Below are positions 1 through 64,000 of a stretch of DNA of 64,000 nt, in pieces; position 1 is the stretch's first letter; each line of letters begins with the position of its first letter. Source of the DNA: a virus; IMG/VR virus record IMGVR_UViG_3300044957_000763, positions 372,001 through 436,000 of that record; one strand, written 5' to 3'. The notes below the pieces were generated by a model, which made no database searches, had not been told where the DNA came from, and saw only the letters and a program-made list of their open reading frames with translations. A program made the translations under genes and the position numbers.

Positions 1-281
1 TTCTTGAGATTAACGCCATTGACAAATACGAACACCCATCCATACCAGAAGATTTCCAATATCTAAGCCCTCTCGATGTCATACGCATATCAAGATGTCC
101 GGTTCCACAGCGACTTGACATAGATTGGAGTGCCGGGCATAAAACCTCCACCTTAGAAATGTCCGCAGTAAGTCAGGAGACTGGAACACCAACCGATGCC
201 GGCGCAAGAAGGCGCATGGAATCAGACCCAAGCTACCTTGATGACATATTCCAAACATGGGGTTTGGCAAATATCACATAG
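1..281 (+). CDS. Hypothetical protein, C-terminal part (starts before window)
   Basis: An open frame enters the window in phase with base 3 and ends at TAG 279-281, giving the last 92 residues of a protein. I do not recognise a family. The end is rich in Asp and Arg and finishes with a short amphipathic stretch (SYLDDIFQTW) that matches the C-terminal tails of the next small proteins. The stop lies 18 nt before the next ATG, with a promoter-like -10 between them. The same tail and close spacing suggest one functional group with the downstream genes. Confidence 0.7.
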   Translation, partial: LEINAIDKYEHPSIPEDFQYLSPLDVIRISRCPVPQRLDIDWSAGHKTSTLEMSAVSQETGTPTDAGARRRMESDPSYLDDIFQTWGLANIT

Positions 282-284
282 TTA

Positions 285-293
285 TGGTATACT
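285..293 (+). promoter_or_regulatory. Extended -10 promoter (TGGTATACT), leaderless start
   Basis: TGGTATACT at 285-293 fits an extended -10 (TGn plus hexamer TATACT at 288-293). The ATG at 300 follows after only 6 nt, so transcription would start at or next to the start codon, leaving no room for a ribosome binding site. The same geometry recurs at many genes in this window. Confidence 0.65.
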
Positions 294-299
294 AATACC

Positions 300-824
300 A
301 TGAGCAAACGAACACCATTGAAGAAAGGGGAGACCGGTTACGCCTATGTGTTTTTGTCTGACCCAGGCGTTGTGTTAAAGATTCGAGGTAGTGTTGAGCA
401 TTATTCATGGAATGGCAAGCGTTTGCATTTGGATATGAAGTCCAAGAGTATTTCGATTGCAGAGTACACCGGGAACCGTGACATTGTGTATTTCCCTGGC
501 GTTGACCGTTGCCGTCCACTAGAGAGTTTTGATTGTTATTTCAGCAATAGTGGTTCTGAGCGTATCACGATGGAATTTAATGGCGTTGACACTGCTAATC
601 GGCCGCAGGTTCCAGATAATTTTGACCCCAACGCATCTACGTTGAATCTTTTACGTCATTTACGTGTACCACCTCCGGTGAGTATACGGTTGAATTGGGT
701 TGCATCAGACTATCGCAGTAAGCAGTCAAAATATTCATGCAAGCTGGAGTGCGTAGAGGGCGACCGTAAGACTTCTTCTCGTCGTCAGAGTGAAGTGGAT
801 AGAGTTTTAGATTCACTGCTATGA
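300..824 (+). CDS. Hypothetical protein, 174 aa, acidic C-terminal tail
   Basis: Unrecognised. Predicted soluble and beta-rich with many aromatic residues. It has no signal peptide, membrane segment or cysteine motif. It ends in SEVDRVLDSLL, one copy of a C-terminal pattern shared by five proteins in this cluster. The ATG is placed 6 nt after a TATACT -10 and has no Shine-Dalgarno, so it is probably translated from a leaderless mRNA. Its stop overlaps the start of the next gene by 4 nt (ATGA), so the two are likely co-translated. Confidence 0.85.
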   Translation: MSKRTPLKKGETGYAYVFLSDPGVVLKIRGSVEHYSWNGKRLHLDMKSKSISIAEYTGNRDIVYFPGVDRCRPLESFDCYFSNSGSERITMEFNGVDTANRPQVPDNFDPNASTLNLLRHLRVPPPVSIRLNWVASDYRSKQSKYSCKLECVEGDRKTSSRRQSEVDRVLDSLL

Positions 825-1531
825 AACCAAGAGTTTACAAAGACCTAAGGTCAAAGCACCGCTATCAAAGCAGTTCTTTCTGGGTCACTCTTGTAAAAAA
901 GGGCTACCACCCTCGGACTGGCGCACATAAGCCTACAGTGAGCGTTGCAGATTACAACGATTATCTTCTCGAGGCGCAATTGAATGCTGGTTTCTTTGAA
1001 TTTGATGGTTGGAGCTATCCAGTTATTAGTTGGTCGCTTGTCGGCCGCGTGCATGACGACAGATATGATTACACCAGGTGTTTTTATGAACTTGTGCTGG
1101 GTACAACCGCATTGCCAGCTCGCAAGCCCGAGCGGATTATTTTGGACAACGAGCGTGGCTACGGTGTGCAAGACGCCAAGACAAGACACTGTTATCGGAT
1201 TAGCAACTATCGTTGCAAGCTGGTTAAGAAAAGCGTGAACGTTGACCAGTCGCACCATGTCATAGTTGTTTCAATGAAATACTATCACTATGACGCATTA
1301 AAGTATTGGCTCAAAACCAACGATGTTGTTTCTTTCAACCATATGCTATACTTGGTTCTAGGCTGTGAAGATATTCCTCGCCACGGTGCGTTGAAGAAAG
1401 ACGGCACACCTTATTGCAGCAACAATGTTTATGTTCAATTGAAACTCAAGGCCCCAGGCCGCAAAATCCAATACGACCATGAACGGCCCAGAAGCATTTT
1501 AGACGAGATACTTGAGAATGTACATTTATGA
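821..1531 (+). CDS. Hypothetical protein, 236 aa, acidic C-terminal tail
   Basis: Unrecognised. Basic, with many Tyr, Lys and Arg residues, and no clear domain. The last residues (SILDEILENVHL) repeat the tail pattern of its neighbours. It starts within the stop of the previous gene (ATGA) and its end overlaps the next gene by 20 nt, so it lies inside a tight operon running from 300 to 2406. The basic body with an acidic tail could suggest binding to nucleic acid plus docking to a partner, but this is inference only. Confidence 0.85.
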   Translation: MKPRVYKDLRSKHRYQSSSFWVTLVKKGYHPRTGAHKPTVSVADYNDYLLEAQLNAGFFEFDGWSYPVISWSLVGRVHDDRYDYTRCFYELVLGTTALPARKPERIILDNERGYGVQDAKTRHCYRISNYRCKLVKKSVNVDQSHHVIVVSMKYYHYDALKYWLKTNDVVSFNHMLYLVLGCEDIPRHGALKKDGTPYCSNNVYVQLKLKAPGRKIQYDHERPRSILDEILENVHL

Positions 1532-1925
1532 CGACCGTTGGATATTGAAGAAACCTCTAACGATTGTCGAGTTCAATTTAGACGAGGTTACTATTTTCGA
1601 ATGCAGGGCTCTGAGCGGAGAGTTTTACAACAATCGTCTTCGCAAGTTAATTGTAGCCGACCTCATCAATATTCATCGCGCAGAAGCCTACGATGGTCAC
1701 AGCACGCCAATTACTGAATCCTTTCGCATTCAGCATGGAGAACCAATGCCCAACACACGTTATATTGGAATTGCACAAACAGCGTGTGTAGTAGACCGTT
1801 ATTTCCGCATTCTATCGCAGCGCGTTACGTCCCCAGTAGGTTATTTCATGGGCATATACGAGCTCGCTGGCTTACCTGGAGAGGGGCAAGGTATGCTGGA
1901 CGATGTGCTAGAGGAGTTTGTATGA
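1512..1925 (+). CDS. Hypothetical protein, 137 aa, acidic C-terminal tail
   Basis: Unrecognised small soluble protein. It ends in GMLDDVLEEFV, matching the shared C-terminal tail of the cluster. The start overlaps the preceding gene by 20 nt. An ATG at 1512 is the first in frame; a later start is possible but would remove a hydrophobic beta-type N terminus. The stop TGA overlaps the ATG of the next tiny gene (ATGA at 1922-1925). Confidence 0.8.
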   Translation: MRMYIYDDRWILKKPLTIVEFNLDEVTIFECRALSGEFYNNRLRKLIVADLINIHRAEAYDGHSTPITESFRIQHGEPMPNTRYIGIAQTACVVDRYFRILSQRVTSPVGYFMGIYELAGLPGEGQGMLDDVLEEFV

Positions 1926-2014
1926 GTGAATTAGAACTTGAAATAATTACAACCAGCTTGCTTCTGGCCGCGTTCTGTGTGTACCATGTTGTTCGGGGTG
2001 TCAAGCGCAAATGA
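1922..2014 (+). CDS. Tiny single-pass membrane protein, 30 aa
   Basis: An ATG at 1922 overlapping the upstream stop opens a 30-residue frame: an acidic N terminus, a hydrophobic segment of about 16 residues (IITTSLLLAAFCVYHV) and a basic end (RGVKRK). This layout is that of a small single-pass membrane protein with its C terminus in the cytoplasm. Its stop again overlaps the next ATG (ATGA at 2011-2014). Coupling on both sides supports a real gene. Function unknown; small phage membrane proteins of this kind can be holin accessories, inhibitors or superinfection factors. Confidence 0.6.
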   Translation: MSELELEIITTSLLLAAFCVYHVVRGVKRK

Positions 2015-2406
2015 CGTACCGTGAGAAGTTCAGTGTGTTCTTCAACAATGCCCGTTGTCGTAAAGTCGGCCGCATGTACGTGGTCACGTGTTACAACTAC
2101 GAAGTGTCACACGACAGAATTATAGCCAGCGAAGCGTTAACTGCTGAAAAAGCCTGGAGTGTTGCGTGGCTTTCTTTCAAGCGTCACATCCTTGTCGGAT
2201 TGAGTACTGAATACTCTGAACCATGGCTTGAGTTGCCCGACGGTGTAATGCTTCCTAGCAAAAACGACATGCGTTGGACTTGGCAAGATTTTAGAGACGA
2301 CCCCACGGTACGTCATCTTTGGATTGATATTCTCAAGCCGTCACCACGGTTTGGTTCCATGTTAGATGGTATTATTCAGCTTTTGGAACAGGAAGTCTGT
2401 GATTGA
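2011..2406 (+). CDS. Hypothetical protein, 131 aa, acidic C-terminal tail
   Basis: Unrecognised soluble protein with many Trp and Arg residues. Its end (SMLDGIIQLLEQEV) contains the fifth copy of the tail pattern seen in the cluster. It starts in an ATGA overlap with the tiny membrane protein gene. Its last 35 nt overlap the 3' end of the convergent helicase gene on the minus strand, so the two genes share sequence tail to tail. Confidence 0.85.
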   Translation: MTYREKFSVFFNNARCRKVGRMYVVTCYNYEVSHDRIIASEALTAEKAWSVAWLSFKRHILVGLSTEYSEPWLELPDGVMLPSKNDMRWTWQDFRDDPTVRHLWIDILKPSPRFGSMLDGIIQLLEQEVCD

Positions 2407-5400
2407 GAATCTTGTTCGCAGCCGCAAATTTACCGCTTGCGATTGTGTAAAGTCTTTCATCGAACGTCTTAGGCAGCCACATATACGTTTCGCTTACATG
2501 CCTGTCCTGGCCTCGTCTCCATGCCCTGGCGTATGCCTGTTCATAGTCGATAGGGTTCGGCATGAGTTCCGCATGTATGACTTTGTTCGCTGCAGTCAGC
2601 GTGATACCTTCCTTCAATACTTTGTACGATGCAACAATAGCTTTGACGTTCGGGTCGTTTTGGAATTGTTCAAACGTTTCTTCGCGTTTTTTGTCTGATG
2701 TGGCACCATACACGATGGCCACTTTCCATTCTGGGTGTCCCATTTTTATGAATTGTTGTTCGATACCTGCCGCAATCGTTTCGATAACGTTTTTGTGATA
2801 TGCGAACACCAGGACTTGGTTTGGTCTGCCTTCTTCTGTGCCTCTAGCCTGAATTGCAGCTTCGGCCGCTGCGTATGGTGCTTTTTTCATACCGATGGCG
2901 TTTCGCACTTTAGCCACACGTTGGAAACTGACTTTCACCTTGTCGTTATATTCGTGTTCCAGCTCCGCCAATTCGTCTTGGGTTGCGCCTTTGTTCTTGG
3001 CTTCTATGATTTTTTGTTCTAGGGACGACAGTTCTGCCGTGCGAGCGTCAAGGCCTGTATTGTCTTGGTTTTCTACAATCGCGCGATATGTTGGTTTTGT
3101 CTTCGGTGGCCAAGTATACTGGTCTCCCAGTGCTTCGAGGTCTTTATGTATCCTTCGCATGATAATGCCATCGAAGTGTTTTCTATTGCTTCCAGAGGTG
3201 TATGTTCCTCCGCCGAACAGTAATTTGTTCAACAGTGTCATGTTTTGCGGTCTTACTGGTTTGGTAATGAACAGTCTGTGCAATTCCGGCGCTCCGGTGT
3301 TCTTGTTCTTTCTCCACGCTGTGGTTCGGAACGCTTTCATCACTGCAAACTGGTACATGAATTCATCTTCATTATTGAAGATATCTGGTCGTACAAATCT
3401 CAAGTTTGCATACAATTCCCATGCGTATGACGGTATAGGTGTACCAGTGAGCAAAAGTCTTCTTTTGCTCGGTACGCCTGGGTATTCTCCATCGTCGCGG
3501 CCTGGTGCTTTAGATTCTGGTATCAGTGGGTTTTCGGTTTTTCTGCGCTTTGGTCTTCCGCCCATAATCACACATGCTTGAACGCTGTGTTCGTCTTTAA
3601 CGCGGTGTGATTCGTCAAGGATAACGTAGTCCCACGCTCTTCCTCCAATTCTTTCTGGGTTTGATATATCCTTAGACGCCTTGTTCAGTGATTCATAGCT
3701 CATCACCGTGATATCCGGCAAGTCTTCGTTTTTGTTATATCTTCCAATTGTGACTGTAAGTCTGTTGGTCACTGGGTTGCGGACATGGTCTCCGGCGAGC
3801 CATTTTCTCATTTCCCTTATCCACACTGGCACCATAACGCTCGGGCACACTACAAGTACTTTTTTAATGCTTGGGTTTGTGCTGATAACACCGATAGCGG
3901 GCATTGTGTTATGTGTTACGATGCATCTTTCTGTCAAATATGTTTTAGATTCATGTTCAACACTAATACACACACATTCATCTATTCTAGAATATCGAAT
4001 ATCTTTAATTGCTCTAGATGCCGGATATTTAAGATGTGGTTTCCATTTTTGTGCTTTTCGTTTTAGTTTGAACGGGCATTTTGAAATTTTAATTGTTGCA
4101 ATATGATGTGCTTTTCCAGACGCACTGATTTTACTTGTGATTCTACAAACGCCGCCCAGCGACTCTACTAAGAATGCAACATTGTTAATTAGTTCTAAAG
4201 AATTGGACGTAAACTGAATAGAGTTATGCTGAAGGACTGTACCGTCTGTGTCCATCAGCCCTTGCAGTAACTCCATTCTCGCCTTAGCATGTGCAAAAAG
4301 ATACATTTTTGGCACATGTTTATTGTCTGAGCTATCCCCCCAAATTCCAAGGTTTTTGAGTTGTCGGATGAGCAAATTGCTATTTTCGGTACTCGCAAAT
4401 CTAAAATTACATCCTCTGTCATCTGTTGGGTTAATTACAATACTGTTTGGAATTCTTTTTTGTATTTCTTCCAACAATTCTTCGTCTTTCGTAGAAAAAA
4501 GAATCTGTCTTTGTGTAATACTGCCATCTCCAAGTATGCACCCAAGCACATACGGGTCTACGCTCAGTTCTTTATATTCAAACTGAACTTCTTTAACAAT
4601 AGGAATATAGTGTTGTCTTTTTCCTGAAGACATCAGTCCCAAATCTTTGATTTGTTTCAGTGATTTAACTCTTGCTGGTAATTCGTGTTTAATACGATAT
4701 GGTGTGTTTACCACCCATAGGTGTTCATCACAACATTCTGTGCTTGAGTTATCTGTAAATACGATTTCAAACACCTCTTTTTCTCCTTGTGGAAACACTC
4801 CTGTAACTTTAGTAACTGTTCCATCTCCGGCAAATATATCATCTCCGATTTTGATTTCTCCAATTGGTTTCCACCCATTGGGTGTCAGCACTGGTGTTGT
4901 TATTGGTTGTGCTTTGCCAATGCCCGGCGAGTCAGCAAGTATTACGCCTCTTTCTGCGTCTGGTTTGGCGTCGTCTCTGCCACCGAGTCTTTGATTGATA
5001 AAGTCGACTGCCGCTATTTGGTATGGCAAATATTGAAGTTGTGCATCGTCCTTGCCAATAGCGATTTTCTTTGGTATTGGGATTGCCGTTGTCCGATGTG
5101 GGACATGTGCGTATGACTTACGATGGTTGTCTTCGTTGTATCCTTCTGCAGAATATGGTTGTCTTGTTCTTTGAACACGGTCGATATTTTCTTGATACTT
5201 TCTGCGTTGCTGTTCGCTTTCTTCTCTTCTCGAGTCGATGGCTGCTTGTTCTCTGCGGCCAGCGAGTGCGACTGGATGGTTTGGGTTTGACCATGCCGCT
5301 TCTACTGCGTCCTTTCCGGCCGTTCCGACAGACACATACATATTGGCATGTTTTGCGTTTCTCCAGTTGTTGGTTTTAGCTGTTGGTTTCGGAAAGAAGT

Positions 5401-6721
5401 ACACCACCATTGGTTTGAATCCAGCGGCTTTAAGTATGCCTTCGTACTCTGCTTTGTCTCCAAATGCCGCGTACACTGGTTTACCATCTGGGTACGACAC
5501 TGCGCCTACGTCTTCAATCGTCATGTCTGCGACTTCGTCATACGCGGCATCTGGCACCGATGGCATTGCATCGAGTGGCGTGCCCGGTTTTGGCATTGTC
5601 AAGAGTGCGTTACCACTTGCCACTAATGCCTGAAGTTTTTCTGGCACCGGATTGCTTTGGATATAGGTCTGTAGTTCCGTATTGTTTTGGCCTTGTTGTT
5701 GTTTTTCTATGGCGTCTCTCAATGCTTGCATGCGTTGTGTTTGTGAACCTGAGAGTCCTGGTATATTGTTTGCGTCCTTCTGCGCGCTTGTTGATTGTGG
5801 TGTTTGTGCCGGCGGCGCAGGTGCCGTAGGTGTTTGCGCCGGGGGCACAGGTGCAGGTGTTTGCGCCGGGGGCACAGGTGCAGGTGTTTGCGCCGGGGGC
5901 ACAGGTGCAGGTGTTTGCGCCGGTGTGGTTTCGGGTTTGTTTTTAATCCAGTCCAAAGATATTTTTGGTTTTGGGTTTTTTGGTTCTGGAGTTGGTTCTG
6001 GGGTTTGTTGCGTTTGTGGTGTGGTTTCAGGTTTGTTCTTAAGCCAGTCCAAAGATATTTTTGGTTTTTCGTTTTCCCCGGCCAATCTTATAAATTCGTT
6101 CACCAGCGCAGCGTGCACTGTGCTGTCGTGTATTTCGATTGTTTCCGGGTGATACGCCACGATTTCACCCATTTCCTCTGGTTTGGTCGCTGCGTCTATA
6201 AATCCGTCATAGCCTTTTTCCTTCAGCATTTGCGGGTATTCGTCGCTTGCTCTGAGTTTTGCGCTCGTCCAATCCAGTCCTTGTTCTTCGAGTTCCAGTG
6301 TTCGTTTTGGAATCCAGTCATATGGCATGATTGGGTCTCTCCAATTTTCTCTGGTTCTGATAAGTGGGTTGCTAAACTTAAACGTGACAGATTTTAGTTT
6401 GCGGCCGGGTTTCTCGGCGTACCGTTTTCCGACGGACTTACTTCCTCCGTACAGTCCTCGACCAGCGTAGCCTGTATCGCTGTGTCCGAATGTGCTCATC
6501 ACGTCTTCAAACGTATTGTGGTCTTCTTTTATTCCTGACCATGCGTGTACCACCAAGGGGCCTTCGTGGTTCTGGAAAGGTTCTGAACCATCTTCGGTGT
6601 CATAGTGCGGAACTTCTTGTTGTGCAAGCAAGGTGTGGCGCAACACCTGGAGTTCATCGGTGTTGTAGTTTTCCTTGGCGACTTGTGCGAGTGCCTTTTT
6701 GATTGCACTATATCTGGACAT
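2372..6721 (-). CDS. Polyvalent protein: ART-like domain + Pro-rich linker + SNF2-type helicase, intein-interrupted
   Basis: The 1449-residue precursor has four parts. Residues about 50-200 look like the ADP-ribosyltransferase domain of phage polyvalent proteins: VVHAWSG, GRGLYGGS, Y101 AEKPGRK, a KFSNPL strand, KGYDGFI and a closing EIVAYHPETIEIHDS. Residues 217-310 are Pro-rich with a duplicated KPKISLDW motif and 9-residue repeats. Residues 560 to the end form a superfamily 2 SNF2-type helicase, with Walker A DSPGIGK/T (597-603 and 939), DESH box at 1036-1039, LLLTGTP, and a C-terminal AYARAWRRGQDR motif VI. Residues 604-938 are an intein; the spliced protein would have 1114 residues. Such proteins may be injected with the DNA. 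The ATG overlaps the upstream stop (TAATG). Confidence 0.85.
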   Translation of the reverse strand: MSRYSAIKKALAQVAKENYNTDELQVLRHTLLAQQEVPHYDTEDGSEPFQNHEGPLVVHAWSGIKEDHNTFEDVMSTFGHSDTGYAGRGLYGGSKSVGKRYAEKPGRKLKSVTFKFSNPLIRTRENWRDPIMPYDWIPKRTLELEEQGLDWTSAKLRASDEYPQMLKEKGYDGFIDAATKPEEMGEIVAYHPETIEIHDSTVHAALVNEFIRLAGENEKPKISLDWLKNKPETTPQTQQTPEPTPEPKNPKPKISLDWIKNKPETTPAQTPAPVPPAQTPAPVPPAQTPAPVPPAQTPTAPAPPAQTPQSTSAQKDANNIPGLSGSQTQRMQALRDAIEKQQQGQNNTELQTYIQSNPVPEKLQALVASGNALLTMPKPGTPLDAMPSVPDAAYDEVADMTIEDVGAVSYPDGKPVYAAFGDKAEYEGILKAAGFKPMVVYFFPKPTAKTNNWRNAKHANMYVSVGTAGKDAVEAAWSNPNHPVALAGRREQAAIDSRREESEQQRRKYQENIDRVQRTRQPYSAEGYNEDNHRKSYAHVPHRTTAIPIPKKIAIGKDDAQLQYLPYQIAAVDFINQRLGGRDDAKPDAERGVILADSPGIGKAQPITTPVLTPNGWKPIGEIKIGDDIFAGDGTVTKVTGVFPQGEKEVFEIVFTDNSSTECCDEHLWVVNTPYRIKHELPARVKSLKQIKDLGLMSSGKRQHYIPIVKEVQFEYKELSVDPYVLGCILGDGSITQRQILFSTKDEELLEEIQKRIPNSIVINPTDDRGCNFRFASTENSNLLIRQLKNLGIWGDSSDNKHVPKMYLFAHAKARMELLQGLMDTDGTVLQHNSIQFTSNSLELINNVAFLVESLGGVCRITSKISASGKAHHIATIKISKCPFKLKRKAQKWKPHLKYPASRAIKDIRYSRIDECVCISVEHESKTYLTERCIVTHNTMPAIGVISTNPSIKKVLVVCPSVMVPVWIREMRKWLAGDHVRNPVTNRLTVTIGRYNKNEDLPDITVMSYESLNKASKDISNPERIGGRAWDYVILDESHRVKDEHSVQACVIMGGRPKRRKTENPLIPESKAPGRDDGEYPGVPSKRRLLLTGTPIPSYAWELYANLRFVRPDIFNNEDEFMYQFAVMKAFRTTAWRKNKNTGAPELHRLFITKPVRPQNMTLLNKLLFGGGTYTSGSNRKHFDGIIMRRIHKDLEALGDQYTWPPKTKPTYRAIVENQDNTGLDARTAELSSLEQKIIEAKNKGATQDELAELEHEYNDKVKVSFQRVAKVRNAIGMKKAPYAAAEAAIQARGTEEGRPNQVLVFAYHKNVIETIAAGIEQQFIKMGHPEWKVAIVYGATSDKKREETFEQFQNDPNVKAIVASYKVLKEGITLTAANKVIHAELMPNPIDYEQAYARAWRRGQDRHVSETYMWLPKTFDERLYTIASGKFAAANKILNHRLPVPKAE
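3908..4912 (-). other. Class 3 intein with LAGLIDADG homing endonuclease, inserted in Walker A
   Basis: Residues 604-938 (335 aa) of the helicase precursor interrupt GIGK/T. The first residue is Ala, not Cys or Ser, and the +1 residue is Thr939. The diagnostic triad of class 3 inteins is present: Trp669 two residues after the block B His667 (DEHLW), Cys918 at block F position 4 (ECVCISVEH), and Thr936 before the final His937-Asn938. This predicts splicing by initial attack of the block F Cys without an N-terminal nucleophile. Two LAGLIDADG helices lie at about 726-734 (LGCILGDGS) and 818-827 (LLQGLMDTDG), so the element is probably a mobile homing intein. It sits in the catalytic P-loop, which makes helicase activity depend on splicing. 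Confidence 0.88.
5831..5930 (-). repeat. 27-bp tandem repeat coding for Pro-rich 9-residue units
   Basis: A 27-bp unit beginning tgtttgcgccggggg recurs at 5831, 5858 and 5885, and partly at 5912. In the helicase precursor it encodes repeats of PAQTPAPVP, part of the linker between the ART-like and helicase domains. The copies are nearly identical at DNA level, which points to recent slippage and a likely variable copy number. Confidence 0.85.
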
Positions 6722-7026
6722 TAGCAGCTCTCAATAGATTCTTCAATTCGATTAAGCAATGCCTGCAGTGTTGCGGTTTTATGTATTAGTGCCTGTTTGG
6801 ATTCTGCGTCGACTTCTTTGCTCTTTTGTTCTTGGGCGATTCTCAATGCGTGTTCTGTTATTTCAATCATATCCATGATTGCCATGACGTTTTCATTGAC
6901 ATGTTGTTCTTGCGCAACTTTCATCGCTATTTTCTCAGTTGCGGATGCAGCGACATGCGCTCCTCTCGTGGTCATTTCCGCGCTGAGTTCTATTAATTGG
7001 TTGGTTGTTTCGTATACGTGGTCCAC
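6721..7026 (-). CDS. Hypothetical protein, 101 aa, helical
   Basis: Unrecognised. The sequence is rich in Ala, Glu, Gln and Met and lacks Pro, consistent with long alpha helices or a coiled coil. There is no signal peptide. It precedes the helicase gene, with which it overlaps by one base (stop TAA, then ATG as TAATG), so both are likely translated from one mRNA. It could be a small partner of the polyvalent protein, but nothing in the sequence proves this. Confidence 0.8.
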   Translation of the reverse strand: MDHVYETTNQLIELSAEMTTRGAHVAASATEKIAMKVAQEQHVNENVMAIMDMIEITEHALRIAQEQKSKEVDAESKQALIHKTATLQALLNRIEESIESC

Positions 7027-7080
7027 AATTGAAGTTTATCTATGTGTGTGCTTCAGACCTTCTGGATTAGAAAAATGAAG

Positions 7081-7158
7081 GCGTCAATTCGCCCTACCTA
7101 CTAGCTGTATCGACCGAAGGGAGATACAGCCATTGGTCATCAGATGGGCGAATTGACG
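7081..7158 (-). other. Long stem-loop element (14-bp outer stem, 8-bp inner hairpin)
   Basis: A perfect 14-bp inverted repeat (gcgtcaattcgccc at 7081-7094, complement at 7145-7158) encloses a second perfect 8-bp hairpin (gctgtatc / gatacagc). Read on the minus strand, the strand of both flanking genes, the inner loop contains a cTTCGg tetraloop core. There is no T-run after it. The element lies in the 139-nt gap between the VWA gene and the 101-aa gene. It may be an RNA processing or stability element, a terminator, or a small structured RNA. Confidence 0.6.
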
Positions 7159-7165
7159 CTAGTCA

Positions 7166-8554
7166 TTATTCGAATTCAGAGAGCATAAATTTATGCGATG
7201 AACTCGGAATACAAGAGAAATATTTCTCTGTCATAAACCAGAACCAATGTTTTGGTTTCTCTGGATGAATGTTGTCTCCATATCCATCAGTGATAACAAA
7301 GACAGCATCAGGATATCTTTTCATTTCTCCAGATTTTAGTTTAGCTTGGATAAAGTCTTCCATGATATGGAAAGACGTTCCTCCACCGCCAACCATCTTC
7401 GGAGAATTGATATCCAATTGATAGACTCTTGTGTCGAATGAGCAGAGGTGAACATTGAATACATTCCTTGGCACTGTCGCTGCGGCTTTGAAGAATCTGT
7501 CAGCCATACCATAACACGAACCAGAGGCATCAAGAAAGAACACCAAGTCAATCTTGGCTTTGTTCATTACAATGTCATAATCTTCGATTTCTGCTGGAAG
7601 TTTCAGGTCTGTTGGAAGACTCATGTGATTCCGTTGTTTCTGTGCCCACTGTTCAACCATGCCATATTGATTTTGGATAATCATTTTGACTTTGTCTCGA
7701 ACGATGGTTTCCCATTTAGGCTTCCGAATCGGTTTTGGTTTAGAAACGAAAATCCATGCTCCGACAGCGTCTTTTCCGGCTTGTTTACCGTCCTTGCTTG
7801 ACTTACTGGATTCTTTTCCTTCGCCACCATCAGGTCCACCAACAACATGTTGTTCAATCATGTCCCTGAGTTGTTTCTTCTCATCTTCTGACAGCGATTC
7901 GTTAAGTGCCTTTTCGATTTGCTCTCGGACTTCTTCTGGAATGTCAAGGTACTCGTGACTGTCCATTAGTCTAAGTGACTTGGAGTTACCCATGTCTTCC
8001 TTAAGAAGTTCGTAGTAGTATTCAAAGCACTCGTCTTGTGGGGTGTTTGGATTGTCAGGCCAGATTGTGTCCACCCAGCACCATTGTTCCCATCCTTTCA
8101 TCATGCTTCTATCGAAACCGAATGTGTTCAGTAGAGCATGATTGATAACAACGTCTTGTGCGATATTTGCCAGGGCAGAATCATCATAGATGTACTTACC
8201 GTCTTCAGACACTTTGTATCGCTTATCCAGTGCGTGTCGTTTAATGTGATTGAACAGGATGTGAAGACTTTCATGACCAAGCACAAACGCCCTTGTGTAG
8301 TTGTCGATGCTGTCCCAGAATTCTGGGTTCATATACCATCCAAGTGTCTTGCCAGATTTATCTTTTGGGTCATAAACGACAGCGGCGGTTGGCAAGTCAT
8401 TGGTAAACACAGGGCGTCCCATTTCCCAAATCATATAGAACAGGGAGTGGTGTCCCTCAAGCAATCGCGAGACACCGTAGATTTCCTGCAATGTCATACT
8501 GCGGTCACACGCAGTAGGCATTTTGATTATCCTTTTTAGTTCTTCTTCTGTCAT
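7166..8554 (-). CDS. Metallopeptidase-like / VWA-like protein (DUF2201 type)
   Basis: 462 residues. The N-terminal half contains the zinc-peptidase-like motif HESLH (LGHESLHILFNH) typical of the putative metallopeptidase domain that pairs with VWA-like C termini. A Gly/Ser/Lys-rich linker follows. The C-terminal half has a VWA-like fold with DLVFFLDASGSC (metal site DxSGS), GGGGTSF and FVITDGYGD. Members are encoded next to MoxR ATPases, as here: the MoxR gene lies just upstream with a 7-nt gap. Such pairs are thought to act as chaperone-like or protein-remodelling systems. Phage copies have no assigned role that I know of. Confidence 0.82.
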   Translation of the reverse strand: MTEEELKRIIKMPTACDRSMTLQEIYGVSRLLEGHHSLFYMIWEMGRPVFTNDLPTAAVVYDPKDKSGKTLGWYMNPEFWDSIDNYTRAFVLGHESLHILFNHIKRHALDKRYKVSEDGKYIYDDSALANIAQDVVINHALLNTFGFDRSMMKGWEQWCWVDTIWPDNPNTPQDECFEYYYELLKEDMGNSKSLRLMDSHEYLDIPEEVREQIEKALNESLSEDEKKQLRDMIEQHVVGGPDGGEGKESSKSSKDGKQAGKDAVGAWIFVSKPKPIRKPKWETIVRDKVKMIIQNQYGMVEQWAQKQRNHMSLPTDLKLPAEIEDYDIVMNKAKIDLVFFLDASGSCYGMADRFFKAAATVPRNVFNVHLCSFDTRVYQLDINSPKMVGGGGTSFHIMEDFIQAKLKSGEMKRYPDAVFVITDGYGDNIHPEKPKHWFWFMTEKYFSCIPSSSHKFMLSEFE

Positions 8555-8561
8555 TGTGATA

Positions 8562-9650
8562 TTACTTGGTGGTAGGAAGTTTGAACAGGTTTTCGAGTTT
8601 GTATCGCTTAATCAGCACGACCACGTGGTCAATGTGTTGATGGTTTCCATTGTGGTCAAGGAACATTTGTATTGCCTCTTGGAATTCTGGAACATCCCCT
8701 GCATTGTTCACCATGGTTTCCATGACATATCCTTCTGGGATAAGTGACATAAGTCGTTCCTTGTTGAGTAGCGGCAGGATGATTTTCGCGGCCTTGGTGC
8801 TTTCAATCAAGTGTGGTTTGAGTTGTCGATAGTTGTTGTCGTCCTTGAGGTATTCCCTAAATCCTTCCATGTCATTTTTCTTGATGAACTCATACATCTT
8901 TTCAAGAGCAGGTGCATCTCCGAGGTCTTTTGCCAATTTGTCAGGATGTGATTCATATGGAAGGATGTCTCGAACGTCTCCTGATTTCATGTGATATTCA
9001 AGAGCGGCGCAGAGTCGACGCGGTGAAACTTTTTCTCGGACTTTCTCTGGTAATTCTGCCCACCATTTGAGTGCTGGTGTTGCGTACTGCTTTCCGTATT
9101 CGTTGACCATATGCACGGGGCACGGTCGATAGTCAAGTTCAACCTTGACTACAAATCGGTCTTCAAGTGCTGGGTCTAGCGGTTCGACGTCGTACTCAAT
9201 CTTTTCTTCATCGTGCGGGTTGATTGCCGCCCAAACAACCTTAAGATTGGGGTATGGCACTCCATTGATGGTTTTGAACTGAATAAGTTCCATGACTGCG
9301 TTGCGCACTTTCTTTGGTGCGCGGTTTAGTTCGTCAATGAAGATTGCTTCGACTTCACCTAATACAAAACGTTTTGGTGGGATGATGTCGCTATATGTCT
9401 TCCCTGTTTCGGGGTCATTGCGGACAATTTCTGGAATTCCAATAATGTCCACCCATGGGTCGAGTGTCGAGCCGCTTAGGTACAAACCCTTGACTTCATT
9501 ACGCTCAAACGTCTTCTTGATAATTTGTGTCTTTCCTACTCCATGTTTTCCGACCAGCAACACATTGAGTCCTAATCCAAGCCAGAAATCCAGCTTATTG
9601 GGGTCAATTAAGACTCCTTTGTTGATGATGTCATTTACGGTTTCAGCCAT
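8562..9650 (-). CDS. MoxR-type AAA+ ATPase
   Basis: 362 residues. Walker A at 34-41 (GKHGVGKT), Walker B and sensor region AIFIDELNRAPKKVRNAVMEL, and an ALEDRF segment typical of MoxR/RavA-type ATPases. It probably works with the VWA-metallopeptidase protein encoded 7 nt downstream, remodelling or activating a target with ATP. The ATG is preceded on the minus strand by a TAGAAT/AATACT -10-like stretch 6-9 nt away and no clear ribosome binding site, so it too may be leaderless. Transcription diverges from the next plus-strand gene at 9742. Confidence 0.87.
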   Translation of the reverse strand: MAETVNDIINKGVLIDPNKLDFWLGLGLNVLLVGKHGVGKTQIIKKTFERNEVKGLYLSGSTLDPWVDIIGIPEIVRNDPETGKTYSDIIPPKRFVLGEVEAIFIDELNRAPKKVRNAVMELIQFKTINGVPYPNLKVVWAAINPHDEEKIEYDVEPLDPALEDRFVVKVELDYRPCPVHMVNEYGKQYATPALKWWAELPEKVREKVSPRRLCAALEYHMKSGDVRDILPYESHPDKLAKDLGDAPALEKMYEFIKKNDMEGFREYLKDDNNYRQLKPHLIESTKAAKIILPLLNKERLMSLIPEGYVMETMVNNAGDVPEFQEAIQMFLDHNGNHQHIDHVVVLIKRYKLENLFKLPTTK

Positions 9651-9741
9651 AGCGTTAGTATTCTACCTCAATCGAATTTACGATGTCAAGTGCCCTTCTG
9701 CATTTTGATTGCATGTTTTTGTCTTTAATTGACCTAAAAGT

Positions 9742-9960
9742 ATGATTATGGATTTCATTCCTGGCTCTGAGGCGTTTTTAGCGACCGACCTCGCCGGCAC
9801 ATCTTTGTTGCGAGGTCAATGTGTCGTTATTATAGCATGTCGCGAGAACACGGTGTTGGCCGAAGTGATTGATTCAAAGCCAGGAGAGCGTATCATTTCG
9901 ATTCCAAAATCCATGCTCGTTCCAAAAATTAGTGATAATGAAGATATAGACGCAGGTTGA
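9742..9960 (+). CDS. Small hypothetical protein, 72 aa
   Basis: Unrecognised. The central part (CVVIIACRENTVLAEVIDSKPGERI) reads like a small beta-barrel (SH3/KOW-like) domain, with an acidic end. Either of two in-frame ATGs (9742 or 9748) could be the start. It sits directly before the Nudix gene, one base between stop and next ATG, so it belongs to that operon. Confidence 0.65.
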   Translation: MIMDFIPGSEAFLATDLAGTSLLRGQCVVIIACRENTVLAEVIDSKPGERIISIPKSMLVPKISDNEDIDAG

Positions 9961-9961
9961 T

Positions 9962-10516
9962 ATGAGTAAAACAAAAACGTTATTTCCGAATCCGTGGTTA
10001 TCTTTGATGCAAATTGAAGACCCTGACCAGGGTGTTTCTGGTTATGTTTACGCGCACGAGACGCGTTGCGATGGCAAAGTTGTATTAGTGTTGCCATTTC
10101 GTTCAAAAGACGAAAATCAATTTGGCGGGATAGAGGTATTATTTAGGCGTGAAGTTACCCCTGCGTGGGATATGAGTCCAACGTTAAGTGGAATCACTGG
10201 TGGGGTTGAAGATGAAGACCCCGCAGAAGATGCATTGCGCGAACTTGAAGAAGAAGCAGGGTATACTGTATCGAGAGAAGATTTGATTTTCCTTGGGACT
10301 ACTTATGCCTCAAAAGCAATGGACACGGTATATCATTTATATGCGGCCAATGTAGAAGGAAAATCTCAACAAATGGCATCAGGTGATGGTTCAAGACTAG
10401 AGTCAGAAGGTAGTGTAGAATGGCATGACAATGCTATGGGCGTCGAGGATGCGGTCGCTTCGTGTGCTTATTTTAGGCTAATGTGGGCGATGTTACACTG
10501 GAGACAAGGCAAATGA
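9962..10516 (+). CDS. Nudix hydrolase
   Basis: 184 residues. The Nudix signature is present around residues 80-100: GGVEDEDPAEDALRELEEEAGY, with REL-EE-G intact. The loop between the GG and the catalytic helix is one residue shorter than in most members. Substrate class is a nucleoside diphosphate linked to another moiety; ADP-ribose, NADH or a modified NTP are all possible. The flanking region holds NAD-linked genes, which makes ADP-ribose or dinucleotide substrates plausible but unproven. Its stop overlaps the next gene's start (ATGA). Confidence 0.85.
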   Translation: MSKTKTLFPNPWLSLMQIEDPDQGVSGYVYAHETRCDGKVVLVLPFRSKDENQFGGIEVLFRREVTPAWDMSPTLSGITGGVEDEDPAEDALRELEEEAGYTVSREDLIFLGTTYASKAMDTVYHLYAANVEGKSQQMASGDGSRLESEGSVEWHDNAMGVEDAVASCAYFRLMWAMLHWRQGK

Positions 10517-11466
10517 AAAAACCAAAGGACAGAAACTTTTTCTACAACGAGCGTTCGCTTAAATACTCATTTGGTGAAAAACATCCATACAATTCATTAA
10601 GATTGAAGAACGCAGTAGACAACATTCGTTCACACGGATTAGCGTGTTGCGATTACGAAGACGCATCACACGACAACATGTTGTCGATACACACCATTGA
10701 TTACGTCAATCATCTCAAGCAATGTTCAGAAACCGGTCAATCTAAACTGAAATATGGAATAGGAGATGGCGACACTCCGTCTTTTATTGGTATGTATGAT
10801 GCATGCAGGGCAGTCGCCGGTGCTACGCTCGCTGCCGCTGATGTTTTATGCCGGGGTGTAGATATTGCGTTTAACATGGCTGGCGGTTTGCATCACGCTC
10901 GGCAACATAGGGCTAGTGGATTCTGCGCCGTTGATGATATTGCACTTGGTATCAACTTACTACTGTCTAGGTTTGACAAGGTGACATATTTGGACATTGA
11001 TTTGCACCACGGAGACGGTGTAGAAGAGCGATATGCCAGAAATAAGCGTGTTTTAACCGCAAGTGTGCATCAATATGGCTATGGTTTTTATCCTGGTTCT
11101 GGACTGGAATCAGAAGAAGGAGACTATATCAATGAACCACTCGACGGCGGGACTAATGGAAGAGACTGGTTGTGTGCTGTTGACAGGTTGATAGACCAAA
11201 TAAAAACGTACAATCCAGATGTGATTGTATTGCAATGTGGTGTAGACGCACATTATTCAGACCCGCTTGGTTCATTGAATGTCACTGCTCGAGAGTGGTT
11301 TGAAGCAGTTCAAAAAGCCAGAGATATAGGCAAGCCAATGTTGGTATTGGGCGGAGGGGGATACGACCATCGAAACCCAGCTAGAATGTGGCCAGCCGCA
11401 GTTTTATCACTTTGTGATATGAAATATGATAACAAGTGGTTAGATGATGACCAGGGACCTTTTTAA
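10513..11466 (+). CDS. Histone-deacetylase-family amidohydrolase (AcuC / acetylpolyamine amidohydrolase-like)
   Basis: 317 residues, starting in an ATGA overlap with the Nudix gene. All hallmark segments of the arginase/deacetylase fold are present: the His-His dyad in GGLHHARQHRASGFCAVDD, zinc ligands in YLDIDLHHGDGV, the second Asp ligand in LQCGVDAHYSDPLG, and the Gly-rich loop with Tyr in LGGGGYDHRNPARMW. The active site therefore looks intact. Bacterial relatives deacetylate acetyl-lysine (AcuC) or acetylpolyamines. A phage copy might reverse protein acetylation or release polyamines; SpeD is encoded 6 kb downstream. Substrate cannot be decided from sequence. Confidence 0.88.
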   Translation: MKKPKDRNFFYNERSLKYSFGEKHPYNSLRLKNAVDNIRSHGLACCDYEDASHDNMLSIHTIDYVNHLKQCSETGQSKLKYGIGDGDTPSFIGMYDACRAVAGATLAAADVLCRGVDIAFNMAGGLHHARQHRASGFCAVDDIALGINLLLSRFDKVTYLDIDLHHGDGVEERYARNKRVLTASVHQYGYGFYPGSGLESEEGDYINEPLDGGTNGRDWLCAVDRLIDQIKTYNPDVIVLQCGVDAHYSDPLGSLNVTAREWFEAVQKARDIGKPMLVLGGGGYDHRNPARMWPAAVLSLCDMKYDNKWLDDDQGPF

Positions 11467-12029
11467 TGATTGATGTTTCATTGTTTTCTGATGCTATTTC
11501 TATTGTCAAAGAAATTGGCAACGGTGTTGTGGGTTTGGTATCTTTGCCTCAAAAAAGACGAGAAGAGTACCATGCAGTTGTGGATGAAACATTTACGTTA
11601 CTAGACCACGCATTGTTGTGTGTGATTCAGAGGCTTTCAGATTGTGTGCGTATTCAAAAAGAATATGGTGACATTGCATTTGCTACCGAATTGCGCTCGT
11701 TACAATCAGTAAGTGACTGGGAAAAGATTGAGCGAGATGTTCGATTATGTCATTCTCTGAGAAAGGCCAGTGGCGAGATGCGAAGTTTGATTTCGAACAT
11801 TGGAGACAAATTATCACTCAGTGATACTAATAAATTCTGGTACCTTGTAAATGTTGTACTTGAGGGCGAGGTCACAATGGCAACTCAAATTGCCAACATG
11901 CTTTATCACCTATCAAATATTGCAGACTTGTCTGAGGCACTAGATACGACTAACGAGTGTATTCAAGATTTGAAGTCTCTGCGTCGTGATTTGATTGAAA
12001 CGCAGGTTGAGCTCATGAAACAAATCTAA
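11466..12029 (+). CDS. Hypothetical protein, 187 aa, all-helical
   Basis: Unrecognised. It is almost certainly all alpha-helical, with heptad-like Leu spacing and no Pro-rich or Cys motif. The ATG overlaps the stop of the deacetylase gene (TAATG), so the two are translationally coupled and may act together. A helical partner or regulator of the deacetylase is one option; nothing more can be said. Confidence 0.82.
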   Translation: MIDVSLFSDAISIVKEIGNGVVGLVSLPQKRREEYHAVVDETFTLLDHALLCVIQRLSDCVRIQKEYGDIAFATELRSLQSVSDWEKIERDVRLCHSLRKASGEMRSLISNIGDKLSLSDTNKFWYLVNVVLEGEVTMATQIANMLYHLSNIADLSEALDTTNECIQDLKSLRRDLIETQVELMKQI

Positions 12030-12103
12030 TAGACAACCATGGCAAACAAATTCCGATGGATTGGTTTTGGCGGTCATTGGACTTGACTGTGTAACACGAT
12101 TCG

Positions 12104-12122
12104 TAGCTTCCGTGAGAAGCTA
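12104..12122. terminator. Short hairpin between convergent genes
   Basis: A 7-bp perfect stem (tagcttc / gaagcta, loop of 5 nt) lies between the plus-strand 187-aa gene and the minus-strand DUF1385 gene, overlapping the latter's stop. Neither side has a strong T-run, so termination activity is uncertain. Confidence 0.4.
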
Positions 12123-12908
12123 ATTGCCTGGAATCTTAAAAAACGCAGAAAGCCATAGGTGGATTATTACATATGCAAACATTGTGTGTAATAATCCACT
12201 GTTTTTTATATACATGATAAACCCTTTGACAATAGAGGGTTGTTTTTCATGCGTGCAAACGTATTCGACAAACTTAGTATTGTGCTCAATTCCAATTTTA
12301 ATTGCTTGGTCGATGTCTTTGTCTCGCGCGGTCTTAGTGGTAAAGTGTTTCTGCAGAAATCCGCCAACCGTACCTGAACTCCAAGATGTAAAAATAAGCG
12401 CTGGAATTATGCAAACAAACTTGAACCATGACGCAACTGGCATTTGCTCAATTAAACTGATGAAAACGCTCAGCATTAAAATCAACGACATAAAATTTGT
12501 GCCGCATCGAGGATGAACGCGGTTTTGGCTTTTTACAGAGTCTCGGCTTAGGATTTCATCTTTCTCCATAGCGTGTATAAGTTGGTGTTCTGACGCATGA
12601 ATAGAGGAGATTGGTGTTATCCTAAACACAATTAAGTATGCAGCAACCGCGACCAATAACGAGAGTGATTTGTCTATTGTAATTTCGTTTATTGACTCCC
12701 AATACCCAACAATATACTGACAGGCAAATATGATGAATGAATACAAGGCACCAGACAAAAACATTTGCAAGTCTGTGGCTCCGGCGTTGGCAAGTGTGGT
12801 GTAGATACGAATTCCAAATGGTGTCGCCATTCCTCCGTATGTCATCTTGTGGTCTCCAAGGTCTGCAATAAGGATTTCATCGCCATCTTTGAATTGTAAT
12901 TTAGACAT
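12120..12908 (-). CDS. DUF1385 (YqhQ-like) membrane protein
   Basis: About 262 residues from the ATG at 12908. The family signature is clear: YGGMATPFGIRIYT near the start, SIHASEHQLIHAMEK, and NRVHPRCGTNFM. Several hydrophobic segments follow and precede these, giving a multipass inner-membrane protein. Bacterial YqhQ-type proteins are widespread in Gram-positive hosts and their function is not settled. I chose the start because a TGACATAAT extended -10 lies 7 nt upstream on the minus strand, matching the leaderless pattern of this genome. The longer frame to 12956 would need a TTG start. Confidence 0.82.
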   Translation of the reverse strand: MSKLQFKDGDEILIADLGDHKMTYGGMATPFGIRIYTTLANAGATDLQMFLSGALYSFIIFACQYIVGYWESINEITIDKSLSLLVAVAAYLIVFRITPISSIHASEHQLIHAMEKDEILSRDSVKSQNRVHPRCGTNFMSLILMLSVFISLIEQMPVASWFKFVCIIPALIFTSWSSGTVGGFLQKHFTTKTARDKDIDQAIKIGIEHNTKFVEYVCTHEKQPSIVKGFIMYIKNSGLLHTMFAYVIIHLWLSAFFKIPGN

Positions 12909-12970
12909 CACTTGCATTATGTCACGAATGCGTGGTACAATGCAAACCTTAATCAAGAAAGGTGAAAAAC

Positions 12971-14161
12971 ATGAACGAAACGAACGAACTTGGAATGCAA
13001 ATTATTGACGGAATCCCGGTTTTCGGTGAGCCAGTCGACCAGGGCGCTCTTGAACAAATCAAGAACGCTCAAGGATACTATGCGTCAAAAGTTGCGCTAA
13101 TGGCTGACCATCACTTAGGTTTTGGTGTGCCTATTGGCGGCGTTGTTGCATATCCAGAGCATGTTTCACCTAGCGGAGTCGGTTTCGACATTGCTTGCGG
13201 AAACAAGGCTGTGTTGACTGATGCTAAGTCGGGCAAGACCAAGGCACAAATCCATCGTATTATGGATGATGTGTTCAAGAAGATTTCCTTTGGAGTTGGT
13301 CGTGTAAACGAAGAAGAGGTCGAGCACGAGTTGTTCGATGACCCTTTGTGGAACGAGTTGCCAGTTTTAAGGGCGAACAAGGATAAGGCTGTTTCTCAGC
13401 TTGGGACTGTTGGTTCTGGAAACCACTACGTGGACATTTTCATTGACGAACAGGACAGAGTTTGGGTTGGTGTCCACTTTGGTTCTCGTGGTCTTGGTCA
13501 CGCAATCGCGACCGAGTACATTGAAATCGCAAAGTCCAAGGGATACTTCCAAGATGGAATCAGTGTGTTGCATCAGAGTTCTGATGCAGGCGAAGAGTAC
13601 ATCAAGGCTATGGACCTAGCAGGACGCTATGCTTACGCTGGCCGCGACTGGGTTTGTGCTAAGGTTGCAAAAATCATCCATGGAGACATTGTTGATGAAG
13701 TACACAACCATCACAACTTCGCTTGGAGAGAAACTCACGGTGACGAGGATTTGTGGGTAGTCCGAAAGGGCGCAACTCCTGCATTCCCAGGTCAGCGCGG
13801 GTTTGTAGGTGGTTCAATGGGCGAAAATGCCGTGATTATTGAGGGTATGGGTGGAGACCTTGCGGAACACACCTTGCACTCAACTGTTCACGGTGCTGGA
13901 CGTGTCATGAGCCGTACTCGAGCCAAGGGTAATAAGAAGAAGGGTATTCAGGGAGAAATCTCTGAGCGTGCTATGCAAAAGTGGCTAGACGAGGCCGGCG
14001 TTGTTCTTCGAGGCGGTGGTGTTGACGAGGCACCACAGGCATACAAGAGACTGACCGACGTTCTCGACCATCACGGTGACAGCATTCGTGTTGTCCACAC
14101 TTTGAAGCCAATCGGCGTAGCTATGGCCTCTGCTGATACCAAGGACCCTTACAAGGACTGA
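12971..14161 (+). CDS. rtcB: RNA-splicing ligase RtcB
   Basis: 396 residues. Catalytic landmarks of RtcB are all visible: PSGVGFDIACG (metal-binding Asp and Cys), GSGNHYVD, VHFGSRGLGH, HHNFAW and the guanylated His in STVHGAGR. The enzyme joins 2',3'-cyclic phosphate and 5'-OH RNA ends using GTP and Mn2+, repairing tRNA or rRNA cut by host nucleases. Start ATG 12971 has a good Shine-Dalgarno (aaggtg) and is preferred over GTG 12962. The gene is divergent from DUF1385. A phage copy fits repair of tRNAs cleaved by abortive-infection anticodon nucleases. Confidence 0.93.
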   Translation: MNETNELGMQIIDGIPVFGEPVDQGALEQIKNAQGYYASKVALMADHHLGFGVPIGGVVAYPEHVSPSGVGFDIACGNKAVLTDAKSGKTKAQIHRIMDDVFKKISFGVGRVNEEEVEHELFDDPLWNELPVLRANKDKAVSQLGTVGSGNHYVDIFIDEQDRVWVGVHFGSRGLGHAIATEYIEIAKSKGYFQDGISVLHQSSDAGEEYIKAMDLAGRYAYAGRDWVCAKVAKIIHGDIVDEVHNHHNFAWRETHGDEDLWVVRKGATPAFPGQRGFVGGSMGENAVIIEGMGGDLAEHTLHSTVHGAGRVMSRTRAKGNKKKGIQGEISERAMQKWLDEAGVVLRGGGVDEAPQAYKRLTDVLDHHGDSIRVVHTLKPIGVAMASADTKDPYKD

Positions 14162-14168
14162 GTCTTTA

Positions 14169-14210
14169 TTTGGCATTCTGTATTTATCTGTATAAAGACA
14201 GAATGCCAAA
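14169..14210 (+). promoter_or_regulatory. 13-bp hairpin hiding the HNH start codon, with a -10 in its loop
   Basis: A perfect 13-bp inverted repeat (tttggcattctgt 14169-14181, acagaatgccaaa 14198-14210) encloses a 16-nt loop. The ATG of the HNH gene (14203) is in the right arm. The loop holds TATAAA at 14191-14196, placed 6 nt before the ATG as at other leaderless starts of this window. Read-through mRNA from rtcB would fold and mask the ATG, while mRNA starting from the internal promoter would lack the left arm and be free. The hairpin may also terminate rtcB transcription, but no T-run follows. Confidence 0.7.
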
Positions 14211-14679
14211 AGGATTAAAACACACTCAAGAAGTCAAAGACAAAATATCAGCGGCCGCAAAAATAACAATGTCTCAGCCAAACGCTGGGTTTAGACAACG
14301 TGTAAGTTGTGGTTTGTGTGGTCAAGTCATGAGTCCTGCCAATCTTGGAAAGCACTTAACCAGGTGTGAACAAACACGAGGAATGACTCTAAATGGTCAT
14401 CAACTTAGCGTTAAAGAATTGAAAATTCTTAAGACTCGATTGAAAAAGAGTCAATGGACTCTTCAAGAATATCTAGTGGCACACGAAGAACAAAAAGGAT
14501 TGTGTATGATATGTAGTGCGCCACCGACTAAATCAAGGTTGGCGGCGGACCATTGCCATCAGACAATGCAACCTAGAGCATTGTTGTGCGAGAATTGTAA
14601 TCTTGGACTTGGTGCGTTCAAAGACAATGTTAGTATATTGCAGAAGGCTATTGAATATCTTGGTGAATATAGTAAATGA
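14203..14679 (+). CDS. HNH (endonuclease VII-like) homing endonuclease with NUMOD3 motif
   Basis: 158 residues. It starts with a NUMOD3-type DNA-binding motif (PKGLKHTQEVKDKISAAAK), then a C2 zinc-ribbon-like segment (CGLCGQVMSPANLGKH), and ends with an endonuclease VII-type HNH domain: LCMICSAPP, ADHCHQTM, LLCENCNLGLGAF with paired Cys and catalytic His. Free-standing genes of this kind are usually mobile homing endonucleases. The start lies in a hairpin with an internal promoter. The stop overlaps the next gene (ATGA), which suggests the pair moved or evolved together. Confidence 0.88.
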   Translation: MPKGLKHTQEVKDKISAAAKITMSQPNAGFRQRVSCGLCGQVMSPANLGKHLTRCEQTRGMTLNGHQLSVKELKILKTRLKKSQWTLQEYLVAHEEQKGLCMICSAPPTKSRLAADHCHQTMQPRALLCENCNLGLGAFKDNVSILQKAIEYLGEYSK

Positions 14680-14927
14680 GTTGCCATAAGTGTAATTCAA
14701 ATGATTGGGCGATGGGGCCAGAAGGAGGAGGAAGCCAGAATGTATTGTGCAGAGTCTGCCACACAGAGTACTGTGAGTCTGCGCGAGGGCTAGACCAATT
14801 AGAATATGACGAACGTAGGATTCGTAATATATATGGCATTGCCCCAAACAAGTCGGTTGAAGAACACAAACCAGGGTATTCCATTATCGACTCAATGCTT
14901 GAAAACTTGGATGCGATTGGAAAATAA
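14676..14927 (+). CDS. Small zinc-ribbon protein, 83 aa
   Basis: The N-terminal half carries two CxxC pairs (CHKC and CRVC) about 20 residues apart, as in a zinc ribbon with a Trp between them. The C-terminal half is helical and acidic. It starts in an ATGA overlap with the HNH gene. Zinc ribbons of this size often bind nucleic acid or act as adaptors; no specific role can be given. Confidence 0.75.
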   Translation: MSCHKCNSNDWAMGPEGGGSQNVLCRVCHTEYCESARGLDQLEYDERRIRNIYGIAPNKSVEEHKPGYSIIDSMLENLDAIGK

Positions 14928-15045
14928 CGCAAGTACTAATCAATAAGTGCATCGAAGAACTGATGTCATCTCAGATGGATTGAACTGGTGCTCGCATGCG
15001 TCTACAAGATTGGACATAAGCGTTTGTCATTGGCCCGACCCACCA

Positions 15046-15090
15046 GGCACCGGGGGTAATATATGAAGCCTTCGGTGCCACTTCTTTTTG
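15046..15090 (+). terminator. Terminator-like hairpin upstream of prs
   Basis: A 7-bp G+C-rich stem (ggcaccg 15046-15052, cggtgcc 15073-15079) with a 20-nt loop is followed by acttctttttg. This resembles an intrinsic terminator on the plus strand. The 210-nt gap from 14928 to 15137 has no ORF worth keeping and holds a few weaker repeats. It might be an attenuator leader for prs, or simply the end of the upstream operon. Confidence 0.55.
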
Positions 15091-15119
15091 TCTAAATCGT
15101 GCGCGAGTGCGACAAAATG

Positions 15120-15128
15120 TGCGATAAT
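15120..15128 (+). promoter_or_regulatory. Extended -10 TGCGATAAT before prs
   Basis: TGCGATAAT at 15120-15128 reads as TGn plus GATAAT. The prs ATG at 15138 lies 9 nt downstream, giving a leader of only a few bases. The core TGCGATAA recurs at 26679, 40399, 47663, 54466 and 60655, always in a gap before or inside the start region of a plus-strand gene. Confidence 0.6.
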
Positions 15129-15137
15129 AGAAGCGAC

Positions 15138-16106
15138 ATGGCTAATGGCAACGATATCCGTATTTTTTGTGGAAATGCTCATCGCAGTCTTGCTGAAGAA
15201 GTGGCATCCAGTCTTGGTGTGCGTATCGGAAAAATGACATGTAGTCGCTTTAGCGACGGAGAAATTCGAGTAACCATTGATGAGTCGGCTCGAGGAAATG
15301 ATGTTCACATCATTCAACCGACATGCTCCCCAACGAATGACAACCTGATGGAACTGCTCATTATTCTTGATGCGTTCAGAAGAGCCTCAGTAGATGAGAT
15401 TAATGTCGTTATTCCATATTTCGGATACGCTAGACAGGACAAAAAAGTCAAGCCAAGAGAGCCAATTACTTCTGCCCTTGTTGCGGATTTAATTCAAACT
15501 GCTGGTGCGACCAGGGTTATGGTTGTTGATATACATGCCGAACAGATTCAGGGTTTCTTCAGAATCCCAGTAGACCACTTGTATGCAGGCCCAGTAATTG
15601 TCGAATATTACGAGCAAGCTGGTTATGTGGAACGAGACGATATTGTTATCGTTTCTCCAGATGTTTCTGGTGTTGCGCGTGCTAGAAATCTTGCAGAAGC
15701 ACTGCGTGCACCAATTGCAATTATTGCTAAGCGACGGCCAGACGCAAATGTTGTGGAAATCGTTGAAGTAATTGGTAATGTTGCTGGCAAGCATTGTATT
15801 ATGATTGACGACATGCTGGACACTGGTTCTACAATTTTAGCGGGGGCCGAGGCGTTGATTAAGAACGGAGCCACGAGTGTAGAAGTTGCTGTAACCCATC
15901 CAGTACTCAGTGGCAATGCATCTCAGAGACTTCAGGAGTCAGGCGTAATTACACGTGTTACCTGTCTAGACACCGTTCCAATTCCATTTGACAAACGTTT
16001 TGACAAACTCAACATACTGTCTGTTGCTCCGCTAATTGGAGCCGCAATTCAAAGACTACACGACAATCAATCTGTCAGTGAGTTGTTTAGTAAGTGGCGA
16101 CAGTAG
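15138..16106 (+). CDS. prs: Ribose-phosphate pyrophosphokinase (PRPP synthetase)
   Basis: About 322 residues. Clear class I PRPP synthetase: FSDGEIRVTIDESARGNDVH, the ATP loop region YFGYARQDKKVKPREPI, DIHAEQIQGFF, IVSPDVSGVARAR, the catalytic Lys-Arg in IIAKRR, and the PRPP loop DDMLDTGSTI. It makes PRPP from ribose 5-phosphate and ATP for nucleotide and NAD synthesis. Frames open at GTG 15099 and ATG 15117 too, but 15138 fits family N termini and the upstream -10. The gene lies near a nicotinamidase-like gene and nadE, so PRPP for NAD synthesis is a reasonable reading. Confidence 0.93.
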   Translation: MANGNDIRIFCGNAHRSLAEEVASSLGVRIGKMTCSRFSDGEIRVTIDESARGNDVHIIQPTCSPTNDNLMELLIILDAFRRASVDEINVVIPYFGYARQDKKVKPREPITSALVADLIQTAGATRVMVVDIHAEQIQGFFRIPVDHLYAGPVIVEYYEQAGYVERDDIVIVSPDVSGVARARNLAEALRAPIAIIAKRRPDANVVEIVEVIGNVAGKHCIMIDDMLDTGSTILAGAEALIKNGATSVEVAVTHPVLSGNASQRLQESGVITRVTCLDTVPIPFDKRFDKLNILSVAPLIGAAIQRLHDNQSVSELFSKWRQ

Positions 16107-16137
16107 GTAAAATGTCTAGTGTGGATAAGTCTATACT

Positions 16138-16914
16138 ATGGGCGACGCTAAGGTAGGCATACTTTATGTGCATGGAATAGGCACACAAGGTCATAATTTC
16201 GCAGACAGAGACATATCTCTGATGAAAAAGATGTTAGGAAAAGATGCCGAGCATGTTGCATTCTCGTCTTATTGTTGGCAGTCATTAATTGAACCCAGAG
16301 AACGCGAGCTGATGGAAAAGAATCAACGCGTGCGTTGGAGATTTTTGCGGAAATTATTGGCATCTTATGGCGGAGATGCATTGTGCTATCAGCCACGTCA
16401 CGGACTTGACTCATTTTACAAAGAGGCACACAAAGGACTTGATAATGCTCTGAATATTCTGCATCACAAAATGGCCAAGGACGGTAAACTGATTATTGTT
16501 GCACACAGTCTTGGAACCATAATTGTAAACAACTTCATATGGGATTACCAAAACGAGGGTTCTGTAGGCTCGGCCGCATATGAGCCCGAAGGTCGTGCAC
16601 TGGATAGATTAAGGGTGCTGTATACACTTGGTTCTCCGCTTGCTATTTGGGCAATGAGGTTTCCTGATGGCGGCAAACCGATTGATTTACCAAATCAGTG
16701 TTTGTGGAGAAACATCTACAGCCCTTCTGATATTATTGGCTGGCCAATTCGCACAATCAATTTTTCATATATGACACTGCCTGGCTTGCGTGATTTCAGA
16801 ATGTGGGTGGGTGGAATTTTGACCATGTGGAATCCTGGTTCACATCTTGCTTATGCTCGAAGTAAAAAGGTTATGAAAATGATTGCAGACGACGTGTGGC
16901 GTCTTATGCAATAA
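16138..16914 (+). CDS. Alpha/beta hydrolase (esterase/lipase-like)
   Basis: 258 residues. The first strand and oxyanion region VGILYVHGIGTQGHNF and the nucleophile elbow VAHSLGTIIVNNF (Ser in H-S-L-G) define an alpha/beta hydrolase similar to bacterial lipase-like proteins. A late His (GSHLAYARS) is a candidate for the catalytic triad. No signal peptide, so it likely acts in the cytoplasm or on the membrane from inside. Substrate unknown. It could serve lysis, host membrane change or small-molecule hydrolysis. Confidence 0.82.
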   Translation: MGDAKVGILYVHGIGTQGHNFADRDISLMKKMLGKDAEHVAFSSYCWQSLIEPRERELMEKNQRVRWRFLRKLLASYGGDALCYQPRHGLDSFYKEAHKGLDNALNILHHKMAKDGKLIIVAHSLGTIIVNNFIWDYQNEGSVGSAAYEPEGRALDRLRVLYTLGSPLAIWAMRFPDGGKPIDLPNQCLWRNIYSPSDIIGWPIRTINFSYMTLPGLRDFRMWVGGILTMWNPGSHLAYARSKKVMKMIADDVWRLMQ

Positions 16915-16934
16915 ACTCGTTGAGTACAAGCATT

Positions 16935-16957
16935 TGATACCATGTTTGTGGTATCAT
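16935..16957 (+). promoter_or_regulatory. Hairpin plus extended -10 (TGGTATCAT) before 16964
   Basis: An 8-bp stem (tgatacca / tggtatca) followed by TTTT may end the hydrolase transcript. Its right arm also spells TGGTATCAT, an extended -10 whose hexamer (16952-16957) ends 6 nt before the ATG at 16964. Terminator and leaderless promoter appear to be merged in the same bases. Confidence 0.55.
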
Positions 16958-16963
16958 TTTGGT

Positions 16964-17647
16964 ATGTTGAAAAACATCGGTGCGGTCAATGATATGCTCC
17001 CAAGCTCGCTTCAGGGCGAGTATCGCGCGTTTGTTTTTGTGCACGTTGGTTCGGACGGTTGTGTTTTGCACATATATAGCGGACCAGAACTTCAAAACGT
17101 AAATGAAAAGTACTTAGAGGATTGTGTTTTCATTGGTGGCATGCATCGCCTCAATCCAGACAGGATGACAATTATTAAGTCTTTGGTGGCGGTTCCGGTG
17201 CGAGAAACATCGACTCATGCCGGCATTGTCCTTGCACAAGAATGCATTTCTGAAAGCCATTCAAGGTCTACTAACTTTGGATTCAACGAACCAATCTTGC
17301 TTGAGCATTCTGACAAATACCGCATCAATATTGCCGGACGAAATTCCAATCCAGAATTCTTCAGTCAGTGCCCGTCGTTTCAAGAGGTCGACAACCAACA
17401 TTGTCCATTTTTATTGTTTGAGATTGAATCAAAGCAGTCTGAAGTGCGTATCATACACAATCCACAACAATTACTTCAATATCCCAATTACACTCAGGTA
17501 ATGGTTCAGTGGCCTGGTAAATGGTCTAGTCACTTTTTTACATTCAAAATAGGTAAATTGTTGGATTATATGTGCGACAATAATATAGACGTGTCAGCTT
17601 TGGGCACCAAGAACTTTTCATCTGGACAACAAGGATGCAATACTTAG
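16964..17647 (+). CDS. Hypothetical protein, 227 aa, next to SpeD
   Basis: Unrecognised. Mixed alpha/beta with no Cys motif or membrane segment. The ATG 16964 follows the TATCAT -10 by 6 nt; the frame extends upstream but that part lies in the previous gene and hairpin. The 3' end overlaps speD by 13 nt, so the two are coupled. I looked for the aminopropyltransferase (SpeE) signature and did not find it. Confidence 0.75.
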   Translation: MLKNIGAVNDMLPSSLQGEYRAFVFVHVGSDGCVLHIYSGPELQNVNEKYLEDCVFIGGMHRLNPDRMTIIKSLVAVPVRETSTHAGIVLAQECISESHSRSTNFGFNEPILLEHSDKYRINIAGRNSNPEFFSQCPSFQEVDNQHCPFLLFEIESKQSEVRIIHNPQQLLQYPNYTQVMVQWPGKWSSHFFTFKIGKLLDYMCDNNIDVSALGTKNFSSGQQGCNT

Positions 17648-18036
17648 GTCATCATATCGTTCTCGATTTTTACGACTGCAACCCCACAGTACTGGCTGAT
17701 TGTGGTGCTATGCGCGACATCATGCGCGAAGCGGCCGTTCGTGCAGAGTGCAATGTTGTTGGTGAATACTATCACGAATTTGAGCCACACGGGATTAGCG
17801 GATGCACTATTATAAGTGAGTCACATATTACTTTACACGCTTGGCCAGAATACGGATATGTGGCCGTTGATTTCTTCTATTGTGGTGATTCTGTTTTATC
17901 AGACCTGGCTGTTGATTACATGAGTGAAATGTTTCAATCAAAGCAATTTGACAGGCATGAATTAGGTCGTGGAGCAATGAATAATTCCGGGGTTTTTGGT
18001 TCAGTTTTGATTGCTGGCGACGACTTTGACAAATAA
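17635..18036 (+). CDS. speD: S-adenosylmethionine decarboxylase proenzyme
   Basis: 133 residues, the usual length of the small bacterial type. The self-cleavage and catalytic motif SESHITLHAWPE is at 61-72, with Ser63 expected to become the pyruvoyl group after cleavage behind Glu62; His64 is also conserved. Cys in SGCTI and the Tyr-rich YVAVDFFYCGD segment follow, the latter with the catalytic Cys. The enzyme makes decarboxylated SAM, the aminopropyl donor for spermidine. The host would have to supply putrescine and, unless a gene lies outside the window, spermidine synthase. Polyamines neutralise DNA charge and matter for packaging of large genomes. Confidence 0.92.
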   Translation: MQYLGHHIVLDFYDCNPTVLADCGAMRDIMREAAVRAECNVVGEYYHEFEPHGISGCTIISESHITLHAWPEYGYVAVDFFYCGDSVLSDLAVDYMSEMFQSKQFDRHELGRGAMNNSGVFGSVLIAGDDFDK

Positions 18037-18057
18037 CAACACCACAAACACAAAATG

Positions 18058-18066
18058 TGGTATGAT
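18058..18066 (+). promoter_or_regulatory. Extended -10 TGGTATGAT before the nicotinamidase-like gene
   Basis: TGGTATGAT at 18058-18066 matches TGnTATnAT. Unlike the leaderless cases, it leaves a leader of about 30 nt that contains a Shine-Dalgarno (ggaga) before ATG 18104 and a small gggtgaaaaccc hairpin. Confidence 0.55.
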
Positions 18067-18103
18067 GACTATGTAAGGGTGAAAACCCGGAGAAACAAAC
18101 AAA

Positions 18104-18922
18104 ATGAATGTACATCTTCTGATTATTGACCCGCAGAATGACTTCTGCGACCCAACAACAGGCGCATTGTACGTTGGCGGTGCAGACCAGGACATGAATC
18201 GTCTGGCGGATATGATTGACCGGCTAGGTTCTTCAATTTCTGACATTCACGTGACCCTGGACTCGCATCATCTTAACGACATCGCCCATCCTAATTGGTG
18301 GCGAGACAGCGCAGGTAATCCTCCTTCTCCATTCACCATCATCACAGCGGCGGATGTTGAAAACCAAGTCTGGACTACTACAGTCCCTGGACTTTATCGT
18401 CGTTCGCTAGAATATGTTCGGTCTCTTGAATCGAACAACCGATACCCTCTGTGTATCTGGCCTCCACACTGTCTCATTGGCACTAATGGTGCGGCAATCT
18501 GGCCTAGGCTTATGGACAGCCTCAACAATTGGGCAGGCAGTGAAAATTGCACTGTTGATTTCGTAACTAAGGGTTCTAACGTGTTTACCGAGCACTACTC
18601 GGCTGTCAAGGCAGACGTTCCAGACCCGCTTGACCCCACAACTCAAATCAACACTCGCTTGATTGACGTTCTACAAAGTGCAGATATGGTTGCGATTGCT
18701 GGAGAAGCGTCTTCTCACTGTGTTGCCAACACAGTTCGAGATATCGCAGACGCATTCGGCAATGACAGCTATGTTAGAAAGCTGGTGTTCATTTCTGATG
18801 CATCTAGCCCAGTTACAGGCTTTGAGCAATACAGTGATTCGTTCATCAAGGAGATGACCGCACGTGGTATGCAAATCAGCAACACAGCCGATTTCCTTGT
18901 TCGACAACTAACCACGGTTTAA
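18104..18922 (+). CDS. Nicotinamidase / isochorismatase-family hydrolase
   Basis: 272 residues, typical of longer PncA-like proteins. The catalytic triad can be placed: Asp9 (LIIDPQNDF), Lys in VTKGSN and Cys in GEASSHCVANT. Metal ligands are in DSHHLNDIAHP (Asp53, His55 or His56, His62), which supports nicotinamidase rather than isochorismatase. The reaction would be nicotinamide to nicotinic acid and ammonia, the first step of the deamidating NAD salvage route. NadE, the last step, is encoded 4 kb downstream. No nicotinate phosphoribosyltransferase or NadD is visible in the window. Confidence 0.82.
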   Translation: MNVHLLIIDPQNDFCDPTTGALYVGGADQDMNRLADMIDRLGSSISDIHVTLDSHHLNDIAHPNWWRDSAGNPPSPFTIITAADVENQVWTTTVPGLYRRSLEYVRSLESNNRYPLCIWPPHCLIGTNGAAIWPRLMDSLNNWAGSENCTVDFVTKGSNVFTEHYSAVKADVPDPLDPTTQINTRLIDVLQSADMVAIAGEASSHCVANTVRDIADAFGNDSYVRKLVFISDASSPVTGFEQYSDSFIKEMTARGMQISNTADFLVRQLTTV

Positions 18923-18931
18923 GGAGAAACA

Positions 18932-19675
18932 ATGCCAAAAATCTTTGACCCAACTCTAGAAAACCACAACTTGGCAACAAGCCATTACGGCTTCTCTGCC
19001 GAGAGCATCAACAACCTTGGTGCAACCGAGTACACACTTGTCACTGTTGCCGCTGACACAAGTAGCAGTGTGACTGGATTTGCAAACGAAATTGAAGAAT
19101 GCCTAAAAAACATTCTTCGGGCATGTCGTTACAGTCCCCGCGCTGACAACCTCATGATTCGCGTTGTCGAATTCAATGACAAAATCAACGAACTTCATGG
19201 ATACACTCTTCTTGAGAAGTTGAATGAAGACGATTATAATGGAGCGATTCGTCCCAGGGGCAGCACCGCACTGTACGACGCTTCATACAACGCAATTGAG
19301 GCCGCGAGTACTTATGGAAAGCACCTCAATGACATGGACTACACTGTGAATGCTATTGTCGTAGTACTGACAGATGGTGAAGAGAACTCAAGTTCAATTC
19401 GCTCAGCACAGATGATTGCTGACCAGGTGTCCAACATCACTCGAACAGAGACACTAGAATCAGTAAGGACAATTCTTGTTGGTCTCAATGCCTCGTCACA
19501 ACTGAACTCGTATCTGACCGACTTCAAGGACAACGCGAAGTTTGACCAGTATGTTTCAGTTCAGGATGCCAGTCCAAAAAGCATCGCTAAGGTCGCAGAC
19601 TTTATCTCTCGCAGTATCTCTGCTCAGAGTCAGAACCTCGGAACAGGCGGGCCTTCTGTGCCGTTGACATTCTAA
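18932..19675 (+). CDS. VWA-domain protein (TerY-like)
   Basis: 247 residues, essentially one von Willebrand A domain. The metal site is visible as DTSSS (VAADTSSSVTGF), a Thr in RGSTALYDA and an Asp in VVVLTDGEEN. It has a good ribosome binding site (aaggag) 9 nt after the nicotinamidase stop. It is followed by PP2C and kinase genes, the exact composition of the TerY-P phosphorylation triad (VWA, PP2C, protein kinase) known from bacterial stress and conflict islands. Confidence 0.85.
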   Translation: MPKIFDPTLENHNLATSHYGFSAESINNLGATEYTLVTVAADTSSSVTGFANEIEECLKNILRACRYSPRADNLMIRVVEFNDKINELHGYTLLEKLNEDDYNGAIRPRGSTALYDASYNAIEAASTYGKHLNDMDYTVNAIVVVLTDGEENSSSIRSAQMIADQVSNITRTETLESVRTILVGLNASSQLNSYLTDFKDNAKFDQYVSVQDASPKSIAKVADFISRSISAQSQNLGTGGPSVPLTF

Positions 19676-19681
19676 CTATAC

Positions 19682-19709
19682 TAGAGTGCCGACACAAGTC
19701 GGCACTCTA
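19682..19709 (+). terminator. 12-bp hairpin between VWA and PP2C genes
   Basis: Perfect 12-bp stem (tagagtgccgac / gtcggcactcta) with a 4-nt loop, just after the VWA stop. No T-run follows, so it may act as a partial terminator or mRNA-stability element. The core gagtgccg...cggcactc is shared with the strong terminator at 57231. Confidence 0.55.
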
Positions 19710-19721
19710 ACTAACACTCCA

Positions 19722-20588
19722 ATGCCAGCAGATTCTTATTACACGAAAGGTTGGACACACACTGTTTGCCAGGATTATGCGATTCATGGTTCTCTGGTTA
19801 CTTTGTATGACAACGAAAATACACGCATGGACTACGGTCTGGTGTCTGATGGTTGCTCGTCAAGTGATGACACAGATATTGGTTCGCGTTTAATGTTGCG
19901 TTCGGCATATTGTCATTCCGGTTGTATGCAAAATATATTGCGTTGTGTAGATGCTGAGGGCGGTAACTACATGGGCAATGCTAATGGGCTGTGGACTGAT
20001 TTTGCACACAAGACGGCGATGTACGCCAGTAAATGGGTTGGTGAAATGGAGCTAGACCAAACCGCATTAGATGCTACGCTTTTGGCCGCGTTTGCAGATA
20101 ACAAGTGGGCGTGTACGGCAAGCTACGGCGACGGTTCTCATATTGTCTGTAGAAGGGTTGGAACAGAGCGAGTTATTGAAATCGAACACATTGATTTCTT
20201 GGCCAACGCGCCGCCATATCCGGTTTATTTGACAGATGGAGAGTTACAAAGCGCGTTTGCCAATTACATCGGAAACACCAAGCGTGTTATGCGCTGGACA
20301 TCCAAGGGTGAATTCGAAGAAAGATTAGGCGGTGAACCAAGCCATGTTCTCGTTTATCCCGCAGAAGATGTCGAGTTTGTCGCCGTGGTTTCAGATGGTG
20401 TTTCTTCATTTGGAGACATTGGGTGCTTTGAGGTTATTCAGGCATTCACAGCATTCAGAAATTATGCTGGAGAATTCGTCAAAAGACGGATGATGCGAGC
20501 TCTTGACGAATACCAGAAGAGTCAGCACTTCCCATCTGACGATGTTTCTATGGCTGTTGTTTACTCACGATACGGTCATGCAGTATAA
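19722..20588 (+). CDS. PP2C-family serine/threonine phosphatase
   Basis: 288 residues from ATG 19722, placed after the hairpin; the frame upstream (GTG 19686) runs through the stem and is unlikely. Metal-binding motifs of PP2C are visible: YGLVSDGCSSSDDTDIGS near the start and FVAVVSDGVSSFGD in the middle, plus a late DDVSMAVV segment containing the third Asp. It should dephosphorylate targets of the kinase encoded next, with which it overlaps by 11 nt. Confidence 0.83.
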   Translation: MPADSYYTKGWTHTVCQDYAIHGSLVTLYDNENTRMDYGLVSDGCSSSDDTDIGSRLMLRSAYCHSGCMQNILRCVDAEGGNYMGNANGLWTDFAHKTAMYASKWVGEMELDQTALDATLLAAFADNKWACTASYGDGSHIVCRRVGTERVIEIEHIDFLANAPPYPVYLTDGELQSAFANYIGNTKRVMRWTSKGEFEERLGGEPSHVLVYPAEDVEFVAVVSDGVSSFGDIGCFEVIQAFTAFRNYAGEFVKRRMMRALDEYQKSQHFPSDDVSMAVVYSRYGHAV

Positions 20589-22239
20589 AGTTGGTTCCAA
20601 GAATATTACCCTCTCCAACAAAGACCTAAAGGGTTCTGGAGGAGAGGGCAACGTATATGTCAAGGGTAGTTATGCTTACAAAATCTACCATGACCGCAAC
20701 AAGATGTTGTCTCTTGGAAAAATTCAAGAATTGTCCGCAATCCAAGACCAAAGGGTCATTAGACCACTAGAAGTTGTTTCTGATTCCCATGGTCCAGTTG
20801 GGTACAGTATGGTTGCAACACCACAAGATTCATGTGTGTTGTGTCAATATTTTCCACGTGCATTTCGAACTAGGTTCAGCCTTGATAGTGCTTTTTCAAA
20901 CGCACTCGTAGAAGAAATTCGTTCAGGTGTCGAAAACATCCACAAATCAGGCGTGTTGTTAGTAGACCTTAATGAAATGAATTTTCTTTTTAGGACACAG
21001 AGCCCAGACGTGTTTTTTATTGATGTTGACTCATACCAAACACCGCATCATAACGCTACGGCGTTGATGGAGAGCGTTAGAGACAGGCACGCCAAACCAA
21101 ATCAGTTTAATCTTGGCACAGACTGGTTTTCGTTTGCTATTGTTAGTTTTCAGATTTTTACCGGCATTCACCCTTACAAGGGCAAACACCCAAGCCTCAA
21201 GACCATGGATGAGAGAATGCTTGCAAACATTTCTGTACTAAACCCTTCTGTTAGCGTTCCAGGTGCATGTTTGCCATTTGATGTAATACCAACCAATTAT
21301 CGTGATTGGTACGAAAAGGTTTTAGAAAAGGGTGAGCGTTGCTCACCACCAACATGCACTACTTCACCAGTGGTTGTTCTAAAGACTGTCAGCCTTGCTG
21401 GTGGAGGAAAGATTCGTATTATCCATGTCATGCAAGCACAATCAGATATCGCAGATTACTACAATGGCGCATATGTCTTCTCTGGCAACGTATGTGATTC
21501 ACATGGAATTAGAAAGGCGTCTAATCTGATTGGTGCGGTACGATTGTTCGGAACCAAGACTGGGACTGCGGCGGCTTATGTAAAGTACGGTATCCTTCAT
21601 ATAGTAGACCTGAATACGGGAAATGATATTGATAGCGGGATTGCATGTAGTTCTATGTCAGTGTGTAATGACAAGCTGGTGTACCAGTCTGGTGAATACC
21701 TTTATGCGGCCGATTTGATGCCAGCCGGCGCAAATATCTTATTCACCAAAAAACAAATAGCTAACGTATTGCCACTGGGCACACAACTTTATGACGGTGT
21801 TGCAATGCAAGATTTGCTCGACGCCAAATATGCAACGATTATTTCTAAACACGGCACCCATCAAATCAAGCTAACTGAGATTTCTGGCCATCGTGTAATC
21901 TCGGCAAAATGCCTTGGCAAAGTGCTTGTTGTCATTGCAGAGTCTAATGGTATTTACAATCGTCATGTCTATAGATTTGACGATACGTTCCAAAAATATG
22001 ACCACAGAATTGTGGACGACGTTGGTATTTGTGAAGCTAACTTTTGTGTGTTGGACAGTGGTGTAACGCTACTTATGTGTAATGACGATACACTTGAAGT
22101 GTTCTCGTCTAATATTCATTCTAGTAGTATTAGCACGGTGAATGACCCGGCAATCAACAGTAATTGCAATCTGTTTTCTGTTGGGTCTAAGGCAATGTAC
22201 ATTTACGGAGACAAGGTTGAACAGTTCACCATGTCTTAG
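20578..22239 (+). CDS. Protein kinase of the TerY-P type with C-terminal repeat region
   Basis: 553 residues. Gly-rich loop at 19-26 (GSGGEGNV), Lys35 in AYKIYH, catalytic loop VDLNEMNF with Asp130 and Asn135, and the metal loop FIDVDSYQT with Asp149. DLNxxN and D-x-DSxQ forms are typical of the kinases in TerY-P triads. The segment FSFAIVSFQIFTGIHPYKG matches the F-helix region. Residues about 270-550 hold beta-strand-rich repeats that could form a sensor propeller. The start ATG 20578 overlaps the PP2C gene; longer frames upstream lie in that gene. Confidence 0.83.
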   Translation: MQYKVGSKNITLSNKDLKGSGGEGNVYVKGSYAYKIYHDRNKMLSLGKIQELSAIQDQRVIRPLEVVSDSHGPVGYSMVATPQDSCVLCQYFPRAFRTRFSLDSAFSNALVEEIRSGVENIHKSGVLLVDLNEMNFLFRTQSPDVFFIDVDSYQTPHHNATALMESVRDRHAKPNQFNLGTDWFSFAIVSFQIFTGIHPYKGKHPSLKTMDERMLANISVLNPSVSVPGACLPFDVIPTNYRDWYEKVLEKGERCSPPTCTTSPVVVLKTVSLAGGGKIRIIHVMQAQSDIADYYNGAYVFSGNVCDSHGIRKASNLIGAVRLFGTKTGTAAAYVKYGILHIVDLNTGNDIDSGIACSSMSVCNDKLVYQSGEYLYAADLMPAGANILFTKKQIANVLPLGTQLYDGVAMQDLLDAKYATIISKHGTHQIKLTEISGHRVISAKCLGKVLVVIAESNGIYNRHVYRFDDTFQKYDHRIVDDVGICEANFCVLDSGVTLLMCNDDTLEVFSSNIHSSSISTVNDPAINSNCNLFSVGSKAMYIYGDKVEQFTMS

Positions 22240-22240
22240 G

Positions 22241-22246
22241 TATACT
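22241..22246 (+). promoter_or_regulatory. TATACT -10 with leaderless start of nadE
   Basis: TATACT at 22241-22246 lies immediately after the kinase stop, and the nadE ATG (22253) follows after 6 nt. The spacing equals that at 300, 14203, 16964 and 26747. Confidence 0.6.
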
Positions 22247-22252
22247 AATAAC

Positions 22253-24046
22253 ATGCAAGTAAGTATGGCGCAAATCAGAGTAAAATCTGGTGACATCGAA
22301 GGTAATTTAAGTCGCATTCTGGGTGCGCTTGAAGAGGTTCCTGAAAGCACAGATGTTGTCCTGTTCCCAGAAATGTGTATCTCTGGATACAACGTTGGAT
22401 GTTTGTTTGAATACGAACAATTCATCCAAGATTGCACTAATGCGGTTGAACTTGTTGCTCAGGCGGCCAAATCAATCAGAGAAAATCTGATTGTGGTTGT
22501 TGGTGCTCCGCGATTTGCAAACAATCCTATTGACGACCAAGGAAATGTTCGCCTTCACAATTCGGCTTTCGTTATCAAGGGTGGACAGGTCATCCATATT
22601 TACGACAAACACATTCTTGCTAACGACTATCATCACGAAGACCGCAAATATTTTGTGCCTGGCACATCATCGCCAGTTGTTCCTGGGCATCCGCTTGCTG
22701 TTCTTATTTGCGAAGACATTTGGCACAAGGAAACCCTCGAGAGCCTGACTGATAACATTCGTTCTGCCGAACTCAATGGGCAACCAAGGGTAAACGAGCT
22801 TCTGGTACTTAACTTTTCGTATTACTGCGCAGACAAGCTCCCTTCACGACACTCAAACGCACAGCTTATTGCCACAAATGCTGACGTAAACGTGTATTAC
22901 TGCAATGCAATTGGTCTTGGAGATATTAGTAAAAACATTCTTGTTTATGACGGAGCAAGTTTTGTTATATATTCTGATGGAGGCAGACTTGATGCACCAA
23001 GATACACTTCAGGTGTATATCACAATGGCAATATGTGGCCGAACTCGTACCCATCGTGGGAAGAGGAAACCACTGAGTCTTTGGTCTATGCTGTGCGATA
23101 TGCGTGGGAAGAATTTGGTCTTAAATGTGCGCAAGTACACCTGTCAGGTGGTGTAGACAGCAGTGTGGTTGCTGTAATTGCCGTAGAGGCGCTTGGAAAG
23201 AAGAACGTTACATTTGTTACCAATCCAGGCGAACACACGTCTAAAACGACTCTCAAGCTGGCAAAGCGGGTTGCTCAAGGGTTAGACGTTCCTTTGACAG
23301 TATTGCCTGTCAAAACCATGGAAATCGCACTTGGTAAAGTATTCGCGAAGATTGGTAATGTTGCTTCAATCACCAAGTCGACAATTTCTGCCGTTGGCCG
23401 CACTGTGGTTGGTCTTGCAATGACAAATCAGCAATTTGCAGACGGTAAACCCACTGGTATTTTGGCAACTGGAAATCACACTGAGAACTATCTTGGTTGG
23501 TGCAATTTCCATGATATTGGAAGTATTGGCGTCATGCAACCTATTGGAGACTTGACAAAGACTGAACTTTTTGCTCTTTGTCGATACATTAACTCCATGA
23601 ACGAGACCGACCTAATTCCAAGAGAATTGATTGACGGTCGTGTTAGGCCGATGGCAGAGCTGGCTGATACAGACGTAGACCCGTTCGACTACTATCTGTG
23701 TTCTGGTATTTGCGCCGAAATGCTTAGGGCGCGGACTACACCCAGGCAACTTCTGGAGCAGTTCGACTCAAAAACCTTAAATACGAATTCATTCCCAGGT
23801 TCTGAGGTGTACGAATATAGTCGTGCGCTATTTGCGTCTACTTGTGAGGATGTTGCGCGACGCGCACAGCGGTCGGTATACAAGTCTGCGCAGCACGCAC
23901 CAGTATTGGTGTTAAGTAAGAGAACTCGTGGTTTTAGTGCAAGAGAGACACTTATCAATCATTACAAGTGGAGTTCTGCCCGTCCAACCGGAAGAAGCAC
24001 TAGTGCAAGCGGCCGAGGCTCAGATAAGTCCATCCCTGTTGTTTGA
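22253..24046 (+). CDS. nadE: Glutamine-dependent NAD+ synthetase
   Basis: 597 residues with two domains. The N-terminal nitrilase-type glutaminase has its catalytic Glu40 (FPEMCISGY), Lys119 (YDKHIL) and Cys153 (LICEDIWH). The C-terminal ATP-pyrophosphatase domain has the P-loop SGGVDSS at 298-304 and the GILATGNHTENYLGW segment. It amidates nicotinate adenine dinucleotide to NAD+ using glutamine and ATP. The start follows a -10 by 6 nt; the longer frame upstream overlaps the kinase gene. The last 47 nt overlap the minus-strand UDP-glucose dehydrogenase gene. Confidence 0.93.
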   Translation: MQVSMAQIRVKSGDIEGNLSRILGALEEVPESTDVVLFPEMCISGYNVGCLFEYEQFIQDCTNAVELVAQAAKSIRENLIVVVGAPRFANNPIDDQGNVRLHNSAFVIKGGQVIHIYDKHILANDYHHEDRKYFVPGTSSPVVPGHPLAVLICEDIWHKETLESLTDNIRSAELNGQPRVNELLVLNFSYYCADKLPSRHSNAQLIATNADVNVYYCNAIGLGDISKNILVYDGASFVIYSDGGRLDAPRYTSGVYHNGNMWPNSYPSWEEETTESLVYAVRYAWEEFGLKCAQVHLSGGVDSSVVAVIAVEALGKKNVTFVTNPGEHTSKTTLKLAKRVAQGLDVPLTVLPVKTMEIALGKVFAKIGNVASITKSTISAVGRTVVGLAMTNQQFADGKPTGILATGNHTENYLGWCNFHDIGSIGVMQPIGDLTKTELFALCRYINSMNETDLIPRELIDGRVRPMAELADTDVDPFDYYLCSGICAEMLRARTTPRQLLEQFDSKTLNTNSFPGSEVYEYSRALFASTCEDVARRAQRSVYKSAQHAPVLVLSKRTRGFSARETLINHYKWSSARPTGRSTSASGRGSDKSIPVV

Positions 24047-25280
24047 GCCTTTCTTGGTCCATAACATTGCGTGCATCTAGAAACACAGGATTGCGCATTT
24101 GCTCTAAAATGTCACTGGTGTTGGTATTTATGAATTCTGGCCATTCAGTAAGAAGACATATCGCATCGGCGGTTATAGCCGAATCATAAATTGTTTTAGA
24201 TTGTTTGATAAGCCCGGTTTCTAGTTTTACTACAGGGTCATATGCAGTTATATTCGCATCTCTTTCAAGCAATAGATTGATAAATTTGATAGCCTGAGAA
24301 TCACGGATATCGTCAGTACCTGGCTTGAACGAAAGTCCCCATATTGTAATATTTTTCCCCTGGATTCCACAAAGCTCATCTTCTAATAAGTTCATGTACA
24401 GCTTGGGCATATAACGATTAATGTCTTGAGTCGCCTTTAACATGCTACTGTCTATGAAAGCATTATCAGACATGTGTATAGCTGCGCTGACGTCTTTCGG
24501 AAAACAAGAACCGCCATACCCGATTCCGGCGTTTAAGAACTCTTGACCAATTCGATGGTCGCTGCCCATTCCTCTTGTGACCTCTGTAACATCGGCTCCA
24601 TAATATTCAGACATTTGGGCAAGCCAGTTTGCGAAGCTAATTTTGGTAGCCAAGAACGAGTTGCTCGCGTATTTGATGAGTTCTGCGGACTCAACTGAAC
24701 AAATCTCAATTGGTGCTTCGAACTTGTCATACACTTTGGTCATCGCCATAATTGCATTAAGACTTTTTGCGCCAATGATAATTCTATCAGGGTTCAAGGT
24801 GTTTTGCAATGCGCGACCTTCCTGCAAAAACTCTGGATTACTAACCACCTCACAAGGTATTTCTGGTCTAGTCTGTTTGATGTACTCTTGCGCCCATTTG
24901 GCTGTGCCCACCGGAACGGTTGACTTATTTACAATAATTTTAGGTTCGTTGATGGCTTGGATAACATCGGTGAGCACTGCTTGGTATTGGGCCATGTCAA
25001 CACTTCCATCTTCATTTTGTGGTGTGCCGACACAAATGAAGATGATGTCGCTGTTTCTTACTCCGTGCGCAAGATTTTGTGTGAATCTGATGGTGTGCGA
25101 TTTAAGGGCATTGTTCATCAATGCCTCGAGGCCCGGCTCGTAAATACATGGCTTTCCGCTACTAAGGGCCTTCACTTTTTCCGCGTTTTGGTCGACACAA
25201 ATTATGTAATGACCCTGGCTTGCCAATACTACGCCAGTTACAAGTCCAACATAACCAGTACCCAAAACACAAATATTCAT
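24000..25280 (-). CDS. ugd: UDP-glucose 6-dehydrogenase
   Basis: 426 residues. Rossmann NAD motif LGTGYVGLVTG at the N terminus, VNKSTVPVGTA, NPEFLQEGRAL, the catalytic Cys in GYGGSCFPKD, and a C-terminal UDP-binding domain with WGLSFKPGTDDIRDS. It oxidises UDP-glucose to UDP-glucuronate with two NAD+. A phage may use this for sugar modification of DNA or virion, or to alter host surface polysaccharide. A glycosyltransferase-like gene is at 32140. Its 3' end is antisense to the end of nadE. Confidence 0.92.
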   Translation of the reverse strand: MNICVLGTGYVGLVTGVVLASQGHYIICVDQNAEKVKALSSGKPCIYEPGLEALMNNALKSHTIRFTQNLAHGVRNSDIIFICVGTPQNEDGSVDMAQYQAVLTDVIQAINEPKIIVNKSTVPVGTAKWAQEYIKQTRPEIPCEVVSNPEFLQEGRALQNTLNPDRIIIGAKSLNAIMAMTKVYDKFEAPIEICSVESAELIKYASNSFLATKISFANWLAQMSEYYGADVTEVTRGMGSDHRIGQEFLNAGIGYGGSCFPKDVSAAIHMSDNAFIDSSMLKATQDINRYMPKLYMNLLEDELCGIQGKNITIWGLSFKPGTDDIRDSQAIKFINLLLERDANITAYDPVVKLETGLIKQSKTIYDSAITADAICLLTEWPEFINTNTSDILEQMRNPVFLDARNVMDQERLKQQGWTYLSLGRLH

Positions 25281-25529
25281 CTAGACCGAAGACCATGGCA
25301 ACTTCTGTGACTGTGAAACTGGTGTGAGCACTGTGTAGCCGCCCTCGGAATAAATGGTATAGCTGCCGTTATGACCATTTGGTGTAACAGGTGTTTCTGC
25401 AGAAAACAGAGTACCGATTTCACCGACGTCTACTGTATGGGACTGACCTTCTGAAGTTACTATTCGGACTGATTTTCCGACGAGTAACTGTTGAAGTTCG
25501 CCAATAGTAAAATGAGGTGAATTTTTCAC
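25281..25529 (-). CDS. Small hypothetical protein, 82 aa, leaderless GTG start
   Basis: Unrecognised; beta-rich (VRIVTSEGQSHTVDVGEIGTLF), perhaps a small barrel. The start is GTG 25529, placed 6 nt after TATAAA (TGTATAAA) on the minus strand, the leaderless pattern of this genome. Its stop is directly followed by the ATG of ugd (TAGATG), so both genes probably share this promoter. Confidence 0.75.
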   Translation of the reverse strand: MKNSPHFTIGELQQLLVGKSVRIVTSEGQSHTVDVGEIGTLFSAETPVTPNGHNGSYTIYSEGGYTVLTPVSQSQKLPWSSV

Positions 25530-25552
25530 ACCTTATTTATACACAACTCGGC

Positions 25553-26617
25553 TTACTGTGCTACTAATGCGCCTTGCCAATTGTTTATCGAGTCGCAATA
25601 TTTACAGAAAGAGCAATCTGGGTTTGGTTCTGGTGCTTCGGTTTGCATCAACAATCCGGCTACATCGTGCAGCATTTCCCTGAACCATTTCTTGTTCATT
25701 TCTAATTCAGTCCAGGTGATTTTACCGTTCAACTGTGCTTCTACACCCTCAACATTAAACACTTGTGGTTCGTAAACCAAAAGACCAAGTCGAGTTACAG
25801 GAGCAAACGAAACAGCATTTTCAGCAGCTTTACTAAATGCAAACGCATAAGAGTGCAATTGTGCTGAATAAATAAGCAAGTGTTCTGGTTTGGGCATGCT
25901 GGTTTTATAGTCTACTATGACATAACCCTTGGAGTCCAGGTCTTCTGCGATACCGTCGGTCTTGCCATGGACAAATACTTGCGCACCAAGGTCTGCAAAT
26001 TGAATTGCCTCAGAAGTACATGTCATGTTCTTGCCGATGATTTTGATATTGGGCAAACTTGCGTCAATTTCTGATAGTATTTTACCTTGAAAGAATGACT
26101 GCATTCCGCCATCAATAGTGTTGAAGATTTTTGCCATTGGTGTAAAAGGTCTTGGTACAGACTGTGAATACTTGAGCCAATAGCATCGTTTGCATTCTTT
26201 CCACAGAAACGCAAAATCACTGGGCGATAGCTTAAAAGTTTTCATTGTATGTTGCTCGTTTAACCACCCTTCAACAATTTGTCTGTGTTCTGGGCGGGAC
26301 AGGTTGTATACTGGTACATTGTATTCGCTTGCTATACGAATAGCTTGACCGGTTCCGCCTGTCTTTTTTGTAGTCTCACTTTTAGTTATCGCACCATCGG
26401 GCGTCCAACACACAACAAATTCAACTGGGCTTTGTAAATCCGGGCCTAATACTTGATGCACATTTCTCGAGTGCAACTTTTGCACAAAATCCCCAAGATA
26501 CGACCATCCTGGATGCATTTTGCTGGCTATCTCCATCGCAGGGGGCCAATTTGGAACAATGTATGGCTCTTTCCGAGGCCGGCGGTTCCAGCCATTCGAT
26601 GGAAGAAAAATGACCAT
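25553..26617 (-). CDS. SLOG-like domain fused to Cas4/RecB-type nuclease
   Basis: 354 residues. The first third (VEFVVCWTPDGAITKSE, then GGTGQAIRIASEYNVPVYNL) resembles the nucleotide-binding SLOG/DprA-like domains common in phages. The rest is a PD-(D/E)xK nuclease: CKRCYWLKY, HGKTDGIAED, VIVDYKTS, QLHSYAF, and a final cysteine cluster CSFCKYC. One Cys group early and three late is the Cas4/AddB arrangement for an iron-sulfur cluster. It would be a DNA exonuclease whose activity may be gated by a nucleotide ligand. Confidence 0.72.
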   Translation of the reverse strand: MVIFLPSNGWNRRPRKEPYIVPNWPPAMEIASKMHPGWSYLGDFVQKLHSRNVHQVLGPDLQSPVEFVVCWTPDGAITKSETTKKTGGTGQAIRIASEYNVPVYNLSRPEHRQIVEGWLNEQHTMKTFKLSPSDFAFLWKECKRCYWLKYSQSVPRPFTPMAKIFNTIDGGMQSFFQGKILSEIDASLPNIKIIGKNMTCTSEAIQFADLGAQVFVHGKTDGIAEDLDSKGYVIVDYKTSMPKPEHLLIYSAQLHSYAFAFSKAAENAVSFAPVTRLGLLVYEPQVFNVEGVEAQLNGKITWTELEMNKKWFREMLHDVAGLLMQTEAPEPNPDCSFCKYCDSINNWQGALVAQ

Positions 26618-26678
26618 GTTTCCATTGCTTGATTTACACCCGTTCTCAAATCAGGTGTGACGCGACACGTTCCATCAG

Positions 26679-26687
26679 TGCGATAAT
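26679..26687 (+). promoter_or_regulatory. Extended -10 TGCGATAAT upstream of the methyltransferase
   Basis: TGCGATAAT at 26679-26687. An in-frame GTG at 26693 lies 5 nt after it and could start a longer methyltransferase. A second -10-like TACTAT (26735-26740) lies 6 nt before ATG 26747. Either or both may be used. Confidence 0.5.
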
Positions 26688-26746
26688 ATCTTGTGGAGTC
26701 TGGCGCGAACCAATTCCAGCATACGCTTTCATCATACTATTTTACC

Positions 26747-28000
26747 ATGTTTACCTTCGTTGATTTGTTTTCAGGAATTGGAGGCTTCAGAATCGCCCTC
26801 GAGTCTTTGGGTGGAAAATGTGTGGGAAGTTCGGAAATTGCCGGTCCCGCAATCAAAGTCTACCATGATAATTGGCCAGAAGACGATAATGTCGGAGACA
26901 TAACCAAAATTGAAGTACTACCAGAGCACGATATTATGGTTGGTGGCGTGCCATGCCAGAGTTGGTCAATTGCTGGAAAAATGAAGGGTTTTGAAGACCC
27001 TCGTGGTCAGCTATGGGGTGATGTAATTAGGTTATTGAACAAGAACCAGCCCAAGGCATTCATATTTGAGAATGTTAAGGGTTTAGCAGACCCTCGCAAC
27101 ACAGTTGAGCGGGAATTCTTGATTGAACAGATGAATCTTGCAGGCTACGATGTTAGGTACAAGCTATTGAATGCATACGATTATGGTGTGCCGCAAAATC
27201 GAGAGCGCATATTCATAATTGGAGCAAAAGACCTAAGTGATTTTCAGTGGCCGCAAGAATGTCGTTCACAAACAATGTTGCTTGACTACATGGACGGTAT
27301 GGAGCATCTAAGGATTAACGCTGTGCGCAACAGCGACCCTGCAATCAACCAGGCGGCTACAGGAAACAGATTAACATTGCATGGTGAAAGAAACGAGTTT
27401 TTTATCTTCAATGATGTGAGAGATGGCGAAACAGTTATCCACTCATGGGACATAAAGGAGCTATCTAAGAGAGAGTGTGAAATCTGCAATACGATATTGA
27501 AGAACCGAAGAAGTAATAAGTATGGCCCCAAAGACGGCAATCCGTTATCATATCAAGACCTATTGGGGCTAATTCCAAATCTTATAGAAGCAGAACTGGT
27601 CAAGTTGCTTGATGCTGGTGTAATTGTAAGATTTGACCAAGGCAAGTATGATTTCAAGAATAGACGACAACTATCAGGAATTGACGGAGTGTATCGAATT
27701 TTCTTACCAAATGCGAGATTCTTTTCAACACTAACCGCTTCTGGAACTCCAGATTTGATTGCAACCACTCTGATATCTGCAAATACAGACGAAGAGTATC
27801 GTCGTGAATTTATTGAAAAGATATATAACACCAAGGCATACAGAAGACCAACGACTCGAGAATATGCAAGAATTCAGGGTTTCCCAGACACACACCGCTT
27901 GCATTCATCTGATAGTGCTAATACTAAGTTAATTGGCAATGCTGTGCCACCACCTTTGGTAAAGCAAGTGGCACAGCAATTGGTCAAGGTGCTTAGATAG
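26747..28000 (+). CDS. DNA (cytosine-5-)-methyltransferase
   Basis: 417 residues. Motif I FVDLFSGIGGF at the N terminus, motif IV GGVPCQSWS with catalytic Cys, motif VI FENVKGL, motif VIII QNRERIFIIG, a target-recognition region of about 200 residues, and motifs IX-X (REYARIQGFP and LIGNAVPPPL). No partner restriction enzyme is visible, so it is probably a solitary methylase that shields phage DNA from host restriction or marks it. The recognition sequence cannot be read from the protein. ATG 26747 fits family N termini; GTG 26693 is an alternative. The end overlaps the Fic gene by 8 nt. Confidence 0.92.
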   Translation: MFTFVDLFSGIGGFRIALESLGGKCVGSSEIAGPAIKVYHDNWPEDDNVGDITKIEVLPEHDIMVGGVPCQSWSIAGKMKGFEDPRGQLWGDVIRLLNKNQPKAFIFENVKGLADPRNTVEREFLIEQMNLAGYDVRYKLLNAYDYGVPQNRERIFIIGAKDLSDFQWPQECRSQTMLLDYMDGMEHLRINAVRNSDPAINQAATGNRLTLHGERNEFFIFNDVRDGETVIHSWDIKELSKRECEICNTILKNRRSNKYGPKDGNPLSYQDLLGLIPNLIEAELVKLLDAGVIVRFDQGKYDFKNRRQLSGIDGVYRIFLPNARFFSTLTASGTPDLIATTLISANTDEEYRREFIEKIYNTKAYRRPTTREYARIQGFPDTHRLHSSDSANTKLIGNAVPPPLVKQVAQQLVKVLR

Positions 28001-28622
28001 GCCAGCCGTCGCCCAGGCCAAGATACTCACCGATATTCTTATTGAACTCATTGATTGAATTGTAGTATTCAAATCGCTTTGCGTACCACACTACAATCGG
28101 TTCTTGGTTCATTTGCATCAATGCGTAGTTAAGCAGGATTCTTCCTGTTCGTCCATTGCCATCAGCAAATGGGTGGATAAACTCAAAAGAATGATGAATC
28201 CCCCACGCAATTTCCAAAGCATGTTCTGGAGTTCCATCAAACGATGCAAGTTCTTCTTCGACCTTGGGTGCCCAGCGCTCTCGCATTAGATGGTCAACAA
28301 ACATGTATTTGGGACATATGTGACCACCTACGGTGAGTTCTTCTTTCCGATAGTTTCCAGAAAGACACTGCGCCTCATACCATTGAATACCTCGCGTTAA
28401 TACACGATGAATGTCTCTGACAACACCGTCATAAAATGGCTGACTGGAAAACTTTTTTGCCAATTCAAATGCATTGACAGAATTGTCATACATCAATTGA
28501 CCGGGCTTGGTAGCAGGCAAAAGTTTGACTGGCATGTCCCTGTCGTCATATTGCGGGTCAATCAAACACGATTGTGTAACAAATGTGTGCAAATCAAACC
28601 CGTTTTTTCTCGCGAAAGTCAT
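27993..28622 (-). CDS. Fic-domain protein (putative AMP/NMP transferase)
   Basis: About 209 residues from ATG 28622. The complete Fic motif HPFADGNGRTGR is present with catalytic His, plus the upstream GHICPKYMFVDHLMRERW flap region. Fic enzymes transfer AMP or other groups from nucleotides to hydroxyl side chains of target proteins. I did not find an obvious inhibitory helix or antitoxin gene beside it. TGGTATTAT on the minus strand lies just upstream and spans the other ATG (28634), so 28622 is the better start. Host protein modification during infection is a likely use. Confidence 0.88.
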   Translation of the reverse strand: MTFARKNGFDLHTFVTQSCLIDPQYDDRDMPVKLLPATKPGQLMYDNSVNAFELAKKFSSQPFYDGVVRDIHRVLTRGIQWYEAQCLSGNYRKEELTVGGHICPKYMFVDHLMRERWAPKVEEELASFDGTPEHALEIAWGIHHSFEFIHPFADGNGRTGRILLNYALMQMNQEPIVVWYAKRFEYYNSINEFNKNIGEYLGLGDGWPI

Positions 28623-28659
28623 GATTATTGACATAATACCATATCTCTGGTGAAATCTG

Positions 28660-28667
28660 TATAAGAC
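28660..28667 (+). promoter_or_regulatory. TGTATAAG -10 element
   Basis: The stretch atctgtataagac contains TATAAG preceded by TG. The same form (TGTATAA followed by purine and often AC) occurs at 14189, 47734, 52604, 57275 and 62925 on the plus strand and upstream of 25529 and 32131 on the minus strand. It leads a 38-nt leader with aggagg. Confidence 0.55.
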
Positions 28668-28698
28668 AAACAAGAACCAGGAGGTTGCTTCGACAAAC

Positions 28699-29121
28699 AT
28701 GAACACTAAAGACAGAATCATTAAATCGCCTGAAATCAATGCTGAGTTCAAAGATTCAGGTAGCGACACTAAAGAACTCGTTATTTCAGACGAGCAGTAT
28801 GCTCAGCTTAGCGAGGTAACCAATTCCGAGCAAATAGCAAAACTGCGATGTTGGGACATCCAAGAATACATTGATGGTGTGGAGGCACAAAAATCCCAGC
28901 TTGATACCGCACTTGACAGCGCAAATGAACAGCTCGAAGAAGCTAAGTCAAATCTGATTCAGGCTCGAACTCAACTGAAGTCAACATTTGATGTCATCTT
29001 CGGACCGCTAGGTCTTGACAACAAGATGGTTTCGGTTTCGCAATCATCACCACACGTGGTCACGATTGTCGACCCACAGGCCGCAGCCGAACAGTCAACA
29101 AGCGAAGAATCGTCAAATTAA
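28699..29121 (+). CDS. Coiled-coil hypothetical protein, 140 aa
   Basis: Unrecognised. Residues about 45-95 form a predicted coiled coil (repeated Leu, Ala, Glu, Gln). The tail is acidic and Ser-rich. It has a strong ribosome binding site (aggagg) and a TGTATAAG -10 about 38 nt upstream. It is alone on the plus strand between two minus-strand blocks and ends at a strong bidirectional terminator, so it is a single-gene transcript. The strong translation signals suggest an abundant product. Confidence 0.82.
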   Translation: MNTKDRIIKSPEINAEFKDSGSDTKELVISDEQYAQLSEVTNSEQIAKLRCWDIQEYIDGVEAQKSQLDTALDSANEQLEEAKSNLIQARTQLKSTFDVIFGPLGLDNKMVSVSQSSPHVVTIVDPQAAAEQSTSEESSN

Positions 29122-29125
29122 CGAG

Positions 29126-29183
29126 TCGACAGGTAACAAAAAACGGGACTGTTTGCTCAGTCCCGTTTTTTGTTACCTGTCGA
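29126..29183. terminator. Bidirectional intrinsic terminator (25-bp perfect stem)
   Basis: A perfect 25-bp inverted repeat (29126-29150 and 29159-29183, loop 8 nt). The inner core cgggact / agtcccg is followed by six T on either strand, so it can end transcription from both the plus-strand coiled-coil gene and the minus-strand 92-aa gene, whose stop lies inside the right arm. Confidence 0.9.
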
Positions 29184-29451
29184 GAAGAGCAAATGGATAT
29201 GTGTTGGCAGAACACAAAAGTGCCGGCGGCTTTGATGTCTTGTCAATGCTTGCATCCATGAATGTCATTGTCAAAACTATATCGGTATCTTCAATAAACA
29301 AAAACGCAGCCAGGCTGTTAAGAAGTGTGTCGTCTAATTTCCACATTATGGGACTGTCGTTAAGTTCTCGGACTAAACGATACATTTTCCAGAAAAGTTC
29401 AATGTGGTCATCATCTGGATTGAACTTATTTTCTGTGAACCGAATTAACAT
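29173..29451 (-). CDS. Hypothetical protein, 92 aa
   Basis: Unrecognised, soluble, acidic and helical in its first half (DDDHIELFWKMYRLVRELND), hydrophobic strands later (DIVLTMTFMDAS). Its stop sits in the terminator hairpin shared with the convergent gene. It is the last gene of a minus-strand block that begins with the 328-aa gene at 31070. Confidence 0.7.
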   Translation of the reverse strand: MLIRFTENKFNPDDDHIELFWKMYRLVRELNDSPIMWKLDDTLLNSLAAFLFIEDTDIVLTMTFMDASIDKTSKPPALLCSANTYPFALLDR

Positions 29452-29491
29452 TTCACTCCAATGTGTTATTCATACTATGCAAATACACTCC

Positions 29492-30067
29492 CTATTTGTT
29501 GTTACGATATTCTTCATATGGGTGACGTAGTCGTCTAATGACAATTTCCACCCTTGGATTTTCTGGACACTTACCACCGAACCAATGATGGTCAAGTTCG
29601 TTGTGCCAATGAATAAATTTGTCGTTTAATACAACCCCCCAAAACTGTAGTACATCACCAATTGCTTGCAAGTACCCTGCATGGTCGCCAACTTGCCATG
29701 TGTCCGTGTACACTCGTACATTAATTGCAACTCCAAAATCCATAGGTGTTTTACCAATAAGTTCCCAGGCTTCTCGACACTCTCTTTCGGCGCATTTTTC
29801 AAAGTATGCATACTGAGGACTTGGTAAAACTCGAGGCATTTTGCCCCTAAACACGGCTTGCTGGTGCGTCTTTTTGGTGACTGGCTTGTAATTTATGGTG
29901 AACTGACACAGTAGTTCACCATCGGGCTTAGTTTCATCTTCTGTAACAATACGCGGTGCAGAAGCAACTTCTGCTTCATATTGTTTCATGAATTCTTTTT
30001 GCTTAGTGGCACCGCGTCTGAGACTCCAGTCTTTGTGTGGTGCCGGTCGCTGTATTTTTTTAGCCAT
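29492..30067 (-). CDS. RusA-like Holliday junction resolvase
   Basis: 191 residues. The C-terminal two thirds match the RusA fold: VRVYTDTWQVGDHAGYLQAIGDVLQFWGVVLND, where the Asp residues of GDHAGYLQAIGD and the final ND correspond to the acidic metal-binding site of RusA. It would cut Holliday junctions during recombination-dependent replication or before packaging. An N-terminal extension of about 55 residues is basic. The homology is weak at sequence level, so the call rests on the spacing of the acidic residues. Confidence 0.68.
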   Translation of the reverse strand: MAKKIQRPAPHKDWSLRRGATKQKEFMKQYEAEVASAPRIVTEDETKPDGELLCQFTINYKPVTKKTHQQAVFRGKMPRVLPSPQYAYFEKCAERECREAWELIGKTPMDFGVAINVRVYTDTWQVGDHAGYLQAIGDVLQFWGVVLNDKFIHWHNELDHHWFGGKCPENPRVEIVIRRLRHPYEEYRNNK

Positions 30068-30083
30068 ATCTGGCCTTGTACAG

Positions 30084-31070
30084 TTATGGTCTACGGTCTT
30101 CGTCGGTAACCAGTGTGCTTGAGTTCAAGAACGCCTCAAACGAAACTGTGGCAGTTGTAAGTGCGCCGGCACTCATTGAACGGTTTAGATTATTGGACAC
30201 GTATGCACGACCAAAGCGGATAATGTCCCAGTTTGAGCTGTTTCCTACTTTGATTTCAAATTGTTTGGCGCGATATGTCTGGCTTGCCTTGACTGCATTT
30301 AGCACACCAGCAGATTGCTTAGGCATAAAACCCCGACCGCCTGTAGAGGTTAAAAACGCCTCAAATTGGTTGGGCGCAATTAAGAACGTGATTGTTCCAG
30401 AGCAAGTATATCCAGAAATTCCAAAGTATGGATATTGGTCAGTTCCAATCAAATAGTTTTGATTGATTACCGGCTTGAAATTAATATCCATGTTCGTAAC
30501 TTGGAAGTCGCCAGAAAAGTAATTCGCGGAAATATGCAACGAAACATCATAATGTCTGGCAGTTCGTGCCGCATAGGATACATTTCCAGCTACATAGTCG
30601 GGGATGAAGGCCCCGCGGCTATCAGAGATAAAACTCATTGAGACATTGACGCCCTGGTCGTTCATTTTGATTCCGCCAGAATCAAGCAAATATAACGGCG
30701 CATTAGACGGTGGTATAGGAGACCCCAACAGTCCTGAGTTGCTGGCATCAATTGGTGTCTGTATAGTCCGCATAGCATAGGCAAGTAGCCCAAATGCAGA
30801 TTCAACTTTCATGTTGGCAGCATTGTTCTCGTCGCTGCAGTTGCCTATTGGGTTTTCAATGATAAGCACAGGACTGGACACAGTGTATTTCCAGTGCATG
30901 CCGCCGATGTCCATAACCCGCACGCCGATATCTCCTTGAATCAGTGGTTTGGGTTGTGCGTTTTGAACTTGGTCTTCTGCCCAAGACTCGAAAATATACG
31001 CGATGTTTGGGTTCAAAACATTGCGCAGAATGTACCAGTTTGATATGTATTCTGAGGGCAATACAGGCAT
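30084..31070 (-). CDS. Hypothetical protein, 328 aa, possible virion protein
   Basis: Unrecognised. It is rich in Asn, Ser, Gly, Tyr and beta strands, with few charged clusters and no nucleotide-binding motif. That composition is typical of phage baseplate, tail tube or fibre-related proteins. It starts with MPVLPSEYISNWYIL and has repeats of aromatic-Ser-Gly patterns. It is the first gene of the minus-strand block 29173-31070. If it is structural, it is the only such gene visible in the window. Confidence 0.75.
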   Translation of the reverse strand: MPVLPSEYISNWYILRNVLNPNIAYIFESWAEDQVQNAQPKPLIQGDIGVRVMDIGGMHWKYTVSSPVLIIENPIGNCSDENNAANMKVESAFGLLAYAMRTIQTPIDASNSGLLGSPIPPSNAPLYLLDSGGIKMNDQGVNVSMSFISDSRGAFIPDYVAGNVSYAARTARHYDVSLHISANYFSGDFQVTNMDINFKPVINQNYLIGTDQYPYFGISGYTCSGTITFLIAPNQFEAFLTSTGGRGFMPKQSAGVLNAVKASQTYRAKQFEIKVGNSSNWDIIRFGRAYVSNNLNRSMSAGALTTATVSFEAFLNSSTLVTDEDRRP

Positions 31071-31127
31071 GGTTTAGCTCAATCTTTAGAATATCTTGTA
31101 CAATTCGATTGTCGGAGAAATAAAAAA

Positions 31128-31901
31128 ATGGACATGACTTATAACAACCTACGTGGTATTGAGCAATTTAAGAACAAGTTGACCTCATCACTGCAAAAGC
31201 GAAATCTTTCTAAAATCGACATCGACAAATGTGTTTCAAAAGCAGTAGACCTGTTTGGTGATAAAATTGGTGTAATGCCAGTCGGTGGTGCCATTTCGGC
31301 TATTAATGCGGTTTCCGCAATTGAAAAGCATTTGGATGATAACCCGGTACACGATATTTTAGATGCAATCAATTCGTTCAGCATTCATGAATTGAAAATT
31401 GATTCCGAGCCATCTGGTTCTTTGCGCTTGTCACTAGACGATGTTAGAAGCGAAGGAAAAATGGATGACGCTAACCTGGACAAAATAGCCCAGGAAATTC
31501 ATGAATCTGTGGAAGACAGCGATAATCTGGTCAGTGTTATGACTTACGACGAATATGGTCGACCGGTTAAAGAGTTCAAAGTAAGCAGTGTTAACATGAT
31601 TGACTACATGGAAGAAGAAGACTTATCAGACGAGGGTCGAAGGAGTCGTGGATTCCTGCCCGCTGATTACGATTCGACTGATGTTTTGTCAACAACAACT
31701 TCTGTGAGCACAGGCAGCACTAGAACAATTGGCAATTACAGACACGAATCTGATGGTAGTATCTATATCCAGTGCCCAAGTTGCTTAAGCAAAGATGTGA
31801 TTCCGGTTGGCGCAGGAACATATATGTGTCTTACTTGTGAACCCGAGTCAACTTTTGATATTGATTTGCTTCTGGATGACATTAACCCAGAGATGAACTA
31901 G
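31128..31901 (+). CDS. Hypothetical protein with C-terminal zinc ribbon, 257 aa
   Basis: Unrecognised body, largely helical and acidic, with a short zinc ribbon near the end (CPSCLSKDVIPVGAGTYMCLTC, two CxxC pairs). The last residues (DIDLLLDDINPEMN) are acidic. It has a ribosome binding site (ggag) 10 nt before the ATG. A zinc ribbon with acidic tail suggests contact with the transcription or replication machinery. Confidence 0.8.
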   Translation: MDMTYNNLRGIEQFKNKLTSSLQKRNLSKIDIDKCVSKAVDLFGDKIGVMPVGGAISAINAVSAIEKHLDDNPVHDILDAINSFSIHELKIDSEPSGSLRLSLDDVRSEGKMDDANLDKIAQEIHESVEDSDNLVSVMTYDEYGRPVKEFKVSSVNMIDYMEEEDLSDEGRRSRGFLPADYDSTDVLSTTTSVSTGSTRTIGNYRHESDGSIYIQCPSCLSKDVIPVGAGTYMCLTCEPESTFDIDLLLDDINPEMN

Positions 31902-32131
31902 TCTTCTACAATTGCTCTGTATACCCAGTCTGTAGTGTGTTCTTCTATCTTATCCATTCTCGAGCATAATTTCTCTAGGGTGGATAAGATTTCAGATTGT
32001 TGTGCCTTGACTTCTTTTAGATGTCTGCTGGTTGATTCAAACATTGCAGCAAGAACGAAAATTGCGTCATTAATATCACCATTTGAGTTTTTTGCTTTTT
32101 CTACGATACTTTGCAGTTCTTCGACTTTCAC
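31898..32131 (-). CDS. Small coiled-coil protein, 77 aa, leaderless GTG start
   Basis: From GTG 32131 the product is an acidic coiled coil (VEELQSIVEKAKN, EVKAQQSEILSTLEKLCSRMDKIEEH). The frame reaches 32242 but that part overlaps the glycosyltransferase gene. A TGTATAAC -10 lies 7 nt before the GTG on the minus strand, just like other leaderless starts here. Unrecognised function. Confidence 0.65.
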   Translation of the reverse strand: MKVEELQSIVEKAKNSNGDINDAIFVLAAMFESTSRHLKEVKAQQSEILSTLEKLCSRMDKIEEHTTDWVYRAIVED

Positions 32132-32139
32132 GAATCTAG

Positions 32140-32946
32140 TTATACACTTAATGCTGTAGATTCGTACCAGTTCAAATATGAATCTGGTATTCCGTGCAGT
32201 TGAGTACCATATGAATAGTGAACCGCCAGCGCATTGCCACAAATAGCTTTGGTCATTTGTTTAACTTCTGGTAATCTGACAGACATTTCTAGTTCTTCGT
32301 TTTTATTTACAAAATCTCGACCATCCTGGTACATATCTTTACCAAACCACGAAATTAGATTGATGCAAATTCTTGTGTTCTGCCAATCAATCCACTGGTC
32401 AAAGTGATACTTGTAAAGTTCGTCGTTCTCAAAGTGAGTTCTAAAGCAATCATGTGCCTCTCGCGCCACCTCTGGATTTGCCATTGCGTCTCCACATGAT
32501 GACTCGTATGTCAGCGATGCGGAATTGCGCGACATAACACCCATTGCCTGGTGCAAGTATGAACATATGTTGTTGTTAACAATGTTTGCATATACCAAGA
32601 AATGCTCTGGGTTATATATTCTGAACTGCACCAATTTTGACAAACAATCATGTGCCATCCAGCATACATCGTCGTCAATGCGAACATATAACACATCTGG
32701 GTCACAGCAAAACCTCATGAAGTGCCTTATGCTTCCAGAACCTTCAACGCCCCCACAAGGAAGTGGTTGAACACTGAACTTGTCACTGTGTTCATTTGCG
32801 AACCTGTGCATAAATTCGATATCTTCTGGGTTATTGGTGTTTTCCCATATCTCGAATTCATCAATTCCTTCTTGCCGCAACAAATGCGGAAACAGAATCT
32901 TCATAAACCGGGTTCTGCCGGCCGGAATGACACCTACAACTTTCAT
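32140..32946 (-). CDS. Glycosyltransferase-like protein (GT-A type)
   Basis: 268 residues. The N terminus (MKVVGVIPAGRTRFMKILFPHLL) and the acidic motif LYVRIDDDVCW, positioned about residue 90, fit a GT-A glycosyltransferase in which DDD binds the metal and sugar nucleotide. It could use UDP-glucuronate produced by the Ugd encoded 7 kb away, or another sugar donor, to modify DNA, virion proteins or cell surface. The ATG follows TGGCATAAT on the minus strand by 5 nt. Confidence 0.72.
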   Translation of the reverse strand: MKVVGVIPAGRTRFMKILFPHLLRQEGIDEFEIWENTNNPEDIEFMHRFANEHSDKFSVQPLPCGGVEGSGSIRHFMRFCCDPDVLYVRIDDDVCWMAHDCLSKLVQFRIYNPEHFLVYANIVNNNICSYLHQAMGVMSRNSASLTYESSCGDAMANPEVAREAHDCFRTHFENDELYKYHFDQWIDWQNTRICINLISWFGKDMYQDGRDFVNKNEELEMSVRLPEVKQMTKAICGNALAVHYSYGTQLHGIPDSYLNWYESTALSV

Positions 32947-32961
32947 ATTGTATTATGCCAA

Positions 32962-33282
32962 TTATTGTTCAAAGCCCACGCCTAGTGGATTGTTTGATTG
33001 CACTGTTAAAGACGGATTTTGCATTGCATCAAAATTAACTACAGCACCTTGCAGACTATTGTTTTTGGAATTAGAGTTAGATGTTTGCATCTGTTGAATT
33101 TGTTGGATTTGCGATGCAAGGTTGGCAATCCGACGATAGATGTCTTGAATGTATTGTTGTGCAGTCAGACCAACAGGCGCCACTTGTGACACCCTAACCA
33201 TGCGCAGGTCGATATCGTCTACTTCTTGCGACAGCCCGTATTTATCGGCCAATTTCGCTATTCGATAATACACTTCTAACAA
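32962..33282 (-). CDS. Hypothetical protein, 106 aa
   Basis: Unrecognised. N-terminal half helical (YYRIAKLADKYGLSQEVDDIDL), middle Gln-rich coiled coil (IQQIQQMQT), and an Asn/Ser-rich tail. It overlaps the 3' end of the upstream 60-aa gene by 7 nt, so the two form a small operon. The first helices resemble phage structural or scaffold-type small proteins only in composition. Confidence 0.68.
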   Translation of the reverse strand: MLEVYYRIAKLADKYGLSQEVDDIDLRMVRVSQVAPVGLTAQQYIQDIYRRIANLASQIQQIQQMQTSNSNSKNNSLQGAVVNFDAMQNPSLTVQSNNPLGVGFEQ

Positions 33283-33458
33283 CGCTTCACCTGAATTCTG
33301 GCATGATTATTTTGTAGTTCCAGGTTTGGTGCATGGATGATATGCTCAATTATTTTGCTCAAATGTTCTCTGGCATCAGTATTTTCAACTGGAATCTTTG
33401 ATTTCAACAAGTATAACTCCTCTACGAGCGAGTCTCTGTCAACCTTAACTAATGTCAT
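33276..33458 (-). CDS. Small hypothetical protein, 60 aa
   Basis: Unrecognised helical protein of 60 residues, basic at the end. An aggaac ribosome binding site lies about 6 nt before the ATG on the minus strand. It is divergent from the plus-strand gene at 33480 with only 21 nt between the starts, so the promoters must overlap. Confidence 0.6.
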   Translation of the reverse strand: MTLVKVDRDSLVEELYLLKSKIPVENTDAREHLSKIIEHIIHAPNLELQNNHARIQVKRC

Positions 33459-33479
33459 GTCCGTTCCTAGTGTTGTATT

Positions 33480-34106
33480 ATGAGTGAAGACTTCGAAGAC
33501 CTAGATATACCGGCTACTGGCGCAATCATTCTAAATGGGGCCGGTGCTGTGCGGTCTTATGGCAAAACTGTGCATGCTTGGATTGCCAGGATGCCATACG
33601 TCAACGATGGTGGTATTGTGTTTGACAACGGCGTCGATACTAAAATCAACGTGTCAACAAATTCACCTTTATATATCGAAGACCACATTCAAGGCCGCGT
33701 TATCAACGGTTCTCGCTCTAGCGATGGTCATTACGTTGTGCGCTCAGAGGCCGACAAACTTCCAAAATGGATGCTAAGGAATGATTGTGGATATGCGTTG
33801 CCAGAATATGAGCCCAAAACCATCAAATGTTCTCGATGTGGAGTCGTTCACCGTCGTCATTCCACGCCTTGTGAATGTATATTTTTGGCACCGGCTTTGA
33901 TTTTAAGTGACATTTTGGTTATTGGGTTGAGGGTTTACAAGCGTAGATGCGATGATTATATAAAGGCAGAGCGTGAGCGATTGTTGAATTGGATGTTTGC
34001 CCCAGTAATGCCCACAACACCATATTTTGAACCAAGGCTTAATAATGCAAGAACAACTGAGATATCTGAAGAAAGTACAAATACGGAACTTCCAGAGTCA
34101 TCGTGA
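33480..34106 (+). CDS. Hypothetical protein with zinc-binding motif, 208 aa
   Basis: Unrecognised. The first half is beta-rich. Around residue 115 there is a Cys/His cluster (IKCSRCGVVHRRHSTPCECIF) likely to bind zinc. A hydrophobic helix (ALILSDILVIGLRVY) follows and may touch the membrane or pack internally. Its 3' end overlaps the SbcC-N gene by 62 nt, marking the first gene of the long replication region. Confidence 0.72.
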   Translation: MSEDFEDLDIPATGAIILNGAGAVRSYGKTVHAWIARMPYVNDGGIVFDNGVDTKINVSTNSPLYIEDHIQGRVINGSRSSDGHYVVRSEADKLPKWMLRNDCGYALPEYEPKTIKCSRCGVVHRRHSTPCECIFLAPALILSDILVIGLRVYKRRCDDYIKAERERLLNWMFAPVMPTTPYFEPRLNNARTTEISEESTNTELPESS

Positions 34107-35205
34107 CACCGAGGTGCACCTTGTGCCCGGTATCAATCTTATTGTCGGCACAAGTGATGTTGGTAAATCTGCGTTTATGCGGGCATTAAATCTGGCAATG
34201 CATAATGAGGTGCCAAACCGAGAATTCGTTACCTACGGAGAGAAAGATGCAACTGTAATTCTGGAGTTTAGTGATGGAACTGTAGTTGAAAGGGTTAAAG
34301 GTTCTACAAAAAATGCCTATTACGCAACCCTACCAGATGGAACCAGAATTGAAAAAGAGAAGCTGGGAAACACCACAAACATACCTGAAGAAATCTACAA
34401 AGCACTTGGTTCGCCACCGATTGACAAAAAACACGGGCCTCTGGCATACGCAGACCAACACAGTCCGTTGTTTCTCGTGTCTTTAACTCCGACCGAATTG
34501 CCGCGATGCATCAGCGAACTAACAGGACTTGATGATTACGAGACAGCGGCGCTTGAATTGGCAAAAAATGCACGTAGATTTGACCGAAAAGTCAAAGAGG
34601 TCAAGGACAGAATCACTTCAATTGAGGCTGAATTAGAGCAATACCAAGGACTTGATACAGAAATTCAATCATATGACGAAATGGCCAAGTTAATTGACAC
34701 AGCCGAAGCCGCTCGTGTTGATGCAGAAGATGCGGAGAACAGGTTACAAGAATACAACTTGATTATAGAACAAGGTCGTCAAATCATTGCCGATATCAAT
34801 GATGCAAAAAAGATTTTGGTTGTCGAATCTGATTTTGGCTTAGCGAAGGAACTCGAGCGTGAGATTGACAGAATACTTGATACTCTTTCAGAACACAGTG
34901 AAATCGAAGAGCACATTGACCAACTCAAAGTAGAAATATCGAACACAGGACAGATACTTGAGTCCGGGTTGCAGTCATTGATTGACGAGGCAAAGGGCGT
35001 TGGCACATTGTTGACCAATGCCAGGCGAGTTTTGAATGAATACAATAACGTGATGGCTGATGGTCTCAAAACCAAAGCTGAAATATCAGAAGCCGAGGAA
35101 GTATTGGCAAGCCTTATCAACAAACAAGAACAGATGATTGAAGAACTTACTGCCGCCGGCATGTTGTGCCCTGAGTGTAAGCAACCAATAGCAGGTGTGG
35201 CATGA
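34045..35205 (+). CDS. SbcC/Rad50-like ATPase, N-terminal half with zinc hook
   Basis: 386 residues from ATG 34045 (the frame opens at TTG 34027). N-terminal ATPase lobe with VQIRNFQSHRDTEVHLVPGINLIVGTSDVGKS (Walker A), then a coiled coil of about 180 residues, ending almost exactly at the zinc hook CPEC (MLCPECKQPI). The C-terminal lobe with Walker B is missing here and is encoded separately at 36459-37181. Together they should form the T4 gp46-like subunit of the SbcCD/Mre11-Rad50 complex, which processes DNA ends for recombination-dependent replication. Its stop overlaps the sbcD start (ATGA). Confidence 0.88.
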   Translation: MQEQLRYLKKVQIRNFQSHRDTEVHLVPGINLIVGTSDVGKSAFMRALNLAMHNEVPNREFVTYGEKDATVILEFSDGTVVERVKGSTKNAYYATLPDGTRIEKEKLGNTTNIPEEIYKALGSPPIDKKHGPLAYADQHSPLFLVSLTPTELPRCISELTGLDDYETAALELAKNARRFDRKVKEVKDRITSIEAELEQYQGLDTEIQSYDEMAKLIDTAEAARVDAEDAENRLQEYNLIIEQGRQIIADINDAKKILVVESDFGLAKELEREIDRILDTLSEHSEIEEHIDQLKVEISNTGQILESGLQSLIDEAKGVGTLLTNARRVLNEYNNVMADGLKTKAEISEAEEVLASLINKQEQMIEELTAAGMLCPECKQPIAGVA

Positions 35206-36170
35206 GCAAGATAATTCGAGGCATGGTCGTTGGAGACTTGCACAATGATAACAGGCAACCAAAAATGCGCAAAGACGATTACTGTCAAGCATGTTTGGAC
35301 GAGTTGAATGAAATCATTGATATCGGAGAACAGAACAAGGTGGACTACATTTTGTTTTTGGGAGATATATTTCATCGCATGGACCCATCTGGTTCGTGTC
35401 GGAATGGTGTAATCAAGGCACTCCAGCGAAGCACAAGGCGAAAGTTGATTGTCGTGGGCAATCATGATATTAGCAACAGTTTCTCAAACTTGATGCAAAG
35501 TGCTTTGGGTACATTGATTATCGACGGTCACTTAGAATTTCAAGAATATTTCCCAGAGTTTGGCCTGGGAGTGTTGCACTACAAAGAGGGTATTCACCAA
35601 CAAATCTATGATGGTGCAGCGACAAAGTACCCTGCGCTTGTGTGGGCGGCACATGCGTATATTGTCCCAGGTCAGTTCTTCGATGCAGAGCATGTCATCT
35701 TTAACGACATGCCGCTAAATCCAGAATGTAGGCTGGTTACAGTTGGGCACCTCCACACGCCCATGGAATTGCAGAGAGATGACAAGGTCAATCTGATTAA
35801 CCCAGGAAGCATTGGCAGACCAAAGGCAAGTGCAGAGCACCTTGGTCGCCAACCCAGTGTGCTGTTGCTCAAATACACTTTGGATGGAAACGGAGAAGAC
35901 CTCCAGCACAAGTACGTAGAGCTTTCGTGCTCTCGGGCACCTGAGGAAATCTTCTACTTAGAAGAGGCTAAAGAACAGCGCGTGAACAAGAAGCGTGCTA
36001 AAGAATTCGTTCGTCAAGTGGCGCAACTTAGTGCATGGACACAGGGAGAAGACAAATATCTATCTTTGCGCAACAGTGGTAAACAGAAAGAGGTTCCAGA
36101 TGAGATAATTGATATTGCCGAAGCGGCTTTACGCGCAGCCAATGAGGGGCATGCAATGATTAACGACTGA
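35202..36170 (+). CDS. SbcD/Mre11-like nuclease (T4 gp47-like)
   Basis: 322 residues. Calcineurin-type phosphoesterase motifs in order: VVGDLHNDNRQ, LFLGDIFHRM, VVGNHDISNS, WAAHAYIVPG and TVGHLHTPME, which together bind two Mn2+. A C-terminal helical extension likely contacts the SbcC halves. It starts in an ATGA overlap with the SbcC-N gene and is followed by a small coiled-coil gene and the SbcC-C gene, so the whole nuclease complex is encoded in one operon. Confidence 0.92.
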   Translation: MSKIIRGMVVGDLHNDNRQPKMRKDDYCQACLDELNEIIDIGEQNKVDYILFLGDIFHRMDPSGSCRNGVIKALQRSTRRKLIVVGNHDISNSFSNLMQSALGTLIIDGHLEFQEYFPEFGLGVLHYKEGIHQQIYDGAATKYPALVWAAHAYIVPGQFFDAEHVIFNDMPLNPECRLVTVGHLHTPMELQRDDKVNLINPGSIGRPKASAEHLGRQPSVLLLKYTLDGNGEDLQHKYVELSCSRAPEEIFYLEEAKEQRVNKKRAKEFVRQVAQLSAWTQGEDKYLSLRNSGKQKEVPDEIIDIAEAALRAANEGHAMIND

Positions 36171-36178
36171 GGTTACAA

Positions 36179-36475
36179 ATGAACGAATCAGAAATACAAA
36201 AATTCGAAGAATGCAAATCTAAACTAGACGCACTTGGAAAATCTATTGACAAGGCGCAGACCACTGTGGCTGTCTTGACCAAGCAAATGGATACACTCAA
36301 GGCAAGACGAAAGCAAATAGAGGAGTCGTGCGCCAAAGACCTTGGTGTACCAATTAAAGAGCTACAAAACATGGTTTCTGAGAAGTTCGACAACTATGTA
36401 AAACTCACAAAACAAGCGTCAGAAATGTTTGAGCAAATCAATCAAGAACAGGATATGGATGGAAAATCTAACTAA
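36179..36475 (+). CDS. Small coiled-coil protein between SbcD and SbcC-C, 98 aa
   Basis: Almost entirely coiled coil (FEECKSKLDALGKSIDKAQ and following heptads, no Pro until residue 60). It lies between the nuclease and the second SbcC half and overlaps the latter by 17 nt. It may be a detached piece of the SbcC coiled-coil arm or an adaptor for the split complex. It contains isolated Cys residues but no CxxC hook. Confidence 0.75.
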   Translation: MNESEIQKFEECKSKLDALGKSIDKAQTTVAVLTKQMDTLKARRKQIEESCAKDLGVPIKELQNMVSEKFDNYVKLTKQASEMFEQINQEQDMDGKSN

Positions 36476-37181
36476 GGATATTGCACGTAAGGTTGACTCT
36501 TGGGGCAAGCGTTTGGCCGAACGCAAGGGCGCAAGAGACCAGTTGGTTCGCAACCTAGAACGCGAACAGACCGAGCAAAATACTTTAACTGAAGACCAGC
36601 AAAAGTACAAAAAAGCCCACACGTTCATGATGTCTGAATTGAGCGAAAGAAGAGCATTGGCAATCTCGAGCATTGAGGAGATTGCTACTAGTGGGTTGCG
36701 TATGGTATACGACAATAGCTATGGACTGAAGTTTGACACTTTTGACGAAAAGCGGTCTGAAGATGGAATTGCAACGTACAAAATGGAAATTCGCGTGAAT
36801 GGTATATTTGACGGGCAAGAGCGCAGTTTTATTCTTCAGGGTGGAAAGGGCGGCGGGTTGCACGATGGTATCGCATTGATTTTAAGAGATGCGTCGCTGA
36901 CCTGGAAACGATACCATGGTTTTATGATGTTTGATGAGGCGTATAAGTTCATGAGCAGAGACGATAAGATTGACAATGTAGCCTCATTGCTGAGACAAAC
37001 AGCAGACTTAAACAATCGACAATACGTTTTTTCAACTCATATGCAGGATTCATTTGCCCCTGTTGCTGACAACATTATTCGTTTTTCACAACAAGACGGA
37101 GTTGTCAAGTGCGAATACCTTTCACCGCACGACATTGTAGAAATAGAGGAAGAATATGGCAACGAAGAAGACGATGAGTGA
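36459..37181 (+). CDS. SbcC/Rad50-like ATPase, C-terminal half
   Basis: 240 residues from ATG 36459. A short coiled coil is followed by the C-terminal ABC-ATPase lobe: a signature-like FILQGGKGGGLHDG, Walker B GFMMFDEAYKFMS, and the switch His in YVFSTHMQDS. It lacks Walker A, which is in the separate gene at 34045. The split is not a simple frameshift, because sbcD and a coiled-coil gene lie between. The two halves must assemble as separate chains. The end overlaps the next gene by 26 nt. Confidence 0.85.
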   Translation: MENLTKDIARKVDSWGKRLAERKGARDQLVRNLEREQTEQNTLTEDQQKYKKAHTFMMSELSERRALAISSIEEIATSGLRMVYDNSYGLKFDTFDEKRSEDGIATYKMEIRVNGIFDGQERSFILQGGKGGGLHDGIALILRDASLTWKRYHGFMMFDEAYKFMSRDDKIDNVASLLRQTADLNNRQYVFSTHMQDSFAPVADNIIRFSQQDGVVKCEYLSPHDIVEIEEEYGNEEDDE

Positions 37182-38019
37182 AGATGAAAAAGTATTGCAT
37201 GCACTAGTTGATGAAATCATGACGAGGCCTATACCACAACCAACTTCACTTAGCAATCCACTGGCGAACAACAAACGCAAGGTCAAAATGTCCGAACACG
37301 GTACTATTGCAAGACCTGACAATATCGAAGACTGGAATGTTCGCCATTTGCTAGACTACTTTGCCGAAAGATACAAACAAGAACTTGGGAAACAGTATCG
37401 CAAGGCTTTTCAGGCCGACCAGCATGTCTTTCATCAAGTCACAGCATTTATGTCTTCTAATGGCTTAGATAAAATGGAATGGTCTAAGAAATTGATTGAC
37501 TGGGGATTTGACAACCTAGAGCGCATAATTCTACATCAAAAACACATTTCTCCACAATCACTTTTGCGTATGGTGAATTACTTTATGCAAGAAGAAGTGA
37601 TGCCATTGGTGGAAGACGAAAAGATTGAGCGAGACAAATACGATGAATCGTTGATTGACGAAATCAATGCGGCAGTCGAAGCCGGTAAACGAATGGAAAT
37701 TTTCAGCCGGCATGGTATTCCTGTTGGCATAACGTATCTTGTTAACTGTAAGAAATATGACGAAGAACAGACCGTTGAGTCATTTTTGAAATTCCTTAAA
37801 GATTTGCAAAAAACCGAAGAAGGCAGGGTGAGAATAAGACGCATGATTATGGCATCAATTCTTGGTTCTCCATATCCTAAAGAGTTTAGGCTGCTAGATT
37901 GGCGCAAGCATTTTTCGTTTGTGTGCGGTGCGTTTTACTCGGAATCGTGGTGGAGAGATATTGATTACAGTGGCAAGCCAATGAGCAAGTATTACGCATT
38001 GCTAGAGGAGAACGAATGA
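37156..38019 (+). CDS. Hypothetical protein, 287 aa, replication operon
   Basis: Unrecognised. Helical and highly charged, with Trp-rich segments. It has a good ribosome binding site (gaggaa) overlapping the end of the SbcC-C gene and its stop overlaps the AAA ATPase start (ATGA). Its position between end-processing enzymes and the helicase loader group suggests a DNA-metabolism role, perhaps as an adaptor for the AAA protein. Confidence 0.82.
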   Translation: MATKKTMSEDEKVLHALVDEIMTRPIPQPTSLSNPLANNKRKVKMSEHGTIARPDNIEDWNVRHLLDYFAERYKQELGKQYRKAFQADQHVFHQVTAFMSSNGLDKMEWSKKLIDWGFDNLERIILHQKHISPQSLLRMVNYFMQEEVMPLVEDEKIERDKYDESLIDEINAAVEAGKRMEIFSRHGIPVGITYLVNCKKYDEEQTVESFLKFLKDLQKTEEGRVRIRRMIMASILGSPYPKEFRLLDWRKHFSFVCGAFYSESWWRDIDYSGKPMSKYYALLEENE

Positions 38020-39641
38020 GCCTTCATCAAGACGCACAACATGAACTGGATTGTCAGATTTGCAGCAACAGACCTTTGATTTATGTTTGCACATATGAAG
38101 AGCAACGTGTGGTTGACGCAATCAGAGAGGTCTGTACTTCTAGGTCAGACTCAAAGAATTGGAATCTTGTTAGCTGGGACCTTGGTGCCCAGTTAAATGT
38201 AATTGCCGGAGATATTGCGTTGCCAAACAGTGGTGTGCCAGACCAACTGTCGGTGCTCCAGTGGTTCAATGAATTAGACAGTACACAAACCTACACAGTC
38301 TTGATACTCAAGGATTTTCACAAGTTGATGGGTGCAGATGGTCACCCAGGTCAAGCCGAATATCGCGTTATACGATTGTTGAGAAATATGGTGCAGAGCA
38401 TGATTGGCGAATACAAATGTATCGTTATCATGGCACCGGCATTGTTCTTACCAAAAGAACTTGAGCGAACTTGTGCTGTGATTGATTGGCCATTGCCGGA
38501 AGAAGAAGATATCAAAGATAAAGTGACTAATCTACTGAGTGCCGCAAGTGAAAAGCCAGAGATTTCATCTAGGTTCAAAACTAAATACACCAACGAAGGC
38601 ATGCAAGAATCAGTGCATGCGTTCAAGGGTTTAACCCTAGAGCAAATTCAACTGCTCTCAACATACTTGATGTTGACAACAGACGAACTAAATGCAACAA
38701 ATATCTCTAGCCACAAGCGCGATGCAATACGCAAATCAACAGCACTAGAATGGATTCCCACAAACGAAAACATGGACGCCATAGGCGGTATGAAAGGCAT
38801 CAAAGAGTGGCTTAATCGACGCAAAGAGGCATTCGGAGACGAAGCACGACAATATGGTCTGCCGTATCCAAAGGGCGCATTACTAGTTGGAATTCAGGGC
38901 TGTGGAAAGAGTTCACTCGCCAAGGCCGTTGCTACCACATTCAAGCAACCATTGTTAAGGCTTGATTTTGGTCGCCTTTACAACAGTCTACTCGGTTCTA
39001 CAGAAGAGAACGTTCGTAATGCGATTAAGATTGCAGAATCTATCGCGCCATGCGTCTTGTGGGCGGACGAACTGGAAAAAGGTGTGTCTGGCGCGTCACA
39101 CGGTATTAGTGACGGTGGTACAAGTTCGCGTGTTTTTGCAACATTTTTGACCTGGATGCAAGAAAAAACCGCTCCGGTGTTCCTTGTTGCTACAGCCAAT
39201 GACGTGTCACAATTGCCACCAGAAATGTTGCGCAAGGGGCGTTTCGATGAAATCTTCTTTGTGGACTTGCCGGATGTTAATGAGCGTGAAGAGATATTCA
39301 AGATTCATCTGCGTCGCGCGGGAGTGTCTCTAGAAGACCTAGATAAGTCAACACTGCTCGGCAACACAGAGGGCTTCACAGGTGCAGAAATTGAAGCTGT
39401 AATTATTGAGGCGATGCACGATGCATTTCTTGACAATCAACGAAAGGTACAAACCAATGACCTGTTATTGGCTGTATCAGAAACCGTGCCACTATCTCAA
39501 ACCATGAGTGAGCGTATTACGGCATTGAGAAATTGGGCGCAAACACGAGCACGTGCCGCAAACAGTGTTCGTAATACCAAATCTCGTGGTAAAATACAGA
39601 GTGCACCTATTGTGATAATGGACGAAGATGATGATTTATGA
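38016..39641 (+). CDS. Ycf46-like AAA+ ATPase
   Basis: 541 residues. The N-terminal half resembles the non-catalytic domain of Ycf46-type proteins. The AAA+ core has YPKGALLVGIQGCGKSS with Walker A at 292-299, PLLRLDFGRLYNSLLGSTEENVR, Walker B CVLWADELEK at about 346-355, and RKGRFDEIFFVDLP, where the Arg finger region lies. Ycf46 proteins occur in cyanobacteria, plastids and some large phages; their substrates are poorly known. It starts in an ATGA overlap and ends in an acidic tail before the DnaC-like gene. Confidence 0.85.
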   Translation: MSLHQDAQHELDCQICSNRPLIYVCTYEEQRVVDAIREVCTSRSDSKNWNLVSWDLGAQLNVIAGDIALPNSGVPDQLSVLQWFNELDSTQTYTVLILKDFHKLMGADGHPGQAEYRVIRLLRNMVQSMIGEYKCIVIMAPALFLPKELERTCAVIDWPLPEEEDIKDKVTNLLSAASEKPEISSRFKTKYTNEGMQESVHAFKGLTLEQIQLLSTYLMLTTDELNATNISSHKRDAIRKSTALEWIPTNENMDAIGGMKGIKEWLNRRKEAFGDEARQYGLPYPKGALLVGIQGCGKSSLAKAVATTFKQPLLRLDFGRLYNSLLGSTEENVRNAIKIAESIAPCVLWADELEKGVSGASHGISDGGTSSRVFATFLTWMQEKTAPVFLVATANDVSQLPPEMLRKGRFDEIFFVDLPDVNEREEIFKIHLRRAGVSLEDLDKSTLLGNTEGFTGAEIEAVIIEAMHDAFLDNQRKVQTNDLLLAVSETVPLSQTMSERITALRNWAQTRARAANSVRNTKSRGKIQSAPIVIMDEDDDL

Positions 39642-40393
39642 GGTCAAACATGAATGATGGCTTAGATAGTTGGTTGTCAGAGGATATCGACATATCTCTC
39701 AGCAGAGTGCGAACTCGACCTGAAGTAGACCCGGATATGTCGGCTCGATGGCGACGAGAGCGGTATAAAGAGTGCCATCTGCCGGCTGAGTTTTGGAACC
39801 TCACGCTAGATGATAACTGGATTTCAAAGCAAGATGTGCGCGGTCATGACCTGACACCACAACAAGCTAGAAAGAAACAATTTGCTGTTGATTTTGTTAG
39901 AAAGTACATCAGTGTCATTGCATATGTTTGTCGCGGCAAGGTACTCAAAATGCAAACCAAAGACGCACAGCGTTCTCTTGGGTTTCATTCTGTGATAATT
40001 ATTGGTGGTGGGAGCAGTGGCAAAAGTTTTCTTGCGGCAGAGATTGCGAAGGCTGCGATTTTGCGCGGAGAAGACGTGCGATGGTATGACTATTGCGCAC
40101 TGAGTAATTTGATGTTAAGTCGCAGTTATTCTGTTGAAGAAGAACAACATCAAACTATTAAAGAATTCGAGTCAATGGCGTTGATTGTGATTGATGCCGT
40201 GGAAACAGACAAGATTGATGACAAAGGCCGCTTGGCGCTAAAAGCACTAGCTCGCGCAAGGCGCAGTTCTGGTCTACCGTGTATTGTCACCTGCAGGCAC
40301 GATGTGTTACAATCTAACGACCACCCATTGTCAGAGCTCATCAATTCACAGTACGCGAAGCGATTAGTCTTGCCTACCAGCAATGCAGTATAG
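39638..40393 (+). CDS. DnaC/DnaI-like helicase loader ATPase
   Basis: 251 residues. Walker A GGGSSGKS at about 123-130, Walker B-like ALIVIDAVET and a sensor segment PCIVTCRHDVL. The N-terminal domain (about 100 residues) would bind the helicase. The DnaB helicase is encoded next, which supports a loader role at phage origins or forks. The start is within the previous stop (ATGA at 39638); ATG 39650 is also possible. Confidence 0.8.
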   Translation: MRSNMNDGLDSWLSEDIDISLSRVRTRPEVDPDMSARWRRERYKECHLPAEFWNLTLDDNWISKQDVRGHDLTPQQARKKQFAVDFVRKYISVIAYVCRGKVLKMQTKDAQRSLGFHSVIIIGGGSSGKSFLAAEIAKAAILRGEDVRWYDYCALSNLMLSRSYSVEEEQHQTIKEFESMALIVIDAVETDKIDDKGRLALKALARARRSSGLPCIVTCRHDVLQSNDHPLSELINSQYAKRLVLPTSNAV

Positions 40394-40398
40394 GGTGG

Positions 40399-40407
40399 TG
40401 CGATAAC
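40399..40407 (+). promoter_or_regulatory. Extended -10 TGCGATAAC before dnaB
   Basis: TGCGATAAC at 40399-40407, 15 nt before the dnaB ATG, in the 29-nt gap after the loader gene. This suggests that dnaB and its downstream operon have their own promoter. Confidence 0.5.
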
Positions 40408-40422
40408 TAATATTGAATCATT

Positions 40423-42021
40423 ATGGAACAAGGCAAATTAGAGAAAGAGTTTTTGTGTCAGCTTCTGAGTAGTTCAGAAGCAATGATTCGTGCGCAGTCT
40501 GCCAATGTCTCTAGTGAATGGTTCACTTATGCAGAAGAAAACGAAGACCGTTCATACACCCAGGTTTTGTTCTTGTTGGCAGAGGAGTATTTCAAAGAAA
40601 GCGACGGTCTTTTGCTTACACTGAAAAATCTTGGAGAGAAATCAGCCAAACACGGACTGAAAGAAAGCGTTAAGCGCAAGCTGTTTGCGCTTTTTGGTGA
40701 GGTCAAAGAGATTGACACTGACGAAAATGATTTTCACCTATTGCTAACAGAACTTAAAGAGCGAGTGATGATGCGCATGTATGGCAGTGCTATTGCAAAA
40801 GCGCATGAGACCATGACAGATTCTGGAGTGGCAGACGCCAGGACTATACTTCGAGAACATTTAGACCGCATGGACGAAGTGGACAACGAGGGTTATTTAG
40901 GAATAACTGAAATCAATATCGCAGAGTCTTCTGATTTCTTCAAGGAAGAAATCAAGCGAAAGCGAGAAATGGGTGATGACGAAGGCATATTCTGTGGGAT
41001 GCACGAGATTGACGCCATAACCCAGGGTTGGCGGCCTGGGCAATTTGTGGTAACAGTCGCGCGTTCGTCAGGTGGTAAGTCTATTCTATTGCTTAACTGG
41101 AGCGCACATGCACATTTGACTCAGGGGAAAAACGTTCTATATTTCTCGCTTGAAATGCCTGCGTGGCAATGCTATCTCAGGCATCTCTCGTATCTCACAA
41201 GACCAAGCAACGAAGCAATTGAAGACGGAATAACACACAAACAACTCAAATCGGCAAAAATTACCGATGAGCAAATTGATGGTATTGCAGACAAACTACA
41301 AAAGTTGTCTGGCGGCGCGTACTTCTTGTATGCTGACATCATGGCTGAACCAACAGCGGCAGCGATTGAAAGAAAAATTCGAATGGTAACCCGCGAAATG
41401 GGTAGACCAGACCTAATTGTTGTAGACTATGTTGGAAAAATGACTTCTCATGATGTACGCAGGAACGCTGCTTTATGGGAGCGCTCTGCACATGCAGGTG
41501 TTGAACTTGACCGAATTGCTAAGAAATACCAAATTCCGGTTCTGACGGCAGCGCAGTTAAGTAAATCAAGCATTGGAGAGCATAGAAAGCAAAGGCAGGA
41601 AGGCAAATCTGCACTTGTTGCAATGGACCAGGATATGGTTGCTGGTTCGCACCAATTGGTTTCAGATGCTTCATATGTTTTCGGGTTTGATTCAAACCGA
41701 GAATCAAGCACTATGACATTCTTTTCTCTGAAGATGCGCGAAGGCGGTTGGTTGGTTCCTTTTCAGGCAAAAGTAAAACCAGAGTACAACTATATCTGTG
41801 ACCCAACTCATGCAGAGATTCTTGACTTCAGAGAAACCAACGGTCTGTTTACTGGCCTAGCGTCTCCAGATGCTGCTTCGGCCGGAACTGACAGCGATTA
41901 TGCATCAGAACCATATGTCAAGCGTAATGACGACAATACGATTACTGTCGGGGCACCAGGTGGCAAACAAGACTTTACTGAAGACGACCTAATATTTCCA
42001 TTTGGTGATGATGATATATGA
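40423..42021 (+). CDS. dnaB: Replicative DNA helicase DnaB
   Basis: 532 residues. The N-terminal helical domain spans about 1-150, followed by the RecA-like domain: IDAITQGWRPGQFVVTVARSSGGKS with Walker A at 213-220, YFSLEMPAWQ (H1a), PDLIVVDYVGKM (Walker B), QLSKSS and an acidic C-terminal tail. It forms the hexameric 5'-3' helicase of the fork. No intein is present here, unlike several phage dnaB genes. It overlaps the primase zinc-finger gene by 4 nt. Confidence 0.92.
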   Translation: MEQGKLEKEFLCQLLSSSEAMIRAQSANVSSEWFTYAEENEDRSYTQVLFLLAEEYFKESDGLLLTLKNLGEKSAKHGLKESVKRKLFALFGEVKEIDTDENDFHLLLTELKERVMMRMYGSAIAKAHETMTDSGVADARTILREHLDRMDEVDNEGYLGITEINIAESSDFFKEEIKRKREMGDDEGIFCGMHEIDAITQGWRPGQFVVTVARSSGGKSILLLNWSAHAHLTQGKNVLYFSLEMPAWQCYLRHLSYLTRPSNEAIEDGITHKQLKSAKITDEQIDGIADKLQKLSGGAYFLYADIMAEPTAAAIERKIRMVTREMGRPDLIVVDYVGKMTSHDVRRNAALWERSAHAGVELDRIAKKYQIPVLTAAQLSKSSIGEHRKQRQEGKSALVAMDQDMVAGSHQLVSDASYVFGFDSNRESSTMTFFSLKMREGGWLVPFQAKVKPEYNYICDPTHAEILDFRETNGLFTGLASPDAASAGTDSDYASEPYVKRNDDNTITVGAPGGKQDFTEDDLIFPFGDDDI

Positions 42022-42641
42022 CAGAAGCACAAAAACTGATACTATCAGACCTCAAGGCAGAGATATTGTCGAGTATCAATATGGTTGAGTATATTGAAGA
42101 TGAGTATGGCGTGTATATGGAGCCGTCTTCAAATGGTTGGTATAAAACTAACTGCTTAATGCCAAAACATAGAGACAATAACCCTAGTTTTGGTGTCAAT
42201 CCAGATATCGGAAAGTTTAAGTGCTTGAGTTGCGGAAGCAAAGGTGATTTAATTGAATTAGTCAGGGCAGTTGAAGGATTATCATTTTTTGAAGCACTTC
42301 AGCGATTAGCAGAATATGCCGGCATCGCATTAGACCAGAGCACAGATGCCCAGCTTAACAGGGTAGTACGCCAAATCACAAGAGATGTCAATGGGTATTT
42401 AACAGGAAGTCCTGATGCGATGTATCCAGCGCAGATGAGCGAACCAGCCTTTATGTGCGCGGTGGCGACAAGGCTTCGCAGATACGAAAAAGAAATACAT
42501 GATACAACATGGGTAGATGAAAAGTATTTACAGCTTGACACCATGATAGAAGAACAGGATTATAGTGGCTGTGAGAAGTTTTGGAATAGGCTCAGCGACG
42601 ACATTAAACTGCGTAAGCGAGAATTGGCACAAGGAGCATAA
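42018..42641 (+). CDS. Primase zinc-binding domain protein (split DnaG, N-terminal part)
   Basis: 207 residues. A CHC2-type primase zinc domain is clear: YIEDEYGVYMEPSSNGWYKTNCLMPKH, then SFGVNPDIGKFKCLSCGSKGDLIELV, with the ligands Cys-His-Cys-Cys. The remaining 100 residues are helical and unlike the DnaG catalytic core. The Toprim catalytic part is encoded separately at 50146-50877. DnaG needs its zinc domain to recognise the initiation site, so the two products probably act together, with this one next to DnaB in gene order. Confidence 0.87.
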   Translation: MTEAQKLILSDLKAEILSSINMVEYIEDEYGVYMEPSSNGWYKTNCLMPKHRDNNPSFGVNPDIGKFKCLSCGSKGDLIELVRAVEGLSFFEALQRLAEYAGIALDQSTDAQLNRVVRQITRDVNGYLTGSPDAMYPAQMSEPAFMCAVATRLRRYEKEIHDTTWVDEKYLQLDTMIEEQDYSGCEKFWNRLSDDIKLRKRELAQGA

Positions 42642-42647
42642 TAACAC

Positions 42648-42899
42648 ATGGACGAAGATATTCAAACATCACTAAGGCAGGGAGCAGGTATTGTAGCGCA
42701 ACAGATGTCTCAAGCATTCAATGAAACCGAAGAGTTTAACTTCAATATAAAGCTCGAAGGAGAACTTGCAAAGCGCGTGGCTGCGCTGTGTAAGATGATG
42801 GAAGTCGCATATGGAACATCAAAGGAAATGGTGTGCGAATACATTGTTTCTGTTGGAGTTCAAAATATTAGACAAGGTACAGAACAAATTCAGGAATGA
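42648..42899 (+). CDS. Small hypothetical protein, 83 aa
   Basis: Unrecognised. Helical, with the pattern FNFNIKLEGELAKRVAALCKMMEVAYGTSKEMVCEYIVSVG, which resembles a short strand followed by two helices, as in ribbon-helix-helix proteins. It overlaps the next gene by 4 nt. A small DNA-binding regulator is plausible. Confidence 0.7.
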   Translation: MDEDIQTSLRQGAGIVAQQMSQAFNETEEFNFNIKLEGELAKRVAALCKMMEVAYGTSKEMVCEYIVSVGVQNIRQGTEQIQE

Positions 42900-43660
42900 A
42901 CAAGCACTGGCCTATTGTTATCTACCCAGAGGTCGCTGCAGCGGCGCTCAAAGCCAAAGTGCACGCCGCATATGCGGTATTCATAATTGTCAAAGTTTAT
43001 GACTCACACAGAGGTGGTTCAGGTCTTGTATCTATCCGCGAACTTGTCGAGATAGCGCAGAAAACACTTGGCGTTAGCAAAAGCCAGGCATATCGAGTCA
43101 TTTCAGGTGGTATTGGTGTGTTTTGGAGGGAACCCAGGCACAAGACCGTGGGTTTGTTTTCTCACCTCAGGGCATATTACAATCTCGGTATTGAAATGTT
43201 TTCATCCAAGCCAATTCGTCTAACTGTTGCACAAATTGGATATGATTCAGAAAATTATAGTGGGTCTTACATTAAAGACCTGATGGTGAGTTGCGTGGCT
43301 TCTTGGGACAGCGGTTGTTCGGCAATTGCTGTTGAAACCATCGCGGAACTTACAGGGATTTCAACCAGAACAATACGGAGACAAATCAAGTATATGTCAT
43401 GTCGCTCTAGTGGAATTGTCCTTGATGTTTCAACATGTTACAAAGTAAAGTGCGATAATATCAATCAGACAGAGGCCAACGCACGTGTTCAGCAATTGAA
43501 TTCAAGCGGGATGGTTAAATATCATTCGGCCCCAAAAGACGGCAAGTTTGTAATACTTGAAAGAACTGGCAATCTATATAGTTTGAGTGGTGTGGAGCGA
43601 CTTGGGAGGAGGCGCAGACACAGGCATCTGAAACATGTGTCAAACTGGAGAAAAGACTAA
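42896..43660 (+). CDS. Putative DNA-binding protein, 254 aa
   Basis: Two helix-turn-helix-like segments are visible: ISIRELVEIAQKTLGVSKSQAYRVI-type near residue 50, and a clear one near residue 150 (IAELTGISTRTIRRQIK). A basic end (GRRRRHRHLKHVSNWRKD) supports nucleic-acid binding. Located between the primase zinc domain and DnaE genes, it could be an origin-binding protein or a transcription regulator. It has no nucleotide-binding motif. Confidence 0.72.
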   Translation: MNKHWPIVIYPEVAAAALKAKVHAAYAVFIIVKVYDSHRGGSGLVSIRELVEIAQKTLGVSKSQAYRVISGGIGVFWREPRHKTVGLFSHLRAYYNLGIEMFSSKPIRLTVAQIGYDSENYSGSYIKDLMVSCVASWDSGCSAIAVETIAELTGISTRTIRRQIKYMSCRSSGIVLDVSTCYKVKCDNINQTEANARVQQLNSSGMVKYHSAPKDGKFVILERTGNLYSLSGVERLGRRRRHRHLKHVSNWRKD

Positions 43661-43661
43661 C

Positions 43662-46600
43662 ATGTGTAACAGCAAACAGAATTTCGTACATCTGCACAAC
43701 CACACTTGGTATTCAGTCCAGGACGCATTACCTTCACCGACTGACCTTGCAATGACCGCAAGAAAGGAGGGTTTTCCAGCCGTTGCTATCACAGACCATG
43801 GTCGAATGGGCGGATGTATTGAGTTCTTTGAGGCATGCAACAAACCCGTTGACGGGTTAGACCCAATTAAGCCCATTCTTGGTTGTGAAATGTACGTTGT
43901 TCCAGACCGGTTTGATAAAGACATGGTCATTGATGAATACGGTAACAAGCGAAGGAGAAAGACATGGCACTTGACCATGTTGGCCAAGAACCAAACTGGA
44001 TACCGTAATCTACTAGCACTAAGCCGTCTTGGTGCAGAGCAAGACGCTTATCACTATTTTCCTCGAATTGACTGGGACATTATTACCCAGCACAGCGAGG
44101 GCGTTATATGCATGAGTGGATGCTTGGGTTCTGAGGTCAATCAACAGTTATCTCGAGAAGATATTGATGGTGCAAGAGAGACGATGCGCCGATACAAAGA
44201 GGTATTTGGAGATGACTATTATGGTGAATTGCAGTATCACGGTATTGATTTACAAAAACACAACTTGCCATTATTGCTTGATTTGTGCAAGGAATTAGAC
44301 ATCAAGACCGCATGCTCTAATGACATACACTATCTACAAAAAGAGCAGTGGGAACTGCACGATGTCTTGATTCATATGCGCGAATCGCTTACCAAGGATA
44401 ATTCAGAGGTAAAGGAAAGCGGCAAGCGTGAAGCATACGGAAGCCACGAATTCTACATGAAAACAGAAGCACAAATGCGCAAGATGTTCGGCAAGGTAGA
44501 AGAATGCGTGGACAACACACTTGAAATTGCTGATAAAGTCGAGAATTTCATGCAAGCCAACGTGCCGCACATGTTGCCCAGTGCAGAGATTCCATTCAAT
44601 GACCAAATGTTCAATGATTTCAAATCAAAGCACTATCCATACCACAGGCCAAACGAGGCATACTTGGCTTATCTTTCCATCACTGGACTAAAAGCACTTG
44701 GTTTAGCTGACAATCCTGTTTACAAGGCACGACTGAAGTATGAGTTGACTACGGTCTGGAATATGGGTGTAACTGACTACTTCTTGATTCAGCGCGAGCT
44801 GGCTGAATTTATGAAACAGGCGCATATTCGATTTGGTATTCGTGGTTCTGGGGTCGCGAGCTTAATCAATTACTGCCTTGGAATCAGTGACATTGACCCG
44901 GTGCGCTGGAATCTTATGTTTGAGAGATTCCTCAATCCAGGTCGCGGCACTAAATACAAACTTGAATTCCCAGAAAAGCCAACAAAAGAATGGTTTGATG
45001 AACATGGCAAGCAACCTCAAGAAGAGGCGTGTGAAAGAATCAAGACTGTTGCTAAGCAAGCAATAGCAGAAAACGCCGAACTCCGGCCGCTACAACCACA
45101 AATCCAAAAGGAAATCTGGGCGCTGGAAGGCCAAAAACTAGCCTCATATGTCTGCGACCTGGCCGATTCTGGTTTCAAAACCGACAAAAACACCCCGAAT
45201 CTTTGGAGTGCGTATTTCTTGGGTATTACGCCAGAAAAACCCAATGGTGATATGGTGGTTGGTCAGGTTGCGACGTTACCTGACGTTGATACTGACATTG
45301 ATGACCGATATCGAGATACTGCCATTGAGTGGGCAAGAAGAAGGTTCGGAGACGAACATGTTGCCATTGTTGGTAACTGGGGTACATACGCAATCAAAGC
45401 CGCTGTTACTGCTTGTTTGAAGAGCTCGAAGAAGTTCCAGCAACGATATGGTGAAAAGTCGCATATTGTAGCACAATCAATCTCAAAATCTATTCCGGTT
45501 CAACCGGCTCACACGGAAGACCCAGAAGAGCCACTGGAGTTTGCGATTAAGCAAAACCCTGACTTGAACCAATATGTTAAGCAGTTCCCAGATGAGTTTG
45601 AGTCTGCCAGAAGATTGATAGGTGTAGTTTCCAATCTTGGCGTCCACGCTTCGGCTGTTGTTATTGCAAGCCAACCCATTAACTGGCACACACCACTTGA
45701 GCGCTCAAACAAAGGCGTGGTCACAGCCTACGACATGAATGATGTTGAAAAGATAGGGATGGTCAAATACGACTTTCTGGGTTTGGCTATGCATCAAAAG
45801 ATTGAACGTGCTTTGAAGTACATCAAGGAACGACACGGCAAAGACATTGACTTGCGCAACATTCCAATGGACGACAAAAAGGTCTTAAATCTCTTTAATG
45901 AAAAGAAAACCACCACGCTCTTCCAATTTGGCAGTGATGGCATGAAGGATTCTTTGAGCAAGGTACAAGTTAGCGATGTCGAAGACTTGATTGCCGTTGT
46001 GTCTTTGTTTAGACCAGGGCCACTTCAGTTTATTCCTGACTATGCGTCATACAAGCGCAATCCTAATACTGTGCGCTATCCGCACGAAATCATCAAGCGA
46101 CATCTTGGGGTTACATATGGCATTCCTGTATATCAAGAACAAGTCATGCTTGTTTGCCGGGATATGGCAAATTTTGACCATGACGAGGTCGATAGCATGC
46201 GCAAAGCAGTGTCAAAGAAGAATCCTGTAGCTTTTGAAAAATGCTGTAAGTTGTTTAAGGAAAAGGCCACCAAGGCAGGCATTGACGGAAAAATTGTTGA
46301 CATGACACTGGAAAGCTGGAAGGGATTTGCAGGATACGCATTTAACCGAGCGCATGCTGCGTCATATGCCATTTTGGCTTACCGTGGTGCATATCTAAGA
46401 GCGTACTATCCTGTTGAGTGGCTCGCAGCGTGTATACAGACAGATATTACAGGAAACAAACAAGACAGGGTTGGAGACCATATTCATGAATGTGAATCAG
46501 AGCGACCACGAATTGTAGTATCTGGGCCAGATGTTAATATATCTAAACTCGAGGTATCAATTACTGAAAATGATGTCATAGTTCTACCACTCACATATAT

Positions 46601-46961
46601 TAAGGGTATTGGTGCCAATGGATGTGAGTTCATGGACGGTGCTCCATACGAAGATGTCAAAGATTTCATCATACGTGGCGAACCGTCAAGAACGATGCTT
46701 CGCAACCTGGTAGAATCAGGTGCGCTCAGAAGTTTTCCTGACTACAAAGGTGGCGACATTGATAGATTTATGGAACGTGTTGAGCCATATTATGTAGAAC
46801 TAGACAGTATAAAACGTGAGGCAAAGAAGGCCGAGAAGCAACGATACACCTCAATGTCACCATTGCAAAAAACCAGCACTGTAACCGCGAGGCCACTTCG
46901 GGCCGCCGGCAAGCCATTTAGGCCTAAGTCTAAGCCATCAATTTTAGATAGTTTTGAGTGA
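43662..46961 (+). CDS. dnaE: DNA polymerase III alpha subunit (DnaE type)
   Basis: 1099 residues from ATG 43662. The N-terminal PHP domain has HLHNHTWYSVQDA and VAITDHGRMGG. The catalytic palm has GIRGSGVASLINYCLGI and the paired Asp motif LPDVDTDIDDRYRD near residue 540, and YDFLGLAMHQKI holds a further Asp. RPGPLQFIPDY, SKKNPVAFEKC and FNRAHAASYAILAYRGAYLRAYYP complete the fingers, followed by an HhH region. A C-terminal Lys/Arg-rich tail replaces a full OB/tau-binding domain. About 105 residues are inserted between FLNPGR and the paired Asp motif. This is the replicative polymerase of the phage. Confidence 0.93.
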   Translation: MCNSKQNFVHLHNHTWYSVQDALPSPTDLAMTARKEGFPAVAITDHGRMGGCIEFFEACNKPVDGLDPIKPILGCEMYVVPDRFDKDMVIDEYGNKRRRKTWHLTMLAKNQTGYRNLLALSRLGAEQDAYHYFPRIDWDIITQHSEGVICMSGCLGSEVNQQLSREDIDGARETMRRYKEVFGDDYYGELQYHGIDLQKHNLPLLLDLCKELDIKTACSNDIHYLQKEQWELHDVLIHMRESLTKDNSEVKESGKREAYGSHEFYMKTEAQMRKMFGKVEECVDNTLEIADKVENFMQANVPHMLPSAEIPFNDQMFNDFKSKHYPYHRPNEAYLAYLSITGLKALGLADNPVYKARLKYELTTVWNMGVTDYFLIQRELAEFMKQAHIRFGIRGSGVASLINYCLGISDIDPVRWNLMFERFLNPGRGTKYKLEFPEKPTKEWFDEHGKQPQEEACERIKTVAKQAIAENAELRPLQPQIQKEIWALEGQKLASYVCDLADSGFKTDKNTPNLWSAYFLGITPEKPNGDMVVGQVATLPDVDTDIDDRYRDTAIEWARRRFGDEHVAIVGNWGTYAIKAAVTACLKSSKKFQQRYGEKSHIVAQSISKSIPVQPAHTEDPEEPLEFAIKQNPDLNQYVKQFPDEFESARRLIGVVSNLGVHASAVVIASQPINWHTPLERSNKGVVTAYDMNDVEKIGMVKYDFLGLAMHQKIERALKYIKERHGKDIDLRNIPMDDKKVLNLFNEKKTTTLFQFGSDGMKDSLSKVQVSDVEDLIAVVSLFRPGPLQFIPDYASYKRNPNTVRYPHEIIKRHLGVTYGIPVYQEQVMLVCRDMANFDHDEVDSMRKAVSKKNPVAFEKCCKLFKEKATKAGIDGKIVDMTLESWKGFAGYAFNRAHAASYAILAYRGAYLRAYYPVEWLAACIQTDITGNKQDRVGDHIHECESERPRIVVSGPDVNISKLEVSITENDVIVLPLTYIKGIGANGCEFMDGAPYEDVKDFIIRGEPSRTMLRNLVESGALRSFPDYKGGDIDRFMERVEPYYVELDSIKREAKKAEKQRYTSMSPLQKTSTVTARPLRAAGKPFRPKSKPSILDSFE

Positions 46962-47646
46962 TATTATGAGCGAATTAGAAACAGAACCAGTTATTGAAGT
47001 TGAAATCCCACAAGATTTCAAATCATTGATTCATGTTGACTCAACGGCTTTAATAGCTCATATTATGAGTCTGGATGGAGTTAAAGACTTCAATGAAGAG
47101 TTCATGATGTGGCAAGAGTATTTGTCGCGTTTGGAGCCATATGACGACGATACAATTAGTGAAAAATTAAGAAATGTAGACTTAACCAATCTTATGCCAC
47201 CAGAGCGTAGCAACAGCGTAGACAACGCGTATCAAGCGTATTACCGACTTGTTGAAACCCAAAGATACCTTTACAGTCTTCAAAAACCGGTATGGAATAG
47301 AGCCGAAATGCTCAAGGATGCCATCAAGTCACTAAGGTCTGCCGCGAGGGGAATGTTTAAGGGCACAGACAAAGACAAAGAGGCTCACTCAGACAGAATG
47401 GTTCGTAATTTTACAGCAGAACTAAGCAGAGCAAAATGTTTGCTTGGTGCAATCAATTCATCAATTGAAACCGTTGAGTTTGCGGCCATGCAAGCCTCCA
47501 GGGTTATCAAGGAAAAAGAATTTGAACTAAAGGTCAATGGCTCGTATGCTTCTCAGGGTCAGTCAAGTATCTACAATAGACATTTGCAAGCTGAAGAAGA
47601 AGACGATGACAGTCCGGTTCCATCAAAATATCGCAGACAAACATGA
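46954..47646 (+). CDS. Hypothetical protein, 230 aa, downstream of dnaE
   Basis: Unrecognised. Helical with an acidic start and an Arg-rich end. It overlaps dnaE by 8 nt. The position between the polymerase and the ssDNA-binding protein suggests a replication accessory role. Residues about 100-200 look like a helical bundle (RSAARGMFKG, AELSRAKCLLGAINSSIETVEFAAMQ). Confidence 0.82.
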   Translation: MSDIMSELETEPVIEVEIPQDFKSLIHVDSTALIAHIMSLDGVKDFNEEFMMWQEYLSRLEPYDDDTISEKLRNVDLTNLMPPERSNSVDNAYQAYYRLVETQRYLYSLQKPVWNRAEMLKDAIKSLRSAARGMFKGTDKDKEAHSDRMVRNFTAELSRAKCLLGAINSSIETVEFAAMQASRVIKEKEFELKVNGSYASQGQSSIYNRHLQAEEEDDDSPVPSKYRRQT

Positions 47647-47662
47647 ATTTCCTGATGCGATG

Positions 47663-47741
47663 TGCGATAAGTAAATTGTAGGCGAAAAAAGTCTACAAAG
47701 TCGGCAAGTCGAAGAGATTTCTTCAGAAAATCTTGTATAAG
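47663..47741 (+). promoter_or_regulatory. Two promoter-like -10 elements upstream of ssb-like gene
   Basis: The 176-nt gap 47647-47822 has no gene. It contains TGCGATAAG at 47663-47671, a ttgtag...ctacaa hairpin near 47676-47698, and TGTATAAG with hexamer TATAAG at 47736-47741. The first element shares 14 bases (gtgcgataagtaaa) with the gap before the ribonucleotide reductase gene. The leader downstream is about 75 nt, with caggag 8 nt before the ATG. Confidence 0.55.
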
Positions 47742-47822
47742 ACTAACGGCACGAAATAGACAGATTAGGAAATGCGGATGAATTCCAAAAGCCATTTCCA
47801 CTGCACATAGCCAGGAGAAAAC

Positions 47823-48824
47823 ATGTCATATAGCAACACAAACCAACGCATTGCCCAGGGTCAAATGGGCGGCAACAATCGCAACAGCCTAAAAGATGGC
47901 TACGTCGACCTTAAGGTCAGCAAGGATGCAACAGAAAAGGAAGTTTGCGTCCGTCTCATTGGTCTCCCCTACGCATTTACCCAACATCAGGCTAAGGTGT
48001 ACAACGAGGAGCTCAAAAAGCGAGTGGATTTTCCATTCCCAGACCACGACGAAAAGCAAAAGTTCTCAAGAAACTGGCTCAGTCCAGACGCAAAAGATGA
48101 CCGTTATCCAGACGTCAACCCATGGGCTGAGGCTGGGTATCCTGGGTCTCTTCGGTATGCACAAAACGTGCTACTCAGGAATCCTGATGGTTCATTTAGT
48201 GTTAAGATTCTTGAGAAGGGCAAGATGCTCTTCGACCAATTCACCGACATCGAAAAAATGAACATGCGTCGCAATGAGCAACGCAAGAACAACAACTTGG
48301 TCACATGTCTTGGTGGTGAAATCACTCACGACATCTACGTGCTGGCCCAGTTCAACCCAAAGAAGCCGTTGATTCCAGACCTCAAGGTGTCTCTTGAGAC
48401 TGAAACCTGCGAAATCACAGATGAAGAAATCGAGGCATTAAAGAAAATCGGATACCCAACCGAAGAAGAACTCGAAGAGATGTTTGCTCGAGAGCCGTTT
48501 CTCGAAGAACTGCCTCGTTGGTTCTGGTATGGTTACCAGCTTCATCGCATCTACAAGCCAGACCTGTTCCCAGGTTCTGAAGAGGTAACTGGTCGCGCAA
48601 CTACATCTCGCGGCGAGCTTGATATGAGCAATGCCACGAATGATGACGAAGATGAAGAGGAAGCAAAGCCAGCGGCAAGGTCTACTCGTTCATCTTCGAC
48701 AGCAACCGCCGTGGCTGCAAAACCAGTCTCCAAGCCAGCAACCGCCAAGGCACCAAAGGTTGATGAAGAATCAGAGGACGAAAGCGCCTTTGAGTCCGAA
48801 GAACCCAGCGAAGACGACTGGTAA
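47823..48824 (+). CDS. Single-stranded DNA-binding protein candidate (gp32-like)
   Basis: 333 residues. A basic, aromatic-rich N-terminal two thirds, then a long Ala/Ser/Glu linker and a strongly acidic end finishing in EEPSEDDW. This is the layout of phage ssDNA-binding proteins, where the acidic tail recruits partners. There is no obvious OB-fold signature by eye. It has its own promoters, a good ribosome binding site and a strong terminator, fitting high expression. It is flanked by dnaE and recA genes. The call is by architecture and context. Confidence 0.72.
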   Translation: MSYSNTNQRIAQGQMGGNNRNSLKDGYVDLKVSKDATEKEVCVRLIGLPYAFTQHQAKVYNEELKKRVDFPFPDHDEKQKFSRNWLSPDAKDDRYPDVNPWAEAGYPGSLRYAQNVLLRNPDGSFSVKILEKGKMLFDQFTDIEKMNMRRNEQRKNNNLVTCLGGEITHDIYVLAQFNPKKPLIPDLKVSLETETCEITDEEIEALKKIGYPTEEELEEMFAREPFLEELPRWFWYGYQLHRIYKPDLFPGSEEVTGRATTSRGELDMSNATNDDEDEEEAKPAARSTRSSSTATAVAAKPVSKPATAKAPKVDEESEDESAFESEEPSEDDW

Positions 48825-48838
48825 TCTCGACACAAATC

Positions 48839-48867
48839 TAAGGGTGCTGTTTCCAACAGCACCCTTA
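48839..48867 (+). terminator. 13-bp hairpin after the ssb-like gene
   Basis: Perfect 13-bp stem (taagggtgctgtt / aacagcaccctta) with a 3-nt loop, 15 nt after the stop. The following bases (cttgccc) are not T-rich, so it may act as a partial terminator or as a 3' stabiliser of the ssb-like mRNA. Confidence 0.7.
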
Positions 48868-48890
48868 CTTGCCCAAAATGCACCAAAATT

Positions 48891-50129
48891 ATGTCAAAAA
48901 ATAACGAAAAGAAAGAAAGCCAAGACTTGGCACAGCGCATAGAGGAGCGGAGAAAGGTCGTTGAGGCTCGCCAGAAGAAATTCGGAATCCCAAAGAGTAC
49001 ACTGTTGGTAGGCGGAGAGCACGAGAAGTATGATTTTGTACCACTTGGTATTTCAGAAATCGACTCTAAACTCAAAACCAAAGCCATTACCGGAGAAGAG
49101 CAATTTGGACTATTGCGTGGCACTATAGTAGAGTTTTGCGGACCATCTATGTCTGGCAAAACATACGCCGCATATCATTTGGCCAAAGAGCATCAGAAAC
49201 TTGGTCTTAGGGTACTCTTTGTAGATATTGAGCGCGGTTACTATGAACCACGGGCTGTCCAGCTTGGGGTGAATATTGAAGACCCAGACCTTTGGGAAGT
49301 CCAGAAGGTTACATTTGCTGCAGGTACAGTTGGCGACTATGTCGTTGAATGTGTCAATAGCGGCGATTACGGACTCATTATTGTTGACTCAATTGCCACT
49401 CTTATTCCAGATGCTGACTTTGAAAAGTCACTAGAAGACAACGCTAAGGTGGGTGCTCACGCCATGTTCATGGGGCAGTTTTTGAGAAAACTTGTCTCGA
49501 GCAAAATGGAGGAGAACTTGACCACTGTAGTACTCATCAACCAGTTCCGAACAGGTTCTGGTGCCATGCCAAACAGCTTTACAGACAAATCGTCTGGTGG
49601 CAAGGCTGTAGAATACTGGTCTCGTATCAGACTGTGGTTTGCCAGAATTGGCGGCAAAGATGGATGGGTAATAGACGGCAAGGGCAATCGCATTGGTGGT
49701 CGGTCTAGATGCACCATTTACAAAACAAAAACCGGAGGTCAGGACGAAATCGCAGAGTTCCCTGTGTATTTTGTGCCGGCTGACAATGATTTGGTAGGAG
49801 AGTTCCTTCACAGGACAATCAACAACAAGGACTTTGAGGGCATTGTAACACACACTGCACCTCGTGGCAGCCGCGAAAAGCTGTTCCGATATGTTGATGA
49901 GACTACTGGTGAACTTATTGCCACACCAAATAAGTATGAGTTCTGTATTGCGATGATGCACGCTAGTCCTCCCGAAAAGCGGCCGCGTACTGATAAATCA
50001 GATACTATGTTTGAGTACATGTGTGCTAGGCTGAAACTTAAAGAAGACCAGGTGGAAGCACTTGTAGAGCGCATCAAAAACCCGCCTGCTGATGACAATG
50101 ACTCAGGTCTTGACAGTGAATCAGACTAA
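48891..50129 (+). CDS. RecA/UvsX-type recombinase
   Basis: 412 residues. Walker A GPSMSGKT at about 84-91, Walker B LIIVDSIATL, and the L2-region glycine and Gln motif VVLINQFRTGSGAMPNSFTDKSSGGKAVEYWSRIR. IYKTKTGG and the acidic tail are as in phage RecA/UvsX proteins. It forms filaments on ssDNA and drives strand exchange for repair and recombination-dependent replication. It lies between the ssb-like gene and the primase core gene, which it overlaps if the latter starts early. Confidence 0.9.
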   Translation: MSKNNEKKESQDLAQRIEERRKVVEARQKKFGIPKSTLLVGGEHEKYDFVPLGISEIDSKLKTKAITGEEQFGLLRGTIVEFCGPSMSGKTYAAYHLAKEHQKLGLRVLFVDIERGYYEPRAVQLGVNIEDPDLWEVQKVTFAAGTVGDYVVECVNSGDYGLIIVDSIATLIPDADFEKSLEDNAKVGAHAMFMGQFLRKLVSSKMEENLTTVVLINQFRTGSGAMPNSFTDKSSGGKAVEYWSRIRLWFARIGGKDGWVIDGKGNRIGGRSRCTIYKTKTGGQDEIAEFPVYFVPADNDLVGEFLHRTINNKDFEGIVTHTAPRGSREKLFRYVDETTGELIATPNKYEFCIAMMHASPPEKRPRTDKSDTMFEYMCARLKLKEDQVEALVERIKNPPADDNDSGLDSESD

Positions 50130-50145
50130 TGTCAATGGACAGTCA

Positions 50146-50877
50146 ATGATGGCATCTTTCTGCCAGTCGCTATCCCGTTCTCAGGGCGGGATGGCATATT
50201 TGGCAGAAAGAAACATTCCTGAATCGTTGGTTGAACAAGGAATGCTCGGATACATACCGCCATATTCCAGTCACTGGTTCCCATTATTGAAGGGCAGGCT
50301 AGTTACACCGATTTGCGATGCCACAGGCAACATCAAGGCATTGGCAGGAAGACAGTTGCCGTTTGCAAGAGATTCTGTTGCCAAAGCATATCGAGAGTAC
50401 AACTCAAGCAAACACGCGCAAGAACTGATTGACAAATGGGACCGTGCAAAATGGATAAATGAACCATATCCAAAACGCAAACTGCTTTACAACCTGCACC
50501 GAGCCAAGAGTTTTGCGCGAGAGCGCGGATATATCAATCTGGTAGAGGGGTATCTAGACGCAGGGGTTTTGTCGTGTAAGCATATGGAAAACACAGCGGC
50601 TTTATGTGGCATCTCGTTAACAGAACATCATGCTGCGATAATATCTAGATATTGCGATACCGTTGTGTTGCTTTATGATGGTGACCAAGCTGGTGTAGAC
50701 GCCGGGGCTGAATCCAGAAGAGTTGCAGAACAATATGATTTGAAATGTCATGCAGTTTTGTTGCCAACTGGGTGGGACCCTGATGATTTTGTAGTGAAAA
50801 AGGGCGGCAAAAATTTACGCCGGGCTATTGAGGGGATGATAGAAAGAAATGAGTATGAACTCGAAATCAAAATCTAA
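50146..50877 (+). CDS. Primase catalytic core with Toprim domain (split DnaG)
   Basis: 243 residues. It begins with the DnaG core motif MAYLAERNIPESLVEQGMLGYIP and LKGRLVTPICDATGNIKALAGRQ, then the Toprim domain: INLVEGYLDAG (catalytic Glu), VVLLYDGDQAGVDAG (DxD) and GWDPDDF. There is no zinc domain; that is on the separate gene at 42018. The frame is open from 50092, overlapping recA, but ATG 50146 or 50149 gives a natural N terminus. The 3' end overlaps recJ by 29 nt. Confidence 0.87.
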   Translation: MMASFCQSLSRSQGGMAYLAERNIPESLVEQGMLGYIPPYSSHWFPLLKGRLVTPICDATGNIKALAGRQLPFARDSVAKAYREYNSSKHAQELIDKWDRAKWINEPYPKRKLLYNLHRAKSFARERGYINLVEGYLDAGVLSCKHMENTAALCGISLTEHHAAIISRYCDTVVLLYDGDQAGVDAGAESRRVAEQYDLKCHAVLLPTGWDPDDFVVKKGGKNLRRAIEGMIERNEYELEIKI

Positions 50878-52591
50878 AACAAAACTCCCGACCGAGTGGG
50901 TTTACAAAGATGCCGACTATGGCACCACGTTGCGACTTGCCAAAGACCTAAGAATGGTCAGGCCTGTGGCTGAAATCCTTGCTGGAAGGGGTTTTGAAGA
51001 TGCGCACCAAGTGCGTGAATTCACCGAGTTTAACATTAGTCAGTTGCACAACCCGATGTTGCTACCAGACATGAAGCCTGCGCTCGATAGACTTGAGGCC
51101 GCTCTGGACGCAGAAGAAAGCATCTTTGTTTGGGGTGATTATGATGTTGACGGAATCACATCAACTGCCATCATCATTCATGGAATCAGAATGCTAGGCG
51201 GAGAGGTTCATTATTACATACCACACCGCATTAAGGACGGCTATGACATTAAGCCAAAGGCAGTTGATATGGCATTAAGCAACAATTGTGGATTGTTGAT
51301 GTCGGTTGATTGTGGGATTAAGGCATTAGAAGTTGGTGAATATGCCAAAGAAAAAGGAATAGATTTGATTATTACTGACCACCACCACGCACGCACAGAT
51401 GGGTTGATTCCTGAATGCATAGCAGTAATCAACCCAAATAGAATTGATGCAACATATCCTTTCAAGGGAATGGCTGGTTGTGGTATTGCGTTCAAGCTAA
51501 TGGCTCAATTAGCCAAGAGAAGAAAGTTCAGTGTGCAAAAGATTTGCACTGAACTTTTAGAATATGTTGCACTAGGAACCATAGCAGACGTTGCTCCAAT
51601 GTTAGATGAAAACCGATATATGGTTCATACAGGCTTGACGCTTATGGGTGATACGCAAAAAGCCGGCATGCGTGCTTTGTTAGATGAAGCCAATGTGAAG
51701 AACAGCGTCGACACAATGGCGGTGGGTTTCAGGCTTGGTCCGCGACTCAACGCAATGGGTCGAATTGGAGATGCCACAGATTCACTGCATTTAATTCTCG
51801 AACAAAACCCACATCATGCACGAAGACTTGCAGAACAGGCTAGTCGTCTAAACAAGAATCGCCAAAGCATGCAAGAGCAACAATTGCGCGAAGCTATTGC
51901 GCTAGTTGAAGAAGAACAGTTGGATAATGACATTATTGTTGTATCAAGCAACAATTGGCATCTTGGTGTTGTTGGTCTTATCGCGAGCCAACTAACACAA
52001 ACATTTGGTCGACCGGCCATGGTTGGTGTTGATATGCCAAATGGAGAAACGAAGGGTTCCTGTCGTTCATATAGAGATTTCCATATTCTCAATGCAATGG
52101 AGTCAGAAAATGTTCGAGGATTGTTTGTCAAGTACGGTGGCCACGCAATGGCTGCCGGATTTTCAATCAAGACTGACAAGATGCCAGAGCTTGTGGCTAA
52201 TATCAATCAATATGCAAATGGTCAAGTCCCGGAAGAAAAAGCCAGAGTGATTGAAATTGACGCTGAAGTTATGTTCAATGAAGTTAACAACGCTTTGTAC
52301 CTGGACTCCAAGAGGCTAGAACCATATGGCAACGGTCACTCATCTCCAATATTTGGGTGTGTTGAGGCATTGATTCACAAAATTGATACCATTGGTGAAA
52401 AACATTTGAAGTTGATATTCAAGGAACCCAATGGAAATCAAACCATTCAAGCAAGATGGTGGGGCAATGGGGCAAGAGTTAGTGAGTTTCCAGTAGGCAG
52501 TAAGGTCACAATTGCGTTCAAATTAGAGCATAGTGACTTCGGCGGTCAGGACTTTTTACAAATGACTGTTGAAGATATGAAATTGTTGTAG
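50849..52591 (+). CDS. recJ: RecJ-type single-strand exonuclease
   Basis: 580 residues, the usual length for RecJ. DHH-family motifs: FVWGDYDVDGITSTA, MSVDCGI, IITDHHHARTDGLIP, and GIAFKLMAQLA, then the DHHA1 domain with GHAMAAGFSIK and an OB-like C terminus. It degrades ssDNA 5'-3' using Mn2+, acting in recombination and repair. It overlaps the primase core gene and ends just before a promoter at 52583. Confidence 0.93.
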   Translation: MSMNSKSKSKTKLPTEWVYKDADYGTTLRLAKDLRMVRPVAEILAGRGFEDAHQVREFTEFNISQLHNPMLLPDMKPALDRLEAALDAEESIFVWGDYDVDGITSTAIIIHGIRMLGGEVHYYIPHRIKDGYDIKPKAVDMALSNNCGLLMSVDCGIKALEVGEYAKEKGIDLIITDHHHARTDGLIPECIAVINPNRIDATYPFKGMAGCGIAFKLMAQLAKRRKFSVQKICTELLEYVALGTIADVAPMLDENRYMVHTGLTLMGDTQKAGMRALLDEANVKNSVDTMAVGFRLGPRLNAMGRIGDATDSLHLILEQNPHHARRLAEQASRLNKNRQSMQEQQLREAIALVEEEQLDNDIIVVSSNNWHLGVVGLIASQLTQTFGRPAMVGVDMPNGETKGSCRSYRDFHILNAMESENVRGLFVKYGGHAMAAGFSIKTDKMPELVANINQYANGQVPEEKARVIEIDAEVMFNEVNNALYLDSKRLEPYGNGHSSPIFGCVEALIHKIDTIGEKHLKLIFKEPNGNQTIQARWWGNGARVSEFPVGSKVTIAFKLEHSDFGGQDFLQMTVEDMKLL

Positions 52592-52611
52592 TTTTTAGGT
52601 CTCTGTATAAA
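52583..52611 (+). promoter_or_regulatory. Promoter with -35 TTGTTG and -10 TATAAA, 17-nt spacer
   Basis: TTGTTG at 52583-52588, a 17-nt spacer, and TATAAA at 52606-52611 (as TGTATAAA). This is the clearest sigma-70-like pair in the window. It overlaps the end of recJ and would drive the zinc-finger gene starting at 52670. Confidence 0.65.
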
Positions 52612-52669
52612 CTATCTCCACAGACACTATTAAAGTGTAGGCGACGCACTGTAGCGTTTGGAGATATCA

Positions 52670-53629
52670 GTGGCAACAAAAACAAAAAGCAACAATGAGA
52701 CCGTTGCTACGGCATACTATGACCATGCTGAGCTAGAGTCTAAAATCTTAGCATACCAACAATCTCTTGTGGACAAAGACACAGTTTCACAGGAGCATTA
52801 TTTCAAGAGCGTTTGTGATATTTACAAACCACATGAGTACATATCTAAGTGGTATGCACATTACAAGCATCTCTATGATTCACTAGAGGACTTCGAACAA
52901 GATTACATGCGTGTATTTTGTACCACGCTTGCGGCATGGAAGCCACGTCATTTACGCAAGCCGTCAAGGTATGGCGGTAAGGGTCATTTTCAGAATTTCT
53001 TCTGGGGTGCATTGTCTCACGCATACATTAACGGAGTTAAGTCAGAGGCTGCTGCTAAACGAAATCTTCAACAACAATGTCCGATATGCGGTGATTGGTG
53101 TAATCCTTTATCAACCCACTTGCTCAACAACCACATAGACCTTCTGTGGGAGCGATTGAATGAAATGGGATATTCAATGACAGAATTAACTGGATGTCCA
53201 TTTTGTCGTTCGTTCAAATTACCAAAACGCCAAGGACTTAGTGATGCAGAGTATAGAGAAAAAATTACTTCAACTCTGCGGAAACATATGGCATCAATGC
53301 ACAGTTCTGTATTGTTCGAGACATTTCATGAAAAATTTCCTGAACATCTTACAGTAAGTGCAAAGGCTGTTTCTGTTTATATTCATGACTCAGATAATGA
53401 AGAGGAATCAAATGCATATGATGGATTTGAGTCTAGACCAGGCATAGACAATCTGATGTCGCTAGATTTGACACCACTGCAGATATTGATTATTGAGCGC
53501 ATTCTAAATGAGGGATTGGTGAATTTACACTATGATGCGCATTATGAATGCACAGAAGAAGAATTTCAAGATGCATTGAGCGGTCTGCAAGATGCATTAG
53601 TTATAGCCGGCATTGACACGGGTGTATAA
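52670..53629 (+). CDS. Zinc-finger protein, possibly a diverged sigma factor
   Basis: 319 residues from GTG 52670, with GGAG 8 nt upstream; TTG 52658 is the longer option. The middle holds two Cys/His clusters (QQQCPICGDWCNPLSTHLLNNH and GCPFCRSFKL...LRKHMASMH), like C2H2 zinc fingers. Before them, KGHFQNFFWGALSHAYINGVKSEAAAKRN resembles sigma region 2 order, and the C terminus (LTPLQILIIERIL, then TEEEFQDALSGLQDAL) resembles region 4. A sigma-like factor carrying zinc fingers in its linker is therefore possible, but the match is by pattern only. Confidence 0.72.
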   Translation: MATKTKSNNETVATAYYDHAELESKILAYQQSLVDKDTVSQEHYFKSVCDIYKPHEYISKWYAHYKHLYDSLEDFEQDYMRVFCTTLAAWKPRHLRKPSRYGGKGHFQNFFWGALSHAYINGVKSEAAAKRNLQQQCPICGDWCNPLSTHLLNNHIDLLWERLNEMGYSMTELTGCPFCRSFKLPKRQGLSDAEYREKITSTLRKHMASMHSSVLFETFHEKFPEHLTVSAKAVSVYIHDSDNEEESNAYDGFESRPGIDNLMSLDLTPLQILIIERILNEGLVNLHYDAHYECTEEEFQDALSGLQDALVIAGIDTGV

Positions 53630-53631
53630 AT

Positions 53632-54030
53632 ATGAAAATAATGACAAATCCTGAAAACAGCATTTCAGAAATTGAAGAGACCCCGGCAGTTGAACCAGGG
53701 CCAGGAAAAGACCCACAGGTCATAAGGGTTCGCGCAGGTGACCCAAGAAGTGATGACCCTGACAAAAGACCAACAAATCCAGAAGGTCTATCCAGAAGTA
53801 TATTGCATGTATTGAAAAAACATGACTACGTGCAAGTTTACTCGGTAGGCCCAAAGGCACTGAATATCACCATGGCTGGATATCGTGGGGCCAAGGAGCG
53901 ATTTACCAAGGTCTTAGATGGTTGGGTTTTGGTTTGTTCACAATCAGAATATGTTGCTGAAATTGGTGGCAAAACCACGCTCGGAATCTGCACTCGAATT
54001 TATCCAATTCCAATCAAATTTGCTCAATAA
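53632..54030 (+). CDS. Hypothetical protein, 132 aa
   Basis: Unrecognised. The first 60 residues are acidic and Pro-rich, likely disordered (AVEPGPGKDPQ and DPDKRPTNPEG). The rest is a compact alpha/beta segment (SILHVLKKHDYVQVYSVGPKALNITMAGYRGAKERF). Two ATGs (53632 and 53641) could start it. KHDYVQVYSVGPKALN resembles Alba- or SpoVS-like nucleic-acid-binding beta strands only loosely. Confidence 0.75.
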   Translation: MKIMTNPENSISEIEETPAVEPGPGKDPQVIRVRAGDPRSDDPDKRPTNPEGLSRSILHVLKKHDYVQVYSVGPKALNITMAGYRGAKERFTKVLDGWVLVCSQSEYVAEIGGKTTLGICTRIYPIPIKFAQ

Positions 54031-54177
54031 ATTGAGAGCAATCAGAAGGATTACATTGCCAAACCGGATAAAAAGGTTGATAAGCCAATAGCCCGCTGAG
54101 AACCATTGAGTGTATGCGGTCAAAATGGTGAAAACGTATTCTTCAGCCAATGGCTGAGGGTTATCGAGAGCACAAAA

Positions 54178-54402
54178 ATGCGCCAGCTACCCAAAGAACT
54201 TCAAGCAATTGATTGCCCTGACTTGCAACGAGCAATCAAAGAGTGTGTCGAGGTAGCCGCTACTAATTGGGGCATGGATGCAAGTGAAGCATCTGATATA
54301 GTGATTGACCGCCTCAAAAGTAACTTAATGTCTCGAAAGTCCCTGGTTTCCGCACGTAGACATCTGAGAGAAATTCCAGAACAAGACTACGGAGACTATT
54401 AA
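54178..54402 (+). CDS. Small hypothetical protein, 74 aa
   Basis: Unrecognised helical protein with an acidic end (REIPEQDYGDY). The ATG 54178 is preferred: upstream of it (54031-54177) the frame runs through a non-coding gap holding a cagcc/ggctg hairpin. There is no strong Shine-Dalgarno. It lies 134 nt before the reductase gene. Confidence 0.6.
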   Translation: MRQLPKELQAIDCPDLQRAIKECVEVAATNWGMDASEASDIVIDRLKSNLMSRKSLVSARRHLREIPEQDYGDY

Positions 54403-54465
54403 CCATGGTCTGGATGCGCTAATGCGCGATTCAGGCCATTTTTCATATATCAAAGCGGCTTTATG

Positions 54466-54474
54466 TGCGATAAG
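54466..54474 (+). promoter_or_regulatory. Extended -10 TGCGATAAG before the reductase gene
   Basis: TGCGATAAG at 54466-54474, about 60 nt before ATG 54536. The flanks (gtgcgataagtaaa) are identical to the element at 47661, upstream of the ssb-like gene, so both may belong to one expression class. The 133-nt gap also holds a gcgagctcgc palindrome. Confidence 0.55.
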
Positions 54475-54535
54475 TAAAAAGAACACAACGCAATAGCGAG
54501 CTCGCAATGGAGCAAAAAAAGAAGTGATAAAAACA

Positions 54536-57229
54536 ATGCCTACAGAATCTGAATCATCAACCCAGTCATATGCGCATCACCCTGTGCCGCAATTTACTAT
54601 AGCGCAAGTACTTGCAAGTAGTATTGAGTATTTTGGTGGTGACGAAATGGCCGCCACCACATTCGCCAACAAATATGCACTACAGACCAGTCTTGGTGGT
54701 GCTACGCCATATTGTGAACTTAACCCCAACGATATGCATGACCGAATTGCTCGAGAATTACATCGTGTAGAGAGCAAATATCCTAACCCAAGAAATTACA
54801 AAGAGTTTCGAGATGCCCTTCAGGGGTTTGAGAAAATTGTACCTCAGGGTTCTCCAATGTACGGAATTGGCAACCCATACGCTATTGTGTCTTTATCAAA
54901 CTGTGTTGTTGTAGAAAGCCCAGAAGACAACATGTCGTCAATTTTTGAGGCCGGTAAGGAGCTGGCTAATCTCTATAAGCGACGTGCTGGTGTAGGCTTG
55001 TCGCTTGATACGTTGCGGCCGGAGAATGCGCCTGTTAGCAATGCTGCTAAGGCGTCTACCGGTGCGTGGTCGTTTGCAGATTTCTATTCTAATGTCACAA
55101 GAATGGTTGGTCAAGCAGGCCGGCGCGGTGCGTTGATGTTAACGATGAACATGTTGCACCCAGACGTGCACAAGTTTATTGGCATGAAACAAGACATCAG
55201 TAATGTGACCGGCGCTAATGTTTCAGTAATGCTTGGCGACTCATTCATGAATGCGGCGACTACGCCTGGTGCGGAATGGATTACCAGATGGTCTCAGGAT
55301 AAAAATATCCAAATGACCGATGAAGAAGTTGAAGAATTGCTTGCTCTCGGAGGAGAGTGGGTTTATGCAGGGGTGTCAGTGCCGACATTGCGCGACACTG
55401 ATGAGGCGCATCCAATCTTGAACACATGGACGTGGAAGTCATCCAGTCCTGATTTTCCAAGACTCACTTCATTTAGAAAGTTTGTAGCTTCTGAACTGTG
55501 GGAGTTTCTCAATCGTTGTGCCAGAAATACTGCAGAACCAGGATTGCTTTTCTGGGACAACTATGGCAGAGAACTCCCTGCTAACTATTACCCAGGATTC
55601 AAGAGCACGTCTACCAATCCATGTAGTGAAATCGCCCTGAGCCCATACGACTCTTGTCGATTAACTTCTTTGAACCTTAAAGGATTTGTAAAGAATCCAT
55701 TTACTCCAGATGCGTACTTTGATTTTGAGGAGTTTTCAAATTACGTGCGACTTGGCATGAGGGTCATGGACAACATTGTTGACCTTGAAATTGAGTGCCT
55801 GCAGAATATCATTAACATGATATCTGAAGAGGATGAAAAGGTTCTATGGGGCAAGTTACTTAGTGCCGCAAAGAACGGTCGAAGAACTGGCCTTGGAACG
55901 CATGCACTTGGTGACACATTGGCCTGCCTTTGCTTGAGATATGACAGCGATGAGGCGATTGCACAAGTTAACAGCATTTACAATTGTTTGAGAGACAACG
56001 CGTATCGAGAAAGCGTAAATCTAGCCAAAGAGCGCGGGTGCTTCCCGGTTTATGATTGGGAGACAGAAAAGAACTGTCCGTTTATTCAAAGGTTGCCAAG
56101 TGACATCAATGAAGATATGAGACAACATGGCCGTCGAAACATTAGCTTGTTGACCAATGCGCCAACTGGTAGCGTGTCTATTGTTTCGCGCACAAGTTCT
56201 GGTATTGAGCCGACATTCAGGCACTTCTATGTGCGACGACAGAAAATCAATCCAAACGACGCTGATGCTCGAGTGGATTTCAAGGACGCAAGCGGTGATT
56301 CTTGGCAACACTTTGATGTGTTTGAGCGCAATATGCAAGAATTCTTTGAATTCAATCCAGAAATAAAGGCTAAGTGGAATGAAGTTTATCAGAAGTCACC
56401 GCACAAGGATTTTGCTGACAACATGCAGTTCTGGACGGATGAACTGAACAAAATCTTGCCAGATTACTTTGTTTATGCAGAGATGATTGACCCGCTTCAG
56501 CGAGTTAGATTACAAGGCGTGCTCCAATCATATATTGACCACGGTGTTTCATCTACAATCAATATGAACCAAGACGTAACATCAGACTACGTTCGTGGGA
56601 TTTACGAAGAAGCGTGGCGATGTGGTCTGAAGGGGGTTACTGTCTATAGAGACAAATCACGAAGCGGCGTTCTGGTTACCAGTACAGACAGCAAAGCACC
56701 AACCGGAATTGTGGAACATGATGCTCCGAAGCGACCGGAAATTCTACCGTGTCACATTGAGCGCGCCACAGTAGAAGGTGAAAAATGGACTATCTTTGTT
56801 GGTTTACTTGATGGCAAGCCATATGAAATTTTTGGTGGATTGGCAGAAAACATTGAGATTCCAAAGAAGTATACTACTGGCTACATTCGCAAACGCAAGT
56901 GTGAAAAACGAGAAAACACAGACGAAAATTCTAAGCGAAAAGCATGTTATGACCTTGTCGCCGGCGACGAAGACGACCCACTGGTTATCAAAGATGTAGT
57001 TGTCAACTTCAATGATGACAAATATGGTTGGGGCACCAGGATGCTATCGACCATGTTGCGCCACGGTGTACCACTTAAGTACATTGTTGAACAACTACGG
57101 CGCAGTTATGCCACATCGTTGCATTCGTTTAACAAGGCCATGGCAAGGGTATTGGCAAAATACGACGATGTTGGTGGTATTGGTGAAATCGAAAGACCAG
57201 ACAACTGCAGAACAGGAAACTGCGAGTAA
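54536..57229 (+). CDS. nrdJ: Ribonucleotide reductase, class II (adenosylcobalamin-dependent) type
   Basis: 897 residues. Ten-stranded barrel motifs: YAIVSLSNCVVVESPEDN (first active Cys), NPCSEIALSPYDSCRLTSLNL (thiyl Cys and Glu), and APTGSVSIVSRTSSGIEPTFRHFYVRR. The C-terminal redox Cys pair is in CRTGNCE. No small radical subunit (NrdB) or activase is next to it, so cobalamin-dependent chemistry is the best fit. It would supply dNTPs during replication if the host supplies B12. Start ATG 54536; GTG 54524 is possible. A strong terminator follows directly. Confidence 0.88.
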   Translation: MPTESESSTQSYAHHPVPQFTIAQVLASSIEYFGGDEMAATTFANKYALQTSLGGATPYCELNPNDMHDRIARELHRVESKYPNPRNYKEFRDALQGFEKIVPQGSPMYGIGNPYAIVSLSNCVVVESPEDNMSSIFEAGKELANLYKRRAGVGLSLDTLRPENAPVSNAAKASTGAWSFADFYSNVTRMVGQAGRRGALMLTMNMLHPDVHKFIGMKQDISNVTGANVSVMLGDSFMNAATTPGAEWITRWSQDKNIQMTDEEVEELLALGGEWVYAGVSVPTLRDTDEAHPILNTWTWKSSSPDFPRLTSFRKFVASELWEFLNRCARNTAEPGLLFWDNYGRELPANYYPGFKSTSTNPCSEIALSPYDSCRLTSLNLKGFVKNPFTPDAYFDFEEFSNYVRLGMRVMDNIVDLEIECLQNIINMISEEDEKVLWGKLLSAAKNGRRTGLGTHALGDTLACLCLRYDSDEAIAQVNSIYNCLRDNAYRESVNLAKERGCFPVYDWETEKNCPFIQRLPSDINEDMRQHGRRNISLLTNAPTGSVSIVSRTSSGIEPTFRHFYVRRQKINPNDADARVDFKDASGDSWQHFDVFERNMQEFFEFNPEIKAKWNEVYQKSPHKDFADNMQFWTDELNKILPDYFVYAEMIDPLQRVRLQGVLQSYIDHGVSSTINMNQDVTSDYVRGIYEEAWRCGLKGVTVYRDKSRSGVLVTSTDSKAPTGIVEHDAPKRPEILPCHIERATVEGEKWTIFVGLLDGKPYEIFGGLAENIEIPKKYTTGYIRKRKCEKRENTDENSKRKACYDLVAGDEDDPLVIKDVVVNFNDDKYGWGTRMLSTMLRHGVPLKYIVEQLRRSYATSLHSFNKAMARVLAKYDDVGGIGEIERPDNCRTGNCE

Positions 57230-57230
57230 T

Positions 57231-57270
57231 CAAAACAAGAGTGCCGGAGCAATCCGGCACTCTTGTTTTG
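57231..57270. terminator. Intrinsic terminator, 17-bp perfect stem
   Basis: Perfect 17-bp inverted repeat (57231-57247 and 57254-57270, loop agcaat), starting right after the reductase stop. The inner G+C core gagtgccgg / ccggcactc is followed by ttgtttt. The mirrored A-run lets it work in both directions. The same core occurs in the hairpin at 19682. Confidence 0.88.
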
Positions 57271-57274
57271 AACT

Positions 57275-57282
57275 TGTATAAA
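57275..57282 (+). promoter_or_regulatory. TGTATAAA -10 with near-leaderless start
   Basis: TGTATAAA ends at 57282 and the ATG of the next gene is at 57290, 7 nt further. It lies just behind the terminator, so transcription stops and restarts here. Confidence 0.6.
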
Positions 57283-57289
57283 ACGCATC

Positions 57290-57730
57290 ATGGCTCATAA
57301 AACAATCAAGGCAGTCATTATAGACGCTATGTTCTCTGAAGCGTATGTAGAAACACCTAGTGGCGAACAATTTTTGGGTTCTATTGAACTACAAATTAGA
57401 GACATTGCATCAGATGATATTTATATCAAGAAGCTCACAGAGGCGGATTTGTGCGAAATTTCTGGCATTGACAAGGCATTCTCGCCACTTGAAATCATCA
57501 AAGTTGCCGAGCACTTGCGAAGATTTACTCAACCTATTGAACTAGATGTAGATGACAGGACTCATTTGATTAGCAACGCTATGATTAAGGGCGATACTGT
57601 AACAAAAGAGCCGCCTGCGACTACGGTTCGCAAAAACCGACCAGCAACGAAGTCAAATTTTGGATTCAGTCCAGAAAAAGCGGGGGAGGCAATGGCTTCT
57701 CGCAAACGAAAACCAAAACCTCAGGCATAA
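57290..57730 (+). CDS. Hypothetical protein, 146 aa
   Basis: Unrecognised. The first 60 residues are mixed alpha/beta (AVIIDAMFSEAYVETPSGEQFLG), followed by a helix-rich part and a basic Lys/Arg-rich tail likely to bind nucleic acid. The leaderless start follows the TGTATAAA element. The gene forms an operon with the next one, 6 nt after its stop. Confidence 0.8.
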   Translation: MAHKTIKAVIIDAMFSEAYVETPSGEQFLGSIELQIRDIASDDIYIKKLTEADLCEISGIDKAFSPLEIIKVAEHLRRFTQPIELDVDDRTHLISNAMIKGDTVTKEPPATTVRKNRPATKSNFGFSPEKAGEAMASRKRKPKPQA

Positions 57731-57736
57731 TAATGT

Positions 57737-58228
57737 ATGCCCAAATCTGAAACAACATATCGAGAATCTGTTAACCTATATACACTTGCTCGTCAATTAC
57801 AAGAGCGGTATTACATGCATCTTGGATATATTGACATGGACGCGATATATTTCGCTGATAAAATTGGGGATAAGCCTCAAAAATCTTCGATAATTGATTT
57901 AAGCGGAGTTCGAAGTCAATGGGTGCGTCAAGTTCTTAGCCACACGTCAAACAATAAATTGTATTGTATTGCGGCTTGGTTTACCGAATGGAGCGAGTTG
58001 CCATACAATCAGCAAGAGTGGTTGATGTTTGACACACTGTATTCTATTGGTGTTGAAAACGACGGCAAGATGCGTGCTAAAGATGTGTTTGAGCATGGAA
58101 TTATTGCAGACTTTCTTGGCGTATATTGGCGCAAAGACAACGAAATTCCGTCATTGCTCAACTCCAAAGAACCACTGCCAATTCCACCACCGCCTTCGCT
58201 TCATGAAGATGAAGGCAGTACTCTATAG
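57737..58228 (+). CDS. Hypothetical protein, 163 aa
   Basis: Unrecognised. Begins with a helical segment (YTLARQLQERYYMHLGYIDMDAIYFADKIG) and continues with an alpha/beta part (DLSGVRSQWVRQVL, KLYCIAAWFTEWSELPYNQQEWLMFDTLY). It resembles small metallopeptidase-like or toxin-neutralising phage proteins only in outline. A Pro-rich, acidic tail ends the protein just before the terminator upstream of dnaX. Confidence 0.78.
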   Translation: MPKSETTYRESVNLYTLARQLQERYYMHLGYIDMDAIYFADKIGDKPQKSSIIDLSGVRSQWVRQVLSHTSNNKLYCIAAWFTEWSELPYNQQEWLMFDTLYSIGVENDGKMRAKDVFEHGIIADFLGVYWRKDNEIPSLLNSKEPLPIPPPPSLHEDEGSTL

Positions 58229-58246
58229 TCAAGAAGGCACAAGTCA

Positions 58247-58290
58247 CTCAAGATATCTGGTATGATACACAGACTGGTATCTTGAGATTT
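58247..58290 (+). terminator. Imperfect hairpin with T-rich tail before dnaX
   Basis: An 11-bp stem with one G-T pair (ctcaagatatc / ggtatcttgag) followed by atttt. The loop contains TGGTATGAT, an extended -10, so terminator and dnaX promoter are combined in the same 44 nt. Confidence 0.6.
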
Positions 58291-58294
58291 TAAT

Positions 58295-59398
58295 ATGTCT
58301 ACCACATCACTTTACAACAAATACAGACCATATCAGTTCGGTCAAGTCAAACAAAACTTCGTGTCGCGAGTACTGCGCTCACAAGTATCAGCAGACAAGT
58401 ATCCGAATGCATATTTGCTTCAGGGCCCCGCCGGCACTGGAAAAACCACCCTGGCCAGGATTATGGCGGCCGCTATGCTGTGCGCCAGTCAAAATCAGGA
58501 TGGTGAACCATGTGGCGAGTGTCAGTCTTGTAAATTAACGCGCAATGGGAAGAACCGTGATGTCATGGAAGAAAACTGTGCGGACAACAGTGGTATTGAC
58601 GATATTCGTGCAATCATTGATGAACGATTGCGTATTGCGCCTTCGATTGGAAAGTACAGAATTTTCATCTTAGATGAAGTCCAGCGACTATCTCGAGATG
58701 CGCAGGGCGCAATGCTCAAACACTTGGAGGAACCTCCGGCATATGTCAAGTTTTTCTTATGCACAACAGACCCTGAAAAATTGTTGCCTGCTTTGCAAAC
58801 TCGTTGCCAGAGACATGTATTAAAACCGCTCTCTGAAGACGACCTGGTTGATTTGCTCACAGATGTAAGTAACCAAGAAGGCATTGTGTATGACAACGAT
58901 GGATTGCGCATGATTGCGGAATCATCTCAAGGAAGCGCAAGGCAAGCCTTGGTATATTTAGAACACGCCGCCACGATTGAGTCTGCCACAACAGATACAG
59001 TGGGGCAAGTTCTAGGCAGAGGGCCAGTTGGGTTTTGTCGAGATTTATTGAATCATGTGATTGATTGTGAAGATGTTGCTATTCTGCAAATGCTAGATGT
59101 GGTCAAGACAGAAGGGCTAGACCGGGTTGCAATTGCTTCTGAATGCCTAAGATTGCTAATGTCAGTACAGCGTGCTAAAACACTTGGTGAGTCTCTGGAA
59201 AGCAATCCAATTCTTGAACCATTAGCACAAAAATACAAAAAGGGTTCAATTAATGCGGTTGCACAATACTTAGTCGAATCTTTGACCCATATGCGTGGGG
59301 GTGGCGTTGTAGACGACGCCGTGTTGCAGATGAACTTGTTGCGTGCGTCTGAGTTTGTGCGTGTTAAACGCGCCGAAGCCGCAACGAAGAGCAAATAA
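58295..59398 (+). CDS. dnaX: DNA polymerase III clamp-loader subunit gamma/tau
   Basis: 367 residues. Classic DnaX core: YNKYRPYQFGQVKQ, Walker A GPAGTGKTT, the four-Cys zinc module (CASQNQDGEPCGECQSCKL), IFILDEVQRLS (Walker B), SRC-like QTRCQRHVLKPL, and the third helical domain. It is shorter than host tau, lacking the C-terminal polymerase-binding part. It loads the phage clamp encoded at 60707 together with the delta-like protein at 61836. Confidence 0.93.
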   Translation: MSTTSLYNKYRPYQFGQVKQNFVSRVLRSQVSADKYPNAYLLQGPAGTGKTTLARIMAAAMLCASQNQDGEPCGECQSCKLTRNGKNRDVMEENCADNSGIDDIRAIIDERLRIAPSIGKYRIFILDEVQRLSRDAQGAMLKHLEEPPAYVKFFLCTTDPEKLLPALQTRCQRHVLKPLSEDDLVDLLTDVSNQEGIVYDNDGLRMIAESSQGSARQALVYLEHAATIESATTDTVGQVLGRGPVGFCRDLLNHVIDCEDVAILQMLDVVKTEGLDRVAIASECLRLLMSVQRAKTLGESLESNPILEPLAQKYKKGSINAVAQYLVESLTHMRGGGVVDDAVLQMNLLRASEFVRVKRAEAATKSK

Positions 59399-59412
59399 AC
59401 CTGCAAACAGGA

Positions 59413-59460
59413 CACAAGCACTCATGGTGAGAAAAACTCATCATGAGTGCTTGTGATTTT
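59413..59460 (+). terminator. Long hairpin after dnaX
   Basis: A 14-bp perfect stem (cacaagcactcatg / catgagtgcttgtg) extends inward by five more pairs with one G-T, over a 5-nt A-rich loop, and is followed by atttt. A frame-compatible ATG (59443) of the next gene lies in the right arm, but ATG 59461 directly after the T-run is a better start. Confidence 0.75.
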
Positions 59461-59883
59461 ATGAACGACCTTAGTAAGTCATACAACGTTACCAAAGCAT
59501 ACGCACAAACGATTGTATGGATGAATTCAGTTGAGATTAACTTTCTTTATGGTCGAGCGCCCAATGTTGTTTATATTGACAGCATTATAGCCAAGCAACC
59601 AGGTCAGAAAATGGGCACAATGGCAATCAAAGAACTTACATACTACGCAGATAAACATAACGTAGTACTTTGGCTTGAGGTCAAACCAATTCCACACATG
59701 TATGGCAATAAGCCGGCATTGACCGAAGACAAGCTAGTTGAGATATACAAACGATTTGGCTTTAATCAAATTAGTTTCGGGAATCGCACCGAACTAGGTG
59801 GATTTATAGACATGCTTAGACATCCAAAATCCGTACAAACCCTAACTTTTGAAGTTTTGTGTACAAGTGTTATTACGCAGTAA
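59461..59883 (+). CDS. GNAT acetyltransferase-like protein, 140 aa
   Basis: The segment YIDSIIAKQPGQKMGTMAIKELTYYADKHNVVLWLEVKP fits the GNAT fold: strand, the acetyl-CoA-binding turn (here QPGQKMGT in place of R/Q-x-x-G-x-G/A), helix and strand. LVEIYKRFGF matches the C-terminal strand-helix typical of GNATs. A small-molecule or protein acetyltransferase is likely, though the family match is weak. The start 59461 follows the terminator; 59443 would add six residues. Confidence 0.68.
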   Translation: MNDLSKSYNVTKAYAQTIVWMNSVEINFLYGRAPNVVYIDSIIAKQPGQKMGTMAIKELTYYADKHNVVLWLEVKPIPHMYGNKPALTEDKLVEIYKRFGFNQISFGNRTELGGFIDMLRHPKSVQTLTFEVLCTSVITQ

Positions 59884-59975
59884 TGCGTATGACCCGAATA
59901 ACACAGACGACGCCGCCTGCTCTGCGCAGCCGAAGATAAATACTGAAGACACTCCGGGTCAAGAGTGGGGTTTAT

Positions 59976-60644
59976 TTGAATTACGACGAAACACGTCTGA
60001 TGTTATTGGTAAATAGGGCTCGTGGTGGCGACGAAGCGGCTTTTAATGAATTAATGCGCATTTTTGAACCTGAACTGCGCATGATTGCACAGAGGCTTTA
60101 TATTGCTGGGTCGGATATTAATGATGTATTGCAAGAAACATACATAGGACTCTGGCGTGCCGTCCTTGATTATCGAGACGACGCAGGTACATCATTCCAC
60201 AACTTCGCCATAAATGTTTGTTGTAAACGCAGGGTCTACACTGCCATTAAGGCAAGTAACGGCAAAAAGTTCAAAATCCACAACACGGCTGAAAGTCTTG
60301 ACAGGTCTATAGTCACAGACGATGACGACAGTGGCCAAACCCTGGCAGATTTCATTGTTGACCATAGTCCATCGCCGTTAGATATGATTGTCAACAAGTT
60401 AGAATATACGGATAATGTTTCAGAACTGCATTCAAAGATGACTGGCATGGAGCAAACTGTATTCGACAGTTTCACAAAAGACCACACTTACGAAGAAATT
60501 GGTAAAGAATTAGACATTAAACCCAAAGCAGCAGACAATGCACTTATGCGCATCAGAAAGAAGGCTGCAAAAATCTACACAGAGTACAATTCAGAAGAAC
60601 CCAACCCTGTCAAAAAGCCGAGGCGAAAAAACAAGTCAAAATAG
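59976..60644 (+). CDS. Sigma-70-family factor (SigH-like)
   Basis: 222 residues from TTG 59976, which has a strong Shine-Dalgarno-like gagtgggg; ATG 60000 would shorten it. Region 2 is clear: VNRARGGDEAAFNELMRIFEPELRMIAQRL, DINDVLQETYIGLWRAVLDYRDDAGTSFHNFAINVCCKRRVYTAIKASNGKK. Region 4 has MEQTVFDSFTKDHTYEEIGKELDIKPKAADNALMRIRKK. The order and residues resemble Bacillus SigH. It should redirect host RNA polymerase to phage promoters. A tacccg/cgggtc-type inverted repeat flanks the 92-nt leader. Confidence 0.9.
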   Translation: MNYDETRLMLLVNRARGGDEAAFNELMRIFEPELRMIAQRLYIAGSDINDVLQETYIGLWRAVLDYRDDAGTSFHNFAINVCCKRRVYTAIKASNGKKFKIHNTAESLDRSIVTDDDDSGQTLADFIVDHSPSPLDMIVNKLEYTDNVSELHSKMTGMEQTVFDSFTKDHTYEEIGKELDIKPKAADNALMRIRKKAAKIYTEYNSEEPNPVKKPRRKNKSK

Positions 60645-60654
60645 CTATTCGAGA

Positions 60655-60663
60655 TGCGATAAT
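60655..60663 (+). promoter_or_regulatory. Extended -10 TGCGATAAT before dnaN
   Basis: TGCGATAAT at 60655-60663, eleven nt after the sigma-factor stop and about 44 nt before the GTG of dnaN. It is the sixth plus-strand copy of this motif. Confidence 0.55.
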
Positions 60664-60706
60664 CCATATTGGATATCAGGTATATTGAATCTCGGAGAAA
60701 TCATCA

Positions 60707-61858
60707 GTGAAGTTTTTCATTCAACGTAGCATCGTTTTGCCACTATTGGCGCAAGCACTGGAAACATGCAGTGCCACAAGCAAGCAACATTCTTACACCG
60801 ACTTCCTTATCGAACTTGGGGAAGGAAAGCTGCGCGTAACTAGCATCAATAACTATGCGCAACAATCCATTGTTGTTGATGTCAAAAACATGGACGGAGA
60901 TGCAACTGCGTCTTTTACGGTTATCGGAAAGAATTTAGTCGACCTGCTCCGACAGACGCAAGATGAAGAACTCGAGTGCACATACAGCGAAAAGAAACAC
61001 GCCCTAAAAATTGCCTCGACCACTCGTAAAATGGAGTATGTTTTCGTAACCGGAAATCCTGAAGAGTTTCAGCCAATTACATTTCAGCCTGGCAAGAAGA
61101 CGTTTTCTATGCCAGGCGTTGTTTTAGCACAGGCATTTGGGTACACATATCCTTCCACCAACAAAGAAAGTTCACAGAGACCTTTCACTGCGGTAAAGCT
61201 CATTATCAGTAATGACAAACTCGTTGCCGAGTCGACAGACCGAAACCGAATCGCTATTTATGATTGCGAAATTCAAGACACAGGTACAGATAACTTTGAG
61301 GTTCTTATTCCAAGAGAAGTCGCAGAGTCTGTTTCAAAGATTGTTTCTGGCATCGAAAGCGTAACGGTTCGTCCGTGTAATCGACATGTGGTGTTTGAAT
61401 GGGAAGACACTGAGTTTGTTACATCGCTTGAAACCGATGAACAAAATGAATTTATTTCACTGAAAGACTTCTTTGAAAATCCTGTAGTGGCCTCATGTCA
61501 TATTAGTCGTGAAGACCTGATTCGCTCAATGAAGCTGGCTGCATTGCTAGATTCAGATGCTGAAATTTATGTTTCTTGTGGTGCAGATGGCCTTGAACTC
61601 AGGACAGTTGAGAACGAAATCGGGGCTGGTATTGACACCCTGCCTGCAAAGGACGTTGAGGGAGAGTCAATGTGCTGTCTGCCACTAAAGCATCTACAGA
61701 AGGCGGTAGAGTCATGCGATGAAGCATGGATTACCGTTCATTGGTCTCAGCTTGAGAATGGTGAAATTGGTTGTGGAATTGAAGACGGCAATGGTTCTTT
61801 GAGATTCTACGTATTTCCTGTTAGAAGCAAGGATTATGAAGAAGAAATCGAAAACTGA
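60707..61858 (+). CDS. dnaN: DNA polymerase III sliding clamp (beta)
   Basis: 383 residues in three repeated beta-clamp domains. Sequence landmarks include FTAVKLIISNDKLVAESTDRNRIAIYD in the middle domain (the DnaN TDxxRL-like segment, here TDRNRIA) and the C-terminal FYVFPVR. The start is GTG 60707 with ctcggag 11 nt upstream. It should form a ring that holds the phage DnaE on DNA. Its end overlaps the delta-like gene by 23 nt. Confidence 0.88.
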   Translation: MKFFIQRSIVLPLLAQALETCSATSKQHSYTDFLIELGEGKLRVTSINNYAQQSIVVDVKNMDGDATASFTVIGKNLVDLLRQTQDEELECTYSEKKHALKIASTTRKMEYVFVTGNPEEFQPITFQPGKKTFSMPGVVLAQAFGYTYPSTNKESSQRPFTAVKLIISNDKLVAESTDRNRIAIYDCEIQDTGTDNFEVLIPREVAESVSKIVSGIESVTVRPCNRHVVFEWEDTEFVTSLETDEQNEFISLKDFFENPVVASCHISREDLIRSMKLAALLDSDAEIYVSCGADGLELRTVENEIGAGIDTLPAKDVEGESMCCLPLKHLQKAVESCDEAWITVHWSQLENGEIGCGIEDGNGSLRFYVFPVRSKDYEEEIEN

Positions 61859-62924
61859 TGTCATTGGCATATGGTCTAAAGTCTACGTTATTGAGGGCGA
61901 ACCCACTGGGTGCGCCCTTGCTTTAGAAGAGCTCAAAGACACGCTTAACAGCAAAATAGTGCGTGTGTCTGATGCGGAAACACTCAGGGCTACATGTCAG
62001 GCATTTCAATTTGGTGGGACTGGTACTATTGTATTGGTTCAATCCCCTAAAGCCGAAATGCTTGCCTCAATGTTGGATATTTCTAATGCACCAGGAGCGC
62101 GTTGTACCGCACTGATAGCTTATTATCCTGGTGCATACGCCGACCGCAGAACGTCATTTGTTTCTGAGGCCAACAATCGAAATCGCATTTACGAATACGC
62201 TTATCACATTGTTAATGAGCCAGAAGAACTTCGCAAACAGTTAACAGACTGGGAGTCTCGGTCTGGTGTCAAGATTGCTGTAAAAGCCAAACCATGGCTT
62301 ATAGAACACGCTCCAGTTAATAAAGCGAGTGTCAAAGGCCCAAAAGGCGCAAAAGAAGAACTTGTCTATGACATACCATCGCTAGAGTCAGACTTAAACA
62401 AGTTAGCGGAACTTGCAATCTCAGAAGGAAGAGATATCTTATCTGTCGATGACTTGGAGATGGGTGTTTACACTACATCAATAGACAGTCAGTGGGATTA
62501 TTGTGATGCCTTCATTATTGGAAATGAAGGCATTTTGAACATGGAACCACCAGAACAAAATTACGTTGGTGCCACCAGAATGCTTGCTTCACAGTGTCAG
62601 TTTGCTGCTCAAATAAAGGCGTATGGAGACAGTGCAATTAACAACTCAGATTCGGTGGCGACGCACATTGGCGGTGCTGAAATGGCTGCCAAATATACGT
62701 TCCTTGGCGGGACTGGAGAAGGGTATAAAAAGGCACACCCATTCAGGGTCAAAATGGCGGCTCGAAAATTCAAAAATGTTTCTTTGCAGCGCATAGTGAG
62801 TTTAATAGAATTGTGTGATGTCGCAACTAAAGATATGCTTAGTGGATACGCTCATCAAACGGTATACAATATGATGATATTGGCCTCTTTGAATCAAATG
62901 CAATACTGTAAGTTCACCAAATAA
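61836..62924 (+). CDS. Clamp-loader delta (HolA)-like subunit
   Basis: 362 residues. N-terminal domain with strands and helices like the delta subunit (VYVIEGEPTGCALALEELKD, then FGGTGTIVLVQSPK), no Walker A, as expected for delta. The middle has IPSLESDLNKLAELAISEGRDILSVDDLEMG, and the third domain has HPFRVKMAARKFKNVSLQRIVSLIELCDVATKDMLSG, both typical of HolA. It overlaps the clamp gene, as would suit a clamp opener. A phage-encoded delta is rare. Confidence 0.78.
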   Translation: MKKKSKTDVIGIWSKVYVIEGEPTGCALALEELKDTLNSKIVRVSDAETLRATCQAFQFGGTGTIVLVQSPKAEMLASMLDISNAPGARCTALIAYYPGAYADRRTSFVSEANNRNRIYEYAYHIVNEPEELRKQLTDWESRSGVKIAVKAKPWLIEHAPVNKASVKGPKGAKEELVYDIPSLESDLNKLAELAISEGRDILSVDDLEMGVYTTSIDSQWDYCDAFIIGNEGILNMEPPEQNYVGATRMLASQCQFAAQIKAYGDSAINNSDSVATHIGGAEMAAKYTFLGGTGEGYKKAHPFRVKMAARKFKNVSLQRIVSLIELCDVATKDMLSGYAHQTVYNMMILASLNQMQYCKFTK

Positions 62925-62952
62925 TGTATAAGTTCACTGAGGCTTTCAGTGA
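62925..62952 (+). promoter_or_regulatory. TGTATAAG -10 and hairpin over the sigma-factor start codon
   Basis: TGTATAAG overlaps the end of the holA-like gene. A 7-bp hairpin follows (tcactga 62934-62940, tcagtga 62946-62952) whose right arm contains the GTG start (62949), while its loop holds the ggct part of the gagg ribosome binding site. The start may thus be partly masked. Confidence 0.5.
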
Positions 62953-63560
62953 GAACAAGGCACTACGAATACATAGATGAGTTAGTTGTACGCGCAAAAA
63001 ATGGCGACGATAACGCCTTGTTGTTGATTATTGACTTCTATCAACCGCTACTCAAAACATCCATAAAGTATTGTGTCTCTAGATACCCGCTCGCCGCGAG
63101 ATACACTGAAGACATTGAGGCAGACCTATATCTCATAATGCGCGAATTAGTTCGGCAATATGATGCAGAACTGTCATTTTTTTCCTACTTCTTGTCAACT
63201 CGTATTGACTTCGTGCTTCAAACACATGTGCGTAAAAATTATCTCGACAGCAGTGTTGGCGGAAGGAGGCCTAGTGAAATTTTCATCGAGGATATGCCAG
63301 AAGACTGGGAACCATTCGTAGACCAAGACCCGGTTGGCAAAATTATTGCAAGTGCTGATATTTCTTCAGCGCTTTTGAAACTTGAAGACAGGTATAGAAC
63401 TGCGGTTCAGTTGTACTTTTTTGAGGGTATGAACCAGCAACAAGCGGCTGAACACTTATCCATTACACAGTCTTCATTTTCAAAAAGGCTTAACAAGGCA
63501 CTAGAGCAATTAAGAGATTTTATGACTGATTTCGAAAAAACTCTTATCACAAAGGAATAA
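62949..63560 (+). CDS. Second sigma-70-family factor (ECF-like)
   Basis: 203 residues from GTG 62949. Region 2-like VVRAKNGDDNALLLIIDFYQPLLKTSIKY...YTEDIEADLYLIMRELVRQYDAELSFFSYFLSTRIDFVLQTHVRK, then a linker and region 4 ALLKLEDRYRTAVQLYFFEGMNQQQAAEHLSITQSSFSKRLNKALEQLRDF, a clear helix-turn-helix. The overall length is that of ECF or SigI-type factors. It lies 2.3 kb after the SigH-like factor, so the phage carries at least two sigma factors and can time gene classes. Confidence 0.87.
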   Translation: MRTRHYEYIDELVVRAKNGDDNALLLIIDFYQPLLKTSIKYCVSRYPLAARYTEDIEADLYLIMRELVRQYDAELSFFSYFLSTRIDFVLQTHVRKNYLDSSVGGRRPSEIFIEDMPEDWEPFVDQDPVGKIIASADISSALLKLEDRYRTAVQLYFFEGMNQQQAAEHLSITQSSFSKRLNKALEQLRDFMTDFEKTLITKE

Positions 63561-63582
63561 TATCAACATCTGCATAATACTA

Positions 63583-63588
63583 TATAAT
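63583..63588 (+). promoter_or_regulatory. TATAAT consensus -10
   Basis: An exact TATAAT at 63583-63588, 22 nt after the sigma gene, with a leader of about 60 nt and aagg before ATG 63652. No convincing -35 is seen. Confidence 0.5.
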
Positions 63589-63651
63589 TAGGCTTCTCAT
63601 ATGTGTCACTGTCGGCACTACTTAGTACGCGCGTGTATTAAGGTATTTTTG

Positions 63652-64000
63652 ATGAAGCCACACGAGGACAATAAAGTGGCCACTCAGTCTGAAGAATTTC
63701 TTTACAATTGGAACAATCAACTAGCTTCGGGTACCCAGCGTGAGCGACAAACTCTATTGATACGCGAGGCACAATCATTACGAAAGGCAGGCTATGAGCA
63801 ACGAGAAGCCCTTGATATGCTCTTGGCTGACCATCAAGATGTTGTTGCAGTCGAAGGTGCAATTGGGTATGTCTTTGCTGACGCAAAGACAGAAAATGTG
63901 AAAGAGGTTTCCGCAGAGGCGGTCGTACCGACTTCATACAAGGATATTGCATCCATTATTGAAAGCCGATTGGCAGAAATGGGCCCAGAAAAGTTCATTA
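63652..64000 (+). CDS. Hypothetical protein, N-terminal part (continues past window)
   Basis: An open frame starts at ATG 63652 (aagg 10 nt upstream) and runs off the window without a stop, giving 116 residues. It is hydrophilic, Glu-rich and probably helical (REAQSLRKAGYEQREALDMLLADHQDVV), then SYKDIASIIESRLAEMGPEKFI. No family is recognised from this part. A longer overlapping minus-strand frame is taken as a shadow. Confidence 0.7.
   Translation, partial: MKPHEDNKVATQSEEFLYNWNNQLASGTQRERQTLLIREAQSLRKAGYEQREALDMLLADHQDVVAVEGAIGYVFADAKTENVKEVSAEAVVPTSYKDIASIIESRLAEMGPEKFI

Follow-up and report, generated by a model that had tools for sequence, protein, structure and literature searches.

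The window analysed here, a stretch of 64,000 nucleotides from a giant phage's genome (positions 372,001 to 436,000 of IMG/VR record IMGVR_UViG_3300044957_000763), carries three adjacent plus-strand genes encoding a VWA protein, a PP2C-family phosphatase and a Ser/Thr kinase, all with intact active sites. A first-pass annotation had described this triad and its motifs correctly; however, it overlooked the gene immediately upstream, a nicotinamidase gene with which the unit begins. The conserved unit consists of four genes rather than three: PncA (nicotinamidase)–VWA–PP2C–kinase.

The first gene (18104–18922, plus strand) encodes a PncA-like member of the isochorismatase superfamily. The Asp-Lys-Cys catalytic triad (D9, K156, C206) and the Asp-His-His metal ligands (D53, H55, H122) are present in all 94 cassette proteins, and in all 10 solo members that occur without the VWA–PP2C–kinase triad; the cassette protein also carries a WPxHC motif. 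Sequence matches in the PDB are nicotinamidases (yeast Pnc1, 1e-9), as are all 17 of the best PDB fold matches to the predicted structure (pLDDT 90). An identity as isochorismatase was rejected on the basis of residues, motif and fold matches. The protein falls short of the NCBIfam equivalog threshold for nicotinamidases (NF008623; 44.5 against 174 bits) and insertions lengthen it to about 270 amino acids, as against about 190–215. As judged from sequence, the cassette PncA is a divergent nicotinamidase subfamily with predicted enzyme activity.

Among 369 class members, 10 of 12 carriers of this PncA subtype lack the triad, as do the carriers in virus records G013 and G025; the enzyme can thus do without the switch proposed below. 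In some genomes the triad-less subtype neighbours NAPRTase, NadE or NrtR, which supports a real nicotinamidase role. A serine two residues past the catalytic lysine (S158) is found in 90% of cassette proteins compared to 30% of solo proteins. Only this residue and H49 stand out as cassette-specific, and with just 10 solo sequences compared, the claim of cassette-specific residues was dropped.

The second gene (18932–19675, plus strand) matches Pfam VWA at 5e-6 and has an intact MIDAS (D42-x-S-x-S46, T112, D148), of which D42, S46, T112 and D148 are invariant among 16 relatives. Its Ser-rich C-terminal tail bears a conserved motif (SxSISxQSQxLGTGGPSxxLTF), and the hhalign match to the VWA protein of the R478 TerY region (96.5%) runs through this tail; resemblance to E. 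coli YegL is weak (20%). The PP2C-family phosphatase (19722–20588, plus strand; PF13672, 3e-6) has the full set of metal-binding aspartates, with D30, D55-G56, D149, D237 and D285-D286 invariant. Its ATG start at 19722 is better placed than the alternative GTG at 19686, because the gap between the VWA and PP2C genes is occupied by a perfect 12-bp plus-strand hairpin with an ACAA loop (19682–19709; z -7.7). A role for this hairpin in RNA processing or attenuation is possible. It is one of a phage-wide set of 42 hairpins of the same type across 464 kb, and is absent from the related locus L102; as a conserved regulatory part of the unit it was rejected on both counts. No riboswitch or known RNA was found around the operon, a match to mir-126 being below cut-off and attributable to chance.

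The kinase gene (20578–22239, plus strand) starts at an ATG that overlaps the PP2C stop codon; the listed TTG start at 20503 is probably spurious. Its kinase domain (about residues 1–260) contains GGEG, K35, E51, DLNEMN (130–135) and DVDSYQ (149–154), and G21–G24, K35, E51, D130, N135 and D149 are invariant among 16 relatives. Although the protein misses the Pfam Pkinase cut-off (22.8 against 31.7 bits), hhalign to E. coli YegI (98%) secures the homology. The C-terminal part (about residues 275–553) comprises some 280 amino acids of beta strands which AlphaFold and Foldseek predict to form a propeller or WD40-like fold; in these models the kinase carries a beta-propeller-like domain, and neither a zinc ribbon nor an OB fold. 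The beta-rich region had been put forward as a possible sensor: its character stands, and a sensory role is one that such a domain could fill.

Conservation and spread of the unit

All four genes are present in 18 of 18 viral loci found via the kinase, a recurrence that places the triad, whose absence from relatives would have told against the first-pass reading, far beyond chance. Searching via PncA recovered the full unit in 70 of 80 loci, most of the other 10 being cut by contig or locus ends. The order PncA–VWA–PP2C–kinase is kept in 84 of 88 complete loci, always on a single strand, and in the four permuted loci all four genes nevertheless remain together.

Bacteria of many phyla, a Rhodoferax type among them, also carry the unit, which is complete in 21 of 39 loci from bacterial or archaeal assemblies. 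These counts contain at least one viral locus, since L102, initially a candidate bacterial cassette, proved to be a relative of the phage under study; further loci on short MAG contigs, such as one from a Lokiarchaeota MAG (L115), may be viral also. Where the kinase lies apart from PncA, the genome encodes the same PncA subtype elsewhere (8 of 8), adjoining the VWA gene in those inspected.

All 103 cassette kinases group together on a branch (support 98/96) that excludes YegI and the R478 kinase, in a tree that has very long branches and only these two TerY-P/YegI-type references; this goes part of the way, but not decisively, towards placing the kinase outside the TerY-P clades, the outcome that the first-pass annotation had named as damaging to its reading. 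At least seven changes between virus and bacterium are forced on the same tree, with gene order kept across them.

A relative of the phage under study was found joined to an Armatimonadota chromosome contig; the description of the operon as that of a lytic-type phage is not supported. The four-gene combination was not described in the literature searched, which did not include Gao 2020 and Anantharaman 2012.

NAD genes in the phage and around related cassettes

Thirteen base pairs past the end of the kinase gene begins a glutamine-dependent NAD synthetase, NadE (22253–24046, plus strand; CN-hydrolase and NAD synthase domains; TIGR00552, 65.8 against a cut-off of 63.65). Upstream, in the same gene run, lies a PRPP synthetase (15099–16106, plus strand; TIGR01251, 377 against 113 bits), the source of the NAPRTase co-substrate, which holds the same position in L102. 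The phage has its own NAPRTase (TIGR01514, 419.7 against 269.6) and NadD (TIGR00482, 113 against 112.5), 160 kb and 124 kb distant from the cassette, respectively; RtcB is also encoded. Judged by these profile scores, and with PncA counted by residues and fold rather than by profile cut-off, the phage encodes a complete Preiss-Handler route: PncA, NAPRTase, NadD and NadE.

Linkage to NAD genes extends to other cassettes. Of the 21 loci in cellular assemblies that hold a full cassette, 18 have NrtR, NAPRTase, NadE or NadD within 10 kb. In large virus records, NadE lies within 10 kb in 12 of 22 (1.6 expected, P = 4e-9) and NAPRTase in 8 of 20 (1.6 expected, P = 6e-5), related phages being counted as independent in both tests. 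Several cassettes have NADAR genes nearby, and in a Thiotrichaceae genome a solo kinase adjoins an NrtR-like and a NudC-like gene. No NAD gene lies within 10 kb in 34 of 66 viral full-cassette loci.

Proposed control of NAD salvage and rival explanations

The make-up of the unit and its linkage to NAD genes are matters of observation, and from them we infer control by phosphorylation: PncA, the TerY-like VWA protein, PP2C and the propeller kinase probably constitute a module that places NAD salvage under reversible phosphorylation. The kinase propeller, the VWA protein or both would monitor NAD state, by way of NAD itself, ADP-ribose or nicotinamide, or would bind a partner; the VWA tail, PncA or both would be driven to opposite phosphorylation states by kinase and PP2C; and the resulting state would switch the deamidation of nicotinamide to nicotinate, with which the Preiss-Handler route begins. 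In phages the module may keep up or rebuild NAD against the drain imposed by host NADase defences, NAD-dependent ligase and RNA repair, and in bacteria it may give fast control over and above NrtR repression. A bolder version, to which we give slightly less than even weight, is that of a dedicated Ser/Thr circuit for NAD supply, common to and exchanged between huge phages and bacteria, in which kinase, PP2C and VWA protein turn the co-encoded nicotinamidase on and off within minutes and independently of transcription, with S158 or the VWA Ser-tail as switch site.

It is also conceivable, if rather unlikely, that the module serves NAD repair against host defence, nicotinamide released by TIR or SIR2 NADases being returned to NAD while the triad acts as a phage alarm, an infection-specific switch that turns salvage on when NAD falls. 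Consistent with this, one phage combines the full Preiss-Handler set with PRPP synthetase and RtcB, NADAR genes lie close to several cassettes, and phage-borne NAD rebuilding is known: NARP1 lets phages restore NAD from what NADases leave behind (PMC12774641), and genes for NAD synthesis are known from jumbo phages (PMC7824862). The routes differ, NARP1 using Adps/Namat and the described jumbo sets nicotinamide phosphoribosyltransferase and NMN adenylyltransferases, whereas the phage here has the four-step deamidating route together with a phosphorylation module. Against this reading, the same module occurs in NrtR-type operons on bacterial chromosomes and is therefore no phage-only device. 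Bacterial cassettes stand beside the enzymes of NrtR-controlled salvage operons (PncA–NAPRTase–NadE) and the same ADP-ribose-responsive repressor family; to such an operon the cassette adds a kinase/phosphatase/VWA module, which was found in none of the NAD-metabolism literature searched.

Co-location alone does not prove shared function, and the triad could act on host or phage factors unrelated to NAD, being merely carried beside NAD genes. The viral loci that have no NAD gene nearby and the existence of PncA without the triad fit such an arrangement, but it is made improbable by the order kept across virus and bacterium, by the retention of PncA in all eight split genomes and of all four genes in permuted loci, and by the solo kinase that adjoins an NrtR-like gene.

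Still less probable is a TerY-P-type anti-phage or superinfection system, as first proposed, with PncA a metabolic effector or immunity part. Its three-domain logic is identical: in TerY-P triads (the R478 ter region; CoCoNuT-associated; the anti-phage type of Gao et al. 2020) VWA, PP2C and Ser/Thr kinase likewise stand side by side, and the VWA protein shares the MIDAS and Ser-rich tail. TerY-P-like modules whose kinase carries an OB fold are, according to a passage of PMC11090510 citing Gao 2020, validated stand-alone defences. Yet TerY-P kinases end in a zinc ribbon (TerY-P) or an OB fold (Gao type) (PMC11090510), where the cassette kinase has a beta-propeller-like domain, and the cassette kinase, on its separate branch, barely matches the R478 kinase by hhalign (11.6%). 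The cassette has a nicotinamidase as fourth gene, and its neighbours are NAPRTase, NrtR, NadE and NadD rather than ter, restriction or toxin genes. PADLOC gave weak kinase matches to PD-T4-6/mad6, a point in favour of the defence reading, but no TerY match for the cassette proteins, though E. coli YegL itself reaches only E 0.03; over 229 class genomes its TerY model gave one marginal match, and so yielded no reference set. The likeness to TerY-P holds for the arrangement of the triad and for the VWA protein; that the unit is TerY-P proper is not supported. YegI, PphC (YegK) and YegL of E. coli are also encoded near one another, PphC matching the cassette PP2C (hhalign 86%) and the YegI motifs DVNxxS and DSDSFQ resembling those of the cassette kinase; unlike the cassette, the YegI locus has no nicotinamidase or NAD genes nearby, and YegI falls off the cassette branch.

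That the PncA-like enzyme acts on another amide, through a different isochorismatase-superfamily reaction, would accord with its sub-cut-off score and insertions but is highly improbable given its six catalytic and metal residues, WPxHC motif, best sequence and fold matches to nicotinamidases, and NAPRTase, NadE and NrtR as neighbours.

To our knowledge, TerY-P-like triads have so far been without a known output. Here the logic of the triad is linked, in phages and bacteria alike, to a single enzyme whose reaction can be measured (nicotinamide to nicotinate) and to a defined pathway, so that what such a triad does can be tested directly. NAD is a metabolite attacked by many anti-phage systems. 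If control of salvage by reversible phosphorylation is true, then a regulated four-step route would join the known ways in which phages handle NAD, and bacteria would gain a post-translational layer above NrtR.

Genes and active sites of the unit

The window (372001-436000 of a virus record of 478,840 bp) encodes, at 18932-22239 on the plus strand, the VWA protein, PP2C phosphatase and Ser/Thr kinase reported by the first-pass annotation. Their active sites – the VWA MIDAS (D42/S46/T112/D148), PP2C D30/D55/D149/D237/D285-D286 and kinase GGEG/K35/E51/D130-LNEM-N135/D149 – are intact, with no variation among 16 relatives. The PP2C start should be corrected to ATG 19722 and that of the kinase to ATG 20578. 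In its C-terminal half the kinase has a predicted beta-propeller with WD40-like matches (pLDDT mostly 70-90, pTM 0.50).

Directly upstream of the VWA gene, 9 bp away on the plus strand, lies a PncA-like gene of the isochorismatase superfamily (18104-18922). Nicotinamidases are the closest solved sequence relatives of its product and make up the top 17 Foldseek matches of its AlphaFold model (pLDDT 90); 94 of 94 cassette relatives retain catalytic D9-K156-C206 and metal-site D53-H55-H122. PncA is better conserved among relatives than the kinase (identity ~47-61% versus 32-40%). That nicotinamidase, kinase, phosphatase and MIDAS VWA look active is established at the level of sequence.

The cassette's gene run includes an RtcB RNA ligase (12962-14161), and the RNA-repair gene RlaP lies near the cassette of another phage (L002:500-1597); NAD salvage and RNA repair genes are often close together. 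Between a PRPP synthetase upstream of the cassette (15099-16106) and a SpeD-like AdoMet decarboxylase (17635-18036) are two proteins without family matches (16138-16914 and 16883-17647), the first of which, with a GxSLG motif, reads like an alpha/beta hydrolase. Perfect hairpins (11-25 bp, loop 3-8) occur at 19682-19709 and at 41 other sites in 464 kb of this phage, far above chance frequency. Some share a common GAGTGCCG or AAAAARGCCG motif, and they are possibly phage-wide terminators or RNA-processing sites.

Distribution in viruses and cells

The true unit is four genes, PncA included, and not the triad alone. PncA-VWA-PP2C-kinase was found in 18 of 18 loci in a kinase-based scan of viral contigs and in 70 of 80 loci in a PncA-based scan. 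The scans, including that of species genomes below, lean towards cassette loci because their alignments were made from such loci. Contig or locus ends cutting the cassette account for most of the ten incomplete loci; in one (L045) the kinase is rearranged or decayed, and from two records (G013, G025) it is absent altogether. Among 88 complete, de-duplicated loci, each with its genes on a single strand, 84 have the order PncA-VWA-PP2C-kinase; the other four are permuted and retain all members. Extra genes may interrupt the cassette: a second VWA protein in one locus (L012), and in another, from a phage, an FtsH/M41-like protease between PP2C and kinase (L007:6224-7966), with ClpB D2-small and peptidase M41 domains.

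The cassette is not only viral. A kinase-based scan of species genomes gave 39 loci, 21 with all four genes within the flanks (Acidobacteriota, Rhodoferax and relatives, Patescibacteria-type candidate phyla, Myxococcota, Verrucomicrobiota, a cyanobacterium and others), several 'bacterial' loci being short MAG contigs that are possibly viral. In Rhodoferax (L130) the neighbours are ordinary chromosomal genes (DUF3348, DUF2894, Fic, HDOD). In eight genomes the kinase and PncA are separated; all eight have the PncA subtype elsewhere (E down to 1e-125), and in the four inspected it adjoins the VWA gene. Of the 369 genomes in one gammaproteobacterial set, two alone have the kinase, both with the PncA subtype; ten more carry the PncA subtype alone, in three beside NAPRTase (L245, L247, L248) and in one of them with NadE and NrtR too. 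Since the subtype occurs alone, and beside NAPRTase in three genomes, the enzyme can work alone. No triad was found among scanned genomes lacking the PncA subtype. We conclude that the triad is an add-on to the PncA enzyme.

NAD genes around the cassette

In the clustered flanks of all loci, NAPRTase ranks first among the neighbours (32 loci), followed by the Nudix-related NAD repressor NrtR (31; NrtR_WHD match, with the NCBIfam ADPR-responsive repressor model matched below cut-off), NadE (22) and a NadD-type adenylyltransferase (13). At least one lies within ~10 kb in 18 of the 21 full loci of cellular assemblies. Of 30 large cassette-bearing virus records, 23 encode NAD synthase, 21 NAPRTase and 24 a CTP_transf-like protein. 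Under uniform placement within each genome, 1.6 virus records would be expected to have NadE within 10 kb of PncA; 12 of 22 do (P 4e-9). For NAPRTase 8 of 20 do, where 1.6 are again expected (P 6e-5). Both P values are optimistic because the phages are related to one another.

In the window NadE (22253-24046) lies directly behind the kinase; NAPRTase (record position 230247; TIGR01514, 419.7 bits against a cut-off of 269.6) and NadD (266071; TIGR00482, 113 against 112.5) are encoded elsewhere in the record. Read from sequence, the phage's Preiss-Handler route (PncA, NAPRTase, NadD, NadE) is complete. In Thiotrichaceae a kinase without adjacent PncA adjoins an NrtR-like gene and a second gene, which from its sequence we read as NudC-like (NAD diphosphatase). 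Several of the largest phages have, immediately 5' of NadE and the cassette, a highly divergent NAPRTase-like protein of ~500 aa (Pfam E 0.0015; L009, L011, L016 and L017, e.g. L016:2088-3578).

Known systems and a proposed mechanism

Among known systems the cassette comes closest to TerY-P triads and to E. coli YegI-PphC-YegL. By hhalign the kinase matches YegI (98%) rather than the R478 kinase (11.6%), and the PP2C matches PphC (86%) above its R478 counterpart (63%), whereas the VWA matches R478 (96.5%) rather than YegL (20%). The definition of TerY-P kinases includes a zinc ribbon or an OB fold (PMC11090510), neither of which the cassette kinase has; we therefore call the cassette TerY-P-like rather than a TerY-P system proper. 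In a kinase tree of 114 rows all 103 cassette kinases fall on one branch (98/96), apart from 11 non-cassette kinases; viruses and cells are intermixed, supported branches forcing at least seven label changes.

The window's kinase sits next to that of L102, on an Armatimonadetes MAG contig (G031:C5 1-1363254; JAFDWS010000002.1). Over its first ~535 kb this 1.36-Mb contig is collinear with the window's phage, inverted and circularly permuted, at a mean protein identity of roughly 45-65% per 20-kb bin; the GC of this part is 0.53, and that of the remainder, without synteny, 0.61. The collinear part can be read as a huge provirus in an Armatimonadota chromosome or as an assembly joint, and it points towards a host of Armatimonadota type. 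Close to the border of the phage-like segment lies a tmRNA gene (C5:525122-525479); the segment also holds ~50 tRNA genes (L217, L218 and L221; C5:420001-460000 and 500001-520000) in amino-acid-wise runs (Leu, Ser, Thr, Pro), one called Pyl with a CTA anticodon.

Jumbo phages are known to carry NAD-making genes (PMC7824862), and NARP1 has been described (PMC12774641), both without the four-gene module; the main text of a huge-phage survey mentions neither NAD nor kinases. We found no description of the module in the open-access literature, where absence is no proof of novelty.

We propose that kinase and PP2C target the VWA protein and/or PncA and would thereby set the level of nicotinamide deamidation. 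Two candidates for phosphorylation are the Ser-rich tail of the VWA protein (SxSISxQSQxLGTGGPSxxLTF), which is very conserved and aligns with a VWA of the R478 ter region, and PncA S158, two residues past the catalytic lysine and present in 90% of cassette PncA versus 3 of 10 solo PncA. The predicted beta-propeller would suit sensing or partner binding. A phage might thus maintain NAD against NADase defence and for its own NAD use, while bacteria may gain a fast layer of control above NrtR.
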